A DNA stretch of 64,000 bases from Pinibacter soli (GTDB taxonomy: Bacteria > Bacteroidota > Bacteroidia > Chitinophagales > Chitinophagaceae). Positions within the stretch are counted from its first letter, which is position 1. The number at the start of each line of letters is the position of its first letter. Below, piece after piece: positions 1 through 64,000 of this stretch. The notes below the pieces were generated by a model. The model saw only the letters and a list, made by a program, of their open reading frames with translations. It did not search any database and had not been told where the DNA came from. Position numbers and translations under genes: made by a program. The stretch covers positions 112,660 to 176,659 of the forward strand of contig NZ_JASBRG010000006.1 in the NCBI RefSeq assembly GCF_029961145.1, given 5' to 3'.

Positions 1-153
1 TAGACACGTCTTCTAATTTTATCATTACGGTATTAATTGATGTATTCATAATTGATAATTGGACTTAAACACATGCAAAAATTCAACAAATTGACTAAAA
101 CATATATTTAAAAGCGACATTTTACAATCCTAATGGGACAAACTTTTAGAATT

Positions 154-846
154 TCAACTCCCTGCGAGGTAAACTTCCTTCAGGTAGGCAGGCTCGGCAT
201 ACGCGAGGTCTGCAAATTCCGATCGTAAGTATTTCTGGTAAGATAAGGTTCCTAATTGCGCAGCGGTTACAGTAACCGTTTGAAAATCAGCGTTTTTATT
301 TGATATCAGCCTTTCAAACTTGTTGCTTCCTGATCCCGAAAAGACAACTTTATGTTCTAAAAGCAAATCATTGTAAGAAGACTCGTCTAATACTTTGGCA
401 GCTGCTTTTTCTACTATGCCTAATTCTTCATCATATACTGCGGAAAACACTTCAAGTCTTCTCGCGTCAATCATAGGGCAAAATAATATAATTTGTTGTT
501 TGTTTATACTATTATTTTTATGCCAGTTTTCCACGCTGGCAAACGCCATTATTTTTAAAGTACTTTCAGTTATTAAAGGGATGTTTAATGCAAAACACAA
601 ACCTTTTGCCGTTGCCATTCCCACCCTCAATCCGGTATAAGACCCGGGTCCTTCTGCAACAGCTATTGCATTAAGGTCACTAACAGAATGCCCAGAAGCA
701 GTCAATATCCTCTGAATTGCATTCTGAAGCCAGGAAGAATGATCGCGTTGTTCTTTATTTATCTCAACACTCAGTTCTTTATCTCCATTCATTAACCCCA
801 CACTAGCCGTTTCCGTCGCCGTATATATATTAAGAATCAACGCCAT
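154..846 (-). CDS. tsaB: tRNA threonylcarbamoyladenosine biosynthesis protein TsaB
   Basis: This 230-residue protein matches the TsaB family, the inactive Kae1/TsaD-like partner that helps install the universal N6-threonylcarbamoyl group on tRNA A37. The N-terminus starts in the ASKHA style (MALILNIYTATETASVGL) and is followed by the family stretch VAEGPGSYTGLRVGMATAKG near residues 63-81. The C-terminal half is divergent, as is usual in TsaB. The ATG at 846 is the only reasonable start. The gene stands alone on the minus strand, with about 400 noncoding bases separating it from the acyltransferase gene upstream. Family assignment is confident; the TsaD and TsaE partners are not in the window. 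Confidence 0.95.
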   Translation of the reverse strand: MALILNIYTATETASVGLMNGDKELSVEINKEQRDHSSWLQNAIQRILTASGHSVSDLNAIAVAEGPGSYTGLRVGMATAKGLCFALNIPLITESTLKIMAFASVENWHKNNSINKQQIILFCPMIDARRLEVFSAVYDEELGIVEKAAAKVLDESSYNDLLLEHKVVFSGSGSNKFERLISNKNADFQTVTVTAAQLGTLSYQKYLRSEFADLAYAEPAYLKEVYLAGS

Positions 847-1242
847 TTAAAAGAAAGTTAATTGATATTTAATGATTTACCTTGGAAAAGTGCCTGTTTA
901 AACGATTTATCAAACCGGCAAAATTACTTCAAATCCCGCTAGGAATAACGGGTTTCATGGTAAACCACTAAAATTCAATATGCAAAGAAGAGGTAAATTT
1001 CTCATAACAAGAAATAAAAGCATATAAAAAACCGAAATATCTGTATGAATTGCCCTTTTTGGTTGACCAAAATTTTAACCCGATTTCCACATAGTAGCGG
1101 CTTTGTCCAGAGCTCGTGGCAAGTCTTAGTTAAACGGCAGAAAGGCTGATATGCAGATTTTCTTAATAAAGCCCAGTCTCGCTCGAATTTTGCAGAATGA
1201 GCATGGAACGAATTGTATCCTGGAACTTGAAACTTGCTACGC
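847..1242. other. Gene-poor gap between the acyltransferase gene and tsaB
   Basis: About 400 bases without a convincing gene. The longest open frame (82 codons, minus strand) has a composition unlike a protein and no recognisable motif. A weak hairpin of CCCG and CGGG around a 10-base loop lies near 935-952. The gap should hold the tsaB promoter, but no clear TAnnTTTG-type element was identified. Confidence 0.5.
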
Positions 1243-1806
1243 CTAGTCAAACCTTATCGCGTCCAGGTTAAAATCTTCCGGAAACTTTGCTGTTTTATCT
1301 GCATAAAAATCCCTTAAAACTTTGGCGTCTTTTTCTTTATCGCCGCTAAGCCAGATCGGCGCACCGATACCTGCTTCTTTCTTTTTGTAATCCAAATAAG
1401 CAGGGTAAACAGGCACATTTGCACCGAGGGCGATGTAATAAAAGCCCTTTTTCCATTTATCGACACGCTTACGAGTTCCCTCGGTTGCGATCATTAAAAT
1501 TAGTTCCTCTTTTTGCCTGAACATTTCAGTAATCGACTCAACAAGTTTGTTATAAGTCTTTTTCCTTTCTACGGGAATGCCTCCGGACTTGTGCAAAAGA
1601 CCGGCGATGGGCCATTTGAACCATTCTTTTTTAATGAGGTAATGCGCATCTATTCCAACGATTCGCAACGCAGCAAGGGAGTAGACGAAGTCCCAGTTAG
1701 ACGTGTGTGGAGCAGCAATAATAACACCCTTATCAGCATTGCCGGTAAACATTGTTTTAATTTTCCACCCTTTAAGTTTAAACCACCAAACAAACAATCT
1801 GAGCAT
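1243..1806 (-). CDS. 1-acyl-sn-glycerol-3-phosphate acyltransferase family protein (PlsC-like)
   Basis: This 187-residue protein is a short PlsC/LPLAT-fold acyltransferase, which would transfer an acyl chain to a lysophospholipid or similar acceptor at the membrane. The catalytic HX4D motif is seen as HTSNWD at about residues 34-39. The second block is GGIPVERKK and the third is ATEGTRKR, the usual EGTR-type acceptor-binding motif. It is shorter than classical PlsC (about 240 residues) and lacks an obvious N-terminal membrane anchor beyond a basic hydrophobic start (MLRLFVWWFKLKGW). It resembles the small acyltransferases seen in many Bacteroidota. Substrate cannot be told from sequence. It has no close operon partner. 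Confidence 0.88.
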   Translation of the reverse strand: MLRLFVWWFKLKGWKIKTMFTGNADKGVIIAAPHTSNWDFVYSLAALRIVGIDAHYLIKKEWFKWPIAGLLHKSGGIPVERKKTYNKLVESITEMFRQKEELILMIATEGTRKRVDKWKKGFYYIALGANVPVYPAYLDYKKKEAGIGAPIWLSGDKEKDAKVLRDFYADKTAKFPEDFNLDAIRFD

Positions 1807-1874
1807 TTACTGACAAGTTTGAGATTATTGAATAACTCTAATTCTGTCCCAACAGTTCTTACATGGATAAAAAA

Positions 1875-1904
1875 AGTTCTGCAAAATATCAGTTTTGCAG
1901 AACT
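1875..1904 (-). terminator. Intrinsic terminator after the serC-DUF1015 unit
   Basis: A perfect 12-bp stem (AGTTCTGCAAAA with its complement) around a 6-base loop. Read on the minus strand it is followed directly by seven T residues at 1868-1874. It lies 26 bases after the DUF1015 stop codon. Confidence 0.85.
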
Positions 1905-1929
1905 AGCGAGGTGATCACAATCATAAATA

Positions 1930-3162
1930 TTATTGATAAATAAGGTGTGTGAGCAAACCGTCTCTCAGTTTAGGCTCAAACCACGTAGATTTCGGAGGCA
2001 TTACGTTTCCGCTATCTGCAATATCAAATAATTGCTTAATGCTAACAGGATACAAGCTGAAAGCCGCCGCCACGTCTCCGCTGTTTACTCTTTTTTCCAA
2101 CTCACCTAATCCACGGATACCTCCAACAAAGTCAACGCGTTTGTCGGTGCGGGGGTCTTTAATATCCAAAATAGCATCCAGGACTTTGTTTTGCAGAATC
2201 GTTACATCCAAAACACCAATAGGGTCCTTCGTGTAAGCGCTTTCTTTAGCAACAAGCTTGTACCATTTGCCATCAACAAACAAACCAAATTCATGCAGGT
2301 CTGTTGGCAAAACTGCTGCAGGAGCCGGGGATACGGTGAAATTGCTTTCAAGTTTAGTCAAAAACTCCTGAACACTTAAGCCATTCAAATCTTTTACAAC
2401 GCGGTTATAATCCATGATCTTCAACTGGCTGGCAGGGAAAAGTGTGGTCAGGAAATAGTTTGCATTGTCGTGGTGACCTTTGTCCAAAGCCTTGCGGACT
2501 TTAGCTGCTGAAGCCGCTCTGTGGTGGCCGTCGGCGATATACGTGTGAGGAACTTTTTCAGTGAAAAGATTCGAGATAGATGCAATCGCAGCATCTTCAT
2601 TTACGATCCATATTTTATGATGAATAGAATCTTCCGCTGCAAAATCATACACGGCAGCATGATTTTTCTTCCAGTTTTCGATCAGCTCATTGATAGCATC
2701 CACATCACGGTAAGCAAGGAAAACATTGCCTGTTTGTGCGCCCGTTGTTTTGATGTGGTTGATACGGTCCTGCTCTTTTTCAGGGCGTGTAAACTCGTGT
2801 TTTTTAATGATGTCATTTTCGTAATCATCCACAGAAGAACCCGCTACCAAACCTGTTTGACTGCGGCCGCCCATTACAAGTTCATAAATATAATAGCAAG
2901 GTTTTTCCTCACGCAATAAAACACCATTGTCAAAAAGTATGTCGATATTTTCTTTAGCCTTTTCATACACTTTTTGTGAGTGTACATCCACCTCTTCGCC
3001 AAGATCTATTTCAGATTTTGTTACGTGTAAAAACGACTGCGGATTATTTTGTGCAGCAACTCTTGCCTCCGCAGAGTTCAATACATCGTACGGAGGAGAT
3101 GCAACTTTTTTTGCCAGATCAACAGTTGGTCTTAATGCTTTGAAAGGTGTTATATATGCCAT
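1930..3162 (-). CDS. DUF1015 family protein
   Basis: This 410-residue protein belongs to the DUF1015 family, whose biochemical role is not established. It starts with the characteristic MAYITPFKALRPT and has family blocks ASPPYDVLNSAEAR, YHHRAAS-like text (YIADGHHRAASAAK near residue 205) and FVGGIRGLGELEKR near the C-terminus. The start is set at the ATG at 3162. Upstream in-frame codons would run into an inverted repeat and add a non-conserved tail. It follows serC on the same strand with a 115-base gap holding that repeat. Co-occurrence with phosphoserine aminotransferase is common in Bacteroidota, so a link to serine or amino-acid metabolism is plausible but inferred. Confidence 0.9.
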   Translation of the reverse strand: MAYITPFKALRPTVDLAKKVASPPYDVLNSAEARVAAQNNPQSFLHVTKSEIDLGEEVDVHSQKVYEKAKENIDILFDNGVLLREEKPCYYIYELVMGGRSQTGLVAGSSVDDYENDIIKKHEFTRPEKEQDRINHIKTTGAQTGNVFLAYRDVDAINELIENWKKNHAAVYDFAAEDSIHHKIWIVNEDAAIASISNLFTEKVPHTYIADGHHRAASAAKVRKALDKGHHDNANYFLTTLFPASQLKIMDYNRVVKDLNGLSVQEFLTKLESNFTVSPAPAAVLPTDLHEFGLFVDGKWYKLVAKESAYTKDPIGVLDVTILQNKVLDAILDIKDPRTDKRVDFVGGIRGLGELEKRVNSGDVAAAFSLYPVSIKQLFDIADSGNVMPPKSTWFEPKLRDGLLTHLIYQ

Positions 3163-3194
3163 TGGTGGTATGCTGTTTTGAGTGTTTATTAATG

Positions 3195-3273
3195 TTCGTG
3201 AAACGTGAATCGTCAATCGTGAATAGGGTTCCAAACGGAGCGACCATTCACGTTTCACGATTCACCATTCCCG
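3195..3273. repeat. Dispersed inverted repeat, 'CGTGAAACGTGAAT' family
   Basis: Two imperfect arms rich in CGTGAA/TTCACG words (3195-3228 and 3244-3273) fill the serC-DUF1015 gap. They start 5 bases after the serC stop. A single arm of the same family occurs at about 38405-38443. Confidence 0.75.
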
Positions 3274-3277
3274 TTTA

Positions 3278-4348
3278 TTATCCCTTTTTCGTTGCAAAAT
3301 CTTTTATAAGACCGCATAGCGCTTGTACGCTTTCGAGAGGCAAAGCGTTGTACAGTGATGCACGGAAACCTCCAACACTTCTGTGGCCCTTTACACCGTA
3401 CATGCCATTGTCTTTGCAGGTTTGCAAAAATGCTTTCTCTACTTCAGGATCAGATATGGTGAAAACAACGTTCATTTTGCTTCTGTCTTCTTTTGCCACC
3501 GGCAAATTGAACATTGGCAACGCATCCAAAGTATTGTAAAGCAAACTTGCTTTTTGATCGTTTATTTTTTCGATTGCAGCAACGCCACCGATTTTTTTCA
3601 ACCAGCGCAAAGTCAACATACAAACATATACTGCAAAAACAGGAGGTGTGTTAAGCATGGATCCATTGTCAATATGACTCTTGTAATCCATCATTGTCGG
3701 CAGTTTGCGACCCGCAAGACCCACAATGTTTTTATCGATCACCAGGATATTTACACCTGCCGCGCCGATATTTTTTTGTGCTCCGGCGTAAATCAACGAG
3801 AATTTGTTGAAGTCCATTACAGTGCTTAAGATATCACTGCTCATGTCTGCGATCAAAGGCACATTGGTTTGAGGAATGCTGTGCATTTCTGTTCCTTCAA
3901 TAGTATTGTTAGTTGTGTAATGGAAATAGCTTACATCACTTGGAATTTCATATCCTGTAGGAATGTAAGAGTAGTTTTTATCTTTTGAGCTGGCAACCAC
4001 ATTGACGTTGCCAAAGAGCTTTGCTTCTTTAATAGCCTTTGATCCCCACACCCCACAATCAAGGTATGCGGCAGTTTTGCCTTCGGCCAGCAAATTCATC
4101 GGGATCTGGAAGAATTGTGTGGACGCGCCACCGTGAAGGAAAAGTACTTCCTTATTCGAATCAAGGCTCATCAATTCTTTTAACAACGAAACGGCTTCAT
4201 TAAGAACACCTTCAAATAATGGAGTACGGTGACCGATTTCCAGGATGGAAAGACCGGTATTGTTGAAATCTAAAATTGCTTTTGAAGCTTCCTGAAAGAC
4301 TTCTTTAGGTAAAATAGATGGGCCCGCGTTAAAATTGTGCATTACCAT
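3278..4348 (-). CDS. serC: 3-phosphoserine/phosphohydroxythreonine aminotransferase
   Basis: This protein of about 356 residues is SerC, a PLP enzyme that converts 3-phosphohydroxypyruvate and glutamate to phosphoserine in serine synthesis (and acts in the PLP pathway in some species). Signature blocks are HNFNAGPSILPKEVF at the N-terminus, FLHGGASTQFFQIPMN, and the PLP-lysine region IYAGAQKNIGAAGVN. The C-terminal GHRSVGGFRASLYNA is typical. The ATG at 4348 gives the family-standard start; a second ATG six bases downstream is possible. serA is not adjacent; instead a DUF1015 gene follows on the same strand. Confidence 0.96.
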   Translation of the reverse strand: MVMHNFNAGPSILPKEVFQEASKAILDFNNTGLSILEIGHRTPLFEGVLNEAVSLLKELMSLDSNKEVLFLHGGASTQFFQIPMNLLAEGKTAAYLDCGVWGSKAIKEAKLFGNVNVVASSKDKNYSYIPTGYEIPSDVSYFHYTTNNTIEGTEMHSIPQTNVPLIADMSSDILSTVMDFNKFSLIYAGAQKNIGAAGVNILVIDKNIVGLAGRKLPTMMDYKSHIDNGSMLNTPPVFAVYVCMLTLRWLKKIGGVAAIEKINDQKASLLYNTLDALPMFNLPVAKEDRSKMNVVFTISDPEVEKAFLQTCKDNGMYGVKGHRSVGGFRASLYNALPLESVQALCGLIKDFATKKG

Positions 4349-4489
4349 GTTAGTTTTATTCGATGAAGTAAGGAGGCGCAAAAATATTCAAAAAGCAGGG
4401 AATTACCTTTATTAATTCTATTTAAAGAAGAGATGGAGTGATAAAAGTCTACAAATACAGTGGTTTTGTTGAAATTTTTTTAAAGGGAG

Positions 4490-4676
4490 CACACAGATGA
4501 CGCTGATTGGACAGATTTACACGGATCGTTGTTAATAATAGCAAAAACCGAAATGATTGAATAATTGACAGTTTGAAATCAAGGAGGCTTCTTGAACATA
4601 AACATTCAGTTATTCAGTTACTCACTTATTCAATTATTATCAGCGCAAATCAGTTAAATCAGTGTCATCAGTGTGC
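4490..4676. repeat. Long nested inverted repeat, 'GCACACAGATGACAC' family (copy A1)
   Basis: The outer arms are 4490-4530 (GCACACAGATGACGCTGATT...) and about 4637-4676 (ending GTGTGC). Inside is a second inverted repeat made of ATTCAGTTATTCAGT-type words. The element ends 5 bases beyond the nadB stop codon and fills most of the gap between nadB and serC. Confidence 0.85.
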
Positions 4677-4681
4677 TCTCT

Positions 4682-6280
4682 CTACAACGCGACATTCTGC
4701 ACCAATGCACTCTTATAAGGATAGTCTGTATTGTAGTGCAACCCACGGCTTTCTTTTCTGAAGCTCGCAGATTTCACTACGAGGTATGCTGCAGTGATCA
4801 TATTACGCAATTCGCACAGCTGCGGAGAAATTTTTGTATTGCGATACAACACTTCTGTTTCTTCGTGCAGCAGATCAAGGCGATTCATAGCTCTTTCGAG
4901 ACGGACGTTTGTACGCACGATGCCCACATAGTCGCTCATTAGCAACTGTAATTCCTTTAAGCTTTGCGTGATTAGGATCATTTCCTTTGGATCACCTGTG
5001 CTTGATGCGTTCCAATCAGGAATGGTGGTTTGGAACTCAATGCCTTCGATTTCCTTTACTGAATCGAGAAAGCTACGGTGACTGAAAACCATTGCTTCGA
5101 GCAAAGAGTTACTGGCTAGACGATTAGCGCCGTGCAAACCTGTGGAGGCACATTCTCCCGAAGCATATAGGTGGCGGATAGATGTTCTACCCCACTCATT
5201 TGTTTTGATGCCACCGCAACTATAGTGCGCCGCAGGCGCAATAGGAATCATGTCTTTTGTAACGTCGATGCCGATAGACAAGCACTTCTCGTAAATATTG
5301 GGGAAGTGATGAATGAATTTGTCTTTGTCCATGTGACGGCAATCAAGATATTCATGCTCCGTACCATTCTTTTTCATTTCACTATCAATGGCGCGGGCCA
5401 CAATATCACGCGGAGCAAGATCCTTTCTTTCATCATATTTTTCCATGAAAGCTTCGCCGTTCTTATTGCGAAGAATACCGCCATCTCCACGAACCGCTTC
5501 TGTAATCAAAAATGCCTGGCCACGGATGCCTGGCAAATACAACGCGGTAGGGTGAAACTGAATGAACTCCATATTTTCAATTCTTCCCTTTGCGCGGTAC
5601 ACCATTGCCACACCGTCGCCTGTTGCGATGTAGGGGTTTGTGGTGGTGCGGTAAATTTGCCCGTTTCCTCCAGTTGCCAGTAATGTAATTTTGGAAAGAA
5701 TTTTTTCTATGCGGTTCGTTTGAAGGTTTAACACGTACACGCCATAGCAATCAATATCGGGAGTAGATTTTGTTACCAGATAACCAAGATGGTGCTGGGT
5801 GATGATATCTATTACGAAGCAATGCTTAACAAGCTCGATATTTTTTTGCTTTGCAATGGCTGTCAGCAGCGCTCTTTCTATTTCCCAACCGGTAATATCT
5901 TTATGGTGCAGAATGCGAAACTCGCTGTGGCCACCTTCTCTGCCCAAAGAAAAATCACCATCGGGATCTTTATCGAAGCGGGCACCCCAGTCGATTATTT
6001 CCTGAATGCGTTCAACGCCTTCCTTCACTACTATTTCAACGATTTCTTCGTTGCACAAACCATCACCGGAAATCAGCGTATCCTGTATATGTTTTTCGAA
6101 ACTGTCTTTTTCAAAATCCGTTACGCCGGCAACGCCGCCTTGGGCATACTTTGTATTTGTTTCATCAGCGTTGGCTTTTGTAATAATCGTAACCTGTCTG
6201 TCAGGAAATCGATTCGCTACCTTTAAAGCATACGTCAAGCCTGCGATACCTGATCCTATGACTAAAAAATCTGTTTCCAT
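4682..6280 (-). CDS. nadB: L-aspartate oxidase
   Basis: This 532-residue FAD enzyme oxidises L-aspartate to iminoaspartate, the first step of de novo NAD synthesis. The N-terminal dinucleotide-binding motif is FLVIGSGIAGLTYALK. Further marks are TKYAQGGVAGV, GREGGHSEFRILHHKD, a GGNGQIYRTTTNP block and the active-site region EFIQFHPTAL. The C-terminal helical domain is present. The ATG at 6280 fits family length; an upstream in-frame start would add 22 unlikely residues. nadA and nadC are not nearby. Twenty-eight bases separate its start from the end of the YhhN gene, so the two may be co-transcribed. Confidence 0.96.
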   Translation of the reverse strand: METDFLVIGSGIAGLTYALKVANRFPDRQVTIITKANADETNTKYAQGGVAGVTDFEKDSFEKHIQDTLISGDGLCNEEIVEIVVKEGVERIQEIIDWGARFDKDPDGDFSLGREGGHSEFRILHHKDITGWEIERALLTAIAKQKNIELVKHCFVIDIITQHHLGYLVTKSTPDIDCYGVYVLNLQTNRIEKILSKITLLATGGNGQIYRTTTNPYIATGDGVAMVYRAKGRIENMEFIQFHPTALYLPGIRGQAFLITEAVRGDGGILRNKNGEAFMEKYDERKDLAPRDIVARAIDSEMKKNGTEHEYLDCRHMDKDKFIHHFPNIYEKCLSIGIDVTKDMIPIAPAAHYSCGGIKTNEWGRTSIRHLYASGECASTGLHGANRLASNSLLEAMVFSHRSFLDSVKEIEGIEFQTTIPDWNASSTGDPKEMILITQSLKELQLLMSDYVGIVRTNVRLERAMNRLDLLHEETEVLYRNTKISPQLCELRNMITAAYLVVKSASFRKESRGLHYNTDYPYKSALVQNVAL

Positions 6281-6308
6281 TGCAATAAATAAGTTGTCAA
6301 ATGTAAGA

Positions 6309-6971
6309 TTAATTGCCGGAGAGATATGTGATAGCGCCGCGTACAATGCAATATTGTGCCATGATATAACTCAGCATTACACAAAAGGATGCGCCTTCGA
6401 AGGGATGATAAAACTTATTGGTGGCCAGTAAAGAGTCTGACAAAACAAAAAGCGCCGCGCCGGCAACGCAAAAATAAGTTTGCCTGTTACCGTTATTTTT
6501 AAATGCCTGGATGCTGCAAACCAGCATGGTTGCAATGGTTGCGGCATATACGAAAACTGGCATTTGCAATGCCCCAAGATGAGGTCTCAAGAAGAAAAAT
6601 AAAACAACAGCGTACAGATAAATAACGCCGAAAATCCACGGGTTCCATTTCTGTTTTTCTGTTTGCGCATATATAACGTTGGCAAAAAAGAAAATGTAAA
6701 GCAAGTGGGCGAAAAGGAAAGACACTAAACCAGCCATGAAAAACTTTGGTGCATCCACCAATAAAAACACATCACCCAGCCATGAAAAAAACAAGGCCGC
6801 GATTACGTATAATCGCGGCCTTGAATTATCTGGAATATTTGAAACGAACCATGCGATTAAAAACGGCATGAGCAATGACTTTGATACCAGGGCGAGTAAA
6901 TGCCAGTTGGTAGTAATTGAAAACAGATTAACCAAACTATCAATACCAAATAAGATCAGCCAAGTTTGCAC
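6309..6971 (-). CDS. YhhN family (TMEM86/lysoplasmalogenase-like) membrane protein
   Basis: This 220-residue protein has about seven to eight hydrophobic helices and the YhhN-family core SWLGDVFLL near residue 68. A second acidic patch, LFVLSDSLLATNKF, is typical of the family near residue 180. TMEM86 homologues hydrolyse the vinyl ether bond of lysoplasmalogen; the bacterial role is less clear. It probably leads a unit with nadB. Its coding sequence contains an unusually perfect terminator-like hairpin at 6793-6822 (separate entry). Confidence 0.85.
   Translation of the reverse strand: MQTWLILFGIDSLVNLFSITTNWHLLALVSKSLLMPFLIAWFVSNIPDNSRPRLYVIAALFFSWLGDVFLLVDAPKFFMAGLVSFLFAHLLYIFFFANVIYAQTEKQKWNPWIFGVIYLYAVVLFFFLRPHLGALQMPVFVYAATIATMLVCSIQAFKNNGNRQTYFCVAGAALFVLSDSLLATNKFYHPFEGASFCVMLSYIMAQYCIVRGAITYLSGN
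6793..6822 (-). terminator. Terminator-like hairpin inside the YhhN coding sequence
   Basis: A perfect 13-bp stem (AAGGCCGCGATTA and complement) with a 4-base loop. Read on the minus strand (the coding strand) it is followed by TTTTTTT just after the stem (TTGTTTTTTTC). It encodes the ordinary stretch SRPRLYVIAALFF, so translation is intact. Whether it terminates is unknown. Confidence 0.5.
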
Positions 6972-7027
6972 ATATTAGTGAGGTTTGAGATATAGGTGTA
7001 GGGAGTGGAAACCGTACACCTCACACC

Positions 7028-7795
7028 TTAATAAGTTGCCTTCAATTCCATCAATTGCGGATTGTCAAATGCACTGAAAAGATCTGACTTTAAAGTGATG
7101 GTTTTTTTATCTGCAGACAATGTAGCCAGTTTGTTACTTACGGTTTTCGCTGGTTTAGGCAATTTAAGGATTAGCGTATAGTTCATTTCACCCATCATGC
7201 TCATCATTCCTTTTATTTGCTCCACTTTTTCATCGTGTATGAATGCATCGTAACGATCCTTATTCACTGTTTTTGAGTAAGAGCCATCTTTGAAGTTCAC
7301 ATCGAAAATAGAATTGATCTGGTTCAAACCACTGGAATCGGAGCCACTATTCATACCCTCCTGCGCCTGCACGGTTTTGAAAGCTTCGTTCAAGCCGCCA
7401 TTTCCTTTTTGAATCATTGCATACAATTCATTAAGGTTTCCAAGACTGCTGAACGGATATTTCATATCCAGTTTCATCAAGCTTTTCTTTATGTCCATAT
7501 TAACGTGCATTACACCACCTTTCAATAATTCTCTTTTATGTTCGTCCATGTCCTGAGCACTGTCAAGAATAGACTTAAAGCTGATGGTGGTGTCCATCGT
7601 TTTGTTCATGCCTTCTTTTTGCAGATCGCTATCACTCATAAAGCCCTTCATCATTTCGAAGGCCTTACTCATGTCCATGTTAAGGTTATAAGTGCCGGTG
7701 CCATTCTGCTTTATCTCAACGGTTTCTACTGTATCGAAACAGCTTGCCAGGCAAAAAGAAAACGCAATGATGATTAAATATTTGAGGTGTTTCAT
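7028..7795 (-). CDS. Hypothetical lipoprotein
   Basis: A 255-residue protein with a lipoprotein signal: MKHLKYLIIIAFSFCLASC, with the lipobox cysteine at about residue 19. The mature part opens with FDTVETVEIKQNGTGTYNLNMD, and the chain has many methionines and acidic residues. No catalytic motif was recognised. The ATG at 7795 places the signal peptide at the N-terminus, whereas an upstream frame extension would bury it. It likely sits on the periplasmic or outer membrane surface. Function unknown. Confidence 0.8.
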   Translation of the reverse strand: MKHLKYLIIIAFSFCLASCFDTVETVEIKQNGTGTYNLNMDMSKAFEMMKGFMSDSDLQKEGMNKTMDTTISFKSILDSAQDMDEHKRELLKGGVMHVNMDIKKSLMKLDMKYPFSSLGNLNELYAMIQKGNGGLNEAFKTVQAQEGMNSGSDSSGLNQINSIFDVNFKDGSYSKTVNKDRYDAFIHDEKVEQIKGMMSMMGEMNYTLILKLPKPAKTVSNKLATLSADKKTITLKSDLFSAFDNPQLMELKATY

Positions 7796-7856
7796 ACCGC
7801 TGTGAAAATGTTTAAGGTTGTTTGCTATAATATTTGAATGCAAAGCTAGAATTAAA

Positions 7857-7983
7857 GTCAAAATTCAAAAATCAAAATTCAGAAAAATCGCTGTGTGGCC
7901 AAATCAAAAGTTAAAATTCAAAAGCAAAAAAGCCGTTGATTGTTCGCGTTACCACTTTTTGACTTTTGATTTTTTAATTTTTA
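7857..7983. repeat. Inverted repeat, 'AAAATTCAAAAGTC' family (copy G1)
   Basis: A-rich arm (7857-7922) and T-rich arm (about 7952-7983, CTTTTTGACTTTTGATTTTT) bracket a GC-richer centre. The right arm touches the stop codon of the aldose epimerase gene at 7981. Confidence 0.7.
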
Positions 7984-8934
7984 CTTCTGAATCGCCTGAT
8001 ATTTTACTACAAAAGTTTTGCTTTCTCCCGCCGGCAATAAAATCAGCCCCATTTTATTGTTAAATGCATCAGGCGTTGCGCTCAGGTTTTCAATTGCTAT
8101 ACTTTTTCTGTGTGGCGGCGTGTATATCTGCAGGAACGGATAACTTTCGTCGGGCCACAGGCTAACGCTTACCCCATTGCGGGGGTTAGAGAAAATAGCA
8201 GCAGGTTCGTTTTTCACAAAACGAAGAGAGAAACAATTGTCCAGCTGTGTGTCGTTCAGCAATTTTGGGGCATTGAATTCCTGATATTCAATCTGTTTGC
8301 CGGTTGGGACAAGTTGTTCGTTAAACTCAATAATGTTTTCGCCGTGAAACTGCAACAAGCAATCGTTTACATCATTTCCCAAAGTAAAATATGGGTGCCA
8401 GCCGTCTTGCATTGGAATGATTGTACTGCTGTTATTGGTAACAACCGTTTTCAGTTCAAGCGTGTTGGATGGCATTAATGAATATGTTACAGCGCAGGTG
8501 TATTGATAAGGATAGCCTTCATTTTCGTTATCATATTTGTATTGAAGTGTCACCGAAGCGCCCTTGTCATCTGCATGTTGTGCGGTAATCTCAAATGGTT
8601 TATTGAACAACAAACCGTGAATGGCAGTACCATCTTTAAATTTATTGGAGAATTCAAACAACTGTCCGTTGAAAGTATACTTTCCATTAGCAATGCGGCA
8701 GGCGAAAGGGGAGAGCTTGCTGCTTTTGAAGCTAGTAGCAAGATCTGTATCAATATCCTTTTGATCTGCATAATTGGCGATGACGTTTAGCGTACCTTCT
8801 TTCAAAGGAATATCGAAGCTATGCAACATCGCTCCAAAGGCCGGTAAAATGCTTGCTTTTGTTCCCGTCTGTTTGTCTTCCAGTACGATTAATGATAAAC
8901 CGGTTTCTTCTTTTTGGTAAGTGGAAAAGGACAT
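7981..8934 (-). CDS. Aldose 1-epimerase family protein
   Basis: A 317-residue galactose mutarotase-like protein that would interconvert alpha and beta anomers of hexoses. The beta-sandwich family marks are present: the first catalytic histidine in AIHGLLFNKPFEI (around residue 98), the second in DGWHPYFTL (around residue 179), and the glutamate region near the C-terminus (HRKSIAIENLSATPDAFN). There is no signal peptide, so it is probably cytoplasmic. It has no sugar-catabolism neighbours, so the natural sugar is not indicated. Confidence 0.9.
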   Translation of the reverse strand: MSFSTYQKEETGLSLIVLEDKQTGTKASILPAFGAMLHSFDIPLKEGTLNVIANYADQKDIDTDLATSFKSSKLSPFACRIANGKYTFNGQLFEFSNKFKDGTAIHGLLFNKPFEITAQHADDKGASVTLQYKYDNENEGYPYQYTCAVTYSLMPSNTLELKTVVTNNSSTIIPMQDGWHPYFTLGNDVNDCLLQFHGENIIEFNEQLVPTGKQIEYQEFNAPKLLNDTQLDNCFSLRFVKNEPAAIFSNPRNGVSVSLWPDESYPFLQIYTPPHRKSIAIENLSATPDAFNNKMGLILLPAGESKTFVVKYQAIQK

Positions 8935-8990
8935 GGTGATGATATTTGGTATTTGAAATTTAAAATTGGAATGTACTTCGAGCTCCGCGG

Positions 8991-9076
8991 TAACTGAATG
9001 ACTGAATAAACTGAATGTTTACATTCGATTAGTCTCGTCGACTTTCAACCACTCAGTTTATTCAGTCATTCAGTTA
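8991..9076. repeat. Perfect 24-bp inverted repeat, 'ACTGAATGACTGAAT' family (copy C1)
   Basis: Arms 8991-9014 and 9053-9076 are exact reverse complements over 24 bases, with a 38-base spacer. The right arm overlaps the ispG stop codon: TGA at 9070-9072 is part of the arm, as are the preceding AAT AAC codons in part. Confidence 0.92.
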
Positions 9077-11073
9077 TTATCTATCCAAGCTCCGTTTTCT
9101 TTTAAAAGATTAATGAGTTCTTCTACGGCTACTTCACTGTCGACGTTTCTTTTCACAACCTCTTTGCTCTTGTACAAAGTGATTTTGCCGGGGCCGCTGC
9201 CCACGTAGCCAAAATCGGCATCTGCCATTTCGCCCGGACCATTTACTATACAACCCATAATGGCAATTTTTATTCCCTTCAAATGGTTGGTACGTGAACG
9301 GATTTTTGCTGTCGTTTCTTGCAAGTCGAACAATGTACGGCCGCAACTTGGGCAACTGATGTATTCTGTTTTGGAAATACGAGTTCTCGTGGCCTGTAGA
9401 ATAGAAAAGGCTGTATTATTTAAGAATTGCTCAATACTTTTTGTTTCAAGATAAGTTCTGCCTGTTACTTTGATGTTTGCAATAGTGGAATCTGTCAGGC
9501 CAAGGCTTATACCATCTCCCATGCCTTCCAAAAACAGGGCGCCGGTTTCTGTAGCAAGGTGAATCAAATGCTCGTCGATGCCATGATGTGGGCTATCGCA
9601 AATTAGTATCGCCGGATTTTTGATGCTTCTGTTCATTAGCTCCGCAAACATTTTGCGAACCGATTGCATGGCGTTTTCATTAGTAGAACTCAGGCAAAGA
9701 ACAACGGTGCTGTCTTTTGCCAGTTCGTCAATATATTTTGTACGCTCATTTTCGTCAGTACAATCAACTTTCACAAAGTTTATCGCATTGTGTTTTACCG
9801 TCGCGTTGATGAATTGCTCATCCGAAAAGATGGGCAAGAATTTATCGCGACCATTCACGTTTGCGTCTAGGTTCTCTTGTTGCCATGCATGTGCATGCAT
9901 GATGACCTTCAATGTTCCGGGCAATGCAAAATGAATGAGGTTATTTCCGGTGAAAATATAATCTGCCGCCGCATCGCCAATGGTCCATTTGTCGCTTGGC
10001 TCATCATATTTATAACCGATGTTTTCAAGATCGGCAGGAGAAATTGCACTGTGTTTGCTGAAATTTGCTACCACTACAGGAACTTGTTTGCCTCCAATAT
10101 TGGAAACCTCGAAGGTGTCACGTTTTTTATATTCGAAAGGAGAATAAGGAAGTTTGATTTTTTCTTCCGGAGCTTCGCTGCGTTCAGTTTGATGATCATA
10201 TCTTTTCACCAAGTCCTTGCAAACCGGTATCTCGAATTCGGGATCTTCGGTTAACGAAACACGGATCGTATCCCCAATGCCATCTTCGAGCAAGGTGCCG
10301 ATGCCTATAGCAGATTTAATTCTTCCGTCCTCTCCGTCGCCAGCTTCTGTTACGCCCAAATGAAGCGGATAACATTCATTGAATTCATCCATCATTTGCT
10401 TGATCAAAAGCCTGTAGGCATGCACCATCACCTGCGGATTGCTGGACTTCATGCTTAATATAATATTATGATAGTCCTCATCGCGGGCTATGCGCAAAAA
10501 CTCCATGGCGCTTTCCACCATGCCGATCGGCGTATCTCCATAGCGGCTCATGATGCGATCGCTCAGAGAACCGTGGTTGGTCCCAATACGCATCGCCGTT
10601 CCGTGTTCTTTACAGATTTTCACTAACGGTGTAAACCTTGTACGGATGCGTTCGATTTCTTCGGCATATTCTGCATCGGTATATTCAAGTTGCTCGAATT
10701 TCTTTTTGTCAACATAATTGCCCGGGTTCACTCTAACTTTTTCTACAATTCTTGCTGCAATTTCTGCGGCATTTGGAGTAAAATGGATATCGGCAATGAG
10801 GGGAGTATTGTAGCCGCGCTTGCGCAATTCGTTTTTAATGTTCAGCAGGTTCTCGGCCTCTTTTTTGCTTGGAGCGGTAATGCGAACCATTTCTGCGCCA
10901 GCCTCTATACAGCGGATGCTTTGCTCTACCGTCGCCATGGTGTCCATGGTGTCGGTAGTGGTCATGGTTTGTACGCGAATTGGATGGAAATTGCCCAGCA
11001 AAAGATCTCCGATCTTCACTTCTCTTGTAGCCAGTCTTTTATAAGAGGTCAGCGATTCACTATATAACTGCAT
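9070..11073 (-). CDS. ispG: 4-hydroxy-3-methylbut-2-enyl-diphosphate synthase, long form
   Basis: This 667-residue IspG/GcpE is the [4Fe-4S] enzyme of the MEP isoprenoid pathway that reduces MEcPP to HMBPP. It opens with TREVKIGDLLLG and QTMTTTDTMDT, has the TIM-barrel block RVNPGNYVDKKKFE, and ends with the cluster ligands CPSCGRTLFDLQ and GCIVNGPGE. At nearly twice the length of E. coli IspG it carries the large middle insertion (about residues 280-530) known from Bacteroidota, Chlamydia and plants. The ATG at 11073 is chosen over an upstream in-frame codon that would add a hydrophobic tail. Its TGA stop lies in an inverted-repeat arm. Confidence 0.96.
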   Translation of the reverse strand: MQLYSESLTSYKRLATREVKIGDLLLGNFHPIRVQTMTTTDTMDTMATVEQSIRCIEAGAEMVRITAPSKKEAENLLNIKNELRKRGYNTPLIADIHFTPNAAEIAARIVEKVRVNPGNYVDKKKFEQLEYTDAEYAEEIERIRTRFTPLVKICKEHGTAMRIGTNHGSLSDRIMSRYGDTPIGMVESAMEFLRIARDEDYHNIILSMKSSNPQVMVHAYRLLIKQMMDEFNECYPLHLGVTEAGDGEDGRIKSAIGIGTLLEDGIGDTIRVSLTEDPEFEIPVCKDLVKRYDHQTERSEAPEEKIKLPYSPFEYKKRDTFEVSNIGGKQVPVVVANFSKHSAISPADLENIGYKYDEPSDKWTIGDAAADYIFTGNNLIHFALPGTLKVIMHAHAWQQENLDANVNGRDKFLPIFSDEQFINATVKHNAINFVKVDCTDENERTKYIDELAKDSTVVLCLSSTNENAMQSVRKMFAELMNRSIKNPAILICDSPHHGIDEHLIHLATETGALFLEGMGDGISLGLTDSTIANIKVTGRTYLETKSIEQFLNNTAFSILQATRTRISKTEYISCPSCGRTLFDLQETTAKIRSRTNHLKGIKIAIMGCIVNGPGEMADADFGYVGSGPGKITLYKSKEVVKRNVDSEVAVEELINLLKENGAWIDNN

Positions 11074-11123
11074 GTAGATTGTACACTTTTTTGCAAGGTA
11101 AGGAAAAAAGAAAAAAGCATTGG

Positions 11124-11305
11124 GCACACGGATGACACGGATTGGACGGATTTACACGGATCTATTCAAAAGTTGAGTAACTGAATATCTGAATGTTTAT
11201 GTTTAACGTCCCAGCGTTCATTCAAACTTTCAATTATTCTATCATTCATTGACCCAGTTGTTAAACAATCCGTGCAAATCAGTCCAATCAGCGTCATCTG
11301 TGTGC
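11124..11305. repeat. Long nested inverted repeat, 'GCACACAGATGACAC' family (copy A2)
   Basis: Outer arms 11124-11161 (GCACACGGATGACACGGATT...) and about 11266-11305 (ending GTGTGC). The inner part again holds ACTGAATATCTGAATG-type arms, the same nesting as copy A1. It lies between ispG and the TPR gene. Confidence 0.87.
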
Positions 11306-11316
11306 TACCTCCAACA

Positions 11317-11346
11317 AAAAAGGCCCCCAATTTGGAGACCTTTTCT
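11317..11346 (-). terminator. Intrinsic terminator after the TPR membrane protein gene
   Basis: In minus-strand RNA the stem AAAAGGUCUCC pairs with GGGGGCCUUUU using two G-U pairs and is followed by a U run. It lies 18 bases past the TPR gene stop codon. Confidence 0.8.
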
Positions 11347-11364
11347 GAAACTCTTGAACCCGAA

Positions 11365-12015
11365 TTATCCCGGCATTCTTGTAATATATTTTTCGATCTG
11401 TTTGATCTGATCTACTATCTGAGGCGTAGTTGGTTTTAACGCTTTTGCTTTTTTGAAGAAATCTTTTGCAGCGCGGAACTCTCTTTTTGTCATCATGATG
11501 CTGCACATTTGAAGATAAGCTGCTGCTTCGTTCTCTTTATCAGGAAGACCTTTGCGGATTGCAGAACGGATATAGTTTTCCGCTTGTCTAAGGTCGTTCT
11601 TTTGCATAGATACCATTCCCAATTGCAGCAAACTCGCACCTTCTGCTTCTTTCATCGGCATGCCAAGGTCCAAACCTTTCTTCATATGTTTTTCCGCACC
11701 AGTGAAATCCTGCTTCATCATAGCGATGTTACCTTTCAGGGTATAATAAACAGAACGTATTGGTTTGTATAAAAGACCAGGAAATTTGATGGTATTCAAC
11801 ACTCTTTCCGCGCCGTCCATATCGCCGGCTTCCATATACTCCTGGATCAGGCGAAGCGGCCCGAAGAAGAAATGACTGAAAATTAAAATAACTGCTATAA
11901 AATAAAGAACGAAAGACGGCCAAAAACCGAAGGCTACCGTACATGCAATGGCTAAAACAAGAAACACGATTCCCAGCGGAAGCCTGTATTTAATGACCCA
12001 ATTGTAAAATTTCAT
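11365..12015 (-). CDS. Membrane-anchored tetratricopeptide repeat protein
   Basis: A 216-residue protein with two N-terminal membrane helices (about residues 13-32 and 34-52) followed by helical repeats of TPR type: AERVLNTIKFPGLLYKP, LKGNIAMMKQDFTGAEKHM, LQLGMVSMQKNDLRQAENYI and LQMCSIMMTKREFRAAKDFF. TPR proteins of this shape serve as protein-interaction scaffolds at the inner membrane; a specific partner is not indicated. It ends with a basic tail. The start at 12015 is followed immediately by the hydrophobic segment. The gene diverges from jetA across a 253-base gap with a perfect inverted repeat. Confidence 0.8.
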   Translation of the reverse strand: MKFYNWVIKYRLPLGIVFLVLAIACTVAFGFWPSFVLYFIAVILIFSHFFFGPLRLIQEYMEAGDMDGAERVLNTIKFPGLLYKPIRSVYYTLKGNIAMMKQDFTGAEKHMKKGLDLGMPMKEAEGASLLQLGMVSMQKNDLRQAENYIRSAIRKGLPDKENEAAAYLQMCSIMMTKREFRAAKDFFKKAKALKPTTPQIVDQIKQIEKYITRMPG

Positions 12016-12065
12016 TTTGAATGACTTTTTTTGAAAGAGTGCAAAGATAGAGAAGGAAAAGAGAA

Positions 12066-12246
12066 GGAACGCAGATTTTCAAGATTTTCAAGATTGGTCA
12101 TGATTTTTTCTGGGTTTACATCTAAACATTTGGTTTTCAATTCTATGCAATATTCGCCGGATTGGTCACTAAACCATTTGATGACTCTCTGGAAAAAAAG
12201 TTAAAAAAATCATTATCATCATAAAAATCTTGAAAATCTGCGTTCC
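12066..12246. repeat. Perfect 23-bp inverted repeat between the TPR gene and jetA
   Basis: Arms 12066-12088 (GGAACGCAGATTTTCAAGAT...) and 12224-12246 are exact reverse complements over 23 bases and enclose 135 bases. The right arm ends 22 bases before the jetA ATG and abuts the presumed promoter. Related words occur nested inside the repeat at 45952-46180. Confidence 0.9.
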
Positions 12247-12256
12247 TGTTTTTCCC

Positions 12257-12264
12257 TATCTTGC
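12257..12264 (+). promoter_or_regulatory. Candidate -7 element of the jetA promoter
   Basis: TATCTTGC resembles the Bacteroidota TAnnTTTG element and ends 4 bases before the jetA ATG. A TTG lies 24 bases upstream (12230-12232), slightly beyond the usual spacing. If real, the transcript would have almost no leader. Weak evidence. Confidence 0.3.
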
Positions 12265-12268
12265 CTAA

Positions 12269-13744
12269 ATGGCCGGGATCGATATTTCATTATTATTTAA
12301 CTCATCTTCTGCGATACAGATCATTCGTATGCGCAACGCTGCGTGGGTATTGCCATTTTTGTACGATGTTTTTAAAGAAAACAATGTGTTCTTTATTTCA
12401 GAGACAAAACTGGCTACTCATTTAGCGGAGACTCTTGCTTTGCATGTGGATGGAACCGAAGATCTGGAGGAAGCAAAAATTGAATTTGGTGAAGATGAGG
12501 AAAGCCGTGCCAGGAAATACCTGTTGAACTGGGTGCAAAAAAGATTGCTACAGGACTATCCTGACAGCGAAGGCAACACCCAGTATCAGTTAAGCGCCCA
12601 TACCGAAAAAATATTTCAATGGTTTCAAACGCTGGGACGAAGGGATTTTGTGGGGACAGAAAGCCGTTTCAAAATGCTCTTTTCATCTTTGCGTGACATC
12701 GTTGAAAAAACGGAAGACGACCGCACCGCTCGTTTAGAAGATCTGAAAAACAAACGTGCTGCTCTCGATAAAGAAATCCAACGGCTCGAACATGGCGCCA
12801 CTGTTGAAGTGTACAACAATGCGCAGGTACAGGAAAGGCTGGAACTCTTTACAAGATTGTGTTATGAACTGCTGAGCGATTTCCGTGAAGTGGAGGATAA
12901 TTTTAAGCAAATACACCGCTCGATCGTTGAGCATCACACGAGAGCGGAATTGAATAAAGGCGCAATTGTGGGTTATGCATTTGAAGCGTACGATGCGCTA
13001 CGCAATAGCGATCAGGGTAAAAGCTTTTACGCCTTCTGGGATTTTCTTATTTCCCGTGCCGGCCAGGAAGAGTGGCGCCTGCTTACAGAACAATTGCTCG
13101 ACCTGCTGTACGATAGAAATATAGAAGCGAACAACGAGTTTCTGCAAAACATAAAAACGCTCTTGCTGCAACAAGGGAAAAGCGTGTACGAAGCGAATGA
13201 TAAAATGGCGGAGAAGCTCAGCCGCATTATCACCGAAAAAGAAATTGCACGACATAAAAGATTACGCACGCAGATCAGCAACATTAAGGAACTGGTACTT
13301 GCGAATCAGCAGGAAGACGATATTCCCTGCGGCATTGCGGTGAGCGAACCAGTCAACATCAAGCTGATCATGGATCGCAAACTGAATTTGCAACAGAAAG
13401 CGCCATCAGTGGTTATTACACAACCCAACAATGCGGATGAACACATTGCAGACATTGAGCGCTTCAGCCGAATGATCAACACAAGTTTTATTGATAAAAA
13501 AAGGCTTTGGCAAAAAGTGGAAGATGTGTTGAAACAAAAACAAACAGCCACTTTAAAAGAAGTACTTGAAATAAGCGGCCTTGATAACGGCATACCGGAA
13601 GTTGTTTCCTATTACAGTTTTGTAAAGGACAAAAGCTCCCGGGTGCAAATTTTGGAAAACATGACGGAGCACATCAGCATAAATGAGGCGCAAACGAAGT
13701 TTATTGAAGTGCCGTATTTGTTGTTTAGCAGGAAAAGTGGCTGA
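12269..13744 (+). CDS. jetA: Wadjet defence protein JetA (DUF3375, MukF-like kleisin)
   Basis: This 491-residue protein fits the DUF3375 family, the kleisin subunit of Wadjet. Wadjet complexes are SMC-like machines that extrude and cleave small circular DNA and so restrict plasmid transformation. The protein begins with the winged-helix-like region (SSAIQIIRMRNAAWVLPFL), has a coiled coil around residues 150-180 (LKNKRAALDKEIQRLEHG), and ends in a second helical/winged-helix part (KQTATLKEVLEISGLDNGIPEVVSYY). Length matches type I JetA. It is followed not by jetB, as in canonical operons, but by an inverted Doc/HTH cassette only 29 bases downstream. The name is inferred from family plus the linked jetB, jetC and jetD. 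Confidence 0.92.
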   Translation: MAGIDISLLFNSSSAIQIIRMRNAAWVLPFLYDVFKENNVFFISETKLATHLAETLALHVDGTEDLEEAKIEFGEDEESRARKYLLNWVQKRLLQDYPDSEGNTQYQLSAHTEKIFQWFQTLGRRDFVGTESRFKMLFSSLRDIVEKTEDDRTARLEDLKNKRAALDKEIQRLEHGATVEVYNNAQVQERLELFTRLCYELLSDFREVEDNFKQIHRSIVEHHTRAELNKGAIVGYAFEAYDALRNSDQGKSFYAFWDFLISRAGQEEWRLLTEQLLDLLYDRNIEANNEFLQNIKTLLLQQGKSVYEANDKMAEKLSRIITEKEIARHKRLRTQISNIKELVLANQQEDDIPCGIAVSEPVNIKLIMDRKLNLQQKAPSVVITQPNNADEHIADIERFSRMINTSFIDKKRLWQKVEDVLKQKQTATLKEVLEISGLDNGIPEVVSYYSFVKDKSSRVQILENMTEHISINEAQTKFIEVPYLLFSRKSG

Positions 13745-13773
13745 ACGTTCGAAACTGACTAACAATATGTTTT

Positions 13774-14271
13774 CTATAGTTCCGAATATGAATCTTTATA
13801 AAAATCGGTTCCCATACTTAGTTGTTCGCAATCAGGACTTACTCGTTCCAGAGCATTTACAATTTTTAGCTTTAGTACTTCGCTATAGTCTTCTTCACTT
13901 ATGAGAGAAGTTACGATTTCTTGGAGCAATTCTTTATCAATAATATTGTCTGCGACAGTAACAGCAAGATTCTCCATTTCAATAATAAATTTATCTACAA
14001 GAAAATCAAGTCCATTAAGCTCGAGGAAGAATGCTCCCAATGCAATCGACGTTCTTTTATTGCCGTCGCTAAAAGCGTGAGATTTATTAAATGAAAATAT
14101 TAGATGCGTTAACTTTTCTTCAAACGTTGGATAGTAGACATCATTTTGAATATGTACAAGAATGCTGTCGATGTTACCAATGTCTTTTATGCCAGCTTTT
14201 CCCCCGGAAAGTAATATTATCTTATCGTGGATTTTAATAGCACAATCTGATGGGAAATAGTTAAAATCCAT
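13774..14271 (-). CDS. Doc-type Fic-fold toxin (death-on-curing family)
   Basis: A 165-residue Fic-fold protein. The catalytic loop reads HAFSDGNKRTSIALG at about residues 68-82. The second residue after GN is K, as in Doc (HxFxxxNKR), and not the G of AMPylating Fic proteins. Doc phosphorylates and inactivates EF-Tu, so a growth-arresting kinase activity is a reasonable inference. No Fic autoinhibitory (S/T)xxxE(G/N) helix was recognised. It lies one base downstream of an HTH gene on the minus strand, so the pair is surely co-transcribed. The gene sits inside the Wadjet operon, opposite to it, ending 29 bases after the jetA stop. Confidence 0.9.
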   Translation of the reverse strand: MDFNYFPSDCAIKIHDKIILLSGGKAGIKDIGNIDSILVHIQNDVYYPTFEEKLTHLIFSFNKSHAFSDGNKRTSIALGAFFLELNGLDFLVDKFIIEMENLAVTVADNIIDKELLQEIVTSLISEEDYSEVLKLKIVNALERVSPDCEQLSMGTDFYKDSYSEL

Positions 14272-14272
14272 T

Positions 14273-15367
14273 CTATCTGTCTTTTAGTCGTATAAAAACT
14301 TCTTTATTATCTTCCAATCGCTTTTCTAAATCCATGCTTCGTTCTCCTAAAAATTTTTCATAATCTTTGGAACTGACTTCATTGACATAATTCTTTAATT
14401 TTTCATGTAAAGCATCTCTGAACGCTAAGTCCCTACTTGCCATTAAACTTCTTGCTTTTTCACGCAATGGCACTAATGTTGGTTCAGTAATAATTTCATA
14501 TGTGGAAAATAAAATGTGGGCCTCTGATAAACTCAATTTTCTTTTCAGCTTATCAAATTCATTTTTTAAAAAACTTGCGAAACCATTTTCATAACCTGCG
14601 ATTAGATCTAAAACCTCAGAATACATTGTGCTTCTTACGCTTTCTTTTGCATCTAATTTCAGTATTTGCCGGTATTCCTTCGCGTTTTCTTTGAAAATGC
14701 TTTTATAGATTTTGTCTGTGAGCTGACTGTATTTGAATTTATTTTCAGCAATGTAATAGTCCAAAGCATTTGTAAATTCCTGTCTGTAATTGTATTCCCG
14801 AATTGCACTGGGCACAAACTCCTCTTCTCTTTGATTAATGAATTTTGTATTCCCTCCAAGCTTTTTGTTTAATACATCAATTACAATATCTAAAATTGCA
14901 GAACGTAGTTTTTGTGCTTTTTTCGAGCCTGTTAACAACATTCCAAGGTTCAAAAATGCTTTATAGGTAAAAACCGATAGTTGGGGTGTTTTAGCCAAAC
15001 TATCTAATTCATTTTCAAACAGTTGGACTATGTTACCGACATGGATGTCGGTAACATCCCCGTTTTTCTTTGTAACTCTCACAAAATCAATGACTTTCTC
15101 TTTGAAATCTTTAAGCTTTGAACCAAAATAGACCTCATAGCCACTTTGCACCAATTCTTCTTTATTGCTCTCTATGATTCTTTCAATTGTTCTTATATCT
15201 ACTTCAAAGTAATCAGCGACTTGTTGTTTGGTAAAACGAAACTTTCCCTCGTGCTTAAACCCATAAAATCCCACCTGCTCGTAAACTTCCCGTATAGCAA
15301 AATTGTTATTTAATATATTTTTTCTGTCTAAACTGGAATTAGTCAAGTCTTTTGCCATGTTCTGCAA
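14273..15367 (-). CDS. Helix-turn-helix DNA-binding protein paired with a Doc toxin
   Basis: A 364-residue protein (361 if the ATG at 15358 is used). Near residues 45-70 it has a helix-turn-helix of the form FTKQQVADYFEVDIRTIERI, which suggests DNA binding. The rest is mostly helical and charged, with no catalytic motif I recognise. Similar DNA-binding proteins next to death-on-curing toxins are annotated in Bacteroidota, sometimes as RhuM-like. It is not a Phd-type antitoxin by size or sequence. One base separates its stop from the Doc start, so it could be the antitoxin or regulator of that toxin. About 200 bases upstream lies jetB in divergent orientation, so it could also control jetBCD. 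Those roles are inference. Confidence 0.75.
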   Translation of the reverse strand: MQNMAKDLTNSSLDRKNILNNNFAIREVYEQVGFYGFKHEGKFRFTKQQVADYFEVDIRTIERIIESNKEELVQSGYEVYFGSKLKDFKEKVIDFVRVTKKNGDVTDIHVGNIVQLFENELDSLAKTPQLSVFTYKAFLNLGMLLTGSKKAQKLRSAILDIVIDVLNKKLGGNTKFINQREEEFVPSAIREYNYRQEFTNALDYYIAENKFKYSQLTDKIYKSIFKENAKEYRQILKLDAKESVRSTMYSEVLDLIAGYENGFASFLKNEFDKLKRKLSLSEAHILFSTYEIITEPTLVPLREKARSLMASRDLAFRDALHEKLKNYVNEVSSKDYEKFLGERSMDLEKRLEDNKEVFIRLKDR

Positions 15368-15563
15368 AGTTTATTTGTGAAGAACTTCGGTTTGATGAAC
15401 CTCACCTCAAAAATACCCTCAATTATTATCTCGCAAAACATTTTCTTAGGAGCGCAGCTTTTTTCAATTTCAAATGTTTAAGTAAGTTTACTTTTGACCC
15501 TACGGCCGTCCTAATGCAGACCGCTGTAGTCGTGTGTTTGGCATTTGGCAAAAATTATCATCT

Positions 15564-16169
15564 ATGGAATTAAAAACACAAACAAAAATCCTCCCATATA
15601 CGCAAGCTTTCATTAAGCTGCTGAAAGGGCCGGTAGAATATATTGATAAAAATACGTGGGAGAAACTGTTACAGTACAAATCTGAACTGGCAGTTTTTGT
15701 GCAGCAACTTGGGCTTACGCTCGTGCTGGACGAAGAAGATGGCTATGCATATGTGAAGCACACCATTAGCGAAGAAGACGATGATGCAGCGGTCAGCTGG
15801 ATGCAGCGCCGTTCTTTTACTTATGATGAAAGCGTGTTGCTCGTTTTGCTGCGCGATATGATGGCGGAGTTTGAAGTGGGCGAAGCAACCAGCCGCGAGT
15901 TGATTAAAAAGAGAAGAGAGATAAAAGAATATGCTGAATTGTTTTTTAAAGAAAACGCCAGCCGTGTAAAATTCATTCGTGAACTGGATCGCCTGATTGA
16001 TCGTGCAGAAGAAAATGGGTTCATTGACAAAATGGAAAACAATGATATTCCGGATGAACAAAAATTCAGAATAAAAAAGATCATAAAGGCGCGTGTAGAT
16101 GGAGAAATATTAGATCAATTTAAACAGCAACTGGAAGAACATGCAGTTAAACGTATTCAACACGGATAG
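15564..16169 (+). CDS. jetB: Wadjet defence protein JetB (DUF4194, MukE-like)
   Basis: A 201-residue protein of the DUF4194 family, the KITE/MukE-like subunit that binds the JetA kleisin. Recognisable parts are the N-terminal PYTQAFIKLLKGP, the conserved RRSFTYDESVLLVLLRDMMAEFEV and the C-terminal winged-helix tail. The ATG at 15564 (ATGGAATTAAAAAC) is preferred over a frame extension 10 codons upstream. The last 29 bases overlap the start of jetC, so the two are translationally linked. Its own promoter must lie in the 196 bases shared with the divergent HTH gene, because the inverted cassette cuts it off from jetA. Confidence 0.9.
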   Translation: MELKTQTKILPYTQAFIKLLKGPVEYIDKNTWEKLLQYKSELAVFVQQLGLTLVLDEEDGYAYVKHTISEEDDDAAVSWMQRRSFTYDESVLLVLLRDMMAEFEVGEATSRELIKKRREIKEYAELFFKENASRVKFIRELDRLIDRAEENGFIDKMENNDIPDEQKFRIKKIIKARVDGEILDQFKQQLEEHAVKRIQHG

Positions 16170-19100
16170 TAATAAGTCGGGGTTTCGCTTGCAATACATG
16201 GAAGTTTTCAACTGGGGAACGTTTGACGAAGTGATACATTCCATTCGTCCCGTTGGTGAAACGTCTTTGCTGACCGGTGCAAATGGTAGCGGTAAAACAA
16301 CCTTTGTGGATGCCTTGCTAACGTTGATTGTGCCTGAAAAAAAATACAGGTTTTACAACCAGTCATCGGGTAGTGAAAAGAAAGGAGATCGTACTGAAGA
16401 TAGTTATGTAATGGGGGGATACGGAACGATCAACAGTGAAAGCACGAATACAACCAAGACGCTATATTTAAGGGAAAACAAGGAAGAAGCCTACAGTATT
16501 TTGCTGGCCAATTTTGCCAATGAAGCTGATCAATATGTAACGCTTTTCCAGGTTCGCTATTTCTCCGGCGGCGAAATGCAAAAGGTATTTGCGGTCGCGC
16601 ATAAACCACTGCACATTGAGGATGACTTCAAGCCCTTTGATCTTGGTGGTAATTGGAGACGTAGAATAGATACACAATACAACAAAGGAAGTCGTAAACA
16701 GGTAGAATGGTTCAATGCCGCAAGCCGCTATGCGCAAAGACTGGTGGAAGTGTTGGGCATGCAAAGCATACAGGCGCTGGCGCTTTTCAACCAAACTGTT
16801 GGTATTAAGGTGCTGGGCAACCTGGACGAGTTCATCCGCATGCACATGCTGGAGCCAAGAAACATGGAAGATGTTTTCATTGAATTAAAAGAACACCTTG
16901 GCACTTTGCTGGATGCGCAACGCAACATTGAAAAAGCGGAAACGCAAATTGGTTTACTGAAAGCGCTTTCACAACATTATAACGAGTTCGATAAATCCAG
17001 AGAGCAATTACAAACAAGCAAACAGGAAGCAGAAACAGCGATTATCTGGAACAGTTTCACGAAAAATAGTTTGCTTACGCAGGCGATCAGCGAAAGCAAA
17101 GACTTGCTGAAAGACCTGCAAGAACAATTGACAGATTGCAAACGCTCCATTGATGACTTAAAAGAGAAGGAACGCGACACCCGCAACGAACTTGAGCAAA
17201 ACAAGGCAGGGCAAAGATTGCACAACCTGGAACTTGAGTTGAAAGACCTGAATGAGAAACTGCGCCTTGCGGAAAAGAATCACACCTTATTTGCTGAATG
17301 GGCAACAACATTGCACGTTGAAGAAACCAACGCTACGGACGAAGCGAGCTACAAACGCATTGTAGCAGAAAGCAAACGAGCAAAACTTCGACTGGAACGC
17401 GAACAGCGCCTGAACGATGATGACGATTTTGACGCGAAGAATATTCTGAACAAATCAAAAGGAGAGAAAGACAATATTGAACAGGAGCTGAATGTTTTAT
17501 TGCAATCAAAAAACAATATCCCGGGTCATTTAATTTCCCTGAGAAAAGATATTTGTGCAAACCTAAAAATAGATACCAATGATCTCCCCTTTGCAGGAGA
17601 GTTGATGCAAGTGAAGCATGAAGAGCATAACTGGGAGCCAGCGCTGGAAAAATTATTGTCTGGCTTCGCATTGCGTTTGCTGGTACCGGAAAAGCATTAT
17701 AAAAAAGTAAACAAGTATGTAAACAATACCAACCTGCGTTCGCGACTCGTGTATTATCATGTTGGCGAATCGGCGCTGGAATTGAATGCAGACGACAATA
17801 CTGTTTTTCATAAACTCGATTTTCATCCAGAACATAAACTCACGCCCTGGATTGAGCAACAGGTCATTCGCCAGTTTGACTACGTTTGCCTGCAAGATGA
17901 AAAAACACTTGACAGATACGACAAGGCGATCACAATAAACGGTCTCGTGAAGAATCGCGACCGGCATGAAAAAGATGATCGTCCCGATCGCAATGATCCC
18001 AGCCGTTACGTAATGGGCTGGAACAACGAAAAGAAGAAAGAAGCGTACATAAAGCGGAGAGAGGTTTTGGTAAAGCGAATTAGTGATGCCGAAGAAACAC
18101 TGCAGCGTTGCAAACGAAAATCAGACAGATTGCAAGCGCAATCTTTCGCGATAAAGCGCATAGAGGAGCATGACGGCTTTGGCAGCATCAATTTGCAAGG
18201 CATTCAACGCAACATCCGGAATGTAGAGGAACAAATGGCTTCGCTGAAAGAAAGCAGCAACCAGCTGAAAACGCTGACAAAACAACTGGAAGAAATTCTT
18301 TCGCAGTTATCCGCCAAAGATGATGAACGTGCGCAAATAGATCGCCAGGTTGCAAGAAAGGAAATGGAAATGCAGGAGATGGAATTTGCGCAGCAAAAAT
18401 TAATGGATCTGCTTAAGAATATTGAAGAGACAGACAAAGATCATTTGCTTCAGTTTCAACAGCAGCACGCAGAGGCATTGGCAAATATCAGCCTGCAAAA
18501 CATAGATGCTAAATACAATGATCTCAAAGAAAAGATCAACAACCGTATAGCTGACCTGCAAAACACTTTGCACAAAGAAGAAACGGCGCTGAACAAAAGT
18601 ATCAATCGCATTAAGAATCCATCGGTTGACATACAGCAACGTTTTCCTGATTGGAATGGAGACGTGCAGCAGCTTTCCGATGATGCAGCTTATGCGTTGG
18701 AATATGTGGAATGGCTGCAAAAACTGGAGCAGGACAATTTGCCCAAATACAAGAAGGATTTCGAAAACTTTATTACCACTACCATGACCTATAAGATCGG
18801 TGGTCTTAATGAAGAAATGGAGAAATGGGAAAGGGAAATTAAAAACAGCATCGTAAGACTTAACCAGTCGCTGGCGGGAATCAACTTCAACAGACTGCCG
18901 GATACATTTATTCAACTGGGCATTCGCTCGATAAATGACGCGACTGTAAAGGCTTTCCGCAATCAATTGCTGGAAGCGTTGCCGCAAGCATCGAACTGGC
19001 AGCAAAATAGTTTTGAAGATAAGGCAGCGCATTTCAGGGAGAAAATTCAACCTTTGATCAGCAGCCTGGATGAGAGCGAAACCTATCGCAATCGTGTTTT

Positions 19101-19539
19101 GGATGTGCGCAACTGGTTTGAGTTTTGGGCAGATGAGAAGTTTTCCAACACAGGAGAATTGAAAAAGACATACAGGCAAATGGGCCAGCTTTCCGGCGGA
19201 GAAAAGGCTCAACTTACTTACACAATTTTGTGTAGCGCCATTGCTTATCAATTTGGCATCACGCGTGAAGGAAAGAACACCAAGAGCTTGCGTTTCATTG
19301 CCGTGGATGAAAGCTTCAGCAACCAGGATGAGGAGAAAGCAACTTACCTGATGGAGCTTTGCAAACAACTGCATCTGCAACTGCTCGTGGTAACGCCAAG
19401 TGACAAAATTCAAATTGTGCAGGACTTCATTGCCCATGTGCATTTGGTACAACGAAAATCGAACGGGCACAGTGTGATGTATAATATGACGATTAAGGAA
19501 CTGAAGGAAAAGTTCGATGAGGAGCAGAGCGCGGCGTAG
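16141..19539 (+). CDS. jetC: Wadjet defence protein JetC (SMC/MukB-like ATPase)
   Basis: A 1132-residue SMC-like ATPase and motor of the Wadjet complex. Walker A is GANGSGKTTF at about residues 46-55. A long coiled coil follows (about 265-430 and 670-860), with a hinge-like middle (residues 480-620, including LLVPEKHYKKVNKYV). The ABC signature LSGGEKAQLTYT is near residue 1018, and Walker B with catalytic acidic residues (FIAVDESFSNQDEE) is near 1055. Length matches the JetC family. It overlaps jetB by 29 bases and is followed by jetD after 33 bases. No frameshift or missing catalytic motif was seen, so the machine looks functional. Confidence 0.95.
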   Translation: MQLNVFNTDSNKSGFRLQYMEVFNWGTFDEVIHSIRPVGETSLLTGANGSGKTTFVDALLTLIVPEKKYRFYNQSSGSEKKGDRTEDSYVMGGYGTINSESTNTTKTLYLRENKEEAYSILLANFANEADQYVTLFQVRYFSGGEMQKVFAVAHKPLHIEDDFKPFDLGGNWRRRIDTQYNKGSRKQVEWFNAASRYAQRLVEVLGMQSIQALALFNQTVGIKVLGNLDEFIRMHMLEPRNMEDVFIELKEHLGTLLDAQRNIEKAETQIGLLKALSQHYNEFDKSREQLQTSKQEAETAIIWNSFTKNSLLTQAISESKDLLKDLQEQLTDCKRSIDDLKEKERDTRNELEQNKAGQRLHNLELELKDLNEKLRLAEKNHTLFAEWATTLHVEETNATDEASYKRIVAESKRAKLRLEREQRLNDDDDFDAKNILNKSKGEKDNIEQELNVLLQSKNNIPGHLISLRKDICANLKIDTNDLPFAGELMQVKHEEHNWEPALEKLLSGFALRLLVPEKHYKKVNKYVNNTNLRSRLVYYHVGESALELNADDNTVFHKLDFHPEHKLTPWIEQQVIRQFDYVCLQDEKTLDRYDKAITINGLVKNRDRHEKDDRPDRNDPSRYVMGWNNEKKKEAYIKRREVLVKRISDAEETLQRCKRKSDRLQAQSFAIKRIEEHDGFGSINLQGIQRNIRNVEEQMASLKESSNQLKTLTKQLEEILSQLSAKDDERAQIDRQVARKEMEMQEMEFAQQKLMDLLKNIEETDKDHLLQFQQQHAEALANISLQNIDAKYNDLKEKINNRIADLQNTLHKEETALNKSINRIKNPSVDIQQRFPDWNGDVQQLSDDAAYALEYVEWLQKLEQDNLPKYKKDFENFITTTMTYKIGGLNEEMEKWEREIKNSIVRLNQSLAGINFNRLPDTFIQLGIRSINDATVKAFRNQLLEALPQASNWQQNSFEDKAAHFREKIQPLISSLDESETYRNRVLDVRNWFEFWADEKFSNTGELKKTYRQMGQLSGGEKAQLTYTILCSAIAYQFGITREGKNTKSLRFIAVDESFSNQDEEKATYLMELCKQLHLQLLVVTPSDKIQIVQDFIAHVHLVQRKSNGHSVMYNMTIKELKEKFDEEQSAA

Positions 19540-19572
19540 TAATAACTAAATAAGTTTAGAACAATAATATAA

Positions 19573-20715
19573 ATGACAACGCAGCAATATATCTCGCAAC
19601 TTGAAAAGGCATACACCAACTATCTTGCTGACGTTGTATTGAACAAACCATTTGAACCGATTATTTTATGGGGCGGGAAAAACAAGCCTTCCACAACTGT
19701 CGAGTTGCACGATAACACTAAACAATTTCAGCAATTTGAGAAAACAGACACAAAGCCTGGTTGGACGATAGAATGGGAAGAATGGAATAGCAAGAAGTTT
19801 GGGAGACAACAATGGCCCAAAAATATTTCTTTGCTACAGGAAACCGACTTGCTGTTTTTGCTGAAAAAGGAAAGAGAAATTGAGTCATTCAAATTGATCG
19901 TTAAAATGTTGGTCGAATGGAAATCCGATCTGCGACAATGGATTTCCCAAAATGTAAAAGATATTTTACCACTAAAAGAAGTTTGGCCTTCGATAACGAA
20001 AGTGGTGGATTATTTGCTGGCAAACGATGTAAGAGAATACTATTTGCGAAGTATTCCGGTACCGGTGCATACAAAGTTTATCGAAAAAAATGAGTGGTTA
20101 ATCGTGAGTTTGCTTCAGAATTTGTCACCTGAAAAATTTTCTCCTTCAACGTCCGATATAGACAGTCTTTTGCAGTTGCGCAAAAAGCCGTTTTTGTTCA
20201 CTGCTCGTTGGTTGGATAGAGAATGCGCAAAAGAATTTACCAGCAACATGATGGTGTTTGGGATTATAACAAATGATCTTCGCGTTGCAAATTGGCGAGT
20301 TGATAGAATTATTCTCACCGAAAATGAAACATCACTCTTTCAATTGCCTGAGTTAAGCAACACGCTTGCATTGTGTAGCAATGGAAAGACGGTTTCTTTG
20401 TTTAAGGACATTTCTTTGTTCGCGAACAACAACCTATTTTATTGGGGTGATCTTGATGAGGATGGTTTTTTTATTTTGAATCATTTGCGGCAGTATTATC
20501 CACATGCTCAAAGTATAATGATGGACGAGGCGACGATCGAGCTGCACGAAAAGGAAATAACAATCCAGCCCGCTAAATACAAAAACATGGACATGGCCGG
20601 GCTGCAAACTCACGAGCTTGCCGCCTACAAAATACTGGCTGGAAGAAACGGCCGTTTAGAACAGGAGCAACTACAGCATCTTTACATTAACAATTGCCTG
20701 ACAGCATTAAAGTAG
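19573..20715 (+). CDS. jetD: Wadjet defence nuclease JetD (DUF3322 + DUF2220 Toprim)
   Basis: A 380-residue protein with an N-terminal DUF3322 region (QLEKAYTNYLADVVLNKP ... GWTIEWEEWNSKKFGRQ) and a C-terminal DUF2220 Toprim-like domain. Its metal-binding motif is YWGDLDEDGFFILN at about residues 290-303, and the conserved tail LQTHELAAYKILAG is present. JetD is the topoisomerase VI/Spo11-like nuclease that cuts the trapped circular DNA. The order jetB-jetC-jetD is canonical. The ATG at 19573 is followed by a short amphipathic helix typical of the family. The 125 bases after its stop show no strong terminator. Confidence 0.93.
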   Translation: MTTQQYISQLEKAYTNYLADVVLNKPFEPIILWGGKNKPSTTVELHDNTKQFQQFEKTDTKPGWTIEWEEWNSKKFGRQQWPKNISLLQETDLLFLLKKEREIESFKLIVKMLVEWKSDLRQWISQNVKDILPLKEVWPSITKVVDYLLANDVREYYLRSIPVPVHTKFIEKNEWLIVSLLQNLSPEKFSPSTSDIDSLLQLRKKPFLFTARWLDRECAKEFTSNMMVFGIITNDLRVANWRVDRIILTENETSLFQLPELSNTLALCSNGKTVSLFKDISLFANNNLFYWGDLDEDGFFILNHLRQYYPHAQSIMMDEATIELHEKEITIQPAKYKNMDMAGLQTHELAAYKILAGRNGRLEQEQLQHLYINNCLTALK

Positions 20716-20840
20716 CTTCGAAAGAGTATCTACCTGTTTGTAATCAACGCCCAATTCCTTAATAAAGATTAACCAACAAAATGTTTTCTTTCGTTCATAA
20801 AGATTCTATTTTAGTGTAAGGAACCTAACCTCTAAACAAC

Positions 20841-21602
20841 ATGAATTTCGGTCCTAACTTAAACTACATCTACTACATAACGGTAGGGTTGCAAGCGATA
20901 TGCGCATTGCATTGCATTCGCAAGGGCAATCAGAATAAATGGTTGTACATAATTATTTTCCTGCCGATCATCGGAAGCCTTATTTATTTCTTCGGTGAAA
21001 TATTTACAAAGGGCCAGTTAAGAAACGTGCAATCCGGCATGGACGCTGTGATACAGCCAACCGGCAGTATAAGAAGGCTGGAAGAGCAATTGAAATTTAC
21101 CGACACATTTGATAACCGAGTAGCGCTCGCAGATGCATATTTAGCAACGGGGCAAACTGAAAAAGCAATCGAGCTGTATGAAAGGAGCCACACAGGTGTT
21201 TTTACGGAAAATGAACATTTGCTTTCACAAATGATAGTTGCCTATTATAAGGCACACCGCGATGAAGACATTATTCCGCTTGCACAAAAACTTTATAAGT
21301 CGCCACAGTTCCCAAGATCTCAAGCACACCTGTTATATGCAATTGCTCTTGCTAATACGGGAAAGTCAGCGCTTGCGGAGAAAGAGTTTAAAACAATGAG
21401 CAGCCGTTTTTCGTGTTTTGAGCAACGGTATAATTACGGGTTGTTTTTAATTAAGCAAGGCCGCGAGGAAGAAGCAGAAAGTATAGTTAGTGAAATGCTG
21501 GGCGAAGCGAGTCATTTAAGTTCACGGGAAAGAAGGGACAGCAGGCAATGGTTTGCTGCAGCGAAAGACGCTTTGAAAAGTTTGGAGAAAGCGACATCCT
21601 AA
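20841..21602 (+). CDS. PLDc_N-like membrane protein with TPR repeats
   Basis: A 253-residue protein. Its first 50 residues hold two membrane helices with the arrangement NKWLYIIIFLPIIGSLIYFF, resembling the phospholipase-D-nuclease N-terminal (PLDc_N) membrane domain, with no nuclease attached. The rest is TPR-like helical repeats: VALADAYLATGQTEKAIELYE, LYAIALANTGKSALAEKEF and YNYGLFLIKQGREEEAESIV. It would be a membrane scaffold exposing TPRs to the cytoplasm. It lies between Wadjet and the KAP triplet on the same strand, with gaps of 125 and 240 bases. Membership in either unit is uncertain. Confidence 0.75.
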   Translation: MNFGPNLNYIYYITVGLQAICALHCIRKGNQNKWLYIIIFLPIIGSLIYFFGEIFTKGQLRNVQSGMDAVIQPTGSIRRLEEQLKFTDTFDNRVALADAYLATGQTEKAIELYERSHTGVFTENEHLLSQMIVAYYKAHRDEDIIPLAQKLYKSPQFPRSQAHLLYAIALANTGKSALAEKEFKTMSSRFSCFEQRYNYGLFLIKQGREEEAESIVSEMLGEASHLSSRERRDSRQWFAAAKDALKSLEKATS

Positions 21603-21842
21603 ACAGAAAGAATAATTTTATAAAGCAGCGAACAATTTGCAGCTTTTTTGTTTTAGTAAATGTGAGCTCTTATTTCATAATAATTGAAGCTGAAGCTTGT
21701 AAATAAAAACTTTATTTGCAATATTTACTTCAGGACCTTTTACACACTTACCTCGCAACTATAAAGAGTATATCATGATTAACAACCTGAAAATTTCCGG
21801 GCTGTTAATAATTGACTAACCAATAGTTAAAACATACTCTTG

Positions 21843-22715
21843 ATGGAAGCTCCCTCGCATGTCAATACTGAATCGACCCTTCAACAGAAAGTAGAAAGTT
21901 ATAAAAACTTAAGCGTTCTCTTGAAATGGCTGGCAAGATGCATACTGCTGCTCGCGATCCTTTATGCCATTCTTCCTTTTCTTGATAAGGGTGCACACTA
22001 TAAATCACTGGATAACAAGATGGTAATTGGCTATGCTATCGCCGCAAATTCCTCAGGTACCTTAATTGCATTTTCGACCTATGATCAAAAAGATTCTGTA
22101 AGCTCTATTCTGGTCAGTTCAGACAGTGGAAAACACTTTGAACAAATTGGGGGGCCGTGGAAGAATTATAGCATAAACAAAATATCTGTTGCTCCAGATG
22201 ACCAATCCATAGTTGCCTATGGCGATGGCCGCGATATTTACATAAAGCCAGCAGGAAAAGGAGTTGACAGTTTTGTTTCAATTCACATAGCCGCGGGCTT
22301 GCCTTATCCCGTCATTTATGGTTATTCCTTTGTTCCACAAACAGACTCTGTTTATTTTTATTGCATCAACGGCAATCTCGTCGGACTCGACTATAAGAAG
22401 TGTGACTCCTTTATTGTTGGGCATCTTCACAATATTGGAACTATTAGCTCCATGAGTATCAACACTCAAAAGCAGATTGCTTTATCAGGAATTACTACAG
22501 ATGTATCAGACTATGAACAAAAATTGATAGTTGACAACTACTTCGATAGGGTTGATCGCCACGCATCCGCTGACTTTAAGGGACGGACACCAATCAAAGA
22601 TAGCATCAAATATTTCGATGCCACTGCAGCTATACTTGAGGACACGATGGTAAAAGTTAAGGTTGATAGTCCTGTTGTAAATAAAGATTCAATGGAAGGT
22701 TATTATAAAAAGTAA
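21843..22715 (+). CDS. Membrane-anchored propeller-like protein, first gene of the KAP triplet
   Basis: A 290-residue protein with a short cytoplasmic N-terminus, one membrane helix at about residues 31-50 (ARCILLLAILYAILPFL), and a beta-rich extracytoplasmic part. The text SILVSSDSGKHFEQIGGPW looks like a BNR/Asp-box motif, and VIGYAIAANSSGTLIAFST and ISVAPDDQSIVAYGDG look like propeller blades, so a partial beta-propeller is likely. The ATG at 21843 is preceded by an in-frame TTG. Six bases separate its stop from the next gene, so it is the first of a three-gene unit. Function unknown; surface sensing is only a guess. Confidence 0.75.
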   Translation: MEAPSHVNTESTLQQKVESYKNLSVLLKWLARCILLLAILYAILPFLDKGAHYKSLDNKMVIGYAIAANSSGTLIAFSTYDQKDSVSSILVSSDSGKHFEQIGGPWKNYSINKISVAPDDQSIVAYGDGRDIYIKPAGKGVDSFVSIHIAAGLPYPVIYGYSFVPQTDSVYFYCINGNLVGLDYKKCDSFIVGHLHNIGTISSMSINTQKQIALSGITTDVSDYEQKLIVDNYFDRVDRHASADFKGRTPIKDSIKYFDATAAILEDTMVKVKVDSPVVNKDSMEGYYKK

Positions 22716-22721
22716 TAAAAC

Positions 22722-24500
22722 ATGGGAATGAAAAAAATATTCATGTGTTTTTTGTGTATTGGCTTTGCTTCAACAATGGCTCAAAGGTCAATATTATATC
22801 CCGGATATTTTAGGGCATACGACTTGTATTGGGATTTGGATACAACCTCATTTCCGCAACAGCTGATGGTTACAGGTGATTACAGTGAAGACTTCGATAC
22901 GGCCTATTATACAATGATTCAACGGACCATAAAAGAGACTCGCCCTAACGCCGATACCGGATGGTCGGGAAATACAGAATCAAGTTTGTACATAGATAAT
23001 GGCTTTGTAAAATACTATAATCAACTTGATCATTTTAGGGTAGGGTTTTTTAACGGCATGTCTCATTATTACACCTTTAGCAACGACCTCAACTACATTT
23101 TCACTTTCAATCCCAACGTTGCCCATGCGCTTTACCTCGATTCAATTAAGCAAGCAGATGCAATTAATGATCTTGTCATTTGTAAAGACTCGCTACTTTA
23201 TTGCTCCGTTTCAAATAATCATATCAATTATATCGTGCGGAAAAAAGGATCACGCGGAGGGTGGGAAACACTTCCTGTAGTAGTTCCGAATAAAAGCGCA
23301 CTAGATAATGTCGCAAGAATTGTTTTCGCGGTTATAGTAGTGCTTTCATTATTTGGCGGGATATTATTTTTTGTCCGCTGGAAAAAAGCACAGGAAATAA
23401 AAGGTTTTCTCAAGAAAGCGCGGCCGGATGCGAACGACCTTAAACTGGCAGCTGATAAACCTTTGGAGTATGATCAAATAAAAAACAAGGACACAAAGGC
23501 GGCTATTGATGCCATGGTAGATGTAATAAAAAACAGGAATACTCCTTTGCCGATGACCATTGCAATTAATGGGGCCTGGGGAAGTGGTAAGTCTACCATC
23601 ATGAATTGTATAAGAGAAAAGCTGGATGGCGACGATCAGGAACGATTTATTACAACATGGTTCAATGCCTGGCACCAGCAAACGGAAAGCAGCTTACTGG
23701 ATGCGTTCTTGTTAAAAGTGATAAACCGTTATGAAAAGCCTTTCTACAAAAAAAACGGATTAAAAGCACGGCTTGCATTTGTTAGATTCAGGGCGCAGCT
23801 TGCTGTATCGCGGTTTATCAAATGGCCGTTTTATACGCAGGCATTGTCAGGGTTTGCGCTTGGGTTTCTTATTGTATCAGTTCTTATAATCATCATTAAT
23901 CTCTACGGCTGGGTCGACTCTCCTGTTCTTGAAAACGCCGGGCCTCTCAACATTAATTTGACCTACTTTTTTAAAGACAATCATTTCACTTCCATTATCG
24001 CTATAGTTATTCCCATACTCAGTTTTTTCTTTCTGAAGTCTGAATCCAACCCAACAATAGGCGCATTTCTTAATGTGATGTACAAGAAAACCTTTTTGGT
24101 AGAGGTTGAAAAAAACACACCCGACCTGCGGGAAAAATTCAGAGCTCAATATTGGGAAATTATGGAGGCCGTAGGCGACCGTGTGCTGGTTGTGTTTATT
24201 GATGACATGGATAGAGTGAACGGTGACAAGATATTTGAAATGCTGGAGGCCATCAACTTCATTGGAGATATAACATCCCGTCCGGATGATCAGGAAAGCA
24301 ACAGCTTAAAAACTGTTTTTGTGTTAGGGCTTTATATTGACCAGGTCGCAGAGCATTTGGGTATTTTTTTACAAAAAGAAAATGCCTACAAAAATGAGGA
24401 ACCATTTAGCCGGGAAGAAGCAAAAACACTTGGGAAAAGATATATAGAGAAAATGGTGCAGTTGAATGTGCCGGTTCCGTTAACTAAAGACGATGTGTAA
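22722..24500 (+). CDS. KAP-family P-loop NTPase with secreted N-terminal domain
   Basis: A 592-residue protein. Residues 1-20 look like a signal peptide (second ATG at 22728: MKKIFMCFLCIGFASTMAQ). A unique extracytoplasmic domain spans about 25-195, then a membrane helix at 198-221 (IVFAVIVVLSLFGGILFF). A KAP NTPase core follows: Walker A GAWGSGKST near residue 284, WFNAWHQQ near 313, a membrane hairpin at about 372-440 between Walker A and B (a KAP hallmark), Walker B VLVVFIDDMDRV near 488, and VFVLGLYIDQVAEHLG. The chain stops just after YIEKMVQLNVPVPL, where KAP proteins normally continue into a C-terminal helical part. That part appears in the next gene. KAP proteins include PifA, an F-plasmid phage-exclusion protein. 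Confidence 0.85.
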   Translation: MGMKKIFMCFLCIGFASTMAQRSILYPGYFRAYDLYWDLDTTSFPQQLMVTGDYSEDFDTAYYTMIQRTIKETRPNADTGWSGNTESSLYIDNGFVKYYNQLDHFRVGFFNGMSHYYTFSNDLNYIFTFNPNVAHALYLDSIKQADAINDLVICKDSLLYCSVSNNHINYIVRKKGSRGGWETLPVVVPNKSALDNVARIVFAVIVVLSLFGGILFFVRWKKAQEIKGFLKKARPDANDLKLAADKPLEYDQIKNKDTKAAIDAMVDVIKNRNTPLPMTIAINGAWGSGKSTIMNCIREKLDGDDQERFITTWFNAWHQQTESSLLDAFLLKVINRYEKPFYKKNGLKARLAFVRFRAQLAVSRFIKWPFYTQALSGFALGFLIVSVLIIIINLYGWVDSPVLENAGPLNINLTYFFKDNHFTSIIAIVIPILSFFFLKSESNPTIGAFLNVMYKKTFLVEVEKNTPDLREKFRAQYWEIMEAVGDRVLVVFIDDMDRVNGDKIFEMLEAINFIGDITSRPDDQESNSLKTVFVLGLYIDQVAEHLGIFLQKENAYKNEEPFSREEAKTLGKRYIEKMVQLNVPVPLTKDDV

Positions 24501-24506
24501 ATAAAA

Positions 24507-25382
24507 ATGGCAAACAGAAATAAATATATTATTTGGCCGTATATCATTTCATTAACAATGTTTCTTGGAGGTATTGTAGCGGCCATATACCTGGTTCACA
24601 ACCTACGGCCTTCGAAACCCGTGGAAGAGGCCGCTGCATCGAAGAATTCAAAGGACACGACGTATGTAAAATTGCTTAACCCCGGCTTTGCGGAGACAGC
24701 GTTGGCTGATACAGTTCGCAGAAAGAATGCTACCACGAGTTTGACAATCCCGCCGGTTAAAATTGAAACCCCCACATATTCAACAAGTGGCAAATTAAAG
24801 CTTCCGCGACAAACAGGACGATGGCTCCTGCCAAACAATCCCAATTCGATTGATATTAAGTCGATCTCAGATGGTGCGACCGACAATCTTAACATTACAT
24901 ACGCGTCAAAAAGATTGACATCCATATACGTTGGCTTTGGCATTATTGCCGGCTTGTTTCTTATGTTGCTGACATTTTTTTCAAGGGAAGAAAGCCTGGA
25001 AAATGCAACGGTAACAGATATAGACCCTGAAGACTTGCAGGAATTATTCAATCAATTCAAACCACAAATAGCGCAATTGAGAAATCCGAGAAAGATCTTG
25101 CGCTTTAAGAATATGGTAAAATACCACTACTATTTTTTGAAGAAAGGCGGTTTGAATAACACTGAAAATCTTCGAAAGATGATGTGGATACTAATCGGTA
25201 TCCAGGATGATCCTTCATTGACCAGCATTGAAAAAGTCAGCTCTGAATCTCTCGGGGATTCCCGCTGGTTCTATGATAGGATCAAAGACAAGGATTGGTT
25301 TTCCAAAGCTGCCATTAACCCATCTAAAGACGATGCTTTATTAATGACTATTCTTAAACTAAATGTTGATATGGGAGTATGA
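24507..25382 (+). CDS. Two-helix membrane protein carrying the KAP C-terminal-like region
   Basis: A 291-residue protein with a membrane helix at about residues 9-31, an extracytoplasmic loop of about 105 residues rich in Pro, Thr and Lys, and a second helix at about 138-158 (YVGFGIIAGLFLMLLTFF). The cytoplasmic tail contains LRNPRKILRFKNMVKYHYYF (near residue 192), which resembles the 'NPR.I.RF.N' segment that closes KAP NTPases. I read it as the missing C-terminal part of the preceding KAP gene, carried on a separate membrane anchor. Six bases separate the two genes. The gene has its own ATG and membrane helix, so this is not a simple frameshift. The assignment is inference. Confidence 0.7.
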   Translation: MANRNKYIIWPYIISLTMFLGGIVAAIYLVHNLRPSKPVEEAAASKNSKDTTYVKLLNPGFAETALADTVRRKNATTSLTIPPVKIETPTYSTSGKLKLPRQTGRWLLPNNPNSIDIKSISDGATDNLNITYASKRLTSIYVGFGIIAGLFLMLLTFFSREESLENATVTDIDPEDLQELFNQFKPQIAQLRNPRKILRFKNMVKYHYYFLKKGGLNNTENLRKMMWILIGIQDDPSLTSIEKVSSESLGDSRWFYDRIKDKDWFSKAAINPSKDDALLMTILKLNVDMGV

Positions 25383-25409
25383 TTTTTCAAACGTAATAAA
25401 ACAAAAATA

Positions 25410-25430
25410 CCCGCTAGTGCGGGCATTTTG
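25410..25430 (+). terminator. Terminator-like hairpin after the KAP triplet
   Basis: CCCGC and GCGGG around a TAGT loop, followed by CATTTTG. It sits 28 bases after the last KAP-triplet stop codon. The T run is short, so it may be weak. Confidence 0.55.
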
Positions 25431-25495
25431 CTAGTGTGGACTTTATCTATCTTAATAATTCCTCAACTAATTCAACTCCTCTTTTTCTACGCATC

Positions 25496-26977
25496 TTATG
25501 GTGCAACAGGTTTGATTTCTTTCTGCGACTTGGTTGCAGGAGCGGGTTTTGTCTTTTTGGATTTCTGCAAAATGCCAACGTGTATACCAATGTAAGCATC
25601 TGCCTGTTTGGATTTATCTACCAAAGCACTCAGCACACTTCCGGAACCAAGGAACAATGGTCCCACACGCAAACCAGCGCCGGCATTGAGCTTTGTAAGG
25701 GAATTATAAGCAACCGGAATATAAAAATCAAATATTGGGAATTCGTATCTTGGCGTTACTGAAATACTGCTGCTGTATAAAGCATTAAAAGGTTTGCCGG
25801 TGTTTTTTACAGTGGAAATAAAGCCAGCGGCGTTGATGAAAAACTTCTTCGTAATGCGGTAATCAACATTGATGTTTAAAGTAGTTGGCAAAGAAACTCT
25901 ATAAGAACTTGCTGTAGCTTTTGGTGTGAAGTACTGAGGATAACTTTTCAAAACATCATTGTATTCATTGATGTCTTTTCCCTTTAGCGTATTTAAATAG
26001 AAAGCTTCGCCGTTGGGAATGTGAACGTCATACAGCCCGGTGTTAATCGCGTCTGTATGGTATTTTATTTTACCTAAATCCAGCAATGACACACCAATTT
26101 TCAGTTTATATTTTGTTTTACCCTGTTTCAATGAACCATCAGTGTTTTGATACTTTTCAAAATCAGGTCTGAACTCGTATACAAAACCGACATCTCCACC
26201 AATGCCACCGGCATCGAGTTTGGTGAAATCACTTGCATTGAGATTGTTTGCATTAATATTTACGCCACCTGCGCCCACTCCTACCAATCCCGATGCATCG
26301 GTCAAATATTTTCCTTTGCCACCTGCATCTTCTACAACTGTTCCATGAAGGTTATTGATTTGTGCATAAGAGTTACCAATGCCGCCAAGATAGCGAAGGG
26401 TAATACCGGCTTTGAAGAAATGTTTTCCCTTATCCTGCAACACGCGGCCTACTGTAAGGCCTGCCTCTGCCCAGCCATTCATCGCGAGGCGCATATTGTT
26501 TGCGCTTCCATTGGTGTAAGGATAGGTGATACCATCCTGATTGCGAATGGTGTTTACTATTTTGCTGTCCACATCACTCACATTGCCAAAACCCCTGACT
26601 CTCGTTGTAACGGCAACAGATGTTTTCTGATTTATATTAAACAACACAGACGGAGCATGTACAGCCAAAGCCACCAACGCATTCGCAGGCCGATTGTTCA
26701 AAGGAAACAATTTGTTGACAAGACTATCATCTTTAAAGAATTCATTTACTGTGCTTAGTTTGTAAGATGCATTATTGTTACCCACATTTGCATTAAAGGA
26801 AAGAAGGTTAAAATCCCAATGGTAACGGCTGTCTGCTGCGTTTGCAGGGTTTGTGAAAACGCCATTCACGCCTGCATAGTTACTGGAACGAAAGCCCGGA
26901 AAATCCTGTGCGAAACCAACATTTGACATAACAGATAACACAGTCATTCCCGCTAAGAGCTTTTTGGTACGGTTCAT
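25496..26977 (-). CDS. DUF5723 family outer-membrane protein
   Basis: A 493-residue protein starting with a signal peptide (MNRTKKLLAGMTVLSVMSNVGFAQ), followed by FPGFRSSNYAGVNGVFTNPAN, the typical opening of DUF5723 proteins. The rest is beta-strand-rich with alternating hydrophobic residues, as in an outer-membrane barrel (compare FadL/PorV-like proteins). It ends with a proline/lysine tail (KKTKPAPATKSQKEIKP). The ATG at 26977 is chosen because it puts the signal peptide first. Family function is unknown. It converges on the KAP triplet. Confidence 0.82.
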   Translation of the reverse strand: MNRTKKLLAGMTVLSVMSNVGFAQDFPGFRSSNYAGVNGVFTNPANAADSRYHWDFNLLSFNANVGNNNASYKLSTVNEFFKDDSLVNKLFPLNNRPANALVALAVHAPSVLFNINQKTSVAVTTRVRGFGNVSDVDSKIVNTIRNQDGITYPYTNGSANNMRLAMNGWAEAGLTVGRVLQDKGKHFFKAGITLRYLGGIGNSYAQINNLHGTVVEDAGGKGKYLTDASGLVGVGAGGVNINANNLNASDFTKLDAGGIGGDVGFVYEFRPDFEKYQNTDGSLKQGKTKYKLKIGVSLLDLGKIKYHTDAINTGLYDVHIPNGEAFYLNTLKGKDINEYNDVLKSYPQYFTPKATASSYRVSLPTTLNINVDYRITKKFFINAAGFISTVKNTGKPFNALYSSSISVTPRYEFPIFDFYIPVAYNSLTKLNAGAGLRVGPLFLGSGSVLSALVDKSKQADAYIGIHVGILQKSKKTKPAPATKSQKEIKPVAP

Positions 26978-27091
26978 AGGTTTTAGAAATTTTTTGCAAA
27001 TAAAAGACAGGAATAACAAATACGGAAAGATGTGCGAATGAATTTATAAATATAACGTGGAGGGATAAGTGTTTTTACTTAGGAGTGTTGG

Positions 27092-27336
27092 GGAATTAAT
27101 AATTAATTATCAATTCAATGTCGTTTAGTTAAGGTGTTTGAAAAAACAAAAGCATCTTGCTTGTCATCCCGAGGAACGAGGGATCTGGGCCTAAAACTAA
27201 TGAACACTTTGCGTAAACAATCACGCAGATCCCTCCTTCGTCGGGATGACAAGCAGTCTTTCTTTCCTGGACATAGCAACCAAGTAATTGAAAAATTGCT
27301 TAACTAACAGACATTGAAGTATTAATTGTTAATTGA
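27092..27336. repeat. MITE-like composite inverted repeat (copy B1)
   Basis: The outer ends carry AATTCAATGTCGTTTAGTTAAG (27113 onward) and its near-complement AACTAACAGACATTGAAGTA (right end). The inner arms are CTTGTCATCCCGAGGAACGA (27170 onward) and TCGTCGGGATGACAAG (to 27253). Almost the whole element recurs in opposite orientation at 43060-43286. The right end overlaps the stop of the GDSL gene. This accounts for most of the 344-base gap 26978-27321. Confidence 0.88.
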
Positions 27337-27930
27337 AAATTGCGCGGCAATTTTCTCTGCCCATCTCGCATACTCCTTACCGGAAGGATGCAGACCGTCG
27401 GCAGCAACAAGAGACAGATCGTCGCACATTTTTCTCGTGCCTTCTGTTATGTCGATAAATGTGATGTTGTATTTGTCGGCTATTGCTTTTTTTGCGGCGT
27501 TGAAATGGTCGATTTCTTTTTTTATAGTAGGAATGTCGCGGCCTTCGGCAAATGGCGTTGCGCCCCAGTCTGGAATGGATACTACAATTACTTTTTCTGT
27601 TTTATTGCCGGCAAAATGGGTTGCTTTTTTTAGGAGAAACTCAAAGTCGGATTCAAATTCTGCCAGTGGTAAATTGCGATATTGATTATTCACACCGATC
27701 AACAGCGTTACGAAATCATATTTGTCTGAAAAAGTTGTGTGCAAGATATGTTCTGCAAGTTCGAAAGTTGTCCAGCCCGTTTTCGCAACTATCTCCGGTG
27801 CATGAACAGAGATGCCTTTTTTGCGAAGCAGTTGCACCAGCTGATAAGGAAAGCTTTCATAAATGGGAATGCCTTCGCCGATTGTGTAAGAATCGCCAAG
27901 AGCCAGATAAGAGAAATGATGTTGTGTCAT
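27322..27930 (-). CDS. SGNH/GDSL hydrolase family protein
   Basis: A 202-residue SGNH-fold esterase or lipase. Block I is YLALGDSYTIGEG with the nucleophile serine at about residue 15. Block III is TLLIGVNNQYRN, and the C-terminal Asp-His pair is in AADGLHPSGKEYARWAEKIA. No signal peptide is seen, so it is probably cytoplasmic. It follows kynU with a three-base gap and must be co-transcribed with it, but a functional link to kynurenine breakdown is not evident. The last codons (INN-stop) fall in an inverted-repeat end. Confidence 0.88.
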   Translation of the reverse strand: MTQHHFSYLALGDSYTIGEGIPIYESFPYQLVQLLRKKGISVHAPEIVAKTGWTTFELAEHILHTTFSDKYDFVTLLIGVNNQYRNLPLAEFESDFEFLLKKATHFAGNKTEKVIVVSIPDWGATPFAEGRDIPTIKKEIDHFNAAKKAIADKYNITFIDITEGTRKMCDDLSLVAADGLHPSGKEYARWAEKIAAQFSINN

Positions 27931-27933
27931 TTT

Positions 27934-29208
27934 TTATTTAAAGTTTTTCAGGATTTCATAAAATCTGTACACGTCAGCAAACGAGCAGTACATTGGCGCG
28001 GGCGCAACACGTATTACGCCCGGCTCACGATAATCAACAATAATTCCGTTGTTGTGCATTTCATCATGTATGCGACGGCCGTCGTGTTTAAAGAATAATG
28101 AAAGTTGTGCGCCACGTTCATCCGAGTTTTCCGGAGTGATTATTTCAAATGAAATGTTCGACAACTGTTTCAGCAAGAATTCAAGGTAGTTGGTAAGCGT
28201 AATACTTTTTTTGCGAAGATTGTCGATGCCCGCGTCATCAAATAATGCCAGAGATGCTTTCAGTGAAACCATGTTGAAAACCTGCGCGGTGCTGATGTTC
28301 CAGCCAGAAGCCAATGGTTTGGGAATAAACCCTTTTTCCATTTTAAAACGCGTCTTTTCATCATTGCCCCACCAGCCGCCTAAGCGGGGCGTTTCGATAT
28401 CATTCGCGTGTTTTTCATGAACAAACAAACCGCCAGTTGCGCCCGGGCCCGCGTTCAAGTATTTGTAAGTGCACCATGCCGCAAAATCTACGTCCCAATC
28501 ATGCAGTGATAACGGCACGTTGCCCGCGACGTGTGCAAGGTCAAAGCCTGCAACGGCGCCGACCTCGTGAGCTGCTTCTGTAATGCGTTTCATATTGAAC
28601 AACTGCCCGGTGTAATAGTTCATGCCACCAAACATCACCATTGCCAGTTCATTCGCATTAGTTTTTATTGCGGATAAAATATCTTCTTCATGAATTAACT
28701 TTTCTCCCTCTCTTGGAGATATTTCAATAATAGCCTCGTCCGGAGAAAAGCCATTTATTTTTACAAGTGTTTCAACGGCATATTGATCAGATGGAAATGC
28801 GCCCGCTTCCATGATGATTTTGAAACGTTGCTTTGTTGGCTTGTAAAAACTTTGCATTAACAAATGAAGGTTTACAGTGAGCGTGTTCATCGCTGTTACT
28901 TCATTGTTTTTCGCACCGATTAATTTTGCCATGGACAGTGAAACATAATCCTGGTAATACAGCCACGGATTTTCGCCACCGAAGTAGCCGCCAACAGCGA
29001 GCTCGCGCCAGCTTTTCAGTTCTGTTTCTATTGCTGCAGGCACGGACTTCGGTTGCAGTCCCAATGAGTTGCCACAGAAATAAATTACATCGTTGCCATT
29101 GTGTTGAGGAAAAAAGAAAGATTGCTTGAAAGCTTTTAAAGAGTCTGCATTATCCATCATGGCCGCAAAGGCAGCAGTCGCCTGGAATTGTTCGGTTGTT
29201 TGGTTCAC
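27934..29208 (-). CDS. kynU: Kynureninase
   Basis: A 424-residue fold-type I PLP enzyme that cleaves kynurenine (or 3-hydroxykynurenine) to anthranilate and alanine in tryptophan degradation. Family marks are YFCGNSLGLQPKSV at the N-terminus, GEGF-like ANPWLYYQDYVS context, the DLAHVAGNVPLSLHDWDVDFAAW block, and the PLP lysine in AAWCTYKYLNAGPGATGG. The C-terminal VDYREPGVIRVAPAPMY is characteristic. Other kynurenine-pathway genes are not in the window. It leads a two-gene unit with the GDSL hydrolase. Confidence 0.95.
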   Translation of the reverse strand: MNQTTEQFQATAAFAAMMDNADSLKAFKQSFFFPQHNGNDVIYFCGNSLGLQPKSVPAAIETELKSWRELAVGGYFGGENPWLYYQDYVSLSMAKLIGAKNNEVTAMNTLTVNLHLLMQSFYKPTKQRFKIIMEAGAFPSDQYAVETLVKINGFSPDEAIIEISPREGEKLIHEEDILSAIKTNANELAMVMFGGMNYYTGQLFNMKRITEAAHEVGAVAGFDLAHVAGNVPLSLHDWDVDFAAWCTYKYLNAGPGATGGLFVHEKHANDIETPRLGGWWGNDEKTRFKMEKGFIPKPLASGWNISTAQVFNMVSLKASLALFDDAGIDNLRKKSITLTNYLEFLLKQLSNISFEIITPENSDERGAQLSLFFKHDGRRIHDEMHNNGIIVDYREPGVIRVAPAPMYCSFADVYRFYEILKNFK

Positions 29209-29384
29209 CGGTTTAAATTTTTGATTGAATTATAGCAATACAAAAATTCAAAGCGAAGTAAACCGCTTTTGCTTTTTGCTTGCTCTCATGTTTTAATTAA
29301 ACCAAATATAAGGAAATAGCAGGCTAAATGCAGAACGCCAAATGCTTAACGCTAAACGCTGGTCGCGGAGCTTTGGGCAGAAAA

Positions 29385-29409
29385 AAGCCGCTCGTTAAAA
29401 GAGCGGCTT
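29385..29409 (-). terminator. Intrinsic terminator of carB
   Basis: A perfect 9-bp stem AAGCCGCTC / GAGCGGCTT with a 7-base loop. On the minus strand it runs into TTTTTT. It lies 29 bases after the carB stop codon. Confidence 0.88.
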
Positions 29410-29437
29410 CTATTTTTACCTTTTTATTTTTTACTTC

Positions 29438-32263
29438 TTACTTACTCAAGTACATGCTTCTGTCTTTGTAAAGCTGTCTGAAGTAAGGGTCTTTCAAGTC
29501 TTTGATAAAGCGGATCGCTTCACCGGTGCTCTTCATTTCAGGGCCTAACTCTTTGTTTACACCCGGGAACTTGTTGAAGCTGAACACTGGTTCTTTGATC
29601 GCAAAGCCTTTCAGTTTCTTTTCAAATTTGAAATCTGTCAGCTTGTTGGCACCCAACATTATTTTAGTAGCTACATTCAAATAAGGGATCTGGTATGCTT
29701 TTGCAATGAAAGGAGTGGTACGTGATGCACGAGGGTTCGCCTCGATCACAAATACTTTGTTGTCTTTAATTGCAAACTGAATGTTGATCAGACCTTTGAT
29801 GTTAAGCGCTCTTGCAATTTTTTCGGAATAATGTTCCATTGTGGTAACGATCATTGGAGAAAGATTGAACGCCGGCAATACCGCGTTACTGTCTCCACTG
29901 TGAATACCAGCAGGCTCGATGTGTTCCATAACGCCCATTACGTGGAAGTTTTCGCCGTCGAAAATCGCATCTACCTCTGCTTCCTGGCAACGATCAAGGA
30001 AATGGTCAATCAAAATTTTGTTACCTGGAATGTGTTTCAACAAACTAATCACAGCTTTTTCAACTTCTTCATCGTTGATAACGATTCTCATTCTTTGGCC
30101 ACCCAATACGTAGCTCGGACGAACCAACACAGGATAACCAACTTTATTTGCCACTGCCACCGCTTCGTCAACAGTGTAGGCGGTGCCATATTGTGGATAA
30201 GGAATTTCAAGATCCTTCAGCATATCGCTAAAACGACCGCGGTCCTCGGCGATATCCATGTTGTCGAAAGAAGTGCCGATGATCTTGATGCCTTTTTCAG
30301 TCAATTTTTCAGACAATTTCAAAGCCGTTTGTCCACCAAGCTGAACGATAACACCCTCTGGTTTTTCATGCTCGATGATCTCCCAAAGGTTCTCCCAATA
30401 AACAGGCTCGAAGTATAATTTATCTGCAATGTCGAAGTCTGTAGAAACAGTTTCAGGGTTACAGTTTACCATGATGGCTTCATAACCGCATTCTTTAATT
30501 GCCAGCAAACCGTGTACGCAGCAGTAGTCAAACTCAATACCCTGGCCGATTCTGTTTGGACCTGAACCCAGTACAACGATCTTTTTCTTGTCGCTAACTT
30601 TGCTTTCGGTTGCTCCGCCGTTTTCAAATGTAGAGTAGAAATAAGGAGTTTTAGCTTCAAATTCAGCGCTACAAGTGTCCACCATTTTGAACACGCGGGT
30701 AATGCCGTTTTTCTTTCTTATTTCATACACCTCATCTTCCTTGCCGTCGTTCATGATGCGGCAGATCTGCTCATCACTGAAGCCATTGAATTTCGCTTCT
30801 CGCAAAAGTTCGATTGGAAGTGTGGCCAGTTTGTATTTCGCGATCTGTTTTTCGATGTTACAGATCTTTTCAATTTCATAAATGAACCAGCGGTCGATAC
30901 CGTGTGTTGCTTTTGAAATGGTATTTACGCTCACGCCCAACATCAACGCGTCTTTAATACGGAAGATGCGGTCCCATTTCGGCTTTTTTAGATATTCGAT
31001 CAATTCTTCCGCGTGCATTTGGCTCTTGCCGTAGTAGCCAAGGCCCACTGCATTGTTCTCAAGGCTCTGACAAGCCTTTTGAACCGCTTCTGTAAAGCTT
31101 CTGCCGATAGCCATTACCTCGCCCACGCTTTTCATTTGCAGGCCAAGTGTATCTTTCGCGCCTTTGAATTTATCGAAGTTCCAGCGAGGGATCTTAACGA
31201 TAACGTAGTCCAAAGCAGGCTCGAAATATGCGGAAGTGGTTTTTGTGATTTGATTTTCCAGTTCATCCAAAGTGTAGCCGATTGCCAGTTTCGCAGCAAT
31301 CTTAGCGATAGGATAACCGGTAGCTTTAGAAGCCAGCGCAGAAGAACGGCTCACGCGAGGGTTGATCTCGATGGCGATGATTTCTTCTGTTTCAGGATTC
31401 ATTGCGAACTGAACGTTACAACCGCCTGCGAAGTTACCCAGGTCGCGCATCATCATGATGGCGGTGTTACGCATCAACTGGAAGGCTGTATCGCTAAGCG
31501 TCATTGCAGGGGCTACGGTGATGGAATCTCCCGTGTGAACGCCCATTGGGTCGAAGTTTTCAACGGTACATATAATTACAACGTTGTCTTTTGCATCGCG
31601 AAGCAGTTCCAGCTCGAATTCTTTCCAGCCTAAAACCGCCTGCTCAACAAGCACTTCATGTATTGGGGAAGCTTGCAAACCGCGGTTAAGCGCTTCGTCA
31701 AGATCGTCTTTATCGTGAACGAAACCGCCACCTGTTCCACCCAAAGTGAAAGAAGGACGGATTACAAGCGGAAAGCCGATTTCCTGTGCAAATTCTTTTC
31801 CTTCAAGGAAAGAGTTCGCCGTTTTAGCAGTTGCCACGTTCACCCCCAGCCTGATCATCCACTGGCGGAACAACTCGCGGTCCTCTGCTTTATCAATTGC
31901 TTTAATGTCTACACCGATCAGGCGCACGTTGAATTTCTCCCACAAACCAAGATCTTCAACCTCTTTACAAAGGTTAAGCGCAGTTTGTCCGCCCATGGTA
32001 GGCAGTACTGCATCTATCTGGTTCTCCTCGAGAATTTGTTCAATGCTTTCTGCGGTAAGAGGCAACAGGTAAACTTTGTCGGCCATCATCGGGTCCGTCA
32101 TAATGGTAGCGGGGTTACTGTTGATCAGGATAACTTTTATCCCTTCTTCCCTCAAACTGCGGGCAGCCTGAGTACCAGAATAATCAAACTCACACGCTTG
32201 ACCAATAATAATAGGACCTGAACCGATAATAAGAACTGACTTGATAGATGTGTCTTTTGGCAT
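29438..32263 (-). CDS. carB: Carbamoyl-phosphate synthase large subunit
   Basis: A 941-residue CarB, which makes carbamoyl phosphate for pyrimidine and arginine synthesis. The N-terminus reads [23 protein letters not shown], and the second ATP-grasp half begins [20 protein letters not shown], the classic internal duplication. Nucleotide-binding blocks such as GGQTALNL and [14 protein letters not shown] are intact. The protein ends after the second ATP-grasp region ([15 protein letters not shown]). It therefore lacks the C-terminal MGS-like allosteric domain that brings E. coli CarB to about 1070 residues, a length usual in Bacteroidota. The ATG at 32263 matches the family. carA is not adjacent. 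Confidence 0.95.
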
Positions 32264-32422
32264 GGTAGGAAAAAATAAATTGCGCAAAAGTACGATGACG
32301 AAAGTTATAATTGGCGATAAATAAATTTTTTTTTCGCGGAAACGGTCATAAAAGCGTCATTCTCAAGATTTCATGCATTTGTGATTATTTCTTTAAGCTT
32401 TTTTCGGCGCAGGTGCTTGGGG

Positions 32423-32548
32423 TTAACCGCAAAGGAAACGAAAAAATGCAAACTATTGACTTGCTTCAACGTCTGATTAAATCACGCGACCTTGATCCTA
32501 AATAGTCCTTTGTTTCCTTTGCGTAACCTTCGAGTTCTTTGCGGTTAA
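32423..32548. repeat. Inverted repeat, 'TTAACCGCAAAGG' family (copy E1)
   Basis: Arm TTAACCGCAAAGGAAACG (32423 onward) pairs with words ending CTTTGCGGTTAA (to 32548), and CCTTTGTTTCCTTTGCG lies inside. The right arm ends 10 bases from the stop of the next minus-strand gene. A second copy is at 37233-37412. Confidence 0.78.
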
Positions 32549-32558
32549 ATGGCAGCGT

Positions 32559-33086
32559 TTAAAACCGCAACCCCACTTTAACCACCAATCTGTTATAATT
32601 ATATCTATAAGTATCCGCAGTGCCGGGCCACGAATCGGCGTAGGAATGCTCCTTCGTATAGCCCTTGTAACAATAGCCTGCGCTAAACAACACCGCTTGT
32701 CTTTTGTGGAAATAAATGGCATAGCCAATGCCACCGTCAAAGTAGCCGCCATTTTTGTAGTCATAAAATTTGTCTTTGTCATCGGAGTAAATGCTTACAC
32801 CGCCATCGAGGTAGACGAACGGTTTTTGGTTCTTTTGACCAAACTCCTTTCTTATATCAAGAAATACCGGTACTATAAAATACTCATGAAAATCTACGCC
32901 CACGCCCGCACCGGCAAACCAACCTTTATAGCAGGCACCATTGACCGTTTGAAAGGTCATCGTCGTAGCACTTTGGTTTCCCAAAACGCCCACCTGGTTT
33001 ATAGAACTGAACTTGACTTTGTTTTGTGCATTGGCAAATGTTACACAGGCCAGCCCGCAAAACAATAAGATGATTATTTTCTTCAT
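32559..33086 (-). CDS. Hypothetical secreted / outer-membrane beta-barrel protein
   Basis: A 175-residue protein with a clear signal peptide (MKKIIILLFCGLACVTFANAQ) and a small beta-rich mature part. It has alternating aromatic and glycine residues (GWFAGAGVGVDFHEYFIVPVF, YLDGGVSIYSDD) and ends in VVKVGLRF. A terminal aromatic residue on an amphipathic strand is typical of outer-membrane barrels. Its ATG overlaps the stop codon of the LVIVD lipoprotein gene by one base (TAATG), so they are one operon. Function unknown. Confidence 0.8.
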   Translation of the reverse strand: MKKIIILLFCGLACVTFANAQNKVKFSSINQVGVLGNQSATTMTFQTVNGACYKGWFAGAGVGVDFHEYFIVPVFLDIRKEFGQKNQKPFVYLDGGVSIYSDDKDKFYDYKNGGYFDGGIGYAIYFHKRQAVLFSAGYCYKGYTKEHSYADSWPGTADTYRYNYNRLVVKVGLRF

Positions 33087-34360
33087 TATTTCACGGATAT
33101 TTTGCTTAGCAATTTTAAATTAGAAGGATTGCTGTAGTCGTATTGATAAAGCCCATCTTTCGCAACAACCAGCGCCACTTTATTATTGGCAATAACATCA
33201 TAGGTTTCAATGCCGGAAATAGTTTGCAATGCTTCAATATTTACACCGTCCGTTGTTTTATAAACCCGCAGCCCGTCTTTGCCATCACAAATGAAAAGAA
33301 GATCGCCGTCTTTTGAGAGGCCATGAGGGTTAGTCATTAACTGTGTTTTCAATAAAACAGGGTTGCCGATGTTTTCAATATTCAATACTTCCAACTGATT
33401 GGAGTATCCCTGGCACCTGGTTCCTGAACGAAGTGTTACATACGCATATTTGCTGTCGGCTATTACGGGGTCGCAGCTGCGCACATGCTCAAACAAACCT
33501 TCCTGAACAGGGTTGGCGGTATTGTCAATATTATAAATCAACATTCCGTTGGTAGAGCCAACGAAGAGTTTGTTTTGGAAAGGAAAAATGGTTTCAATAT
33601 TTCTTTGAGTGTTAATGGTTTTCTCAAATGATGGCTCTTTGGGAGATGAAAGATTAAATGCTTTCAAAGAAGATTCGTAAACCGTATACAAATAATCTTT
33701 GGCCAGCGCAAACCTCGCCATGGATCCACCAATGCCTGCAGGGGATGTGGCGCTACTCTGAGCATCGGCTGCATAGGAGTTGAGCGTAACCCCGTTGTAA
33801 TAGAAGTATAAATTCTCATTTTTGCCGCAGTCAACGTCAATAGTCGTATCTCTTTTTGTCCAGTCGACAACAACATTTTTTACACCAGAAATGACAAACG
33901 AGTCGTACATGATGTTATTTCGATAAGCAGGAAATACATTATCAGTAAAGTTTAGCGCTTTTGCTTCCAACGGATTTGTTATGTCCATCGCAACGAGGTC
34001 CGAGTAAGAATCTGCATAGAGTATGTTGCCTTTCACAACCATGTCCACATTGCCCGGAATGCTGATGAATGCTACATTTCGCGGCGATGACGGATTTGAG
34101 TTGTCGTAAATATGAATGCCCTTATTTAGATCATTAAGGAAAATGTAGTTGCCATACATATATATCTTGCCTGGAATTTCTACATCTTTGGCTGGATTGC
34201 TTTTCATTTCGGCCCTTACCTGTTCGATGGTCTTATAAACAGGAATGTAATAAGTGTAGGTTCTTGAGCAATTATCTTTAAAACAACCGGATAAAAGAAA
34301 GGTCAATAAGGTTCCTATGCCCATCATACAGGCAGTTACAAGCAGCGTTGCTTTTTTCAT
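33086..34360 (-). CDS. LVIVD-repeat lipoprotein
   Basis: A 424-residue protein with a lipoprotein signal (hydrophobic segment, then LLSGC at about residues 22-26). The mature part is a beta-propeller of LVIVD type: IYMYGNYIFLNDLNKGIHIYD, ILYADSYSDLVAMDITNP, LFVGSTNGMLIYNID and LLFICDGKDGLRVYKT are successive blades. These proteins sit on the cell envelope of Bacteroidota; their ligand is usually unknown. The start at 34360 gives a good signal peptide. It is translationally coupled to the small barrel gene downstream. Confidence 0.87.
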   Translation of the reverse strand: MKKATLLVTACMMGIGTLLTFLLSGCFKDNCSRTYTYYIPVYKTIEQVRAEMKSNPAKDVEIPGKIYMYGNYIFLNDLNKGIHIYDNSNPSSPRNVAFISIPGNVDMVVKGNILYADSYSDLVAMDITNPLEAKALNFTDNVFPAYRNNIMYDSFVISGVKNVVVDWTKRDTTIDVDCGKNENLYFYYNGVTLNSYAADAQSSATSPAGIGGSMARFALAKDYLYTVYESSLKAFNLSSPKEPSFEKTINTQRNIETIFPFQNKLFVGSTNGMLIYNIDNTANPVQEGLFEHVRSCDPVIADSKYAYVTLRSGTRCQGYSNQLEVLNIENIGNPVLLKTQLMTNPHGLSKDGDLLFICDGKDGLRVYKTTDGVNIEALQTISGIETYDVIANNKVALVVAKDGLYQYDYSNPSNLKLLSKISVK

Positions 34361-34439
34361 AACAGAGGGTTTTCATGCTCTGACAAATAAAAAATTACCA
34401 CCGTTGCTTTCCTTTAACACTATTTTAATAAAATAAAAA

Positions 34440-34462
34440 GCCCCCCGAATATATCGGAGGGC
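34440..34462 (-). terminator. Intrinsic terminator after the YtxH-like gene
   Basis: Stem GCCCTCCGA / TCGGGGGGC (one G-T pair) with a TATAT loop. On the minus strand it is followed by TTTTTATTTTATT. Confidence 0.85.
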
Positions 34463-34509
34463 ATTAGGAAACGATCAATGTACTAAACTATTTATGAGAC
34501 TGAATTCTA

Positions 34510-34716
34510 CTATGCTTTGTGGAATGCAGCCATTTCAATATCGTCCAGCAGCAACTTGCCTGCACGTTTCTCTTTCTTCAATTCTGATAAATGCTGTTTT
34601 TCGTCAGCGCTACTGACCAATTTAAAGATGAATTTCTGTTTCGCTTCATGTCCCTTAAATACACCAATTACTGATCCAATCGCAAATGCCACGAGGATTA
34701 CCAGGTTTTGTTTCAT
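34510..34716 (-). CDS. Small YtxH-like membrane protein
   Basis: A 68-residue protein (71 with an upstream in-frame ATG at 34725). It has one N-terminal membrane segment (LVILVAFAIGSVIGVF) followed by a charged helical tail (KGHEAKQKFIFKL... SELKKEKRAGKLL), the general design of YtxH/general-stress small proteins. It is followed by a strong terminator, which supports a real single-gene transcript. Function unknown. Confidence 0.65.
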   Translation of the reverse strand: MKQNLVILVAFAIGSVIGVFKGHEAKQKFIFKLVSSADEKQHLSELKKEKRAGKLLLDDIEMAAFHKA

Positions 34717-34725
34717 ACTTTTCAT

Positions 34726-35092
34726 AATTCATCTTTTTAAATAGTTCAAGAATATATATTAGACAACTTTTACGTTGAAAACGCTGTATCCGAATTATAC
34801 AAAATGCATACCCGAATCTGGGTATATTTGAAAAACAGGGGCTAGTGATCAGAGAGAACCAATTCTTTAACCTTTTTAAAACATTTTTAGTGACCAGGCG
34901 GAAAATCACTTAATAATTAATACGACATTAAATAAAATGTCACCCTTATTTTTATCACAAATTTTTGGGTTTTAAAAAATTTGCCGTCGTCTGCGGACTC
35001 AGTGTTCACGGTACTTACAGGGCAATTAACAAGGGGAATGATTACAGGTGCGAAGTTTTAATTTATTTTTACGGATTATCATTTTAATAACA
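34726..35092. other. 367-base gap upstream of the M23 peptidase gene
   Basis: No gene is seen. At 34808-34825 a perfect 6-bp inverted repeat (ATACCC ... GGGTAT) overlaps a plus-strand TATATTTG (34823-34830), an exact match to the Bacteroidota TAnnTTTG -7 consensus. This could be an operator over a promoter for the downstream peptidase gene or for a short RNA. No clear -33 element was found at the right distance. Confidence 0.35.
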
Positions 35093-36814
35093 ATGAATTA
35101 CAGCAAAAGGTTTTTACTCACCACTATATTTTTTGGCATCGCAGGGCAGGCATTAGTCGCACAAATCTTTACAACGAAAACATATCCGAAGGATTATTTT
35201 AGTAACCCGATGAATATACCCATAAACCTTGCCGGAAATCTCGGGGAGCTTCGCCCAAACCATTACCACATGGGGCTCGACATTAAAACACAGCAACGTG
35301 AAAACCTTCCGGTGCATGCTGCTGCAGATGGTTACGTATCCCGCATCAAGATAGAGCCCGCAGGTTTCGGACGAGCTATTTACATCAACCATCCCAATGG
35401 ATATACAACGGTGTATTGCCACTTAAATGATTTCAATCCGCAGATTGAGGCATGGGTGAAACAACAGCAATACAATTTGGAATCGTGGAAAGTTTTCCTC
35501 GATGTGCCTGCAAATCTGTTCGTTGTAAAGAAGGGGGATTTCATTGCATATAGTGGTAGCACCGGAGGATCGCAGGCGCCGCACGTACATTTTGAAATTC
35601 GCAGAACAGCTGACGATGTTAATGTAAACCCGATGTTGTTTGGTTTGCCTATTGCTGATAACACGTCGCCAGTGATAACAAGGCTGGCTGTTTACAATAG
35701 ACTAACGAGCGTTTATGAGCAATCACCGCGCATGCTGCCTATCAAGAAAGTTGCAGGAGGATATGAGACAAGTCAGGAAATTATTACTGTAAGCAATGCA
35801 AAAGTCAGTTTTGCTGTCGGCACTTACGACACACAATCCGGCTCCAGCAATCAGAACGGCGTTTTCCAGGGCGAGCTTTACGATAATGACAAAGCCGTTA
35901 TAGGCTTTGAAATGGACAATATAAGCTATGACGATACCCGCTACATCAATGCCCATGTGGATTACAAGATGAAAACAAATGGTGGCCCATACGTGGAACA
36001 CCTAAGTGAACTGCCCGGCTACATTCACTCTATATATAAAAAGGTAAGTGGTGATGGTGTGATTAACTTGGGTGATAAAGCTGTTCATAATATCAGGATC
36101 ATTATAAAGGATGCTTATGGCAACTCCTCTTTTGTGCAAACCAAAGTGCAATGGAACGGAAGCGCTACACCTGCATCCACTGCCGCCGGCAAAATGTTTT
36201 ACCCGATGATGCTCGATGTTTCTGAAAATCCTGAATGCGAGTTTTATATGGGCGAAAAATGTTTGTACGATTCTGTACATATTGCTTACAAGACAAGCGC
36301 GGCCACTGCACCGGCTGCGGTTTCTGCTATTCATACTATTGGGGCGCCCTATATTCCTTTACAGGATGCAATGGTGGTGCGCATCAAGCCAAACAAAACG
36401 TTGTCTCCGGACGAACAAGGCAAGGCGGTAATGCAGCGATTTGCAGGTACTAAAAAAGAAGTGATGGCCGTGGAGTGGAAAAACGGCTGGGCCGCTGCAA
36501 AATTTAAAGACTTCGGCAGCTATCAATTGTTAGTAGACAATGAAGCTCCCGTAATTACGCCTGTGGGCTTCGCAAATGGTAGCAACATTAGTCACCTGTC
36601 AAGACTGGTGATCAACGTGAAGGACAATTTTGGAAAATATAAAAACTTCCGCGCCGAGCTCGACGGCAAATGGCTACGATTTACGAATGACAAGAGTTTG
36701 AGCTTTATCTATAAAATAGACGAGAAGCTTTTGCCTGGCACGCATACGTTGAAGATATCAGTAGAAGACGAGGCGGGAAATAAAAGCGTGAAGGAGTTTA
36801 GCTTGACAAGATAA
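35093..36814 (+). CDS. M23 family metallopeptidase (LytM-like)
   Basis: A 573-residue protein with a signal peptide (NYSKRFLLTTIFFGIAGQALVAQ) and an N-terminal-half LytM domain. The zinc ligands are in HYHMGLDIKT (H and D) and the HxH motif HVHFEIR near residue 178. PVHAAADGYVSRI and GYTTVYCHL are typical. After about residue 200 come roughly 370 residues of beta-rich sequence ending in an Ig-like module (KISVEDEAGNKSVKEFSL). It would cut peptidoglycan cross-links in the periplasm, or be a regulator if bound to an amidase. The ATG at 35093 is preferred to a GTG 45 bases upstream. Confidence 0.9.
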   Translation: MNYSKRFLLTTIFFGIAGQALVAQIFTTKTYPKDYFSNPMNIPINLAGNLGELRPNHYHMGLDIKTQQRENLPVHAAADGYVSRIKIEPAGFGRAIYINHPNGYTTVYCHLNDFNPQIEAWVKQQQYNLESWKVFLDVPANLFVVKKGDFIAYSGSTGGSQAPHVHFEIRRTADDVNVNPMLFGLPIADNTSPVITRLAVYNRLTSVYEQSPRMLPIKKVAGGYETSQEIITVSNAKVSFAVGTYDTQSGSSNQNGVFQGELYDNDKAVIGFEMDNISYDDTRYINAHVDYKMKTNGGPYVEHLSELPGYIHSIYKKVSGDGVINLGDKAVHNIRIIIKDAYGNSSFVQTKVQWNGSATPASTAAGKMFYPMMLDVSENPECEFYMGEKCLYDSVHIAYKTSAATAPAAVSAIHTIGAPYIPLQDAMVVRIKPNKTLSPDEQGKAVMQRFAGTKKEVMAVEWKNGWAAAKFKDFGSYQLLVDNEAPVITPVGFANGSNISHLSRLVINVKDNFGKYKNFRAELDGKWLRFTNDKSLSFIYKIDEKLLPGTHTLKISVEDEAGNKSVKEFSLTR

Positions 36815-36820
36815 GTATTG

Positions 36821-36982
36821 GCACACAGATGACACTGATTAGACTGATTTTCACGGATTTTTTTGAATGGCACAGATGAAACAGATCGGGCAGGTTGCGC
36901 TGATTTTTTTCCAATGCTAGTTAATAGATATCTATCAAACAACTATCAGTGTAAATCAGTCTAATCAGTGTCATCCGTGTGC
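36821..36982. repeat. Long inverted repeat, 'GCACACAGATGACAC' family (copy A3)
   Basis: Arms 36821-36859 and about 36943-36982. It starts 6 bases after the M23 stop and ends 4 bases from the stop of the convergent small gene, so it exactly fills the space between two gene ends. Confidence 0.88.
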
Positions 36983-36986
36983 TCAC

Positions 36987-37205
36987 TTAATCCGGCAGCA
37001 CCTCGGCGCTATAGCCGAACTCTTGCAGCAGGCTTATCAGCGATGCGTGCTGCACTTCATCCTCACTGCTTTTTACACGCAGAATTTTATCGCAATCATC
37101 CAGATCAAAATTTGCTCTGTAATGACGGAAGATCGCATGTATGCGCTCGATCAGCATATTGGCTATATGCCGCTCAGTTACATCAGTTTTGAATACTTCT
37201 ATCAT
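36987..37205 (-). CDS. Conserved small protein with HMA-like layout
   Basis: A 72-residue protein starting MIEVFKTDVTERHIANML and containing YRANFDLDDCDKILRV near residues 29-44. The beta-alpha-beta pattern and size look like a small ferredoxin-fold (HMA-like) protein, but there is no CxxC metal motif. I recall similar short proteins across Bacteroidota without a known function. The gene is convergent with the M23 gene, with an inverted repeat filling the gap. Confidence 0.7.
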   Translation of the reverse strand: MIEVFKTDVTERHIANMLIERIHAIFRHYRANFDLDDCDKILRVKSSEDEVQHASLISLLQEFGYSAEVLPD

Positions 37206-37232
37206 TTTGAAATTTCTTTTTTAGCCAGCTTT

Positions 37233-37412
37233 TTTACCGCAAAGGGCACTGAGGATAACGCAAAGGAAAGAAGATGATGAACTTTGAAGCATTGATTCTG
37301 TTATTCTTTCAGCCTGGCCCATGGCCTTCTTCATTACTTCATTACTTTGCGTCTTTTAAGACTTGCTATTTATATCGCAGCTAACTCCTTCGCGTCCTTT
37401 GCGGTTAAAAAA
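37233..37412. repeat. Inverted repeat, 'TTAACCGCAAAGG' family (copy E2)
   Basis: Left arm TTTTTTACCGCAAAGG (with GATAACGCAAAGGAAAG after it) and right arm TCCTTTGCGGTTAAAAAAA. It fills the gap between the DoxX-like gene and the small HMA-like gene. Confidence 0.75.
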
Positions 37413-37451
37413 ACTCAAAACCACGCGGAGAGCTCGAAGTGATACAGCCCG

Positions 37452-37868
37452 CTAAGCAAATGCCGTATTTCCAGAATAGCTTGTTCCATTTGATGCTGCT
37501 TTTAGTTTTCTCAACTTGTGATAATATATATAAGAGCCTGCAATGCATGCCAGACCTATTACCAGAGGGAACCATCCTGAAGCGGGATCGCCCACGCAAA
37601 TGAATGAATAGATGGCGCCCATAAGATCAAACGCAAGACCCGCATATGCCCATTCTTTAACTCTCGGATAGCCGGGAACAAGCAATGCAATACATCCCAA
37701 TAATTTTGCCACTCCTGTAAAAGGAACAAAGTAAACGGGATAATTGAGGTGGTCATGTATCAACTTAACAGAATCTTCAGATTTAATGATACTTGGAACA
37801 GCGCCAACGCCCATTAGTAAGAGCACCAGCACGGTAAATATCCAGTATATAATTTTCGTCTTTTTCAT
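37452..37868 (-). CDS. DoxX-like family membrane protein
   Basis: A 138-residue protein with four predicted membrane helices: IIYWIFTVLVLLLMGVGAV, YFVPFTGVAKLLGCIALLVP, WAYAGLAFDLMGAIYSF and WFPLVIGLACIAGSYIYY. Length and pattern fit DoxX-like (DoxX_2) proteins, some of which take part in redox or respiratory functions; here the role is unknown. The ATG at 37868 removes an unconserved extension. It lies 52 bases after a VOC gene on the same strand. Confidence 0.83.
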   Translation of the reverse strand: MKKTKIIYWIFTVLVLLLMGVGAVPSIIKSEDSVKLIHDHLNYPVYFVPFTGVAKLLGCIALLVPGYPRVKEWAYAGLAFDLMGAIYSFICVGDPASGWFPLVIGLACIAGSYIYYHKLRKLKAASNGTSYSGNTAFA

Positions 37869-37920
37869 ATCCGTAAATTTTTGTGATGTTGAGGTGTTTA
37901 ATTGAAAGATTAAAAGAAAA

Positions 37921-38373
37921 CTATCGATTGTTAGCCGGAACATTTTGAGTGTCGTAACTAATCATCCATTGAATGCCAAACTTGTCGGTAAACATTCCGT
38001 AGTAAGCGCCCCAAAAAGTATCGCCCATCGGCATAGCAACGTTGCCTCCTGCTGAAAGACCGTTGAATAATTTGTCCGCTTCGTCTTTGCTTTCAGTGCC
38101 TATGGCGATGGAGAAATTATTGCCGCTTACTTTTTGCTGGCCCATAGATTCCACAATGTCTGTGCCCATAAGCACGTCACTTTTGCCGATTGGCAGGGAA
38201 ATGTGCATGATCTTGCTCTTGTCGGCTTCAGATAGTTTGTCGAAACCAGGCACATCTTTTACATCGCCAATGCGCATTAGCATAAAGAACTCTCCGCCAA
38301 AAACTGATTTGTAAAAATTGAAAGCGTCTTCGGTATTACCGTTAAAATTTAAATAAGGATTGAGAACTGCCAT
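37921..38373 (-). CDS. VOC family protein (PhnB/glyoxalase-like)
   Basis: A 150-residue vicinal-oxygen-chelate fold protein of the PhnB-like subgroup: MAVLNPYLNFNGNTEDAF, YKSVFGGEF, the middle MHISLPIGKSDVLMGTD and the C-terminal DKFGIQWMISYD are typical. Members include glyoxalases, antibiotic-binding proteins and many of unknown role. It lies in a run of small genes on the minus strand with DoxX, SRPBCC and ArsR genes. A paralogue-like VOC gene is at 42583-43065. Confidence 0.9.
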   Translation of the reverse strand: MAVLNPYLNFNGNTEDAFNFYKSVFGGEFFMLMRIGDVKDVPGFDKLSEADKSKIMHISLPIGKSDVLMGTDIVESMGQQKVSGNNFSIAIGTESKDEADKLFNGLSAGGNVAMPMGDTFWGAYYGMFTDKFGIQWMISYDTQNVPANNR

Positions 38374-38404
38374 GATTGTAAGTTTTTATGGTGTTGTTTA
38401 AAAA

Positions 38405-38443
38405 TGTTGTGAGTGGTGAATGGTCAATTATGAATCGTGAATG
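38405..38443. repeat. Single arm of the 'CGTGAAACGTGAAT' repeat family
   Basis: GTGAGTGGTGAATGGTCAAT and ATGAATCGTGAATGG words match the arms at 3195-3273. No matching opposite arm was found nearby, so it is probably a remnant. Confidence 0.55.
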
Positions 38444-38497
38444 GTTCGAAATTCAATCTCTCTGACTTACGATCTCTGCAATCAATAGGGGCGGTCG

Positions 38498-38586
38498 TTT
38501 GTCATCCCGACGAAGGAGGGATCTGAGTGTTGCACAAACAGTCTGCTAGTGATAGACACAGATCCCTCGTTCCTGGGGGTGACAAA
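38498..38586. repeat. Inverted repeat, 'TGTCATCCCGA' family (copy B3)
   Basis: Arms TTTGTCATCCCGACGAAGGA (38498 onward) and TCCTGGGGGTGACAAA (to 38586). The core matches copies B1, B2 and B4 but the outer MITE-like ends are missing. Confidence 0.85.
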
Positions 38587-38639
38587 TAACATTGTTTTGG
38601 TTTTTCAAAATACTTTGGCCCAGGAACATTAATTGAGTT

Positions 38640-39113
38640 TCATGCTAGAACCTTCATCTGTTCTATTTCCCGCTCCAGCCTGTCAAAATTCTCTTCATTC
38701 TTTTCCAGGGCAAATGATCTTATCTTGTCGCACTCTTCTTTGGTATCGAATAGCATTTTGAAAACGATCTTTGTTTTAATTTCCGATACCGGCTCAAATG
38801 TTACGAGGCATTGAAACAATGGTTTTGATATTCTATACCACGCTAACTGTTTCCCTTCTTCCACTTTTATGAATACACATTCATTTTCGTAATTGCCGCC
38901 TTCAGGTCCATGCATCGTGAATTTCCATTTACCGCCAGGCTGCAAATCATGTTCAAGAAAAGTATTTGTAAAACCATTTGGTCCCCACCAGTTTTTCAAA
39001 TGCTTAGGATCGGCCCACGCTTTATAAGCAAGGGCATTGCCCGCATTAACGACTCTGACCGTTGTGATTTCAGTATCTGCCGTCGTCTTAATTATCTCTT
39101 TTACAAGGTTCAT
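38640..39113 (-). CDS. SRPBCC domain (AHSA1-like) protein
   Basis: A 157-residue START/SRPBCC-fold protein. The family text is TTVRVVNAGNALAYKAWADP, KNWWGPNGFTNTFLEHDLQPGGKWKFTMHGP and a C-terminal amphipathic helix. AHSA1-like proteins of this size bind hydrophobic ligands and are often encoded next to ArsR regulators, as here: the arsR gene is 69 bases upstream on the same strand. A paralogue is at 40235-40678. Confidence 0.9.
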   Translation of the reverse strand: MNLVKEIIKTTADTEITTVRVVNAGNALAYKAWADPKHLKNWWGPNGFTNTFLEHDLQPGGKWKFTMHGPEGGNYENECVFIKVEEGKQLAWYRISKPLFQCLVTFEPVSEIKTKIVFKMLFDTKEECDKIRSFALEKNEENFDRLEREIEQMKVLA

Positions 39114-39153
39114 CTTAAGTGTGGTTCAATTAGTATTTATAAACTATCGAAAA

Positions 39154-39194
39154 AAAATCCGTGTAAATCCGTCCAATCAGTGTCATCTGTGTGC
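39154..39194. repeat. Single arm of the 'GCACACAGATGACAC' family (copy A4)
   Basis: One arm only, ending GTGTGC at 39189-39194. Read on the minus strand, GCA CAC AGA TGA supplies the last three codons and the stop of the ArsR gene. Confidence 0.8.
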
Positions 39195-39539
39195 TCCTCC
39201 CTTGCCCTTCTTTGGTTTCGCATCCTTTTTAGCTTGCAGCTCGTTCAAATAATTGCCAAGAGAATCGAGGCGTGCGTTCCAGAACTGCCTGTATTGTTCC
39301 ACCCAGTCAGACACTTCGTTCAATTTTTGCAGTTTCGCTTCGCAAAAGCGTTCGCGGCCCTGCTGTTTGATCTCTATCAGCCCGCATTCTGTAAGAATTT
39401 TAATGTGTTTATAAACGGCGGTCCGACTCACATCAAAATTCTCCGTTACAGTGTTTATGTTTAGCGGCTGATGTGCAATCATGTTGATGATCGCTCGCCT
39501 GGTGGGGTCGGCTATTGCCTGGAAAACATCTCTTCTCAT
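39183..39539 (-). CDS. ArsR family transcriptional regulator
   Basis: A 118-residue winged helix regulator. The opening RRDVFQAIADPTRRAIINM and the recognition region VTENFDVSRTAVYKHIKIL are ArsR-type. The C-terminal part EVSDWVEQYRQFWNARLDSL is shared by ArsR proteins paired with AHSA1 genes. No metal-binding cysteine pair is seen in helix 3 (SRTAVYKH), so metal sensing is unlikely. The final AHR-stop is encoded by a dispersed repeat arm, so the natural C-terminus may have been changed. Probably regulates the SRPBCC gene downstream. Confidence 0.92.
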   Translation of the reverse strand: MRRDVFQAIADPTRRAIINMIAHQPLNINTVTENFDVSRTAVYKHIKILTECGLIEIKQQGRERFCEAKLQKLNEVSDWVEQYRQFWNARLDSLGNYLNELQAKKDAKPKKGKGGAHR

Positions 39540-39654
39540 AAAATATGCAACCTTTTGGTTACAAAATTATATGCAACCTTTCGGTTGCGCAAGTGTTTTT
39601 GAAAAAATATTTTTGAACAACTTCAATGCCATTGATTTTCAAAGAACTTCTGCA

Positions 39655-40227
39655 CTACTTATAAGGAGAATACACCAGCAGTATCACTCCGTTACTGAAC
39701 ATTTTTGACCATAGCAGTTTAAGGTTGAGCTTGCGATGAACCGAAAAAAGAGGAATACCGTTTCCAATAGCAATGGGAGCCACCCAAATCCTGTATTCGT
39801 CTATAAGGCCGTGTTCTATGAACGAATGCGCCATGCCAATGCCGCCCCATAGTATGATGTCTTTTCCGCGATTTTTTTTAAGTGCAGCCACTTCTTCTAC
39901 ATCGCTTTTGCCGGCCAGTCGTGAATTGCACCAGTTCACTGATGTCAGCGTTTTAGAGAAAACAATTTTCGGCAGATCATTCATCCGTTTTGCAAACTCC
40001 ACATCTCTTTTTCTGATGATTGGATTGACTGCTGCTTCGGGCCAAAATGTTGACATGCCTTCATAGGTTCCTCTTCCCACAAGAATGGTATCAACATTGT
40101 TTAGCAGTTGCCATGCATATTCTGCCATCTCTTCGTTCCAGTTATCAAAGTGCCAATCCAATTCTTTGTTAGGGCCGGCCATAAAGCCATCCAGTGTAAC
40201 ATTTGTTGACAGGATTAATTTTTTCAT
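39655..40227 (-). CDS. Dihydrofolate reductase family protein (RibD C-terminal-like), copy 1
   Basis: A 190-residue protein of the RibD-C/DHFR-like family: MKKLILSTNVTLDGFMAGP, DTILVGRGTYEGMSTFWPE, FSKTLTSVNWCNSRL and ILWGGIGMAHSFIEHGLIDEY. These proteins are NADPH-binding reductases by fold, with unknown substrates. Seven bases separate it from the SRPBCC gene upstream. A second family member lies at 40715-41236. Confidence 0.9.
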   Translation of the reverse strand: MKKLILSTNVTLDGFMAGPNKELDWHFDNWNEEMAEYAWQLLNNVDTILVGRGTYEGMSTFWPEAAVNPIIRKRDVEFAKRMNDLPKIVFSKTLTSVNWCNSRLAGKSDVEEVAALKKNRGKDIILWGGIGMAHSFIEHGLIDEYRIWVAPIAIGNGIPLFSVHRKLNLKLLWSKMFSNGVILLVYSPYK

Positions 40228-40234
40228 CTATTAT

Positions 40235-40678
40235 TTACTCTTCAGATAATGCCTTTATTTTTTGTAGCGCCTTTTCCCACAACGGAATGAACATGTCAAT
40301 ATATTTTGCTGGTCCGTCAAACTCGACATCCATCGTCGTGTTGTCGTCAGCTCCGGACAATGAATAGATTTCTCTGCTTCCGATCCAGTCTTTTGCATCC
40401 TCGCTGGTGGTTGTTTCTTGTCCATTTTCTACAGCTCCTTCATACAGTACCGAAATTTTTTCGTTTGGTTTCAGTTCAACAATTTTTCCGAATACGCCAT
40501 TATTGTCGCCACCAAGAAAAGTTACTTTGCTGCCCTGCTTCCAATCTGTAATGGCGTGGGTTCCTTCCATGAAGGTTGCGTACCAAATGCGTGTATACTC
40601 ATCTTGTGTGAGTACGTTCCAGACTTTTGCCGCAGGCGCATTTATGTCCACTGTTTGTTTGATTGTTCCTCTTTCCAT
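40235..40678 (-). CDS. SRPBCC domain protein, copy 2
   Basis: A 147-residue SRPBCC protein: TIKQTVDINAPAAKVWNVLT, EYTRIWYATFMEGTHAITDW and LWEKALQKIKAL at the C-terminus. It is clearly the same superfamily as the gene at 38640-39113 but only distantly similar. It lies between the two DHFR-like genes with gaps of 7 and 36 bases, so these three form one transcription unit. Confidence 0.88.
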   Translation of the reverse strand: MERGTIKQTVDINAPAAKVWNVLTQDEYTRIWYATFMEGTHAITDWKQGSKVTFLGGDNNGVFGKIVELKPNEKISVLYEGAVENGQETTTSEDAKDWIGSREIYSLSGADDNTTMDVEFDGPAKYIDMFIPLWEKALQKIKALSEE

Positions 40679-40714
40679 AATAAAGCAATTTTTAATTAGT
40701 AAATAGAAGGTTGA

Positions 40715-41236
40715 TTAATCAGCTCTCACGGGTTCGTAGCACAGCAGCACATTGCCGGAATCGAAAATTCTTGATCTTATTAATTTTAATTTTCGCTTGC
40801 CGGCCAAGCCATTTAAAAAGCTGTGTCCTGTGCCCAATACGACAGGGTTTATAAGGAAATGAAACTCATCAATAAGGTCGTGCTCAACGAATGTTTTGGC
40901 GAGATTGGAACTGGCAAATAACGCGATGGTTCTGCCGGGTTGCGTCTTTAATTTTTTTACTTCTTCTGCAATGTTTGCATTCACCACTTTGGTATTGTTC
41001 CAGGTGGCGGTTTTTAGTTTTTTAGAGAAAACAACTTTAGGTAGTTCATTCATATACTTTGCCACAACGGGATCTGCTTTTATTGCTTCTTCTGTTGGCC
41101 AGAAACTTTCCATGACTTCATATGTGACTCTTCCAAAAAGCAGCGTGTCAAAAACATTGTGCCAGCCAAGGCCCTTATTATTGTCCTCGAAATAGCCGTC
41201 GAGGCTTATAAGTGTTTGAGAAATAAGTTTTCGCAT
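40715..41236 (-). CDS. Dihydrofolate reductase family protein (RibD C-terminal-like), copy 2
   Basis: A 173-residue paralogue of the gene at 39655-40227: MRKLISQTLISLDGYFEDN, FDTLLFGRVTYEVMESFWP, VVFSKKLKTATWNNTKVV and LAKTFVEHDLIDEFHFLINP. It leads the minus-strand run of small genes and diverges from the GlxA-type regulator across a 116-base gap, which suggests control by that regulator. Confidence 0.9.
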   Translation of the reverse strand: MRKLISQTLISLDGYFEDNNKGLGWHNVFDTLLFGRVTYEVMESFWPTEEAIKADPVVAKYMNELPKVVFSKKLKTATWNNTKVVNANIAEEVKKLKTQPGRTIALFASSNLAKTFVEHDLIDEFHFLINPVVLGTGHSFLNGLAGKRKLKLIRSRIFDSGNVLLCYEPVRAD

Positions 41237-41317
41237 GACTCAGCGTTTGATAATTACAATACAAACTTACCACGCATGTAAAAGGGTAGTGAGGTGCAAA
41301 TGCAACATTCTAAGGGG

Positions 41318-41347
41318 TTGATTACGACAATAAGATTTTCTACTTTT
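41318..41347 (+). promoter_or_regulatory. Candidate promoter of the GlxA-type regulator
   Basis: TTG (41318-41320), a 20-base spacer, then TACTTTT (41341-41347) match the Bacteroidota TTG...TAnnTTTG layout. The element ends 5 bases before the ATG at 41353, which predicts a very short or absent leader. Confidence 0.5.
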
Positions 41348-41352
41348 ATCGA

Positions 41353-42336
41353 ATGAAACACATATCTATATTAGTACCTCGTGGCCACACAAGTGTAACA
41401 AATATTGAAGGTAGTCACCAGGTGTTCTGTGAAGTAAATGGTATACTTGCCAGCATGGGAAAGGATCCTATTTTTAAAGTGGAACTTGTTGGGCTTGCGC
41501 ATGATATCAGTCAACGCAATGGCCTTTTTACAATCGATCCCCACAAATTGATAAGCGATGTAAAGAAGACCGATCTCATTGTAATACCGGCGATGCTGGG
41601 AAACGACATTGCCGCTTCCATTGAAATGAATAAAGAGTTTATTCCGTGGATAATGGACCAACGTGCAAACGGCGCCGAATTAGCAAGCTTTTGTGTTGGC
41701 AGTTTTTTTCTTGCTTCTACAGGTTTGCTAAAAGGAAAACAATGCGCAACACATTGGAGATTTAGCAATGAGTTTCGTGAAATGTTTCCTGATGTGAACC
41801 TGGTTGACGATAAAATAATAACCGAGGCTGATGGTATCTATACGAGCGGTGGTGCTTACTCTTACGTAAACCTTCTTGCTTATCTGGTAGAAAGATATGC
41901 GGGCCGTGAGATAGCGATAGTGGTTGCAAAGGCGTTTATGATCGATATTGATCGTGACAGCCAGTCTCCTTTCATCATGTTCAAGGGACAAAAAAATCAT
42001 GAAGATGAACCGGTGAAAAAAGCACAGGAGTTTATTGAAAATAATTTCCAGGAACGCATTACGGTTGATCAGCTTGCTTCCAATCTTGCGCTGGGCCGAA
42101 GAAGCCTTGAACGCAGATTTAAGAAAGCCACCTGCAATACTGTTACTGAATACATACAACGTGTGAAGGTAGAAGCCGCTAAAAAAAGCTTCGAAACAAG
42201 CAGAAAAAATATTCAGGAAGTTATGTACGACGTAGGCTACTCCGACATTAAAGCCTTCCGCACTGTATTCAAAAAAACAACAGGACTGTCGCCGCTGGAG
42301 TATAGGAATAAGTATAATAAGCAAGCGGTTGCGTAG
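41353..42336 (+). CDS. GlxA family transcriptional regulator (DJ-1/PfpI + AraC HTH)
   Basis: A 327-residue protein. The N-terminal half is a DJ-1/PfpI-like domain with the nucleophile-elbow text ELASFCVGSFFLASTGLLKG (Cys near residue 115) and ATHWRF. The C-terminal half is an AraC-type double helix-turn-helix (ITVDQLASNLALGRRSLERRF, then IQEVMYDVGYSDIKAFRTVF). Such regulators sense small metabolites by an unknown route. It diverges from the DHFR/SRPBCC/ArsR run and is the likely regulator of it. It is followed by a hairpin terminator. Confidence 0.93.
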   Translation: MKHISILVPRGHTSVTNIEGSHQVFCEVNGILASMGKDPIFKVELVGLAHDISQRNGLFTIDPHKLISDVKKTDLIVIPAMLGNDIAASIEMNKEFIPWIMDQRANGAELASFCVGSFFLASTGLLKGKQCATHWRFSNEFREMFPDVNLVDDKIITEADGIYTSGGAYSYVNLLAYLVERYAGREIAIVVAKAFMIDIDRDSQSPFIMFKGQKNHEDEPVKKAQEFIENNFQERITVDQLASNLALGRRSLERRFKKATCNTVTEYIQRVKVEAAKKSFETSRKNIQEVMYDVGYSDIKAFRTVFKKTTGLSPLEYRNKYNKQAVA

Positions 42337-42339
42337 GGG

Positions 42340-42464
42340 GAATTAAGAATTAATAATTAAAAATTAATAGGGCAGTATTCATTAAGGAATATTGCCCTTG
42401 TTGTATGTTCAATATGGAGTTGCTTGCACTGGTATTTTGATGCTACACTTATTAATTATTAATT
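42340..42464. repeat. AT-rich inverted repeat with internal terminator (GlxA gene end)
   Basis: Outer AT-rich arms GAATTAAGAATTAATAATTA (42340 onward) and ATTAATTATTAATT (to 42464). Inside at 42370-42397 is an 11-bp stem GGGCAGTATTC / GAATATTGCCC with a 6-base loop followed by TTGTTGT, probably the terminator of the regulator gene. Confidence 0.7.
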
Positions 42465-42582
42465 GCTTTTGTCTCAAAAGCCTCTCTCTTTGTCGCAACC
42501 ACCCATCACGCCAAACCCCCATCCTCACTAAGTTTGTGTTACAATAACAACAACAAAACATAAACATTAAAACTTGTCAATT

Positions 42583-43065
42583 ATGCAAAAAATAACACCA
42601 TTCCTGTGGTACGATAATAATGCGGAAGAAGCGATGGATCTTTATACGAGCATTTTTAAAAATTCAAGCATACGAAATAAACGCTATTATGGAAAAGGCG
42701 GTCCGGGTCCGGAGGGACAATTGATGACGGCTATTTTTACGATCGAAGGCCACGACTTTATGGTGCTGAACGGTGGCCCTATGTTCAAATTCACAGAAGC
42801 ATTTTCTCTGTTTGTACTTTGTGATACACAGGATGAAATAGATGAAAAATGGGATAAGCTAATTGCTAATGGTGGCAAGCCATCACAATGTGGCTGGCTG
42901 AAAGATAAATTCGGTTTGTCATGGCAGATCGTACCAAGAGTGTTGAACGATATATTGGGTGATCCCGATCCAGTTAAAGCAAGGAGAGGAATGGAAGCAA
43001 TGATGAAAATGGGTAAACTGAATATTAAAGAACTGGAAGATGCGAGGGATGGGAAGAGTAATTAA
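42583..43065 (+). CDS. VOC family protein (PhnB-like)
   Basis: A 160-residue PhnB-like VOC protein, in the group often labelled 3-demethylubiquinone-9 3-methyltransferase domain protein. Marks are QKITPFLWYDNNAEEAMDLY, FTIEGHDFMVLNGGPMFKF, and GWLKDKFGLSWQIVPRVLND. The ATG at 42583 (ATGCAAAAAATA) is chosen over a non-ATG codon three residues upstream. The ubiquinone label should not be taken as function. The stop codon runs into repeat copy B2. Confidence 0.9.
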   Translation: MQKITPFLWYDNNAEEAMDLYTSIFKNSSIRNKRYYGKGGPGPEGQLMTAIFTIEGHDFMVLNGGPMFKFTEAFSLFVLCDTQDEIDEKWDKLIANGGKPSQCGWLKDKFGLSWQIVPRVLNDILGDPDPVKARRGMEAMMKMGKLNIKELEDARDGKSN

Positions 43066-43286
43066 TAATTCAATGTTGTTTAGTTAAGCAATTTTTCAAT
43101 TACTTGGTTGCTATGTCCAGGAAGGAAAGACTGCTTGTCATCCCGACGAAGGAGGGATCTGCGTTGTTATTTACGCATAGTGTTCGTTAGTGTTAGGCCC
43201 AGATCCCTCGTTCCTCGGGATGACAAGCGAGATGCTTTTGTTTTTTCAAACACCTCAACTAAACGACATTGAATTATTAATTCTTA
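43060..43286. repeat. MITE-like composite inverted repeat (copy B2, opposite to B1)
   Basis: The reverse complement of this segment matches 27092-27336 nearly base for base, including outer ends AATTCAATGTCGTTTAGTT and the TTGAAAAATTGCTTAACTAA side, and the inner TGTCATCCCGA arms. It fills the convergent gap between the VOC and DinB genes and touches the VOC stop codon. Confidence 0.9.
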
Positions 43287-43302
43287 GGTGCAGATATGAC
43301 TT

Positions 43303-43788
43303 TCAACCCAACAACACCATTTGCCCAACATGATAAGATTGGTGGTTCGTTCTGTTGATCACGATGTTCAGTTTGTTTCGTTGTGGATTCGCTTCAAAAT
43401 CTGCTTGCGAAACCGCAGTGTGTTTAGTGAACCAATCTTCTGTTGATAGCGAGCTGAAATTTTTTGCCAAAGCCTCATTCATCTTGTGCCAGGCTATTTT
43501 TAATTCTTCCAGCGGAGGAAATGTAAAGCCTGATTTGTCGGCATTTTTTACAAACATCTCTTCGTAGTGCCCATACGATCTTTCGAAGCCAAGAAACGTA
43601 TGTATATTGTCATTCACCGCAATCAAATGTCCCAGTAAGTAGATGCCCGTGTTTTTTCCCGGAGCAATTTCACTGTGGAATTGTTCGGCGGAAAATTTGC
43701 TCAGCATATCATCCACTCTTTTATTTTGTTTTTGCCATTCTGCAATAACCTGTTCAATGGCGAGTTTCGCGTAATCTGTAGCACTCAT
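43303..43788 (-). CDS. DinB family protein
   Basis: A 161-residue four-helix DinB/YfiT-like protein. Metal-binding histidines are in LGHLIAVNDNIHTF and the C-terminal NHQSYHVGQMVLLG (HxxxHxxQ). Members include bacillithiol- or mycothiol-dependent S-transferases. Since bshA is in the same window, bacillithiol could be the cofactor, but that is inference. No co-transcribed neighbour. Confidence 0.88.
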   Translation of the reverse strand: MSATDYAKLAIEQVIAEWQKQNKRVDDMLSKFSAEQFHSEIAPGKNTGIYLLGHLIAVNDNIHTFLGFERSYGHYEEMFVKNADKSGFTFPPLEELKIAWHKMNEALAKNFSSLSTEDWFTKHTAVSQADFEANPQRNKLNIVINRTNHQSYHVGQMVLLG

Positions 43789-43871
43789 GGTAAATTTTTT
43801 AAATGAAAATTTACGAATAGTTGGCGGAACTTTTACAAGCTGATTGTTACGAAGTTCTTATGTTTCAGGAA

Positions 43872-44570
43872 TTATTGCTTAGCCAGTAATATTAGCACCG
43901 TCGCCACTGCAACAATTATAGCCGTTTTTTGTTTTGCTGGCGTACTAACAGAAAAAGTGTTTGCTACTATTTCTTTCCAAAGAATGATGACGTACGAAGT
44001 ATTGATTACAACAGCAAAAGCCCAAACTAATAAATTGCTGTAGTTGTTAACGTAACCGTATGCAACCGCAATGCCTTGTGTTACACAAATTGTAAGGCCA
44101 GTATACAAATGAATTGAGAATAGAATAAACCAGGCTAACTTTTTACGTTTAAGAACCATTAAAAACAAAACTGGAAACACGATAAAGATTATCAGCGATT
44201 CGAGGTTAAAAAAAAGTGTAAAGCTAAGTTTGTATTTAAAAAAATACCAAAGCCTGGTAGAGAGGTTATAAAAAAATTGAAAAGCTATTATGCAAAGCAA
44301 AACATTGATCCATTTGTAAGATACTTGCGGTGCAGGATCAGTGAGGTATGGCACCAATAAATCTTCCTGCTCACCCTGACTTGATTCGCCGGAATAATTT
44401 TGAGGCGCTTCAGTTATTCCCAGAATTTCATTTTCACTAACCTCCCGTTCATTTAAATGCTGATATGCGGCTGCGACAGCTTCGGTTTGGTATGCATCAG
44501 TCTGCCTTGCAATAGCAATGAGTTCTTCGTTAGAATGACTTTTGAATTCTTCGTAAAAATTAAAATTCAT
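43872..44570 (-). CDS. Hypothetical multi-pass membrane protein
   Basis: A 232-residue protein with a soluble acidic N-terminal third (NEELIAIARQTDAYQTEAVA, which looks like a short helical repeat) and about five membrane helices from residue 88 onward (INVLLCIIAFQFFYNL, LESLIIFIVFPVLFLMVL, AWFILFSIHLYTGLTICV, LLVWAFAVVINTSYVIIL and TAIIVAVATVLILLAK). Family not recognised. Its ATG overlaps the stop of a possible 46-codon frame that ends ATATGA (separate entry). Confidence 0.7.
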   Translation of the reverse strand: MNFNFYEEFKSHSNEELIAIARQTDAYQTEAVAAAYQHLNEREVSENEILGITEAPQNYSGESSQGEQEDLLVPYLTDPAPQVSYKWINVLLCIIAFQFFYNLSTRLWYFFKYKLSFTLFFNLESLIIFIVFPVLFLMVLKRKKLAWFILFSIHLYTGLTICVTQGIAVAYGYVNNYSNLLVWAFAVVINTSYVIILWKEIVANTFSVSTPAKQKTAIIVAVATVLILLAKQ

Positions 44571-44707
44571 ATGGGTAGGTTAAAGGGGTTGTTTATTTCG
44601 AACCAACCATTATCGATCCATGATTGCAAAGTTTTCTGTTCAAGACCGCATTCAAGCAGTATTTCATGAAGGTCTTCGTCCAGATATCCTTCAATCGAGC
44701 GATCAAT
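44567..44707 (-). CDS. Possible 46-codon gene without a standard start
   Basis: An open frame between the holB stop and the membrane-protein gene encodes a protein-like string containing IEGYLDEDLHEILLECGLEQ, followed by LQSWIDNGWFEINNP. It has no ATG, GTG or early TTG: the first usable codon after the upstream stop is ATT. Its TGA overlaps the next ATG (ATGA arrangement), which is typical of translational coupling. It may be a real small gene with an ATT start, a remnant of a longer gene, or chance. Confidence 0.35.
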   Translation of the reverse strand: MDRSIEGYLDEDLHEILLECGLEQKTLQSWIDNGWFEINNPFNLPI

Positions 44708-44708
44708 G

Positions 44709-45941
44709 TTAATTTACTTGTATTGCCACCTTATCCTTGATAATATGATAAAGCTTTATCGACAATGCATGGAAAAGCATTTTGGCGTTCGCGTTTCTCT
44801 CGATATAGTAAGCTGCTTTATCTAACTCTTCTACAATGGCTTGCTGCTGTGCCACATCAGTAAGTTTGTTGAAGCGCTCCGCGAAATCTTTTTCACTTTG
44901 TGCCAAAGAAAAATTGCTGATGGCCGCGCCCATGAATTTCAACCGGATACTTTGCTCCAGCAAATGCGTGAAGTAACGGAGAAACTGTTTTTGTTTTTCG
45001 CGACCCTGTTTGCTTACTTCTTCGATCCATTTTACCTGCGCCGCAGGACCGTTTTTCAACAAAGCGTTTAGCCATTCTCGCAAGAGGTCGTTCCAGTCTT
45101 CATCAGAATGCTGAAGCATTTGCAACGCCTCGCGATAATTGCCTTCGCTGATGCCGGCAATTTGTTGCGCCTGTGCAGGAGCAACTTTAGACTTTACGGT
45201 GAGCGATTTTTCAATGTCCCCAGGTTCCAGCATTGGAATTTTCACCAGTTGGGTGCGGGATAATATGGTTTGTAAAATCAATGATTCGTTTTCTGCCACC
45301 AAAATAAAGAGTGTATTGGCAGGTGGCTCTTCGATCAGTTTAAGCAGTTTGTTTCCTTCATTTCCCAAATATTCCGGCATCCATAACACAAGCACTTTAT
45401 ATTCACTCTCGAAGCTTTTCAGGTTCAGTTTGCGAATGATCTCGTTACACTCATAAGCGGTAATGTTACCTTGTTTGTTTTCTGCGCCAATAAACTGTAA
45501 CCAGTCGTACGCGTTGCCGTAAGGGAATTTTTGTATAAACTCACGCCACTCTGTAATGTAGTCGGTACTTACCGGCTTGTCTCCGCTTTTACGCGGAATA
45601 ACGGGATAAGAAAAATGTATGTCGGGGTGTGTATAGGTATTTGCTTTTGAAAAGCCTTCCTGCTTTTGCATCCACGCATCGATGGTGGCGGAAGTAAAAT
45701 GTTCCGGCTCTGTTTCAGCAGGCTCTGCGTCGCCAAACAAAGAAACGGGAGCCTCCTGTTTTTTCTTCGCCGCAATGCCATTTTTAATACTTATGTAATT
45801 GGCAAACGCCAGCGCCAAAGGCAATGCGCCACTTCCTTCTTTTCCCAAAAACAGCAGCGCATGACTTAGGCGATTATTAGTCACCATATCAATCAGTTGC
45901 TGCTTTGTTTCCGTCTGTCCGATAACATCGTTGAATTGCAT
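44709..45941 (-). CDS. holB: DNA polymerase III delta-prime subunit (HolB-like)
   Basis: A 410-residue clamp-loader protein. The start MQFNDVIGQTETKQQLI, the degenerate P-loop region LLFLGKEGSGALPLALAFA, the EGNKLLKLIEEPPANTLFIL block with sensor-like LILQTILSRTQLVKIP, and a helical C-terminal domain all fit delta-prime/gamma-like proteins. The region that in relatives holds the four-cysteine zinc module, just after the first block, has no cysteine here and instead reads KKKQEAPVSLFGDAEPAE. The ATG at 45941 drops an extension that lies in an inverted repeat. Confidence 0.88.
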   Translation of the reverse strand: MQFNDVIGQTETKQQLIDMVTNNRLSHALLFLGKEGSGALPLALAFANYISIKNGIAAKKKQEAPVSLFGDAEPAETEPEHFTSATIDAWMQKQEGFSKANTYTHPDIHFSYPVIPRKSGDKPVSTDYITEWREFIQKFPYGNAYDWLQFIGAENKQGNITAYECNEIIRKLNLKSFESEYKVLVLWMPEYLGNEGNKLLKLIEEPPANTLFILVAENESLILQTILSRTQLVKIPMLEPGDIEKSLTVKSKVAPAQAQQIAGISEGNYREALQMLQHSDEDWNDLLREWLNALLKNGPAAQVKWIEEVSKQGREKQKQFLRYFTHLLEQSIRLKFMGAAISNFSLAQSEKDFAERFNKLTDVAQQQAIVEELDKAAYYIERNANAKMLFHALSIKLYHIIKDKVAIQVN

Positions 45942-45951
45942 GAACGCAAGG

Positions 45952-46180
45952 TAATTTGAAAATGTGAAAATGTGGGAATTTGAAAATGAGAGGAAGGAAT
46001 ACGGATTTTCATGATTGTCGAGATGCAACATGATTTTTTTGAGATTGGAAGCTTAATGATCTGCTTCACTTCCATTATCGCATTGATTTTTTAAAGCGAA
46101 ATCATAACAAATCGCGGCAATCCTAAAAATCCACCTTCTTTCTATTTTCAAATTTTCACATTCCCACATTTTCACATTAT
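45952..46180. repeat. Nested inverted repeat, 'AATGTGAAAATGTGGGAAT' family (copy F)
   Basis: Outer arms 45952-45990 and 46143-46180 share the 19-base word in reverse complement. Inside, GGATTTTCATGATTGTCG and its imperfect complement near 46110-46132 echo the repeat upstream of jetA. It fills the gap between holB and the glycosylase gene and overlaps the stop codon of the latter. Confidence 0.8.
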
Positions 46181-46779
46181 TTCTTCCCGCTCACATACCC
46201 ATTTTCTTTCAGGTAAAACCTGTAGGGCAGCAACGCGTCTTCCGCGGCATAGTCGACGCCTATGCGTTTGGAGGCTATGATGTTTTTGCTGGAAACTTTA
46301 AATCCATCATCGGCTATGTAGATGTCTTTGCCAAATAATGTGTTACCGCTGTGGTGCGTGGCTATGCCCAGCGCTTTGGAAACATTTCCCGGGCCGCGGC
46401 CTATTGAAAAATCTAGCTTTGTTTTTTTCATACGCTCCAGCATTGTATCAATGCCTTCCAGCGGTTCGATGGCGCGGATCAAAACGGCATGAGGCACATC
46501 TTTCACATTGGTTACCACATTAAAAAGGTGGTGGATACCGTAACACAAATACACATATGCATTGCCTCCTTCGCCAAACATTATCTCCGTGCGCTTTGTG
46601 CGGCGATTGTTGTATGCATGCGAAGCCTTGTCCACAGCTCCGTTGTAGGCTTCGGTTTCTACAATGCGCCCACAAGTGACTACTCCGTCGAAAGTTGTAA
46701 CCAAAACTTTTCCGATCAACTGTTTCGCAATTTTCACCACATCTTCCCGTTCGTAAAACGCTTTGTCAAGTTTTTGCAT
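46177..46779 (-). CDS. DNA-3-methyladenine glycosylase (AAG/MPG family)
   Basis: A 200-residue alkyladenine glycosylase that removes 3-methyladenine and related damaged bases. Recognisable text: FYEREDVVKIAKQLIGK, the catalytic region GRIVETEAYNGAVDKASHAYN, RTEIMFGEGGNAYVYLCYGIHHLFNVV and RGPGNVSKALGI. Length is standard. It is unrelated in fold to the Tag-type glycosylase at 59203-59754, so the window has two base-excision routes for alkylated adenine. Confidence 0.95.
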   Translation of the reverse strand: MQKLDKAFYEREDVVKIAKQLIGKVLVTTFDGVVTCGRIVETEAYNGAVDKASHAYNNRRTKRTEIMFGEGGNAYVYLCYGIHHLFNVVTNVKDVPHAVLIRAIEPLEGIDTMLERMKKTKLDFSIGRGPGNVSKALGIATHHSGNTLFGKDIYIADDGFKVSSKNIIASKRIGVDYAAEDALLPYRFYLKENGYVSGKK

Positions 46780-46843
46780 ATGTAATTTTTTGTACAGTAT
46801 GGGTTCAATGTAATAAATTTATGCACTTTAAAACTTCAGGCCA

Positions 46844-47605
46844 TTGTTAAAGGAAATAGTCACAGCTGTAGAATCGTACTTCAGGGCGCATCAGTTTATT
46901 AAGCGGCATAAATTGTGGAAATGGATATTTATTCCGGGGTTGCTGTATATGATACTGTTTGTTGCAGGGATGATTCTATTTCTTGATTCCTCCAATACAG
47001 CTGTAAACTACCTCAGCCGCGTAATTGGCGTTGAGCGTTGGTTGCAAAAACAATCGAACGCACTCTTAAGTTTTCTGTTTGTGATGGGGCAAATAATGAT
47101 CAGACTGGTGTTGCTGTTTTTCTATTTCTCCTTGTTCAAATATTTGTTCCTCATTATCGGTTCGCCGGTATTTGCTTATTTAAGCGAAAAAACAGAAGCT
47201 ATCCTGGAGGGTCGTGATTTTCCGTTTAGTTTCAAACAACTTTTAAAAGACATCATCCGCGGCATACGACTCGCTTTACGAAATGCGCTTTGGCAAACAG
47301 TTTATGTTGTTTCATTGCTTATCCTTTCGTTTGTGCCCGTTGTGGGATGGATCGTACCGGTTATATCTGTTTTCATCGAATGTTATTATTATGGTTTCTC
47401 AATGCTTGATTACAGTTGCGAACGACATAAAATGTCGCCCTCTGCAAGTATTGAATTTATTGGCAAGCACAAAGGCCTTGCGATTGGAAACGGTTTGGTG
47501 TTCTATGTAATGCATGCCGTACCGTTTTTAGGTTGGGTGCTCGCTCCGGCATATGCAGTAATTGCAGCTACCCTGAGTTTGTATTATCAAAATAAAGAAG
47601 TGTAA
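46844..47605 (+). CDS. EI24 domain membrane protein (CysZ-like), TTG start
   Basis: A 253-residue protein of the EI24/CysZ group. Four or five membrane helices are seen (IFIPGLLYMILFVAGMILFL; LSFLFVMGQIMIRLVLLFFY; WQTVYVVSLLILSFVPVVGW; and others), with FPFSFKQLLKDIIRGIRLALR between. CysZ-type members transport sulfate, but the specificity of distant members is open. The frame has no ATG before the conserved KEIVTAVESYFRAHQFIKRH. The preceding in-frame codons reach a stop at 46829, so the TTG at 46844 is the start. Confidence 0.85.
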   Translation: MLKEIVTAVESYFRAHQFIKRHKLWKWIFIPGLLYMILFVAGMILFLDSSNTAVNYLSRVIGVERWLQKQSNALLSFLFVMGQIMIRLVLLFFYFSLFKYLFLIIGSPVFAYLSEKTEAILEGRDFPFSFKQLLKDIIRGIRLALRNALWQTVYVVSLLILSFVPVVGWIVPVISVFIECYYYGFSMLDYSCERHKMSPSASIEFIGKHKGLAIGNGLVFYVMHAVPFLGWVLAPAYAVIAATLSLYYQNKEV

Positions 47606-47681
47606 TACCGATTGGTCAAACAATATAGACCAATTTCGACTTCGTCTCATTGTTCTATTTGTTTGATCCATCGGCATTATA
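47603..47681. repeat. Inverted repeat after the EI24 gene
   Basis: TAATACCGATTGGTCAAACA (47603 onward) and TTGTTTGATCCATCGGCATT (47659 onward) are reverse complements with about three mismatches. The EI24 stop TAA is the first three bases of the left arm. Confidence 0.7.
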
Positions 47682-47700
47682 AGGATTTAAAATTTATAAA

Positions 47701-48411
47701 ATGGCAAGTCTCGCGATAGGAAAGGTTTATCTCATTCCCACATATCTTGATGAAGAAAATGTAGCGGTTATTCCCGCTTACATTTTAGAGGCAGTGAAAG
47801 AATGCCGTGTGTTTTTTGTAGAAAACGAAAGAACTGCACGTCGTTATTTGAAGATGTTGTGGAAGGAAATGATTATTGATAATTACGAATGGCATACGAT
47901 ACATAAAGCCGAGGACGAGGTAAAGGATAAATTTAGAAAAGCAATACAAAGCGGCGCTGCCATTGGTGTTATAAGCGAAGCAGGCTGTCCGGGTGTTGCA
48001 GATCCGGGACAAATACTGGTAAGTGTGGCGCATGAAATGTTTGCCGAAGTAAAACCACTTGTGGGACCAAGTTCTATTTTATTGGCGCTAATGGCGAGTG
48101 GCATGAATGGCCAGCTATTTCAATTCAATGGCTATTTGCCAATAGACAATGGCGCGAGAATAAAAGCATTGAAAGATCTGGAGGCAGATTCCATCAAAAG
48201 GCAGTGCACACAAATATTTATTGAGACACCTTACCGCAATAATCAACTCATAGAAACCATTTTAAAAACCTGCAAGTCTTCTACCAAACTCTGCATTGCT
48301 GTTGATATTACAGGCAAAAACGAAAACATTCAAACAAAAACCATTGCCGCGTGGCAAAAAAATAAACCGGACATCAATAAACGTCCGGCGATATTTTTAA
48401 TTAATAATTGA
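47701..48411 (+). CDS. SAM-dependent methyltransferase, tetrapyrrole-methylase fold (RsmI-like)
   Basis: A 236-residue protein of the tetrapyrrole/RsmI methylase superfamily. The start GKVYLIPTYLDEENVAVIP, the SAM-site loop ISEAGCPGVADPGQILV and PLVGPSSILLALMASGMNGQ, and IFIETPYRNNQLIE are typical of the second RsmI-like family found in Bacteroidota. RsmI methylates the 2'-O of 16S rRNA C1402; whether this paralogue does so is uncertain. The stop codon follows LINN and runs into a repeat cluster. Confidence 0.85.
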   Translation: MASLAIGKVYLIPTYLDEENVAVIPAYILEAVKECRVFFVENERTARRYLKMLWKEMIIDNYEWHTIHKAEDEVKDKFRKAIQSGAAIGVISEAGCPGVADPGQILVSVAHEMFAEVKPLVGPSSILLALMASGMNGQLFQFNGYLPIDNGARIKALKDLEADSIKRQCTQIFIETPYRNNQLIETILKTCKSSTKLCIAVDITGKNENIQTKTIAAWQKNKPDINKRPAIFLINN

Positions 48412-48416
48412 GTATT

Positions 48417-48533
48417 GCTCTTCAAGGCTTGTAGCCTTGAAGCTGTATTCTATCGCCTACGGCGATAATAATAAAATAAAAATGTTGCCAAAGGCAACAC
48501 AATAGTACTTCAAGGCTGCAAGCCTTGAAGAGC
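48417..48533. repeat. Cluster of four short hairpins, 'CTTCAAGGCT' composite
   Basis: Four consecutive mini-palindromes are seen: CTTCAAGGCT-TGT-AGCCTTGAAG, TCGCC-TAC-GGCGA, GTTGCC-AAA-GGCAAC and CTTCAAGGCT-GC-AAGCCTTGAAG. The first and last also pair with each other as outer arms. The cluster fills the gap between the RsmI-like gene and the convergent small gene. Confidence 0.88.
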
Positions 48534-48561
48534 GTAGAAAATCAAACGCTTAATTATTCAG

Positions 48562-48960
48562 TTACTGTATTCCCCCCGTTCTTCCCGGCTGCACCTCTTC
48601 AATCTTCATAATGCTATCAACGATAAATTCGCTGTTGCCTCGCCATGGCAATGAACCGAGGTATTCCTTATAATGTAGTTCGAAAAATTTCCCGCTATTG
48701 TTCATGATTTGCGCCGCCACTCTTTCATTGGCAACGGAGAAATCAAACTCATTGGATTGAAGATTTCCGGGCGCCGCGGAACGAAAACCCGTTTGAATGA
48801 GCCGTCCTTCATATGTTTTAAAAACGAAGCCTTTTTTCACAAAGAAATTCAACTCGCCCGCCTTGGTACCTTCCCCAAAAACGAAATAATATCGCCAGAA
48901 GAAAAAGATTCCCAGTCCCAATACGAGCACAGTGACAAGAATAGTAACAAATTTTCGCAT
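48562..48960 (-). CDS. Hypothetical single-pass membrane protein
   Basis: A 132-residue protein with one N-terminal membrane helix (VTILVTVLVLGLGIFFFWRYY) and a small beta-rich domain (KAGELNFFVKKGFVFKTYEG, HYKEYLGSLPWRGNSEFIV). I recall Bacteroidota relatives carrying the misleading label 6-phosphogluconate dehydrogenase; nothing here resembles that enzyme. Probably periplasm-facing. Function unknown. Confidence 0.78.
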   Translation of the reverse strand: MRKFVTILVTVLVLGLGIFFFWRYYFVFGEGTKAGELNFFVKKGFVFKTYEGRLIQTGFRSAAPGNLQSNEFDFSVANERVAAQIMNNSGKFFELHYKEYLGSLPWRGNSEFIVDSIMKIEEVQPGRTGGIQ

Positions 48961-49200
48961 AAAATTCTATTAATCAGTGTGAAAGATAGTTGAGTTAAGG
49001 CAAAAGGCAAAATGCAAAAATCAAAATGCCCAATTGCTAAACTACCCACAAAATGTATGGTTCAAAAAATGAGAAATATTCTTTTTACTACATAAGTTTT
49101 ACTTTTTACTTATTCGATTGTTGATTAATAATTGTTTAAAATGGCTCAATCTAAAATTGAATAACTTCGCAATCTTTTATCTTAATAAATACAAATTGTT

Positions 49201-50319
49201 ATGCGAATTGGAATAGTATGCTACCCCACCTTTGGCGGTAGTGGAGTACTCGCGACGGAATTAGGAAAAGCATTGGCAAATAAGAATCACCAGGTCCATT
49301 TTATAACTTATCAGCAGCCCGTTCGTCTTAATGAATTCAATGCAAATATTTTCTATCACGAGGTACACGTGCCCACATATCCGTTATTTGATTATCCGCC
49401 TTATGAAACAGCTTTGAGCAGCGCAATGGTAGACGTTGCGATGAATCACAAGCTTGATCTTTTACACGTGCATTACGCAATTCCCCACGCATCTGCGGCG
49501 TATATGGCAAAAAAGATCCTGGAAAAAGAAGGCATTAAAATACCGGTTATCACCACACTTCACGGTACCGACATTACGTTGGTGGGCCGCGATAAAACCT
49601 ATGCCCCGGTGGTTACCTTTTCCATGAACGAGAGCGATGCAATTACAGCAGTTTCTCAAAACCTGAAAGATGAAACCTTTAAGTTTTTCAAAATTGAAAA
49701 GGACATAGAGGTTATTCACAACTTTGTAGACGTGAGCCGTTTCAGGAAAAAGCCGATCGACGCTTTCAGAAAAGTAATCGCCCCCAATAATGAAAGGATC
49801 GTTTTGCATGCCTCGAACTTTAGAAAAGTAAAACGTATACCGGATGTTGTGAAAGTATTTGCTGAAATACGCAAGGAGCTGCCTGCCAAACTCCTTTTTG
49901 TAGGCGATGGTCCGGAAAGACCAATGGCTGAAGAAATGTGCCGTCAGCTAGATCTGTACGGCGATATTCGTTTTGTCGGCAAGCAAGAACAAATGGAAGA
50001 GATTTTAGCAGTATCGGATCTGTTTCTTCTCACCTCCGAATACGAGAGCTTTGGATTAGCCGCATTGGAAGCAATGGCAGCAGGCGTTCCCGTTATCAGC
50101 ACCAACGCCGGTGGTATACCGGAAATTCAGTTGCAGGGCAAAACAGGCTACATGAGTAACTTAGGTGATGTAAAAGAAATGAGCGAACATGCGATACACA
50201 TTTTGAAAGAAGACTCTGTGCTCCAGGAGTTTAAGAAAAGGGCCGCAAAACACGCCGCAACTTTCGATATCCACAACATAGTTCCGCAGTATGAAGAGCT
50301 GTATAACAGGTTTTTATAA
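49201..50319 (+). CDS. bshA: N-acetyl-alpha-D-glucosaminyl L-malate synthase BshA
   Basis: A 372-residue GT4 glycosyltransferase, first enzyme of bacillithiol synthesis, joining UDP-GlcNAc and L-malate. The family opening GIVCYPTFGGSGVLATELG, HVHYAIPHASAAYMAKKIL, TTLHGTDITLVGRDKTY and the nucleotide-sugar site SEYESFGLAALEAMAAGVPV are clear. Length is standard. bshB and bshC are not in the window. It suggests that this organism uses bacillithiol, which fits the DinB-family gene nearby. Confidence 0.96.
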   Translation: MRIGIVCYPTFGGSGVLATELGKALANKNHQVHFITYQQPVRLNEFNANIFYHEVHVPTYPLFDYPPYETALSSAMVDVAMNHKLDLLHVHYAIPHASAAYMAKKILEKEGIKIPVITTLHGTDITLVGRDKTYAPVVTFSMNESDAITAVSQNLKDETFKFFKIEKDIEVIHNFVDVSRFRKKPIDAFRKVIAPNNERIVLHASNFRKVKRIPDVVKVFAEIRKELPAKLLFVGDGPERPMAEEMCRQLDLYGDIRFVGKQEQMEEILAVSDLFLLTSEYESFGLAALEAMAAGVPVISTNAGGIPEIQLQGKTGYMSNLGDVKEMSEHAIHILKEDSVLQEFKKRAAKHAATFDIHNIVPQYEELYNRFL

Positions 50320-50396
50320 AAAAAATGTAAATATTTTCAGGGGGAAATAAAACTTACTTTTTGAAGAAAAATTAATTATCTTCGTAGTACTTAAAA

Positions 50397-50438
50397 GGCA
50401 ACGCTTTCACTATAGTTGAAAGCGTTGCCCTTTTTTTC
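50397..50438 (+). terminator. Strong hairpin with T7 tract between bshA and greA
   Basis: A perfect 13-bp stem (GGCAACGCTTTCA and complement) with a 7-base loop is followed by TTTTTTT. It ends 28 bases before the greA ATG. It could simply terminate bshA. AT-rich promoter-like sequence between bshA and the hairpin (TACTTTTTG at 50355-50363) leaves open that it lies in the greA leader. Confidence 0.88.
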
Positions 50439-50465
50439 ATTCCTGTCTAAAACAAGGAGGGTTTT

Positions 50466-50939
50466 ATGTCTGATGTAATTTATGTAAGTAAAGAAACGCT
50501 GGAGCAAATGAAGCACGATTTGCACCACATGAAAACGGTAGAAAGACCTGCCGCTTCAAAGGCTATTGCTGAAGCCCGTGAAAAAGGAGATTTGCGTGAG
50601 AATGCGGAATACGATGCGGCCAAAGAGGCGCAAGGGATGCTGGAAGCAAAGATCAAAAAATTTGAAAGTGATCTTGCGAATGCCAGAATCCTGGATGCAG
50701 ACGCGATCGACACAAGTAAAGTTTCCATATTGACCAAGGTAACTGTTACCAATATAAAAACTAAAAAATCAGTTACTTATCAAATAGTATCTGAAAAAGA
50801 AGCTGATCTTAAATCCGGCAAAATTTCCGTGGGCTCTCCTATCGGACAGGGATTGCTTGGAAAAAAGAAAGGTGAAGTTGCGGAAGTGCAGGCGCCTGCA
50901 GGTGTCATTCAATTCAAGATTGAAAGCATATCAGCTTAA
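50466..50939 (+). CDS. greA: Transcription elongation factor GreA
   Basis: A 157-residue GreA, which rescues backtracked RNA polymerase by stimulating transcript cleavage. The N-terminal coiled coil carries the acidic tip REKGDLRENAEYDAAKEAQ with the catalytic D and E. The C-terminal FKBP-like part ends SVGSPIGQGLLGKKKGEVAEV. A strong Shine-Dalgarno AAGGAGG, unusual in this window, lies 8 bases before the ATG. A strong hairpin terminator precedes it, and another follows its stop. Confidence 0.97.
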   Translation: MSDVIYVSKETLEQMKHDLHHMKTVERPAASKAIAEAREKGDLRENAEYDAAKEAQGMLEAKIKKFESDLANARILDADAIDTSKVSILTKVTVTNIKTKKSVTYQIVSEKEADLKSGKISVGSPIGQGLLGKKKGEVAEVQAPAGVIQFKIESISA

Positions 50940-50961
50940 ACTTGCCTTAAATTGTTTAATG

Positions 50962-50986
50962 AGCCCCGGAACTTCTGGGGTTTTTT
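50962..50986 (+). terminator. Intrinsic terminator of greA
   Basis: AGCCCCGG and CTGGGGTT pair around a short loop (ending GGGG), followed by TTTTTT. It lies 22 bases after the greA stop codon. Confidence 0.85.
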
Positions 50987-50990
50987 GTTG

Positions 50991-51155
50991 GCACACAGAT
51001 GACACGGATTGGACGGATTTACACAGATCTCTTGCTAAGAATTTAATAAATGACTAAGAGGAATAACTAACAACGTTACATCCGGGCAGCTGGAAGAATA
51101 GTTTAGAAGTTGAAAAAATCAGTGTAAATCCGTCCAATCCGTGTCATCCGTGTGC
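50991..51155. repeat. Long inverted repeat, 'GCACACAGATGACAC' family (copy A5)
   Basis: Arms GCACACAGATGACACGGATT (50991 onward) and words ending CCGTGTCATCCGTGTGC (to 51155). It starts right after the greA terminator and takes up half of the 302-base gap before the oxidoreductase gene. Confidence 0.9.
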
Positions 51156-51241
51156 CATTCTCTACGTCTCGTTCATTTTCAATTTTCGACTTTCAATTTT
51201 CAATTGGCTTTTGCCTAACTTGTACTATAAACATCGAGGAA

Positions 51242-52315
51242 ATGGCTAAGTTATTTGAACCACTCACGATAAAAGAGGTAACGTTTAGAAATAGGATTGT
51301 TGTTTCGCCTATGTGTGAATATTCTTCGATCGACGGCTTCGCAAATGACTGGCACCTTGTGCATCTTGGTAGCCGCGCCGTTGGTGGCGCCGGATTGATC
51401 ATTACAGAAGCTACGGCCGTTAATCCGGACGGTCGCATTTCACCTGACGATCTCGGCATCTGGAAAGATGAACATATAGAAAAGCTGGAGCAAATTGTAG
51501 AATTCATTCACGAGCATAGGGCAGTGGCGGGCATTCAGCTCGCACATGCAGGAAGAAAGGCAAGTTCCCTTTCGCCATGGAAAGGCGGCACACAAATACG
51601 CATGAGGGACGGCGGCTGGCAAACAGTAGCACCTTCGGAAATTGCGTTTCAGGAGCATTATGAAAAACCTAAAGCATTAACGGTTGAAGAGATAAAACAA
51701 CTTGTGATTGACTTTAAAGAAGCGGCAAAAAGAGCTGTGAAAGCAGGTTTTAAAGTAATTGAAATTCATGCGGCACACGGTTATTTAGTTCACGAATTTT
51801 TGTCGCCGTTGTCCAACCTTCGCAAAGATGAATATGGCGGCAGGTTTGAAAACAGGATAAGATTTTTGCTGGAAATTGTAGAGGCCATTCATAGCGTATG
51901 GCCTAAAGCCAACCCGTTGTTTGTCCGCATATCCGGAACTGATTGGGTGGACGGTGGCTGGAACATTGATGAAAGTATAAAGCTCGCTGCTATGCTTAAA
52001 GCAGAAGGTGTTGATTTGATTGATGCCTCTTCCGGCGGATTGTCGCACGAGCAAAAAATTCCGTTGTCGCCGGGCTACCAGGTTCCGTTTGCAGAAAAAA
52101 TAAAACTGGAAACAGGTATTTTAACTGCAGCCGTTGGTTTGATAACATCGGCAGAACAAGCGGAAAGCATTTTGCAAAATGGCCAGGCAGATATGATCGT
52201 AATGGCGAGAGAACTTCTTCGCGATCCTTATTTTCCATTGCATGCAGCGCAAACGCTGGGAGTTGATATTCCCTGGCCATCGCAATACGAAAGAGCGAAG
52301 CCAAGGAAGAAGTAA
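51242..52315 (+). CDS. NADH:flavin oxidoreductase, old yellow enzyme family (YqjM-like)
   Basis: A 357-residue FMN-dependent ene-reductase with a TIM-barrel. Marks of the YqjM subgroup: LFEPLTIKEVTFRNRIVVSPMCEYSS at the N-terminus (Cys near residue 25), GIQLAHAGRKAS, the active-site HAAHGYLVHEFLSPLSN, and RKDEYGGRFENRIRF. It would reduce activated C=C bonds of enones and is often tied to oxidative stress. The ATG at 51242 removes a 30-residue extension read from intergenic sequence. The stop lies in repeat copy G2. Confidence 0.94.
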   Translation: MAKLFEPLTIKEVTFRNRIVVSPMCEYSSIDGFANDWHLVHLGSRAVGGAGLIITEATAVNPDGRISPDDLGIWKDEHIEKLEQIVEFIHEHRAVAGIQLAHAGRKASSLSPWKGGTQIRMRDGGWQTVAPSEIAFQEHYEKPKALTVEEIKQLVIDFKEAAKRAVKAGFKVIEIHAAHGYLVHEFLSPLSNLRKDEYGGRFENRIRFLLEIVEAIHSVWPKANPLFVRISGTDWVDGGWNIDESIKLAAMLKAEGVDLIDASSGGLSHEQKIPLSPGYQVPFAEKIKLETGILTAAVGLITSAEQAESILQNGQADMIVMARELLRDPYFPLHAAQTLGVDIPWPSQYERAKPRKK

Positions 52316-52402
52316 AAATTCAAAAGTGAAAAGTCAAAAAATGGGAGTGCCACTGCGCAGTCTTGTTTTTGACTTTTTAATTTTTACTTTTCACTTTGAA
52401 TC
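52313..52402. repeat. Inverted repeat, 'AAAATTCAAAAGTC' family (copy G2)
   Basis: Arms TAAAAATTCAAAAGTGAAAA (from 52313, sharing the TAA stop of the oxidoreductase gene) and TTTTACTTTTCACTTTGAA (to 52402) around a GC-richer centre. Confidence 0.8.
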
Positions 52403-52450
52403 TCTGATATTTGCAAAGATTTTGAATTTCAGCAATTGAATTTTCAATCT

Positions 52451-52522
52451 GGTCCCGTAGTTCAATGGATAGAATAGGAGTTTCCTAAACTCTAGATACA
52501 AGTTCGATTCTTGTCGGGACTA
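52451..52522 (+). tRNA. tRNA-Arg (anticodon CCT)
   Basis: A full cloverleaf can be drawn. The acceptor stem is GGTCCCG/CGGGACT (first pair G-T), the D arm GTTC/GAAT, the anticodon stem GGAGT/ACTCT with loop TTCCTAA (anticodon CCT, reads AGG), and the T arm ACAAG/CTTGT with loop TTCGATT. The discriminator is A and CCA is not encoded. No duplicated 3' end or integrase was seen nearby. Confidence 0.95.
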
Positions 52523-52842
52523 CTTTTATATATCATACTGCATTAATAATCCAACCACTTGTAGTTGATTTGTTTTATTCAACGCATGTTTTCACGCATG
52601 GTTTAGTGTTTTGACATCTGCTGTATATTATCCTTTAGCTTCTGTTCTGAATTAATCAAAATTGTATTTGCGAAACTCGCATTATATAATTCTCACTTGC
52701 GTAACTTGAAATGTTTTGGTTGGTTATCAACGTTTAAAAAAAATTTCCGCAAGTATTAAGGGATGAGAAACATGCGTATATTTAAGAGATGTGTGCAAGC
52801 TTAGACCGCCCCTTTCTTTCTAAAGAACCAAAACCTACATCT
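52523..52842. other. 320-base gap after tRNA-Arg
   Basis: No gene, integrase remnant or duplicated tRNA end was found. It holds AT-rich sequence that should include the tRNA terminator and the dioxygenase promoter, but I could not place either with confidence. CGCATG-type words flank TTTTCA near 52583-52600. Confidence 0.4.
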
Positions 52843-53736
52843 ATGCAACGCAGAACCTTTATCAAAAATTCAACGCTGACAGTTATCAGCGTTAGCGCTT
52901 TCGGAGCCTTAAACTGGAACGGGAAAAGCTTTGAAGGGGACACACCAACTACAACTGATATCCTCGGTCCCTTTTACAGACCTGGTGCACCGATGCGAAC
53001 CAATCTCCGGCTTGCAGGTTCAAAGGGAACACCGATTGTTTTAAAAGGAAAGATTTTCAAGGACGATGGAAAAACTCCTATAAATGGTGCGTTTGTAGAA
53101 ATCTGGCATTGCGATGAGGCCGAAGCGTATGACAACACATCTGACGACTACAACTATCGTGGCGGACAGAGAACAAAAGCAGATGGCGCGTATGAATTCA
53201 AATCTATCTTACCGGTTCCCTATAAAGCTGTCCCCACTATCGAATCGTCCTGGCGACCGGCTCATATACATATGAGAGTGTCGGTTGCTGATCAACAAGA
53301 CTTAATTACGCAGATCTATTTTAAAGGAGGAAAGTATGTTGACTCGGACAAATGGGCGTCTGCGCCACAGGCTGTCAACAGGATCCTTACCATGCGTAAA
53401 AATAATTCGGGCGAAAGTGAAATCATTTTTAACGTCGTGATGAGTAAAGAGATTCCGCTTGACAAAAAGGTTTACGACAAGATCACAGGTCTTTACGACG
53501 TCGGCGATAACAATTTTATTGAATTCAGTAAAAGCGATGACCTGCTGTTTATGAAACAAAATGGACAGCTCTGGGCAAGTTTGAAATACATCGGCAATAA
53601 TACATTTGAAGGTGGCATAGGCTATCCCAAAGTAACGTTTGCGTTACAAAAAGACGACACCGTAAAAGTGGTGGTCGTTACGGAAATACCAACCTTACGA
53701 ACGTACAACGGAATTAAATACCTGAAGTATAAATAA
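52843..53736 (+). CDS. Tat-exported intradiol ring-cleavage dioxygenase family protein
   Basis: A 297-residue protein. The N-terminus MQRRTFIKNSTLTVISVSAF is a twin-arginine signal. The dioxygenase core follows: TDILGPFYRPGAP, VEIWHCDEAEAYDN, YRGGQRTKADGAYEFKSILP, PVPY and RPAHIHMRV. The Tyr in AYDN, the Tyr in PVPY and the two His of HIH are the expected non-haem Fe(III) ligands. About 90 C-terminal residues (from IPLDKKVYDKITGLYD) form an extra beta-rich DUF3471-like domain not found in classical catechol or protocatechuate dioxygenases. A periplasmic aromatic-cleaving role is plausible; the substrate is unknown. The ATG at 52843 is set by the signal. Confidence 0.88.
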   Translation: MQRRTFIKNSTLTVISVSAFGALNWNGKSFEGDTPTTTDILGPFYRPGAPMRTNLRLAGSKGTPIVLKGKIFKDDGKTPINGAFVEIWHCDEAEAYDNTSDDYNYRGGQRTKADGAYEFKSILPVPYKAVPTIESSWRPAHIHMRVSVADQQDLITQIYFKGGKYVDSDKWASAPQAVNRILTMRKNNSGESEIIFNVVMSKEIPLDKKVYDKITGLYDVGDNNFIEFSKSDDLLFMKQNGQLWASLKYIGNNTFEGGIGYPKVTFALQKDDTVKVVVVTEIPTLRTYNGIKYLKYK

Positions 53737-54028
53737 CAATGCAATGACTATCATAAACAGATGGCCAGCACACAACATAACCTTTGTAAAATAGCGGCTG
53801 ACGAACTACATTTAAACTGGAATACATTTTTCAACAGCTGGAAGTAAATGACGTAGACGTTTACCAAATACCGCTACTTCACAAAGCTTCGCTTCGTTAG
53901 CCGTAATTTAAAGGCAGACTCCAAAAAAAGGAGCTGAGGTATTAAATAAAAATGCCCCCGAAATAAATTTTATAAAAAACTTAAATCAGGGTATTCATTT
54001 AAAAATAACCCAACACTCAATCGAACAA
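53737..54028. other. 292-base gap with no clear gene
   Basis: No convincing open frame. A short hairpin CTCC-AAAAAAA-GGAG lies at about 53920-53934, and AAATGCCCC/GGGTATTCATTT arms are near 53948-54002; these may mark transcript ends of the convergent genes. Confidence 0.35.
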
Positions 54029-54199
54029 CTATTTACTTTGTGCCTTTGCCAGAAGCTCTTCCAATCGGGCTTTTTCTTTAGGAGTTAATTTATCAGTGTC
54101 AAAACTCACAGAGCTTGCAATGTGGATGCTATTCTTATTGTTAACAGTTATTTTGTTTTTTTCTTCATGCAGTTTTAGAAGCCTTTCCTTTGCTTTCAT
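54029..54199 (-). CDS. Possible small protein of 56 residues
   Basis: A short frame starting MKAKERLLKLHEEKNKITV and ending LTPKEKARLEELLAKAQSK, highly charged with two likely helices. The start at 54199 is chosen because an earlier in-frame ATG (54241) would leave only 13 bases to the divergent AraC gene. No family recognised. It may be real since codon use and length look protein-like, but support is weak. Confidence 0.45.
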   Translation of the reverse strand: MKAKERLLKLHEEKNKITVNNKNSIHIASSVSFDTDKLTPKEKARLEELLAKAQSK

Positions 54200-54254
54200 T
54201 ACTTTCAGCATAACAACATGTAACCGATCTCCACATTTCAACTAATTTCCCCTC

Positions 54255-55076
54255 ATGCACCATCACCAGGAATATGAATCCCCTTCTGCACTCAGCGATA
54301 CCATAAAATGTTTTTGGTACGACAGAAGAGATGTTGGAGAAACGCTATCGAGTTACAATGCAATGCCTGATGGCTATGCCGAAATCATTTTTTATTTCGG
54401 AAGCCTTTACAACATTTCTCCTGATGAAAGTTTGCAACCACTGGCTTCTCCTTTTATGATGGGATTGCTCAATCAACCTGTTCCTTTTTCTACGATCAAC
54501 TGTTTGGAGATTATTGGCGTCAGGTGTTTTCCCTGGACCGTCTTTGATTTGCTGGGACTGCCTTCAAGTAAAAAAGCGGTGCATTTTTTTGAACATCCTG
54601 TTGCACAGCTTCAATCAACATTGAATGAGTTTGTGCGGAACGGCAAAATAGAAGAAGCAATTTCTCACCTGCAACAATACTTTCTAGATGCGCATTCGCA
54701 TGTTGATGGCAAAAGCATGCTTGCTAAAGCAGGCGTGGCTATGCGCAAAGCCAATGGCACGATGCCTGTAAGCGAAGTGGCCGCGGCTGCCCATGCAACG
54801 GTGCGAACGCTGGAAAGAAACTTCAAGCAATCTTCGGGTCATACAGTTAAAGATGTGTCTGGCTTAATGCGCTTCGAGCAGGTGCGAAATCAACTATGGC
54901 GCGATCCCTACTCTAACATTGCCGGATTAGCTGCCGAATTTGGCTATGCTGACCAAGCGCATCTGAGCAAGGAATTCAAACGTTATAGCGGTGCTACGCC
55001 TGCGGCTTTTGCACGAAAAGCAAAGCAATCAAAACTGTCTGTGAGTAAAGATTTTGTCGCATTTATACAAGACTGA
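54255..55076 (+). CDS. AraC family transcriptional regulator
   Basis: A 273-residue regulator. The N-terminal domain (residues 1-150: LSDTIKCFWYDRRDVGETLS, MPDGYAEIIFYFGS, GVRCFPWTVFDLLGLPS) is of the DUF6597 type often found before AraC helix-turn-helix domains. The C-terminal domain has two HTH units (VSEVAAAAHATVRTLERNF and IAGLAAEFGYADQAHLSKEF). Forty-one bases separate it from the TetX-like monooxygenase gene on the same strand, so it probably controls and is co-transcribed with that gene. Confidence 0.9.
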   Translation: MHHHQEYESPSALSDTIKCFWYDRRDVGETLSSYNAMPDGYAEIIFYFGSLYNISPDESLQPLASPFMMGLLNQPVPFSTINCLEIIGVRCFPWTVFDLLGLPSSKKAVHFFEHPVAQLQSTLNEFVRNGKIEEAISHLQQYFLDAHSHVDGKSMLAKAGVAMRKANGTMPVSEVAAAAHATVRTLERNFKQSSGHTVKDVSGLMRFEQVRNQLWRDPYSNIAGLAAEFGYADQAHLSKEFKRYSGATPAAFARKAKQSKLSVSKDFVAFIQD

Positions 55077-55114
55077 TAGCGCGGCCTTCCGGAATTTTGT
55101 GGTTCAATTAATAA

Positions 55115-56239
<1,125 letters not shown>

Positions 56240-56368
56240 CCGCCGCCGGGCAAAGCTTGGCCGCAAAGTCGTTGTGATAGTTTGTTTGCAGTATTGCGAT
56301 TCCTCGGCCCGTTGTGGATGGGTTACAAAAGCCGCTCGCATCCATCGGTTTTCTGTCAACAATTCAGA

Positions 56369-58123
56369 TTACATCGGTACCGGCGCATGTATCTTTCTTT
56401 CGAGCAAAATCACTTCCATCTTTTCTTTATCCAGCGATTCCAGAAAATCTTTGCTATAATAAGCAAATATGAAGTAGTTAGTATCCCTGCTCCTCACCAG
56501 CGCTGGCAGATAGGTAGCAATAAACTGCGGGTAGTCAAATATTCTTTTGTAAGAAGCGTAAATAAATGCGCCGTTCCTAAAGTCTGCTGTGTTTTCCGGC
56601 AAAATAAAATCAGCAGTATCGGTTACAACCTCTCCGCCGTAAAAAGTACCAACTACATCAGGCTTTAGTTTCCAGAAACCATTGATATCAAAAGAGGCGT
56701 GGTTCCGGAAGCCGTGTTTGATGCGTGAGGCGTGTGCCATAATGGTACTGTTGAGCCCCATCAGGTCAACGGTGTTTCCTTTGTAAGAATAGCAGAAACC
56801 GCCCGCCGCCAGCAATCCAATGCTGGGATATGTTTTGCAACTTTCAAATGTTTTGTTTGCTTTTTCCGCAATGGTTCTGCCGTTGTAGGCGTGGTTAAAA
56901 TCGCCCAAAATGCGATTACCAATAATTTTGTCTGGTGCAGTAAACTCAAACCAGGTAGACTTGGCAATGAAGAAAATAGCTGTTATTGCGCTAACTGTTA
57001 GAACGATGCCGGTACCACGGTTATTGGGATATAGTTTGCCTATCCATTTCTCCATAAAGGGAACATTCAGTACCGCTGCATAAGACAGCGGAATGATACA
57101 TTGGTAAAACCGTGCAAACTTAAAATGGTCGCCTCCGGTTAATATGGGTAAACACAAGCCAACGAATATTACGGCTATGAGTATGATTTGTACCTTGTCG
57201 TTGGCCGTCAGTTGGAGGTTTTTCTTTTCTTTTCGCCACTTATTCAAAAGTATCACCGAAAAAAATACAAGCATGGCCATTACAAACCCAAGCTGTGGGT
57301 ATCCATAAAAAAGTCTTGAAAAATAACGCAATCCCTCACCAATATTATCCTTTAAGCTACCCGACACCTTTGCGTAGTAAGTGTTGGGAAACGCATAGCC
57401 AAAATAAGACAATCGCCAACTTATTAGGCCAACCACCGTGGCCGCATACACAAGCAGAGGCAGAATAGATCTTGCAATTGCCTTTTTAACACCGTCTGCG
57501 GCCACATTCTGAATAAAGAATATGAAAATAAACAGGAGCGCAAACAAAATACTTTCCGGGCGGGTGACCACCATGGCGGCCAGCAGCAGGCTGAATGTAT
57601 ACAGGTTTACTTTTCTGTTCAGCAGGTAATAGTTACAAAGTTCGAGCGTTGTGTTGACAATAAGAAAAAGCCAGAAACCAGTTTCCATCAGCCCCAGTAC
57701 ACTCCATTCCATGAAGCCTAGTGGAAACAGCAGAAGCGTCATAATAAGAATATCTGTATAGGCGAGCTTTTGACCAACGGTACCGTTGCAGCGCCTTACA
57801 AACAGCAGCAATCTGTATACACCGATGTAGGTAAGTACAAGGTTGAGCGCCAGCAGCAGCCAGGTAAAACGTTCGCCCGATATTTTGTAGAAAAAGGAAC
57901 CGATGAGCGTCCACAGCAGGGATGTAAAGCCTTCCACCTTTTCTCCGCCAATATTCCATACAAAGCCGTGGCCTTCGGCAAAATGTTTCATGTACACAAA
58001 ATAGATGTTGGCATCGTCGATGCCGTAAGAGGGCTTGTCATAACCCCACCAGTAAACCACTAACGCAACGATCAGTGAAAAAAAGACAAACAGGGGGAGA
58101 GTTATTTTACTGTTCGAACGCAT
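56369..58123 (-). CDS. GT-C type membrane glycosyltransferase-like protein
   Basis: A 584-residue protein with about ten to twelve membrane helices in its first 400 residues and a soluble C-terminal part. The first extracytoplasmic loop YGIDDANIYFVYMKHFAEGH has the acidic DDA motif, and GFVWNIGGEKVEGFTSLLW follows. That arrangement is typical of GT-C enzymes using lipid-linked sugars. Acceptor and sugar cannot be told. It stands alone, convergent with the TetX-like gene and divergent from the oxidoreductase gene. Confidence 0.8.
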   Translation of the reverse strand: MRSNSKITLPLFVFFSLIVALVVYWWGYDKPSYGIDDANIYFVYMKHFAEGHGFVWNIGGEKVEGFTSLLWTLIGSFFYKISGERFTWLLLALNLVLTYIGVYRLLLFVRRCNGTVGQKLAYTDILIMTLLLFPLGFMEWSVLGLMETGFWLFLIVNTTLELCNYYLLNRKVNLYTFSLLLAAMVVTRPESILFALLFIFIFFIQNVAADGVKKAIARSILPLLVYAATVVGLISWRLSYFGYAFPNTYYAKVSGSLKDNIGEGLRYFSRLFYGYPQLGFVMAMLVFFSVILLNKWRKEKKNLQLTANDKVQIILIAVIFVGLCLPILTGGDHFKFARFYQCIIPLSYAAVLNVPFMEKWIGKLYPNNRGTGIVLTVSAITAIFFIAKSTWFEFTAPDKIIGNRILGDFNHAYNGRTIAEKANKTFESCKTYPSIGLLAAGGFCYSYKGNTVDLMGLNSTIMAHASRIKHGFRNHASFDINGFWKLKPDVVGTFYGGEVVTDTADFILPENTADFRNGAFIYASYKRIFDYPQFIATYLPALVRSRDTNYFIFAYYSKDFLESLDKEKMEVILLERKIHAPVPM

Positions 58124-58239
58124 TGGGCTGGTGTTTAGCAGGTGGTAAAAAGTTACTGGCTTAAATATAGGTAATCAATGTTGTTGGAGCAAACGAGTGG
58201 TTACAGAAACTCACTACCTTTAATCTAAAATAAAACACC

Positions 58240-59097
58240 ATGATCGCATTTTTAGGAATGGGCCTTTTAGGTTCAAACTTTACAAAGGCATTGATAAAAA
58301 AAGGAGAAAAAGTTAACGTATGGAACCGAACGGCATCAAGGGCGAAAGCATTGGAGTCAGTTGGAGCCAAAGCGTTTGACAATATTACAGATGCAGTAAA
58401 AGACGTGGATGTAATTCATATTGTAGTAAAAGATGACGCCGCTGTAAGTGAAGTGTTGGCTGCGGCTGAGCAAGGAATGAAACCCGGTGCCACCATCATA
58501 GACCACACCACCACTTCAGCCGAAGGCGCGGTGGAAAGAACGAAAGCGTGGAAGGCGAAAGGCTTTACTTACCTGCATGCACCCGTTTTCATGGGTCCGC
58601 AAAATGCACTGGAAAGCACAGGCGTAATGCTCGCTTCCGGTGATCAAAATGTGATTGCAAAAGTCGAACCGGCGTTAGCAAAAATGACGGGCAAATTCAT
58701 CAATCTTGGTCCACAGGAAGGGAAAGCTGCAGGCATGAAATTAATCGGCAATCTTTTCCTGATTTCATTGACCGGAGGTCTTACCGATATGCTTTCTTTG
58801 GCAAAGGTTCATGATGTTTCCTTTGACGACGTGAAAGAATTGTTCAACAACTGGAATCCCGGGGCAATGGTGCAGGCAAGACTACAACGCATCACCAGCG
58901 GCGATTATACCAATCCTTCATGGGAACTGAATATGGCAAGAAAAGACGCGGGCTTAATGATGAATGCTGCTTCGAAAGCCGGAGCACCATTAAATGTCAT
59001 TCCATCCGTTGCTGCAGAAATGGACAAATGGATCGAGAAAGGATTTGGCAATAGTGATTGGACAGTGATAGCAAGTGATGTGGTGAACGGGAAATAA
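58240..59097 (+). CDS. NAD(P)-dependent oxidoreductase, beta-hydroxyacid dehydrogenase family
   Basis: A 285-residue protein with an N-terminal Rossmann motif (IAFLGMGLLGSNFTKALIKKG) and the family blocks VDVIHIVVKDDAAVSEVL, IIDHTTTSAEGAVE and the catalytic lysine region AGMKLIGNLFLISLTGGL. The C-terminal helical domain includes WELNMARKDAGLMMNAA. Relatives reduce hydroxyisobutyrate, tartronate semialdehyde or glyoxylate; which is unknown. The next gene follows after an inverted repeat. Confidence 0.9.
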   Translation: MIAFLGMGLLGSNFTKALIKKGEKVNVWNRTASRAKALESVGAKAFDNITDAVKDVDVIHIVVKDDAAVSEVLAAAEQGMKPGATIIDHTTTSAEGAVERTKAWKAKGFTYLHAPVFMGPQNALESTGVMLASGDQNVIAKVEPALAKMTGKFINLGPQEGKAAGMKLIGNLFLISLTGGLTDMLSLAKVHDVSFDDVKELFNNWNPGAMVQARLQRITSGDYTNPSWELNMARKDAGLMMNAASKAGAPLNVIPSVAAEMDKWIEKGFGNSDWTVIASDVVNGK

Positions 59098-59104
59098 TAA
59101 CACC

Positions 59105-59168
59105 AGACCTGACAGGTTTTTCATGTTGCGCAACCAATAGCGCAATGCGGCAAAAATCTGTCAGGTCT
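59105..59168. repeat. Inverted repeat, 'AGACCTGACAGGTTTTT' family
   Basis: Arms 59105-59121 and 59152-59168 are reverse complements with one mismatch over 17 bases. Between them TTGCGC and GCGCAA form an inner stem. It lies between the oxidoreductase and tag genes, 7 bases after a stop codon. Confidence 0.85.
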
Positions 59169-59202
59169 TCAATTTCTATTTTCACTTTCAAAAAAAACCA
59201 CG

Positions 59203-59754
59203 ATGTCATATTGCAGCGCAATTGAAATGATGACCGGCGATAGAAAGGCTTTGCACAAAGCTTATCACGATAATCACTACGGCTTTCCCATTCATGACGA
59301 TAATGAGCTTTTCGGCAGGCTGATCATGGAGATAAACCAGGCAGGGCTTAGCTGGGAAACGATTCTTAAAAAAGAAGAAGCATTCAGAAAAGCATATCAC
59401 AACTTCAACATAAAAAAAGTAGCTACTTATACAGAGAACGACAGAGATCGTTTGCTGAACGATTCCGGCATTATACGCAATCGCTTGAAAGTAAATGCAG
59501 CAATAGAAAATGCGAAGACAATTGTGGCGTTGCAAAAAGAATTCGGCTCGTTTGAAAAATGGCTGGAGAGTCATCATCCTAAAACCAAAGAAGAATGGGT
59601 GAAGCTGTTTAAAAAGACTTTCCGTTTTACAGGCGGCGAAATTGTAAATGAATTTTTGCAGAGCATTGGTTATTTGCCCGGGGCACACAGTGAAAGTTGC
59701 GCGATCTTTAAGAAAATTCAAAAGACCAAGCCGTTGTGGATGCAAAAAAAGTAA
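59203..59754 (+). CDS. tag: DNA-3-methyladenine glycosylase I
   Basis: A 183-residue Tag, a helix-hairpin-helix superfamily glycosylase that removes 3-methyladenine. Zinc ligands are seen at Cys4 (SYCSAI), a His in AYHDNHYGFP, and the C-terminal PGAHSESCAIFKK (His and Cys). The substrate pocket DNELFGRLIMEINQAGLSWE and ILKKEEAFRKAYHNF are typical. Length is standard. It probably acts beside the unrelated MPG-type enzyme at 46177-46779. Confidence 0.95.
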   Translation: MSYCSAIEMMTGDRKALHKAYHDNHYGFPIHDDNELFGRLIMEINQAGLSWETILKKEEAFRKAYHNFNIKKVATYTENDRDRLLNDSGIIRNRLKVNAAIENAKTIVALQKEFGSFEKWLESHHPKTKEEWVKLFKKTFRFTGGEIVNEFLQSIGYLPGAHSESCAIFKKIQKTKPLWMQKK

Positions 59755-59801
59755 GTAAGACTTTTTTCAACACTTGGAATATACTAAGCCTTAGGTCCTA
59801 T

Positions 59802-59864
59802 TGCCCGTAGGGCATCGATATCAATAGAAAATCTAAACGAAAGTACACCATTGTCCGTAGGACA
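59802..59864. repeat. Two mini-hairpins of the GTA-loop type
   Basis: TGCCC-GTA-GGGCA (59802-59814) and TGTCC-GTA-GGACA (59852-59864) repeat the same GTA-loop design. They resemble the TAC/AAA-loop mini-hairpins inside 48417-48533. Confidence 0.75.
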
Positions 59865-59880
59865 TTAATCTGACAGGCGA

Positions 59881-59917
59881 GCAATTGCTCAACTAAACGA
59901 CGTAGAATTATTAATTG
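59881..59917. repeat. Remnant end of the MITE-like B element
   Basis: AATTGCTCAACTAAACGACG followed by TAGAATTATTAATT matches the terminal 35 bases of copies at 27092-27336 and 43060-43286. The inner core is missing here. Confidence 0.7.
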
Positions 59918-60018
59918 TTGAGTAGAGTTCGAACAATTCTTCATCAGTATACTTGTAATCAGTTACGTTGAAAGTTCATATCTTTTGAAAAATAATTTTA
60001 CCCAAAATAATTTTAACG

Positions 60019-61119
60019 ATGAAAGCTTTTTCAGCGCATTTCATGCAAAAAATCTTTGTCTTAAATATTCTTTTGATTAGTCTCTTTTATGCAAACCATT
60101 CGCAGGCGCAACATGTTCTACGTGTCGGTGTAGCTGGCCTTTCGCATGATCACATTCACAACCTGATGAATCAGTATAAAAAGAACCAGGTGATTATCGT
60201 AGGTATTGCAGAAAGCGATGGACAATTAGTAGATAAATACAAAAAACAATATGCTCTTCCTGATTCTATCTTCTATAAATCATTGCCAGAACTTTTAAAT
60301 CATGTAAAGCCCGATGCGGTGCTTGCCTACAACGCTATTTCGGAACATTTATCTGTAGTAGAAAACTGTGCTCCTAAAGGCATTCCGGTGATGGTAGAAA
60401 AGCCACTGGCGACAACGGTAAAAGACGCACTTCGCATTGAAGAACTGGCAAAGAAGTACAAAATACAGGTGCTCACAAACTACGAAACCACCTGGTACAA
60501 CACCAATCAGCAGATAAAAGAAATGGTAGATGCAAATGCTATCGGTGATGTGCGAAAAATGATTGTACATGATGGCCACCAGGGGCCAAAAGAGATTGGC
60601 TGTAGTGCTGCATTTCTATCATGGCTAACCGATCCTGTTAAAAACGGCGGCGGCGCCAGCAGAGACTTTGGTTGTTATGGAGCAAACTTAATGACATGGC
60701 TTATGAAAGGACAAAAGCCTGTTTCCGTATCGGCGATTCTTCATCACATCAAACCAAATGTTTATCCTAAGGTGGACGACGATGCGACAATCCTGCTGGA
60801 ATACAAAGACGCAACAGGCATTATAGAAGCCTCATGGAACTGGCCGTACAGCATTAAAGACTTTGAAGTGTTTGGCGTGAACGGTTATTTGCATGCGCTC
60901 AATGGCAACAATTTGCAACAGCGCATGAAAGACAAGTACGAAGACGTTATAGTAAAACAAGCCAGTTACACAGACAATATTCCATACCTGGGCGATGTGC
61001 TTTCCGGCAAAATAAATCCCGGAAGTGACCTTTCTTCTCTTGAAAACAACATTATTGTTGTGCGCATACTCGAAGCCGCAACGGAATCTGCCAAAACAGG
61101 AAAAAAAGTAATGTTGTAG
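60019..61119 (+). CDS. Secreted Gfo/Idh/MocA family oxidoreductase
   Basis: A 366-residue protein with a signal peptide ending near NHSQAQ (residue 30), then a Rossmann domain (LRVGVAGLSHDHIHNLM) and the EKP motif in PVMVEKPLATTVKDAL. The substrate domain includes GGGASRDFGCYGANLMTWL. Cytoplasmic Gfo/Idh/MocA enzymes oxidise or reduce sugars with NAD; secreted ones are common in Bacteroidota and may use tightly bound cofactor, as in glucose-fructose oxidoreductase. Thirty-eight bases separate it from the aminotransferase gene. Confidence 0.9.
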   Translation: MKAFSAHFMQKIFVLNILLISLFYANHSQAQHVLRVGVAGLSHDHIHNLMNQYKKNQVIIVGIAESDGQLVDKYKKQYALPDSIFYKSLPELLNHVKPDAVLAYNAISEHLSVVENCAPKGIPVMVEKPLATTVKDALRIEELAKKYKIQVLTNYETTWYNTNQQIKEMVDANAIGDVRKMIVHDGHQGPKEIGCSAAFLSWLTDPVKNGGGASRDFGCYGANLMTWLMKGQKPVSVSAILHHIKPNVYPKVDDDATILLEYKDATGIIEASWNWPYSIKDFEVFGVNGYLHALNGNNLQQRMKDKYEDVIVKQASYTDNIPYLGDVLSGKINPGSDLSSLENNIIVVRILEAATESAKTGKKVML

Positions 61120-61157
61120 CGATCAATTAACTTTGCACGCAAATTAAACTCCCTGAC

Positions 61158-62414
61158 ATGAGCAAATTAAGCGTTCTCGCAGAAGGACTGATAGGTTCTG
61201 AAATTGTGAGATTGGGCAATGAAATCAATGATCGCATTCGCAAAGGAGAAAAGATCTACAATTATACTATTGGCGATTTTGACCCTTCCATTTTTCCGAT
61301 TCCAAAGGAACTTGAAACCCTGATCATCGAGGCTTATCAAAAGCATTATACTAATTATCCACCGGCAGATGGTGTTTTGGAACTGCGTGAAGCTGTATTG
61401 GCTTTTTTGCAAAAACACGAGGGCCTGCAATATTCCAATAATGAAATAATGATTGCGAGCGGTGGACGTCCGTTGATTTATACGACTTTCAAAATATTGG
61501 TAGATAAAGGTGATAAAGTAATTTACGCCGTTCCCTCCTGGAACAACAATCACTATACAAATCTCAATCATGCAGAGCACTGCGTGATTGAAGCAACGCC
61601 TGAAAATAATTTCATGCCTACGGCAGCAGATATAGCACCGCACGTAAAAGGCGCTGCGCTTATTTGCCTGTGTACACCTCAAAATCCAACAGGTACCACG
61701 CTTCCAAAAGAAGAGCTTGATAAAATATGCCAGCTGATCATTGAAGAGAACGCAAGCCGGGGCGAGCACGAGAAGAAATTGTACCTGCTGTTCGACCAAA
61801 TGTACTGGACGCTTACTTACGGCGAAACCAAACACTACAACCCGATTACACTACAACCGAAAATGAAGGACTATACCATTTTTGTAGATGGTATTTCAAA
61901 AGTCTTTGCCGCTACAGGTGTACGCGTAGGCTGGTCAATGGGGCCGGCGCATGTTATTGCAAAAATGAAAGCCTTGTTAACGCACATGGGAGCCTGGGCG
62001 CCAATGGCAGAGCAAAAAGCAACTGCGGCTTACTTAAAACAAGATGATGCAATTGAGAGATATCTTACGCATTTCAAAAACGAAATGATCAACAGATTGA
62101 ACCTGATTCACGACGGCTTTGTTGCGTTGAAAAATAAAGGTTACGCTGTAGATGCCATCGCTCCGCAAGCCGCTATTTATCTTACCATAAAAATGGATCT
62201 GGCAGGTAAAAGCGTTGATGGAAAAACATTGGCAACACAATCTGATGTTACCGAATATATCTTAGGCGAAGCAAAACTAGCCGTGGTTCCTTTCTACGCT
62301 TTTGGTGCAGAAAAAACTTCTCCCTGGTACAGATTGAGCATTGGAACTTGCAAGCTTGAAGATATTAGTGAAATGTTCGGGAAACTAGAGGCCGCGTTGA
62401 GTAAGCTGAAGTAG
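61158..62414 (+). CDS. Pyridoxal phosphate-dependent aminotransferase, class I/II
   Basis: A 418-residue fold-type I aminotransferase. Marks: YTIGDFDPSIFPIPKEL, the NYPPADGVLELREAVLAFL block, the CTPQNPTGTTLPKEEL cofactor region, and the PLP lysine in VDGISKVFAATGVRVGWSMG (near residue 258). The C-terminal YRLSIGTCKLEDISEMF has the conserved Arg. It resembles aspartate-type aminotransferases; the substrate is not clear. It may be co-transcribed with the Gfo/Idh/MocA gene. Confidence 0.92.
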   Translation: MSKLSVLAEGLIGSEIVRLGNEINDRIRKGEKIYNYTIGDFDPSIFPIPKELETLIIEAYQKHYTNYPPADGVLELREAVLAFLQKHEGLQYSNNEIMIASGGRPLIYTTFKILVDKGDKVIYAVPSWNNNHYTNLNHAEHCVIEATPENNFMPTAADIAPHVKGAALICLCTPQNPTGTTLPKEELDKICQLIIEENASRGEHEKKLYLLFDQMYWTLTYGETKHYNPITLQPKMKDYTIFVDGISKVFAATGVRVGWSMGPAHVIAKMKALLTHMGAWAPMAEQKATAAYLKQDDAIERYLTHFKNEMINRLNLIHDGFVALKNKGYAVDAIAPQAAIYLTIKMDLAGKSVDGKTLATQSDVTEYILGEAKLAVVPFYAFGAEKTSPWYRLSIGTCKLEDISEMFGKLEAALSKLK

Positions 62415-62504
62415 GACATATACAACGCAGATTCTTATGATTGTGATGATTTGAAATGATTTTGAATTTGTAATTTGGACAGTTCGAGTTGAGTTGTGAA
62501 GACT

Positions 62505-62595
62505 GCTTGTCATCCCGAGGAACGAGGGATCTGAGTGTTACACCTGAAGTCTGTTTGGGAAAGTCACAAATCCCTCGTTCCTCGGGATGACAAGC
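62505..62595. repeat. Perfect 26-bp inverted repeat, 'TGTCATCCCGA' family (copy B4)
   Basis: Arms 62505-62530 (GCTTGTCATCCCGAGGAACG...) and 62570-62595 are exact reverse complements over 26 bases with a 39-base spacer. The outer MITE-like ends of B1 and B2 are absent. It lies in a 423-base gap (62415-62837) that also holds the terminator at 62656-62685. Confidence 0.93.
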
Positions 62596-62655
62596 GAGAG
62601 TCTTTAGTTTATTCGACCAGTCTTACCAGCACAGATATTAATTGTAGATCAAACG

Positions 62656-62685
62656 AAAATGGCTTCCGCCATGGAAGCCATTTTT
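62656..62685 (+). terminator. Intrinsic terminator-like hairpin
   Basis: AAAATGGCTTCC pairs exactly with GGAAGCCATTTT around a 5-base loop, with a T-rich tail (TTTTTCATTTTTTC). It could end the aminotransferase transcript, though it lies 240 bases after the stop. Confidence 0.8.
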
Positions 62686-62837
62686 CATTTTTTCTTTTTG
62701 AAAGAGTTCCTCCGTACAAGTGACATATTTTAGCATTGTAGCGACAGTTGCATTTTAACTTTTGATACACAAATAAAAGACCGAATTGAACAGCCTTAGA
62801 AGGGATGTTCATCTATATTTATCGTATGTGTCAAAAC

Positions 62838-63314
62838 ATGAAAAATAGCCTGTTCATACTGATTATTTCTTTGGCGTTCATAAGCTGCGGCGATAAAAAT
62901 TTGCCAGGCACTAGCAAAGAGAATGATCTTAAAAAGCAGAAAGAGTTTTTTAAATCCTTAGGACTCGATTCCGATAGAGCCGCCATTGATACGCCAGAAA
63001 GAATAAACCCTGACAGCGCATCGAAATTTAATGCAGTGGGGAGAGCTGGAAACTATTTTAGAGAAATGAAGAGACGAAGACCTGCAAATTGTTTTGATAC
63101 GCTAGAAATGCTGCGTAGGTCACCCAAGGAATACGATGAGTATCTTAAAAGTCTTAAGGAGAGGGCACGGCAAACACCGTTCGACGCAATTCCCGGTAAC
63201 AATCCTGATTTAGAATCTCAAGAGTTGCCACCCGGATATGAGTATATGATATTTAAAGACTCAGACTTACCAGATTCGCTAAAAATTCCTTTTACAATAA
63301 AGAAAAGAAAGTAA
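62838..63314 (+). CDS. Hypothetical lipoprotein
   Basis: A 158-residue protein with a lipoprotein signal (MKNSLFILIISLAFISCGDK, lipobox Cys at residue 17). The mature chain is charged and proline-containing (PERINPDSASKFNAVGRAGN; SPKEYDEYLKSLKERARQ; LPPGYEYMIFKDSDLP). The ATG at 62838 places the signal at the N-terminus; earlier in-frame ATGs would add seven or more residues. No family recognised. Ends 12 bases before a bidirectional terminator. Confidence 0.72.
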   Translation: MKNSLFILIISLAFISCGDKNLPGTSKENDLKKQKEFFKSLGLDSDRAAIDTPERINPDSASKFNAVGRAGNYFREMKRRRPANCFDTLEMLRRSPKEYDEYLKSLKERARQTPFDAIPGNNPDLESQELPPGYEYMIFKDSDLPDSLKIPFTIKKRK

Positions 63315-63326
63315 AGTGTTGAAATA

Positions 63327-63357
63327 AAAAATGGCCTCTATCGCTGAGGCCATTTTT
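63327..63357. terminator. Bidirectional intrinsic terminator
   Basis: ATGGCCTC / GAGGCCAT with a 7-base loop, flanked by AAAAA and TTTTT, between two convergent genes. It can serve both. Confidence 0.88.
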
Positions 63358-63377
63358 ATTTTTTATGGTACCAAACT

Positions 63378-64000
63378 TTACAACGCGTATTTATTATCAG
63401 CGATCACTTTTGCTGCAATTCTTCTCTTCGCTTCTTTGCTGTTGAACGGTTCCGCTTTGGTAAAGCGTTTCAGGCCGAGCAACATCATTCTTTGTTCATC
63501 GCCTTCGGCAAATGCGTTGATGGCGTCTTTACCAAACTTGTTGATGTGATCAGCTGCATCGTACAAATAAGTGTGCATCATATCCAGTTCAAATTGTACA
63601 GCGCTTTCTCCGCGTTGATCTACCAACTTCATCGCACGCAATAATGCGCTTTCAGCGTGATATGTTTCAATGGCCATGTCAGCAATGTTCATCAGAATTT
63701 CCTGCTCGTTTTCAATCTTCATCATCAATTTCTGAACAGCGGCACCGGCCACCATTAAAATCGCTTTTTTAAAGTTGGCAACGAGTTTCTTTTCTTTTGC
63801 AAACGCTTCGTCATCACCGCTGCCAAAATCAGGAATGCTCATCAGTTCTTTTTGCACAGCCATCGCAGGTCCCATCAGGTCAAGCTTTCCTTTCATGGCA
63901 CGTTTCAAAACCATATCAACAGTCAGCAAGCGATTGATCTCATTAGTTCCTTCGTAAATACGGTTGATGCGGCTATCGCGATATCCTCTTGAAATAGCAT
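63378..64000 (-). CDS. Acyl-CoA dehydrogenase family protein, C-terminal part (cut by window edge)
   Basis: The frame runs to the window end. From the edge it reads ISRGYRDSRINRIYEGTNEI and NRLLTVDMVLKRAMKGK. The RIYEGTNEINR motif is the classic C-terminal flavin/CoA-interacting signature of acyl-CoA dehydrogenases. The roughly 190 residues after it, all helical and ending RIAAKVIADNKYAL, form the extended C-terminal domain seen in very-long-chain-type or Bacteroidota FadE-like enzymes. The catalytic glutamate and N-terminal domains lie beyond position 64000. Confidence 0.92.
   Translation of the reverse strand, partial: AISRGYRDSRINRIYEGTNEINRLLTVDMVLKRAMKGKLDLMGPAMAVQKELMSIPDFGSGDDEAFAKEKKLVANFKKAILMVAGAAVQKLMMKIENEQEILMNIADMAIETYHAESALLRAMKLVDQRGESAVQFELDMMHTYLYDAADHINKFGKDAINAFAEGDEQRMMLLGLKRFTKAEPFNSKEAKRRIAAKVIADNKYAL

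What the first reader, a model, noticed from the sequence alone, without database searches (positions are those of the whole stretch)
21843..25382. Three-gene membrane system with a KAP NTPase split over two genes
Three genes with 6-base gaps encode membrane proteins that all have extracytoplasmic parts: a propeller-like protein, a KAP P-loop NTPase with a signal peptide and novel external domain, and a two-helix protein whose cytoplasmic tail carries the 'NPRKILRF' segment that normally ends KAP proteins. The KAP gene stops just where that segment should follow. The two parts would have to assemble at the membrane to form one NTPase, with external domains on each subunit, which looks like a sensor-coupled machine. 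It sits directly beside Wadjet. KAP proteins include the PifA exclusion protein. I do not know a named system with this layout.
Basis: partly seen in the sequence, partly recalled or inferred. Interest (0 to 1): 0.78.

Follow-up and report, generated by a model that had tools for sequence, protein, structure and literature searches.

The report
Membrane NTPase split between two genes
Three neighbouring bacterial genes make membrane proteins in which the ATP-binding core of one motor-like enzyme and the end-piece it normally carries are made as two separate proteins, an arrangement also seen in a second genus, probably to sense something at the cell surface.

Summary
Three intact genes at 21843-25382 lie in one frame with 6-base gaps. 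Gene 2 is a membrane KAP NTPase (PF07693, 75 bits) that stops before the family's C-terminal NPR segment; gene 3 (TM, outside part, TM, cytoplasmic tail) carries it. Gene 2's domain joined to gene 3's tail matches the Pfam model to position 291 of 293 (86.1 bits, against 77.7 without; one reversed-tail control 77.4). A Nevskia MAG has the same layout on one chain. The split is not a recent nonsense mutation: a second genus of the family has the same boundary with a different junction, though that copy is broken by a MITE-like insert and its contig ends within gene 2. In two congeners the Wadjet genes keep their place (one lacks JetD) but the triplet is absent. Likely reading: a two-chain membrane AAA+-like NTPase with external sensor domains, possibly immune; function unproven. 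AlphaFold folds the core (RdrA-like, Z 18.4) but not gene 3's tail, so docking is untested. New variant of a known kind.

The parts
21843..22715 (+). Gene 1: N-in membrane anchor (aa 29-47) and an extracytoplasmic, perhaps beta-propeller-like domain with one Asp-box (SSDSGKHF, aa 92-99)
   Evidence: no Pfam, PADLOC, NCBIfam or PHROGs match
22722..24500 (+). Gene 2: signal-peptide-like start, extracytoplasmic domain (about aa 21-195), TM, KAP NTPase core with two inserted TM helices; ends before the NPR segment
   Evidence: PF07693 E 8.2e-21; TM by hydropathy; best solved fold RdrA, Z 18.4, model residues 239-591
23571..23594 (+). Walker A, GAWGSGKS (gene 2 aa 284-291)
24189..24215 (+). Walker B, VVFIDDMDR (gene 2 aa 490-498)
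24498..24509 (+). Junction TAA ATA AAA ATG: stop of gene 2 and start of gene 3, in frame
   Evidence: ATG context weak (-5.49; 1167 of 1556 internal ATGs score as high or higher); of 20 starts close to an upstream stop it is second lowest, with two others about as low
24507..25382 (+). Gene 3: TM (aa 12-30), extracytoplasmic part (31-139), TM (140-158), cytoplasmic tail that completes the KAP domain
25083..25106 (+). NPRKILRF (gene 3 aa 193-200), the C-terminal KAP segment
   Evidence: same place in single-chain homologues; G1259 tail E 3.6e-7 to a KAP NPR-region profile
25410..25423 (.). CCCGC-TAGT-GCGGG hairpin after gene 3, in sequence shared with the congeners at the right edge of the insert; terminator-like (my reading)
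20714..25393 (.). Accessory segment (TPR gene plus triplet) absent at this place from both congeners held
   Evidence: homology with G109 ends at 20713 and resumes at 25394; G109 has 207 bases without a blastn match there
20841..21602 (+). TPR protein with N-terminal membrane segment, on the same accessory segment; membership in the system uncertain (240-base gap)

Best explanation
Genes 2 and 3 encode the two chains of one membrane-embedded KAP (AAA+-like) NTPase. Shown: gene 2 holds the nucleotide-binding core (Walker A, Walker B, the following strand) and gene 3 holds the C-terminal NPR segment, which in every KAP frame where my pattern could recognise it (23 of 84, with repeats) is on the same chain; in the two single-chain relatives of this layout the polypeptide leaves and re-enters the membrane between the two, and this excursion is where the gene is cut. 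Shown: the cut is at the same place in another genus. Inferred: the NPR tail is the helical lid of the AAA+-like domain, so ATP turnover needs the two chains together; the extracytoplasmic parts of genes 1, 2 and 3 sense a ligand or lesion in the envelope and change the distance of lid and core, which switches the NTPase; gene 3 is translated by re-initiation from gene 2's stop, giving similar amounts. Inferred, less sure: the output is immune (against phage or plasmids), as for the known KAP proteins PifA, QatA, RdrA and Tmn.
For: Pfam KAP match completed by gene 3's tail and not by one reversed tail. Two MAFFT modes place the last TM and the PRxxxRF segment of gene 3 in register with the two single-chain Nevskia proteins; shuffle test 7 of 2000 against one, 151 of 2000 against the other, 3 of 2000 for both together. 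G1259: gene 2 end (40% identity over aa 513-589, E 6e-12), stop right after VPIPYKKK, then a separate ATG reading frame TM-outside-TM, then a tail with SPRKIKRF. Core fold like RdrA, Z 18.4, 232 residues, rmsd 3.4. Segment absent at this place from 2 of 2 congeners while the Wadjet genes beside it are syntenic, and no match to gene 2 or 3 elsewhere in them. Tmn, a KAP NTPase with two TM domains, is an anti-phage system (PMC11846954, abstract and passages). KAP NTPases occur among putative antigen sensors diversified by retroelements (PMC10907252, passages).
Against: The predicted model does not show the tail docking: block pLDDT 39-62 over gene 3's tail. No cut-off or full-length profile of a defence system is met. 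Only one other copy was found and it is broken, so selection on the triplet cannot be measured. Gene 3's start context is like that of internal ATGs. Gene 1's place in the system rests mainly on operon layout. The external part of gene 2 resembles neither Nevskia propeller (1814 and 1149 of 2000 shuffles reach the score). Profile comparison of gene 3 with the two Nevskia tails gave a probability of only 3.5% (P 0.012).
Confidence: 0.62

Rival explanations
1. A two-chain KAP NTPase as above, but for ordinary envelope signalling or scaffolding (surface contact, envelope stress) and not for defence.
For: No defence cut-off or full-length profile met. Of the Nevskia relatives, P0006 lies beside malate synthase and isocitrate lyase genes on one side (two proteins without Pfam match on the other) and P0005 beside genes that I read as housekeeping. 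Eukaryotic KAP protein Kidins220 is a signalling scaffold (recalled; PMC4632323 abstract start in the listing).
Against: Patchy presence, absent from both congeners, insertion near Wadjet; transposase-like frame and MITE-like element at the other copy.
Confidence: 0.35
2. One KAP gene recently cut by a nonsense mutation; gene 3 is the untranslated or chance-translated end.
For: Genes 2 and 3 are in frame with a single stop; gene 3's ATG has a context typical of internal ATGs; by chance 6.5% of codons (3980 of 60842) are followed by ATG within three codons.
Against: The same boundary with another junction in G1259, another genus; 3 further in-frame pairs with 3- or 6-base gaps among 171 adjacent pairs of the contig, so the layout is ordinary; all three window frames are intact.
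Confidence: 0.07
3. Gene 3 is an unrelated membrane protein and its NPRKILRF is a chance match.
For: Alone it scores only 4.8 bits to an NPR-region profile; 1 of 300 shuffles and 1 other of 500 contig frames score higher.
Against: and the G1259 tail (E 3.6e-7).
Confidence: 0.04
4. Stop codon read-through gives some fused protein beside the two chains.
For: Frames are joined in register; G1259's are too.
Against: TAA followed by A is an efficient stop (recalled); G1259 has two in-frame stops between the gene 2 and gene 3 frames.
Confidence: 0.03

Closest known systems
Single-chain propeller-KAP membrane NTPases (Nevskia sp. MAG, P0005 = L003:2-3109 and P0006 = L066:3320-7486)
   Same: TM, KAP core with inserted TM pair, then TM, outside domain, TM and TPRxxxRF tail; BNR/YCF48-type repeats outside
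   Different: One chain; 24-27% identity in the KAP part; P0006's external part between the last two TM segments is large and YCF48-like, gene 3's is about 110 residues without a known family
G1259 contig C380 (another genus, same family)
   Same: Gene 2 end and separate gene 3 with the same boundary; 40% identity in the gene 2 end
   Different: 21 bases between stop and ATG; gene 3 interrupted by a 235-base MITE-like element with 26-base inverted ends; contig ends beside a frame that I read as transposase, so gene 1 and the gene 2 front are not seen and no other match was found in that genome
Tmn (transmembrane KAP NTPase, anti-phage)
   Same: KAP NTPase with two TM domains (PMC11846954, passages)
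   Different: Treated there as a single protein; no Tmn sequence was at hand, so no comparison was made
RdrA of RADAR
   Same: Best solved fold for gene 2's core, Z 18.4
   Different: 16% identity; no membrane part known (recalled); no RdrB entry among the 9 proteins scanned
PifA and QatA
   Same: KAP family; partial profile matches (58.8 bits PADLOC PifA, 58.9 bits NCBIfam QatA)
   Different: Only short stretches are matched; NCBIfam QatA cut-off is 600 bits

Membership tests
KAP NTPase (PF07693) | Pfam gathering score 20 bits | tested here: met
   75 bits, gene 2
KAP NTPase (PF07693) | Walker A and Walker B | tested here: met
   GAWGSGKS and VVFIDDMDR
KAP NTPase (PF07693) | TM helices inserted in the P-loop domain, in some members (as recalled from Aravind et al. 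2004; paper not held) | tested here: met
   TM 374-392 and 422-440 between Walker A and B, by hydropathy
KAP NTPase (PF07693) | C-terminal NPR segment on the same chain (end of the Pfam model) | tested here: not met
   Absent from gene 2; present on gene 3. Filed as KAP for the pair; gene 2 alone passes the Pfam cut-off but lacks this end
YobI-ATPase (PF20693) | Pfam gathering score 27 bits | tested here: met
   31.5 bits on the same stretch, below the KAP score of 75; taken as overlap of related models
PifA | Full-length profile match | tested here: not met
   58.8 bits; two stretches, best covers 31-101 of 720
QatA / Qat system | NCBIfam NF041923 cut-off of 600 bits | tested here: not met
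   58.9 bits
RADAR | RdrB deaminase beside RdrA | tested here: inconclusive
   No RdrB entry among 9 proteins (the triplet and six upstream genes); downstream genes were not scanned with PADLOC
RADAR | RdrA-like AAA+ core fold | tested here: met
   Z 18.4, 232 residues, rmsd 3.4 to 8hr8_F; a shared fold shows no function
Tmn | Sequence relation to Tmn proteins | not tested
   No Tmn sequence fetched; the PADLOC scan listed no entry of that name
Wadjet | JetA, JetB, JetC, JetD present near the triplet | tested here: met
   DUF3375 (JetA, name recalled) 12269-13744; JetB, JetC, JetD by PADLOC. The triplet is not part of Wadjet
BNR/YCF48 propeller (gene 1) | Family profile match | tested here: inconclusive
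   No profile match; one Asp-box, a pattern found in 2 of 250 contig proteins, gene 1 included; AlphaFold failed, pLDDT 31.5

The most novel reading that the evidence does not exclude
An envelope-sensing immune NTPase in which core and lid of one AAA+-like KAP domain are separate membrane proteins, each with its own external domain, so that ligand binding outside the cell assembles or parts the active site inside: a two-chain, receptor-like switch unlike the named KAP defence systems.
Probability: 0.28. Interest if true: 0.8.

Novelty: new variant of a known kind. Interest (0 to 1): 0.55.

Why it matters
AAA+-like and KAP NTPases usually keep core and lid on one chain (established knowledge, recalled). 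Here the chain crosses the membrane between the two, and in two genera the gene is cut there. That gives a natural split enzyme with external parts on both halves, so one could ask directly whether an envelope signal is transmitted by joining core and lid. It would also bear on how membrane KAP proteins such as Tmn work, whose precise mechanism is described as unexplored (PMC11846954, passage).

Tried and rejected
Rejected: recent nonsense split (G1259); chance NPR match; plasmid or phage origin of close copies (plasmids: 8 and 11 records with matches, all under 60% identity, none covering 80% of the query; phages none; viral contigs: 12 KAP loci for the KAP profile and none for gene 3).

Led nowhere: genome-contig scan with gene 2 gave one relative only. 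Gene 3 in 147 family genomes: only the own copy. Gene 2 in 147 and read-through in 395 genomes: 12 and 21 with matches, the own genome included; of these, 20 regions were fetched and looked at by script (frames, TM, motifs) and none showed the split layout; for other rows only the short match loci were seen, or nothing. Profile A1 in 345 phylum genomes: 23 with matches, own included; rows not already fetched were not looked at. Nevskia protein in 229 genomes of its class: only itself; profile A1 in 378 genomes of its phylum: itself and G1049, a KAP without the membrane excursion. Samples overlap, so the counts must not be added. In one search the rows G1139 and G1193 were taken as general KAP: the first is cut by its contig end, of the second only frame starts were printed. 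AlphaFold on the read-through of genes 2 and 3 (6 rows): mean pLDDT 52.5, core good, gene 3 poor; external parts of genes 1 and 2: pLDDT 31.5, useless. Alignments A4 and A5 misplaced the NPR segment and were dropped; A7 of G1259 pieces misplaced two of three pieces and was replaced by pairwise tests. The outside part of gene 3 against that of G1259 is not significant (233 of 3000 shuffles). Solved-structure search by sequence: nothing for gene 2, weak for profile A1 (best 8fnu_A, E 0.029).

Print: no held paper describing a split KAP NTPase or this triplet appeared in the listings of searches; only open-licence papers are held. Passages only were seen of PMC11846954, PMC10907252 and PMC9122126 (the last without bearing). 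Aravind et al. 2004 is recalled, not read.
Full report
What is there. Three intact genes, 21843-22715, 22722-24500 and 24507-25382, lie on the + strand in a single reading frame with 6-base gaps. Hydropathy gives one TM in gene 1, three in gene 2 after a signal-peptide-like start, and two in gene 3. Gene 2 is a KAP NTPase (PF07693, 75 bits against a cut-off of 20; it also passes the related YobI-ATPase cut-off, 31.5 against 27). Gene 1 matches nothing and gene 3 nothing above a cut-off in Pfam, and neither matches anything in PADLOC, NCBIfam or PHROGs at the thresholds used. It is the only PF07693 match in the genome at E 0.001.

Is the NTPase split. The Pfam model ends just after the NPR segment, as seen in intact single-chain KAP proteins (L046, L055). 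Gene 2 reaches only profile position 181-188, or 231-239 when more sequence follows. When the membrane excursion is left out and gene 3's tail is put behind gene 2, the match runs to 291 of 293 and gains 8.4 bits; the one reversed-tail control gains nothing and ends inside gene 2. Among 84 KAP reading frames (with repeats, strict patterns) in other loci, 23 had a recognisable PR segment after Walker B; the 17 left after thinning show it 109-184 residues downstream, except P0006 with 735. In gene 2 only about 100 residues follow Walker B. Gene 3's own score to a profile of those 17 segments, P0006 among them, is weak (4.8 bits), while the tail of its G1259 counterpart scores 25.4 bits, and the two tails are related (score 70 against a shuffled mean of 32.4, 0 of 3000).

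Single-chain relatives. A Nevskia MAG holds two proteins, P0005 (5' open at the contig end) and P0006 (read from behind a masked stretch), in which the layout is one chain: BNR/YCF48-type repeats, TM, KAP core with a TM pair, TM, outside domain, TM, TPREVKRF or TPRELRRF. P0006 matches YCF48 at E 1.1e-24 with the best stretch (953-1030) in the outside part between the last two TM segments. So the three window genes correspond in order to the parts of one protein elsewhere; for gene 1 and the outside part of gene 2 this rests on position, not on sequence. The KAP part is 24-27% identical.

Is the split old. In 344 genomes of the same family, four matched at 1e-8 including the own one. One, G1259 in another genus, has the end of gene 2 (40% identity, E 6e-12), a stop at the same place, 21 bases with a second in-frame stop, and a separate ATG frame with TM-outside-TM. 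Its gene 3 is then cut by a 235-base element with 26-base inverted ends, 88% complementary, after which the tail with SPRKIKRF follows. The contig ends beside a frame that I read as IS982-like transposase (recalled resemblance, no search). That copy is broken, but its boundary shows that the cut between genes 2 and 3 predates both genera, was passed between them, or arose twice.

How gene 3 starts. A start-context matrix from 222 genes of the contig rates gene 1 and gene 2 starts well (3.96, 6.10) but gene 3's poorly (-5.49; 1167 of 1556 internal ATGs do as well). Of 20 starts close to an upstream stop, gene 3's is second lowest and two others are about as low. I read this as coupling to gene 2's termination; it also fits a degenerate start and is told here as evidence against me. 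In-frame junctions of 3 or 6 bases occur three more times among 171 adjacent pairs.

Structure. The read-through model has a good core (10-residue blocks mostly 74-93 over 251-320 and 481-590, with dips to 58-69) and a poor gene 3 (39-62 in the tail). The core's best solved match is RdrA of RADAR (Z 18.4), followed by other RdrA entries and ORC/Cdc6-type AAA+ proteins (15.6 and below); most alignments stop near residue 591, the end of gene 2. That the tail is the AAA+ lid with a sensor-2-like arginine is inference from this and from AAA+ anatomy as I recall it.

Setting. Both congeners held (G009, G109) carry JetA, JetB and JetC in the same place at 95-99% protein identity; G109 also JetD at 72%; G009 has no JetD reading frame there. 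In G109 JetD is followed directly by the DUF5723 gene; the window has 4.7 kb more, with the TPR gene and the triplet. A Fic protein and a second protein, matching PADLOC candidate pair PDC-M59, sit between JetA and JetB only in the window. So the triplet is probably an accessory gain at a locus where defence genes change. That fits immunity, but two congeners do not make an enrichment test, and loss from both is not excluded.

Judgement. The structural claim (one NTPase on two chains) I hold at about 0.85; envelope sensing at about 0.6; immune function at about 0.45. The finding is a new variant of the membrane KAP NTPases. 

Noticed in passing
window 13774-15367: A Fic protein and a second protein matching PADLOC candidate pair PDC-M59 (E 5.7e-34 and 2.7e-97) sit on the minus strand inside Wadjet, between JetA and JetB; absent there in both congeners.
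   Followed up: partly
L130 (G009) about 3450-3762: In congener G009 JetC is followed directly by the DUF5723 gene; no JetD frame of 90 aa or more lies there, so Wadjet seems to lack its fourth subunit at this place.
   Followed up: partly
window 19573-20715: JetD is 72% identical to G109's while JetC is 96%: the 3' end of the Wadjet operon changes faster or was replaced together with the insert.
   Followed up: no
window 20841-21602: TPR protein with a membrane start (weak PLDc_N match) on the same accessory segment; role unknown.
   Followed up: no
L066 3320-7486: Nevskia single-chain KAP protein with BNR/YCF48-type repeats in two external parts, beside malate synthase and isocitrate lyase genes.
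   Followed up: partly
L135 7968-8202: MITE-like element with 26-base inverted ends in the gene 3 counterpart of G1259; its ends resemble a stretch beside the transposase-like frame at the contig edge.
   Followed up: partly
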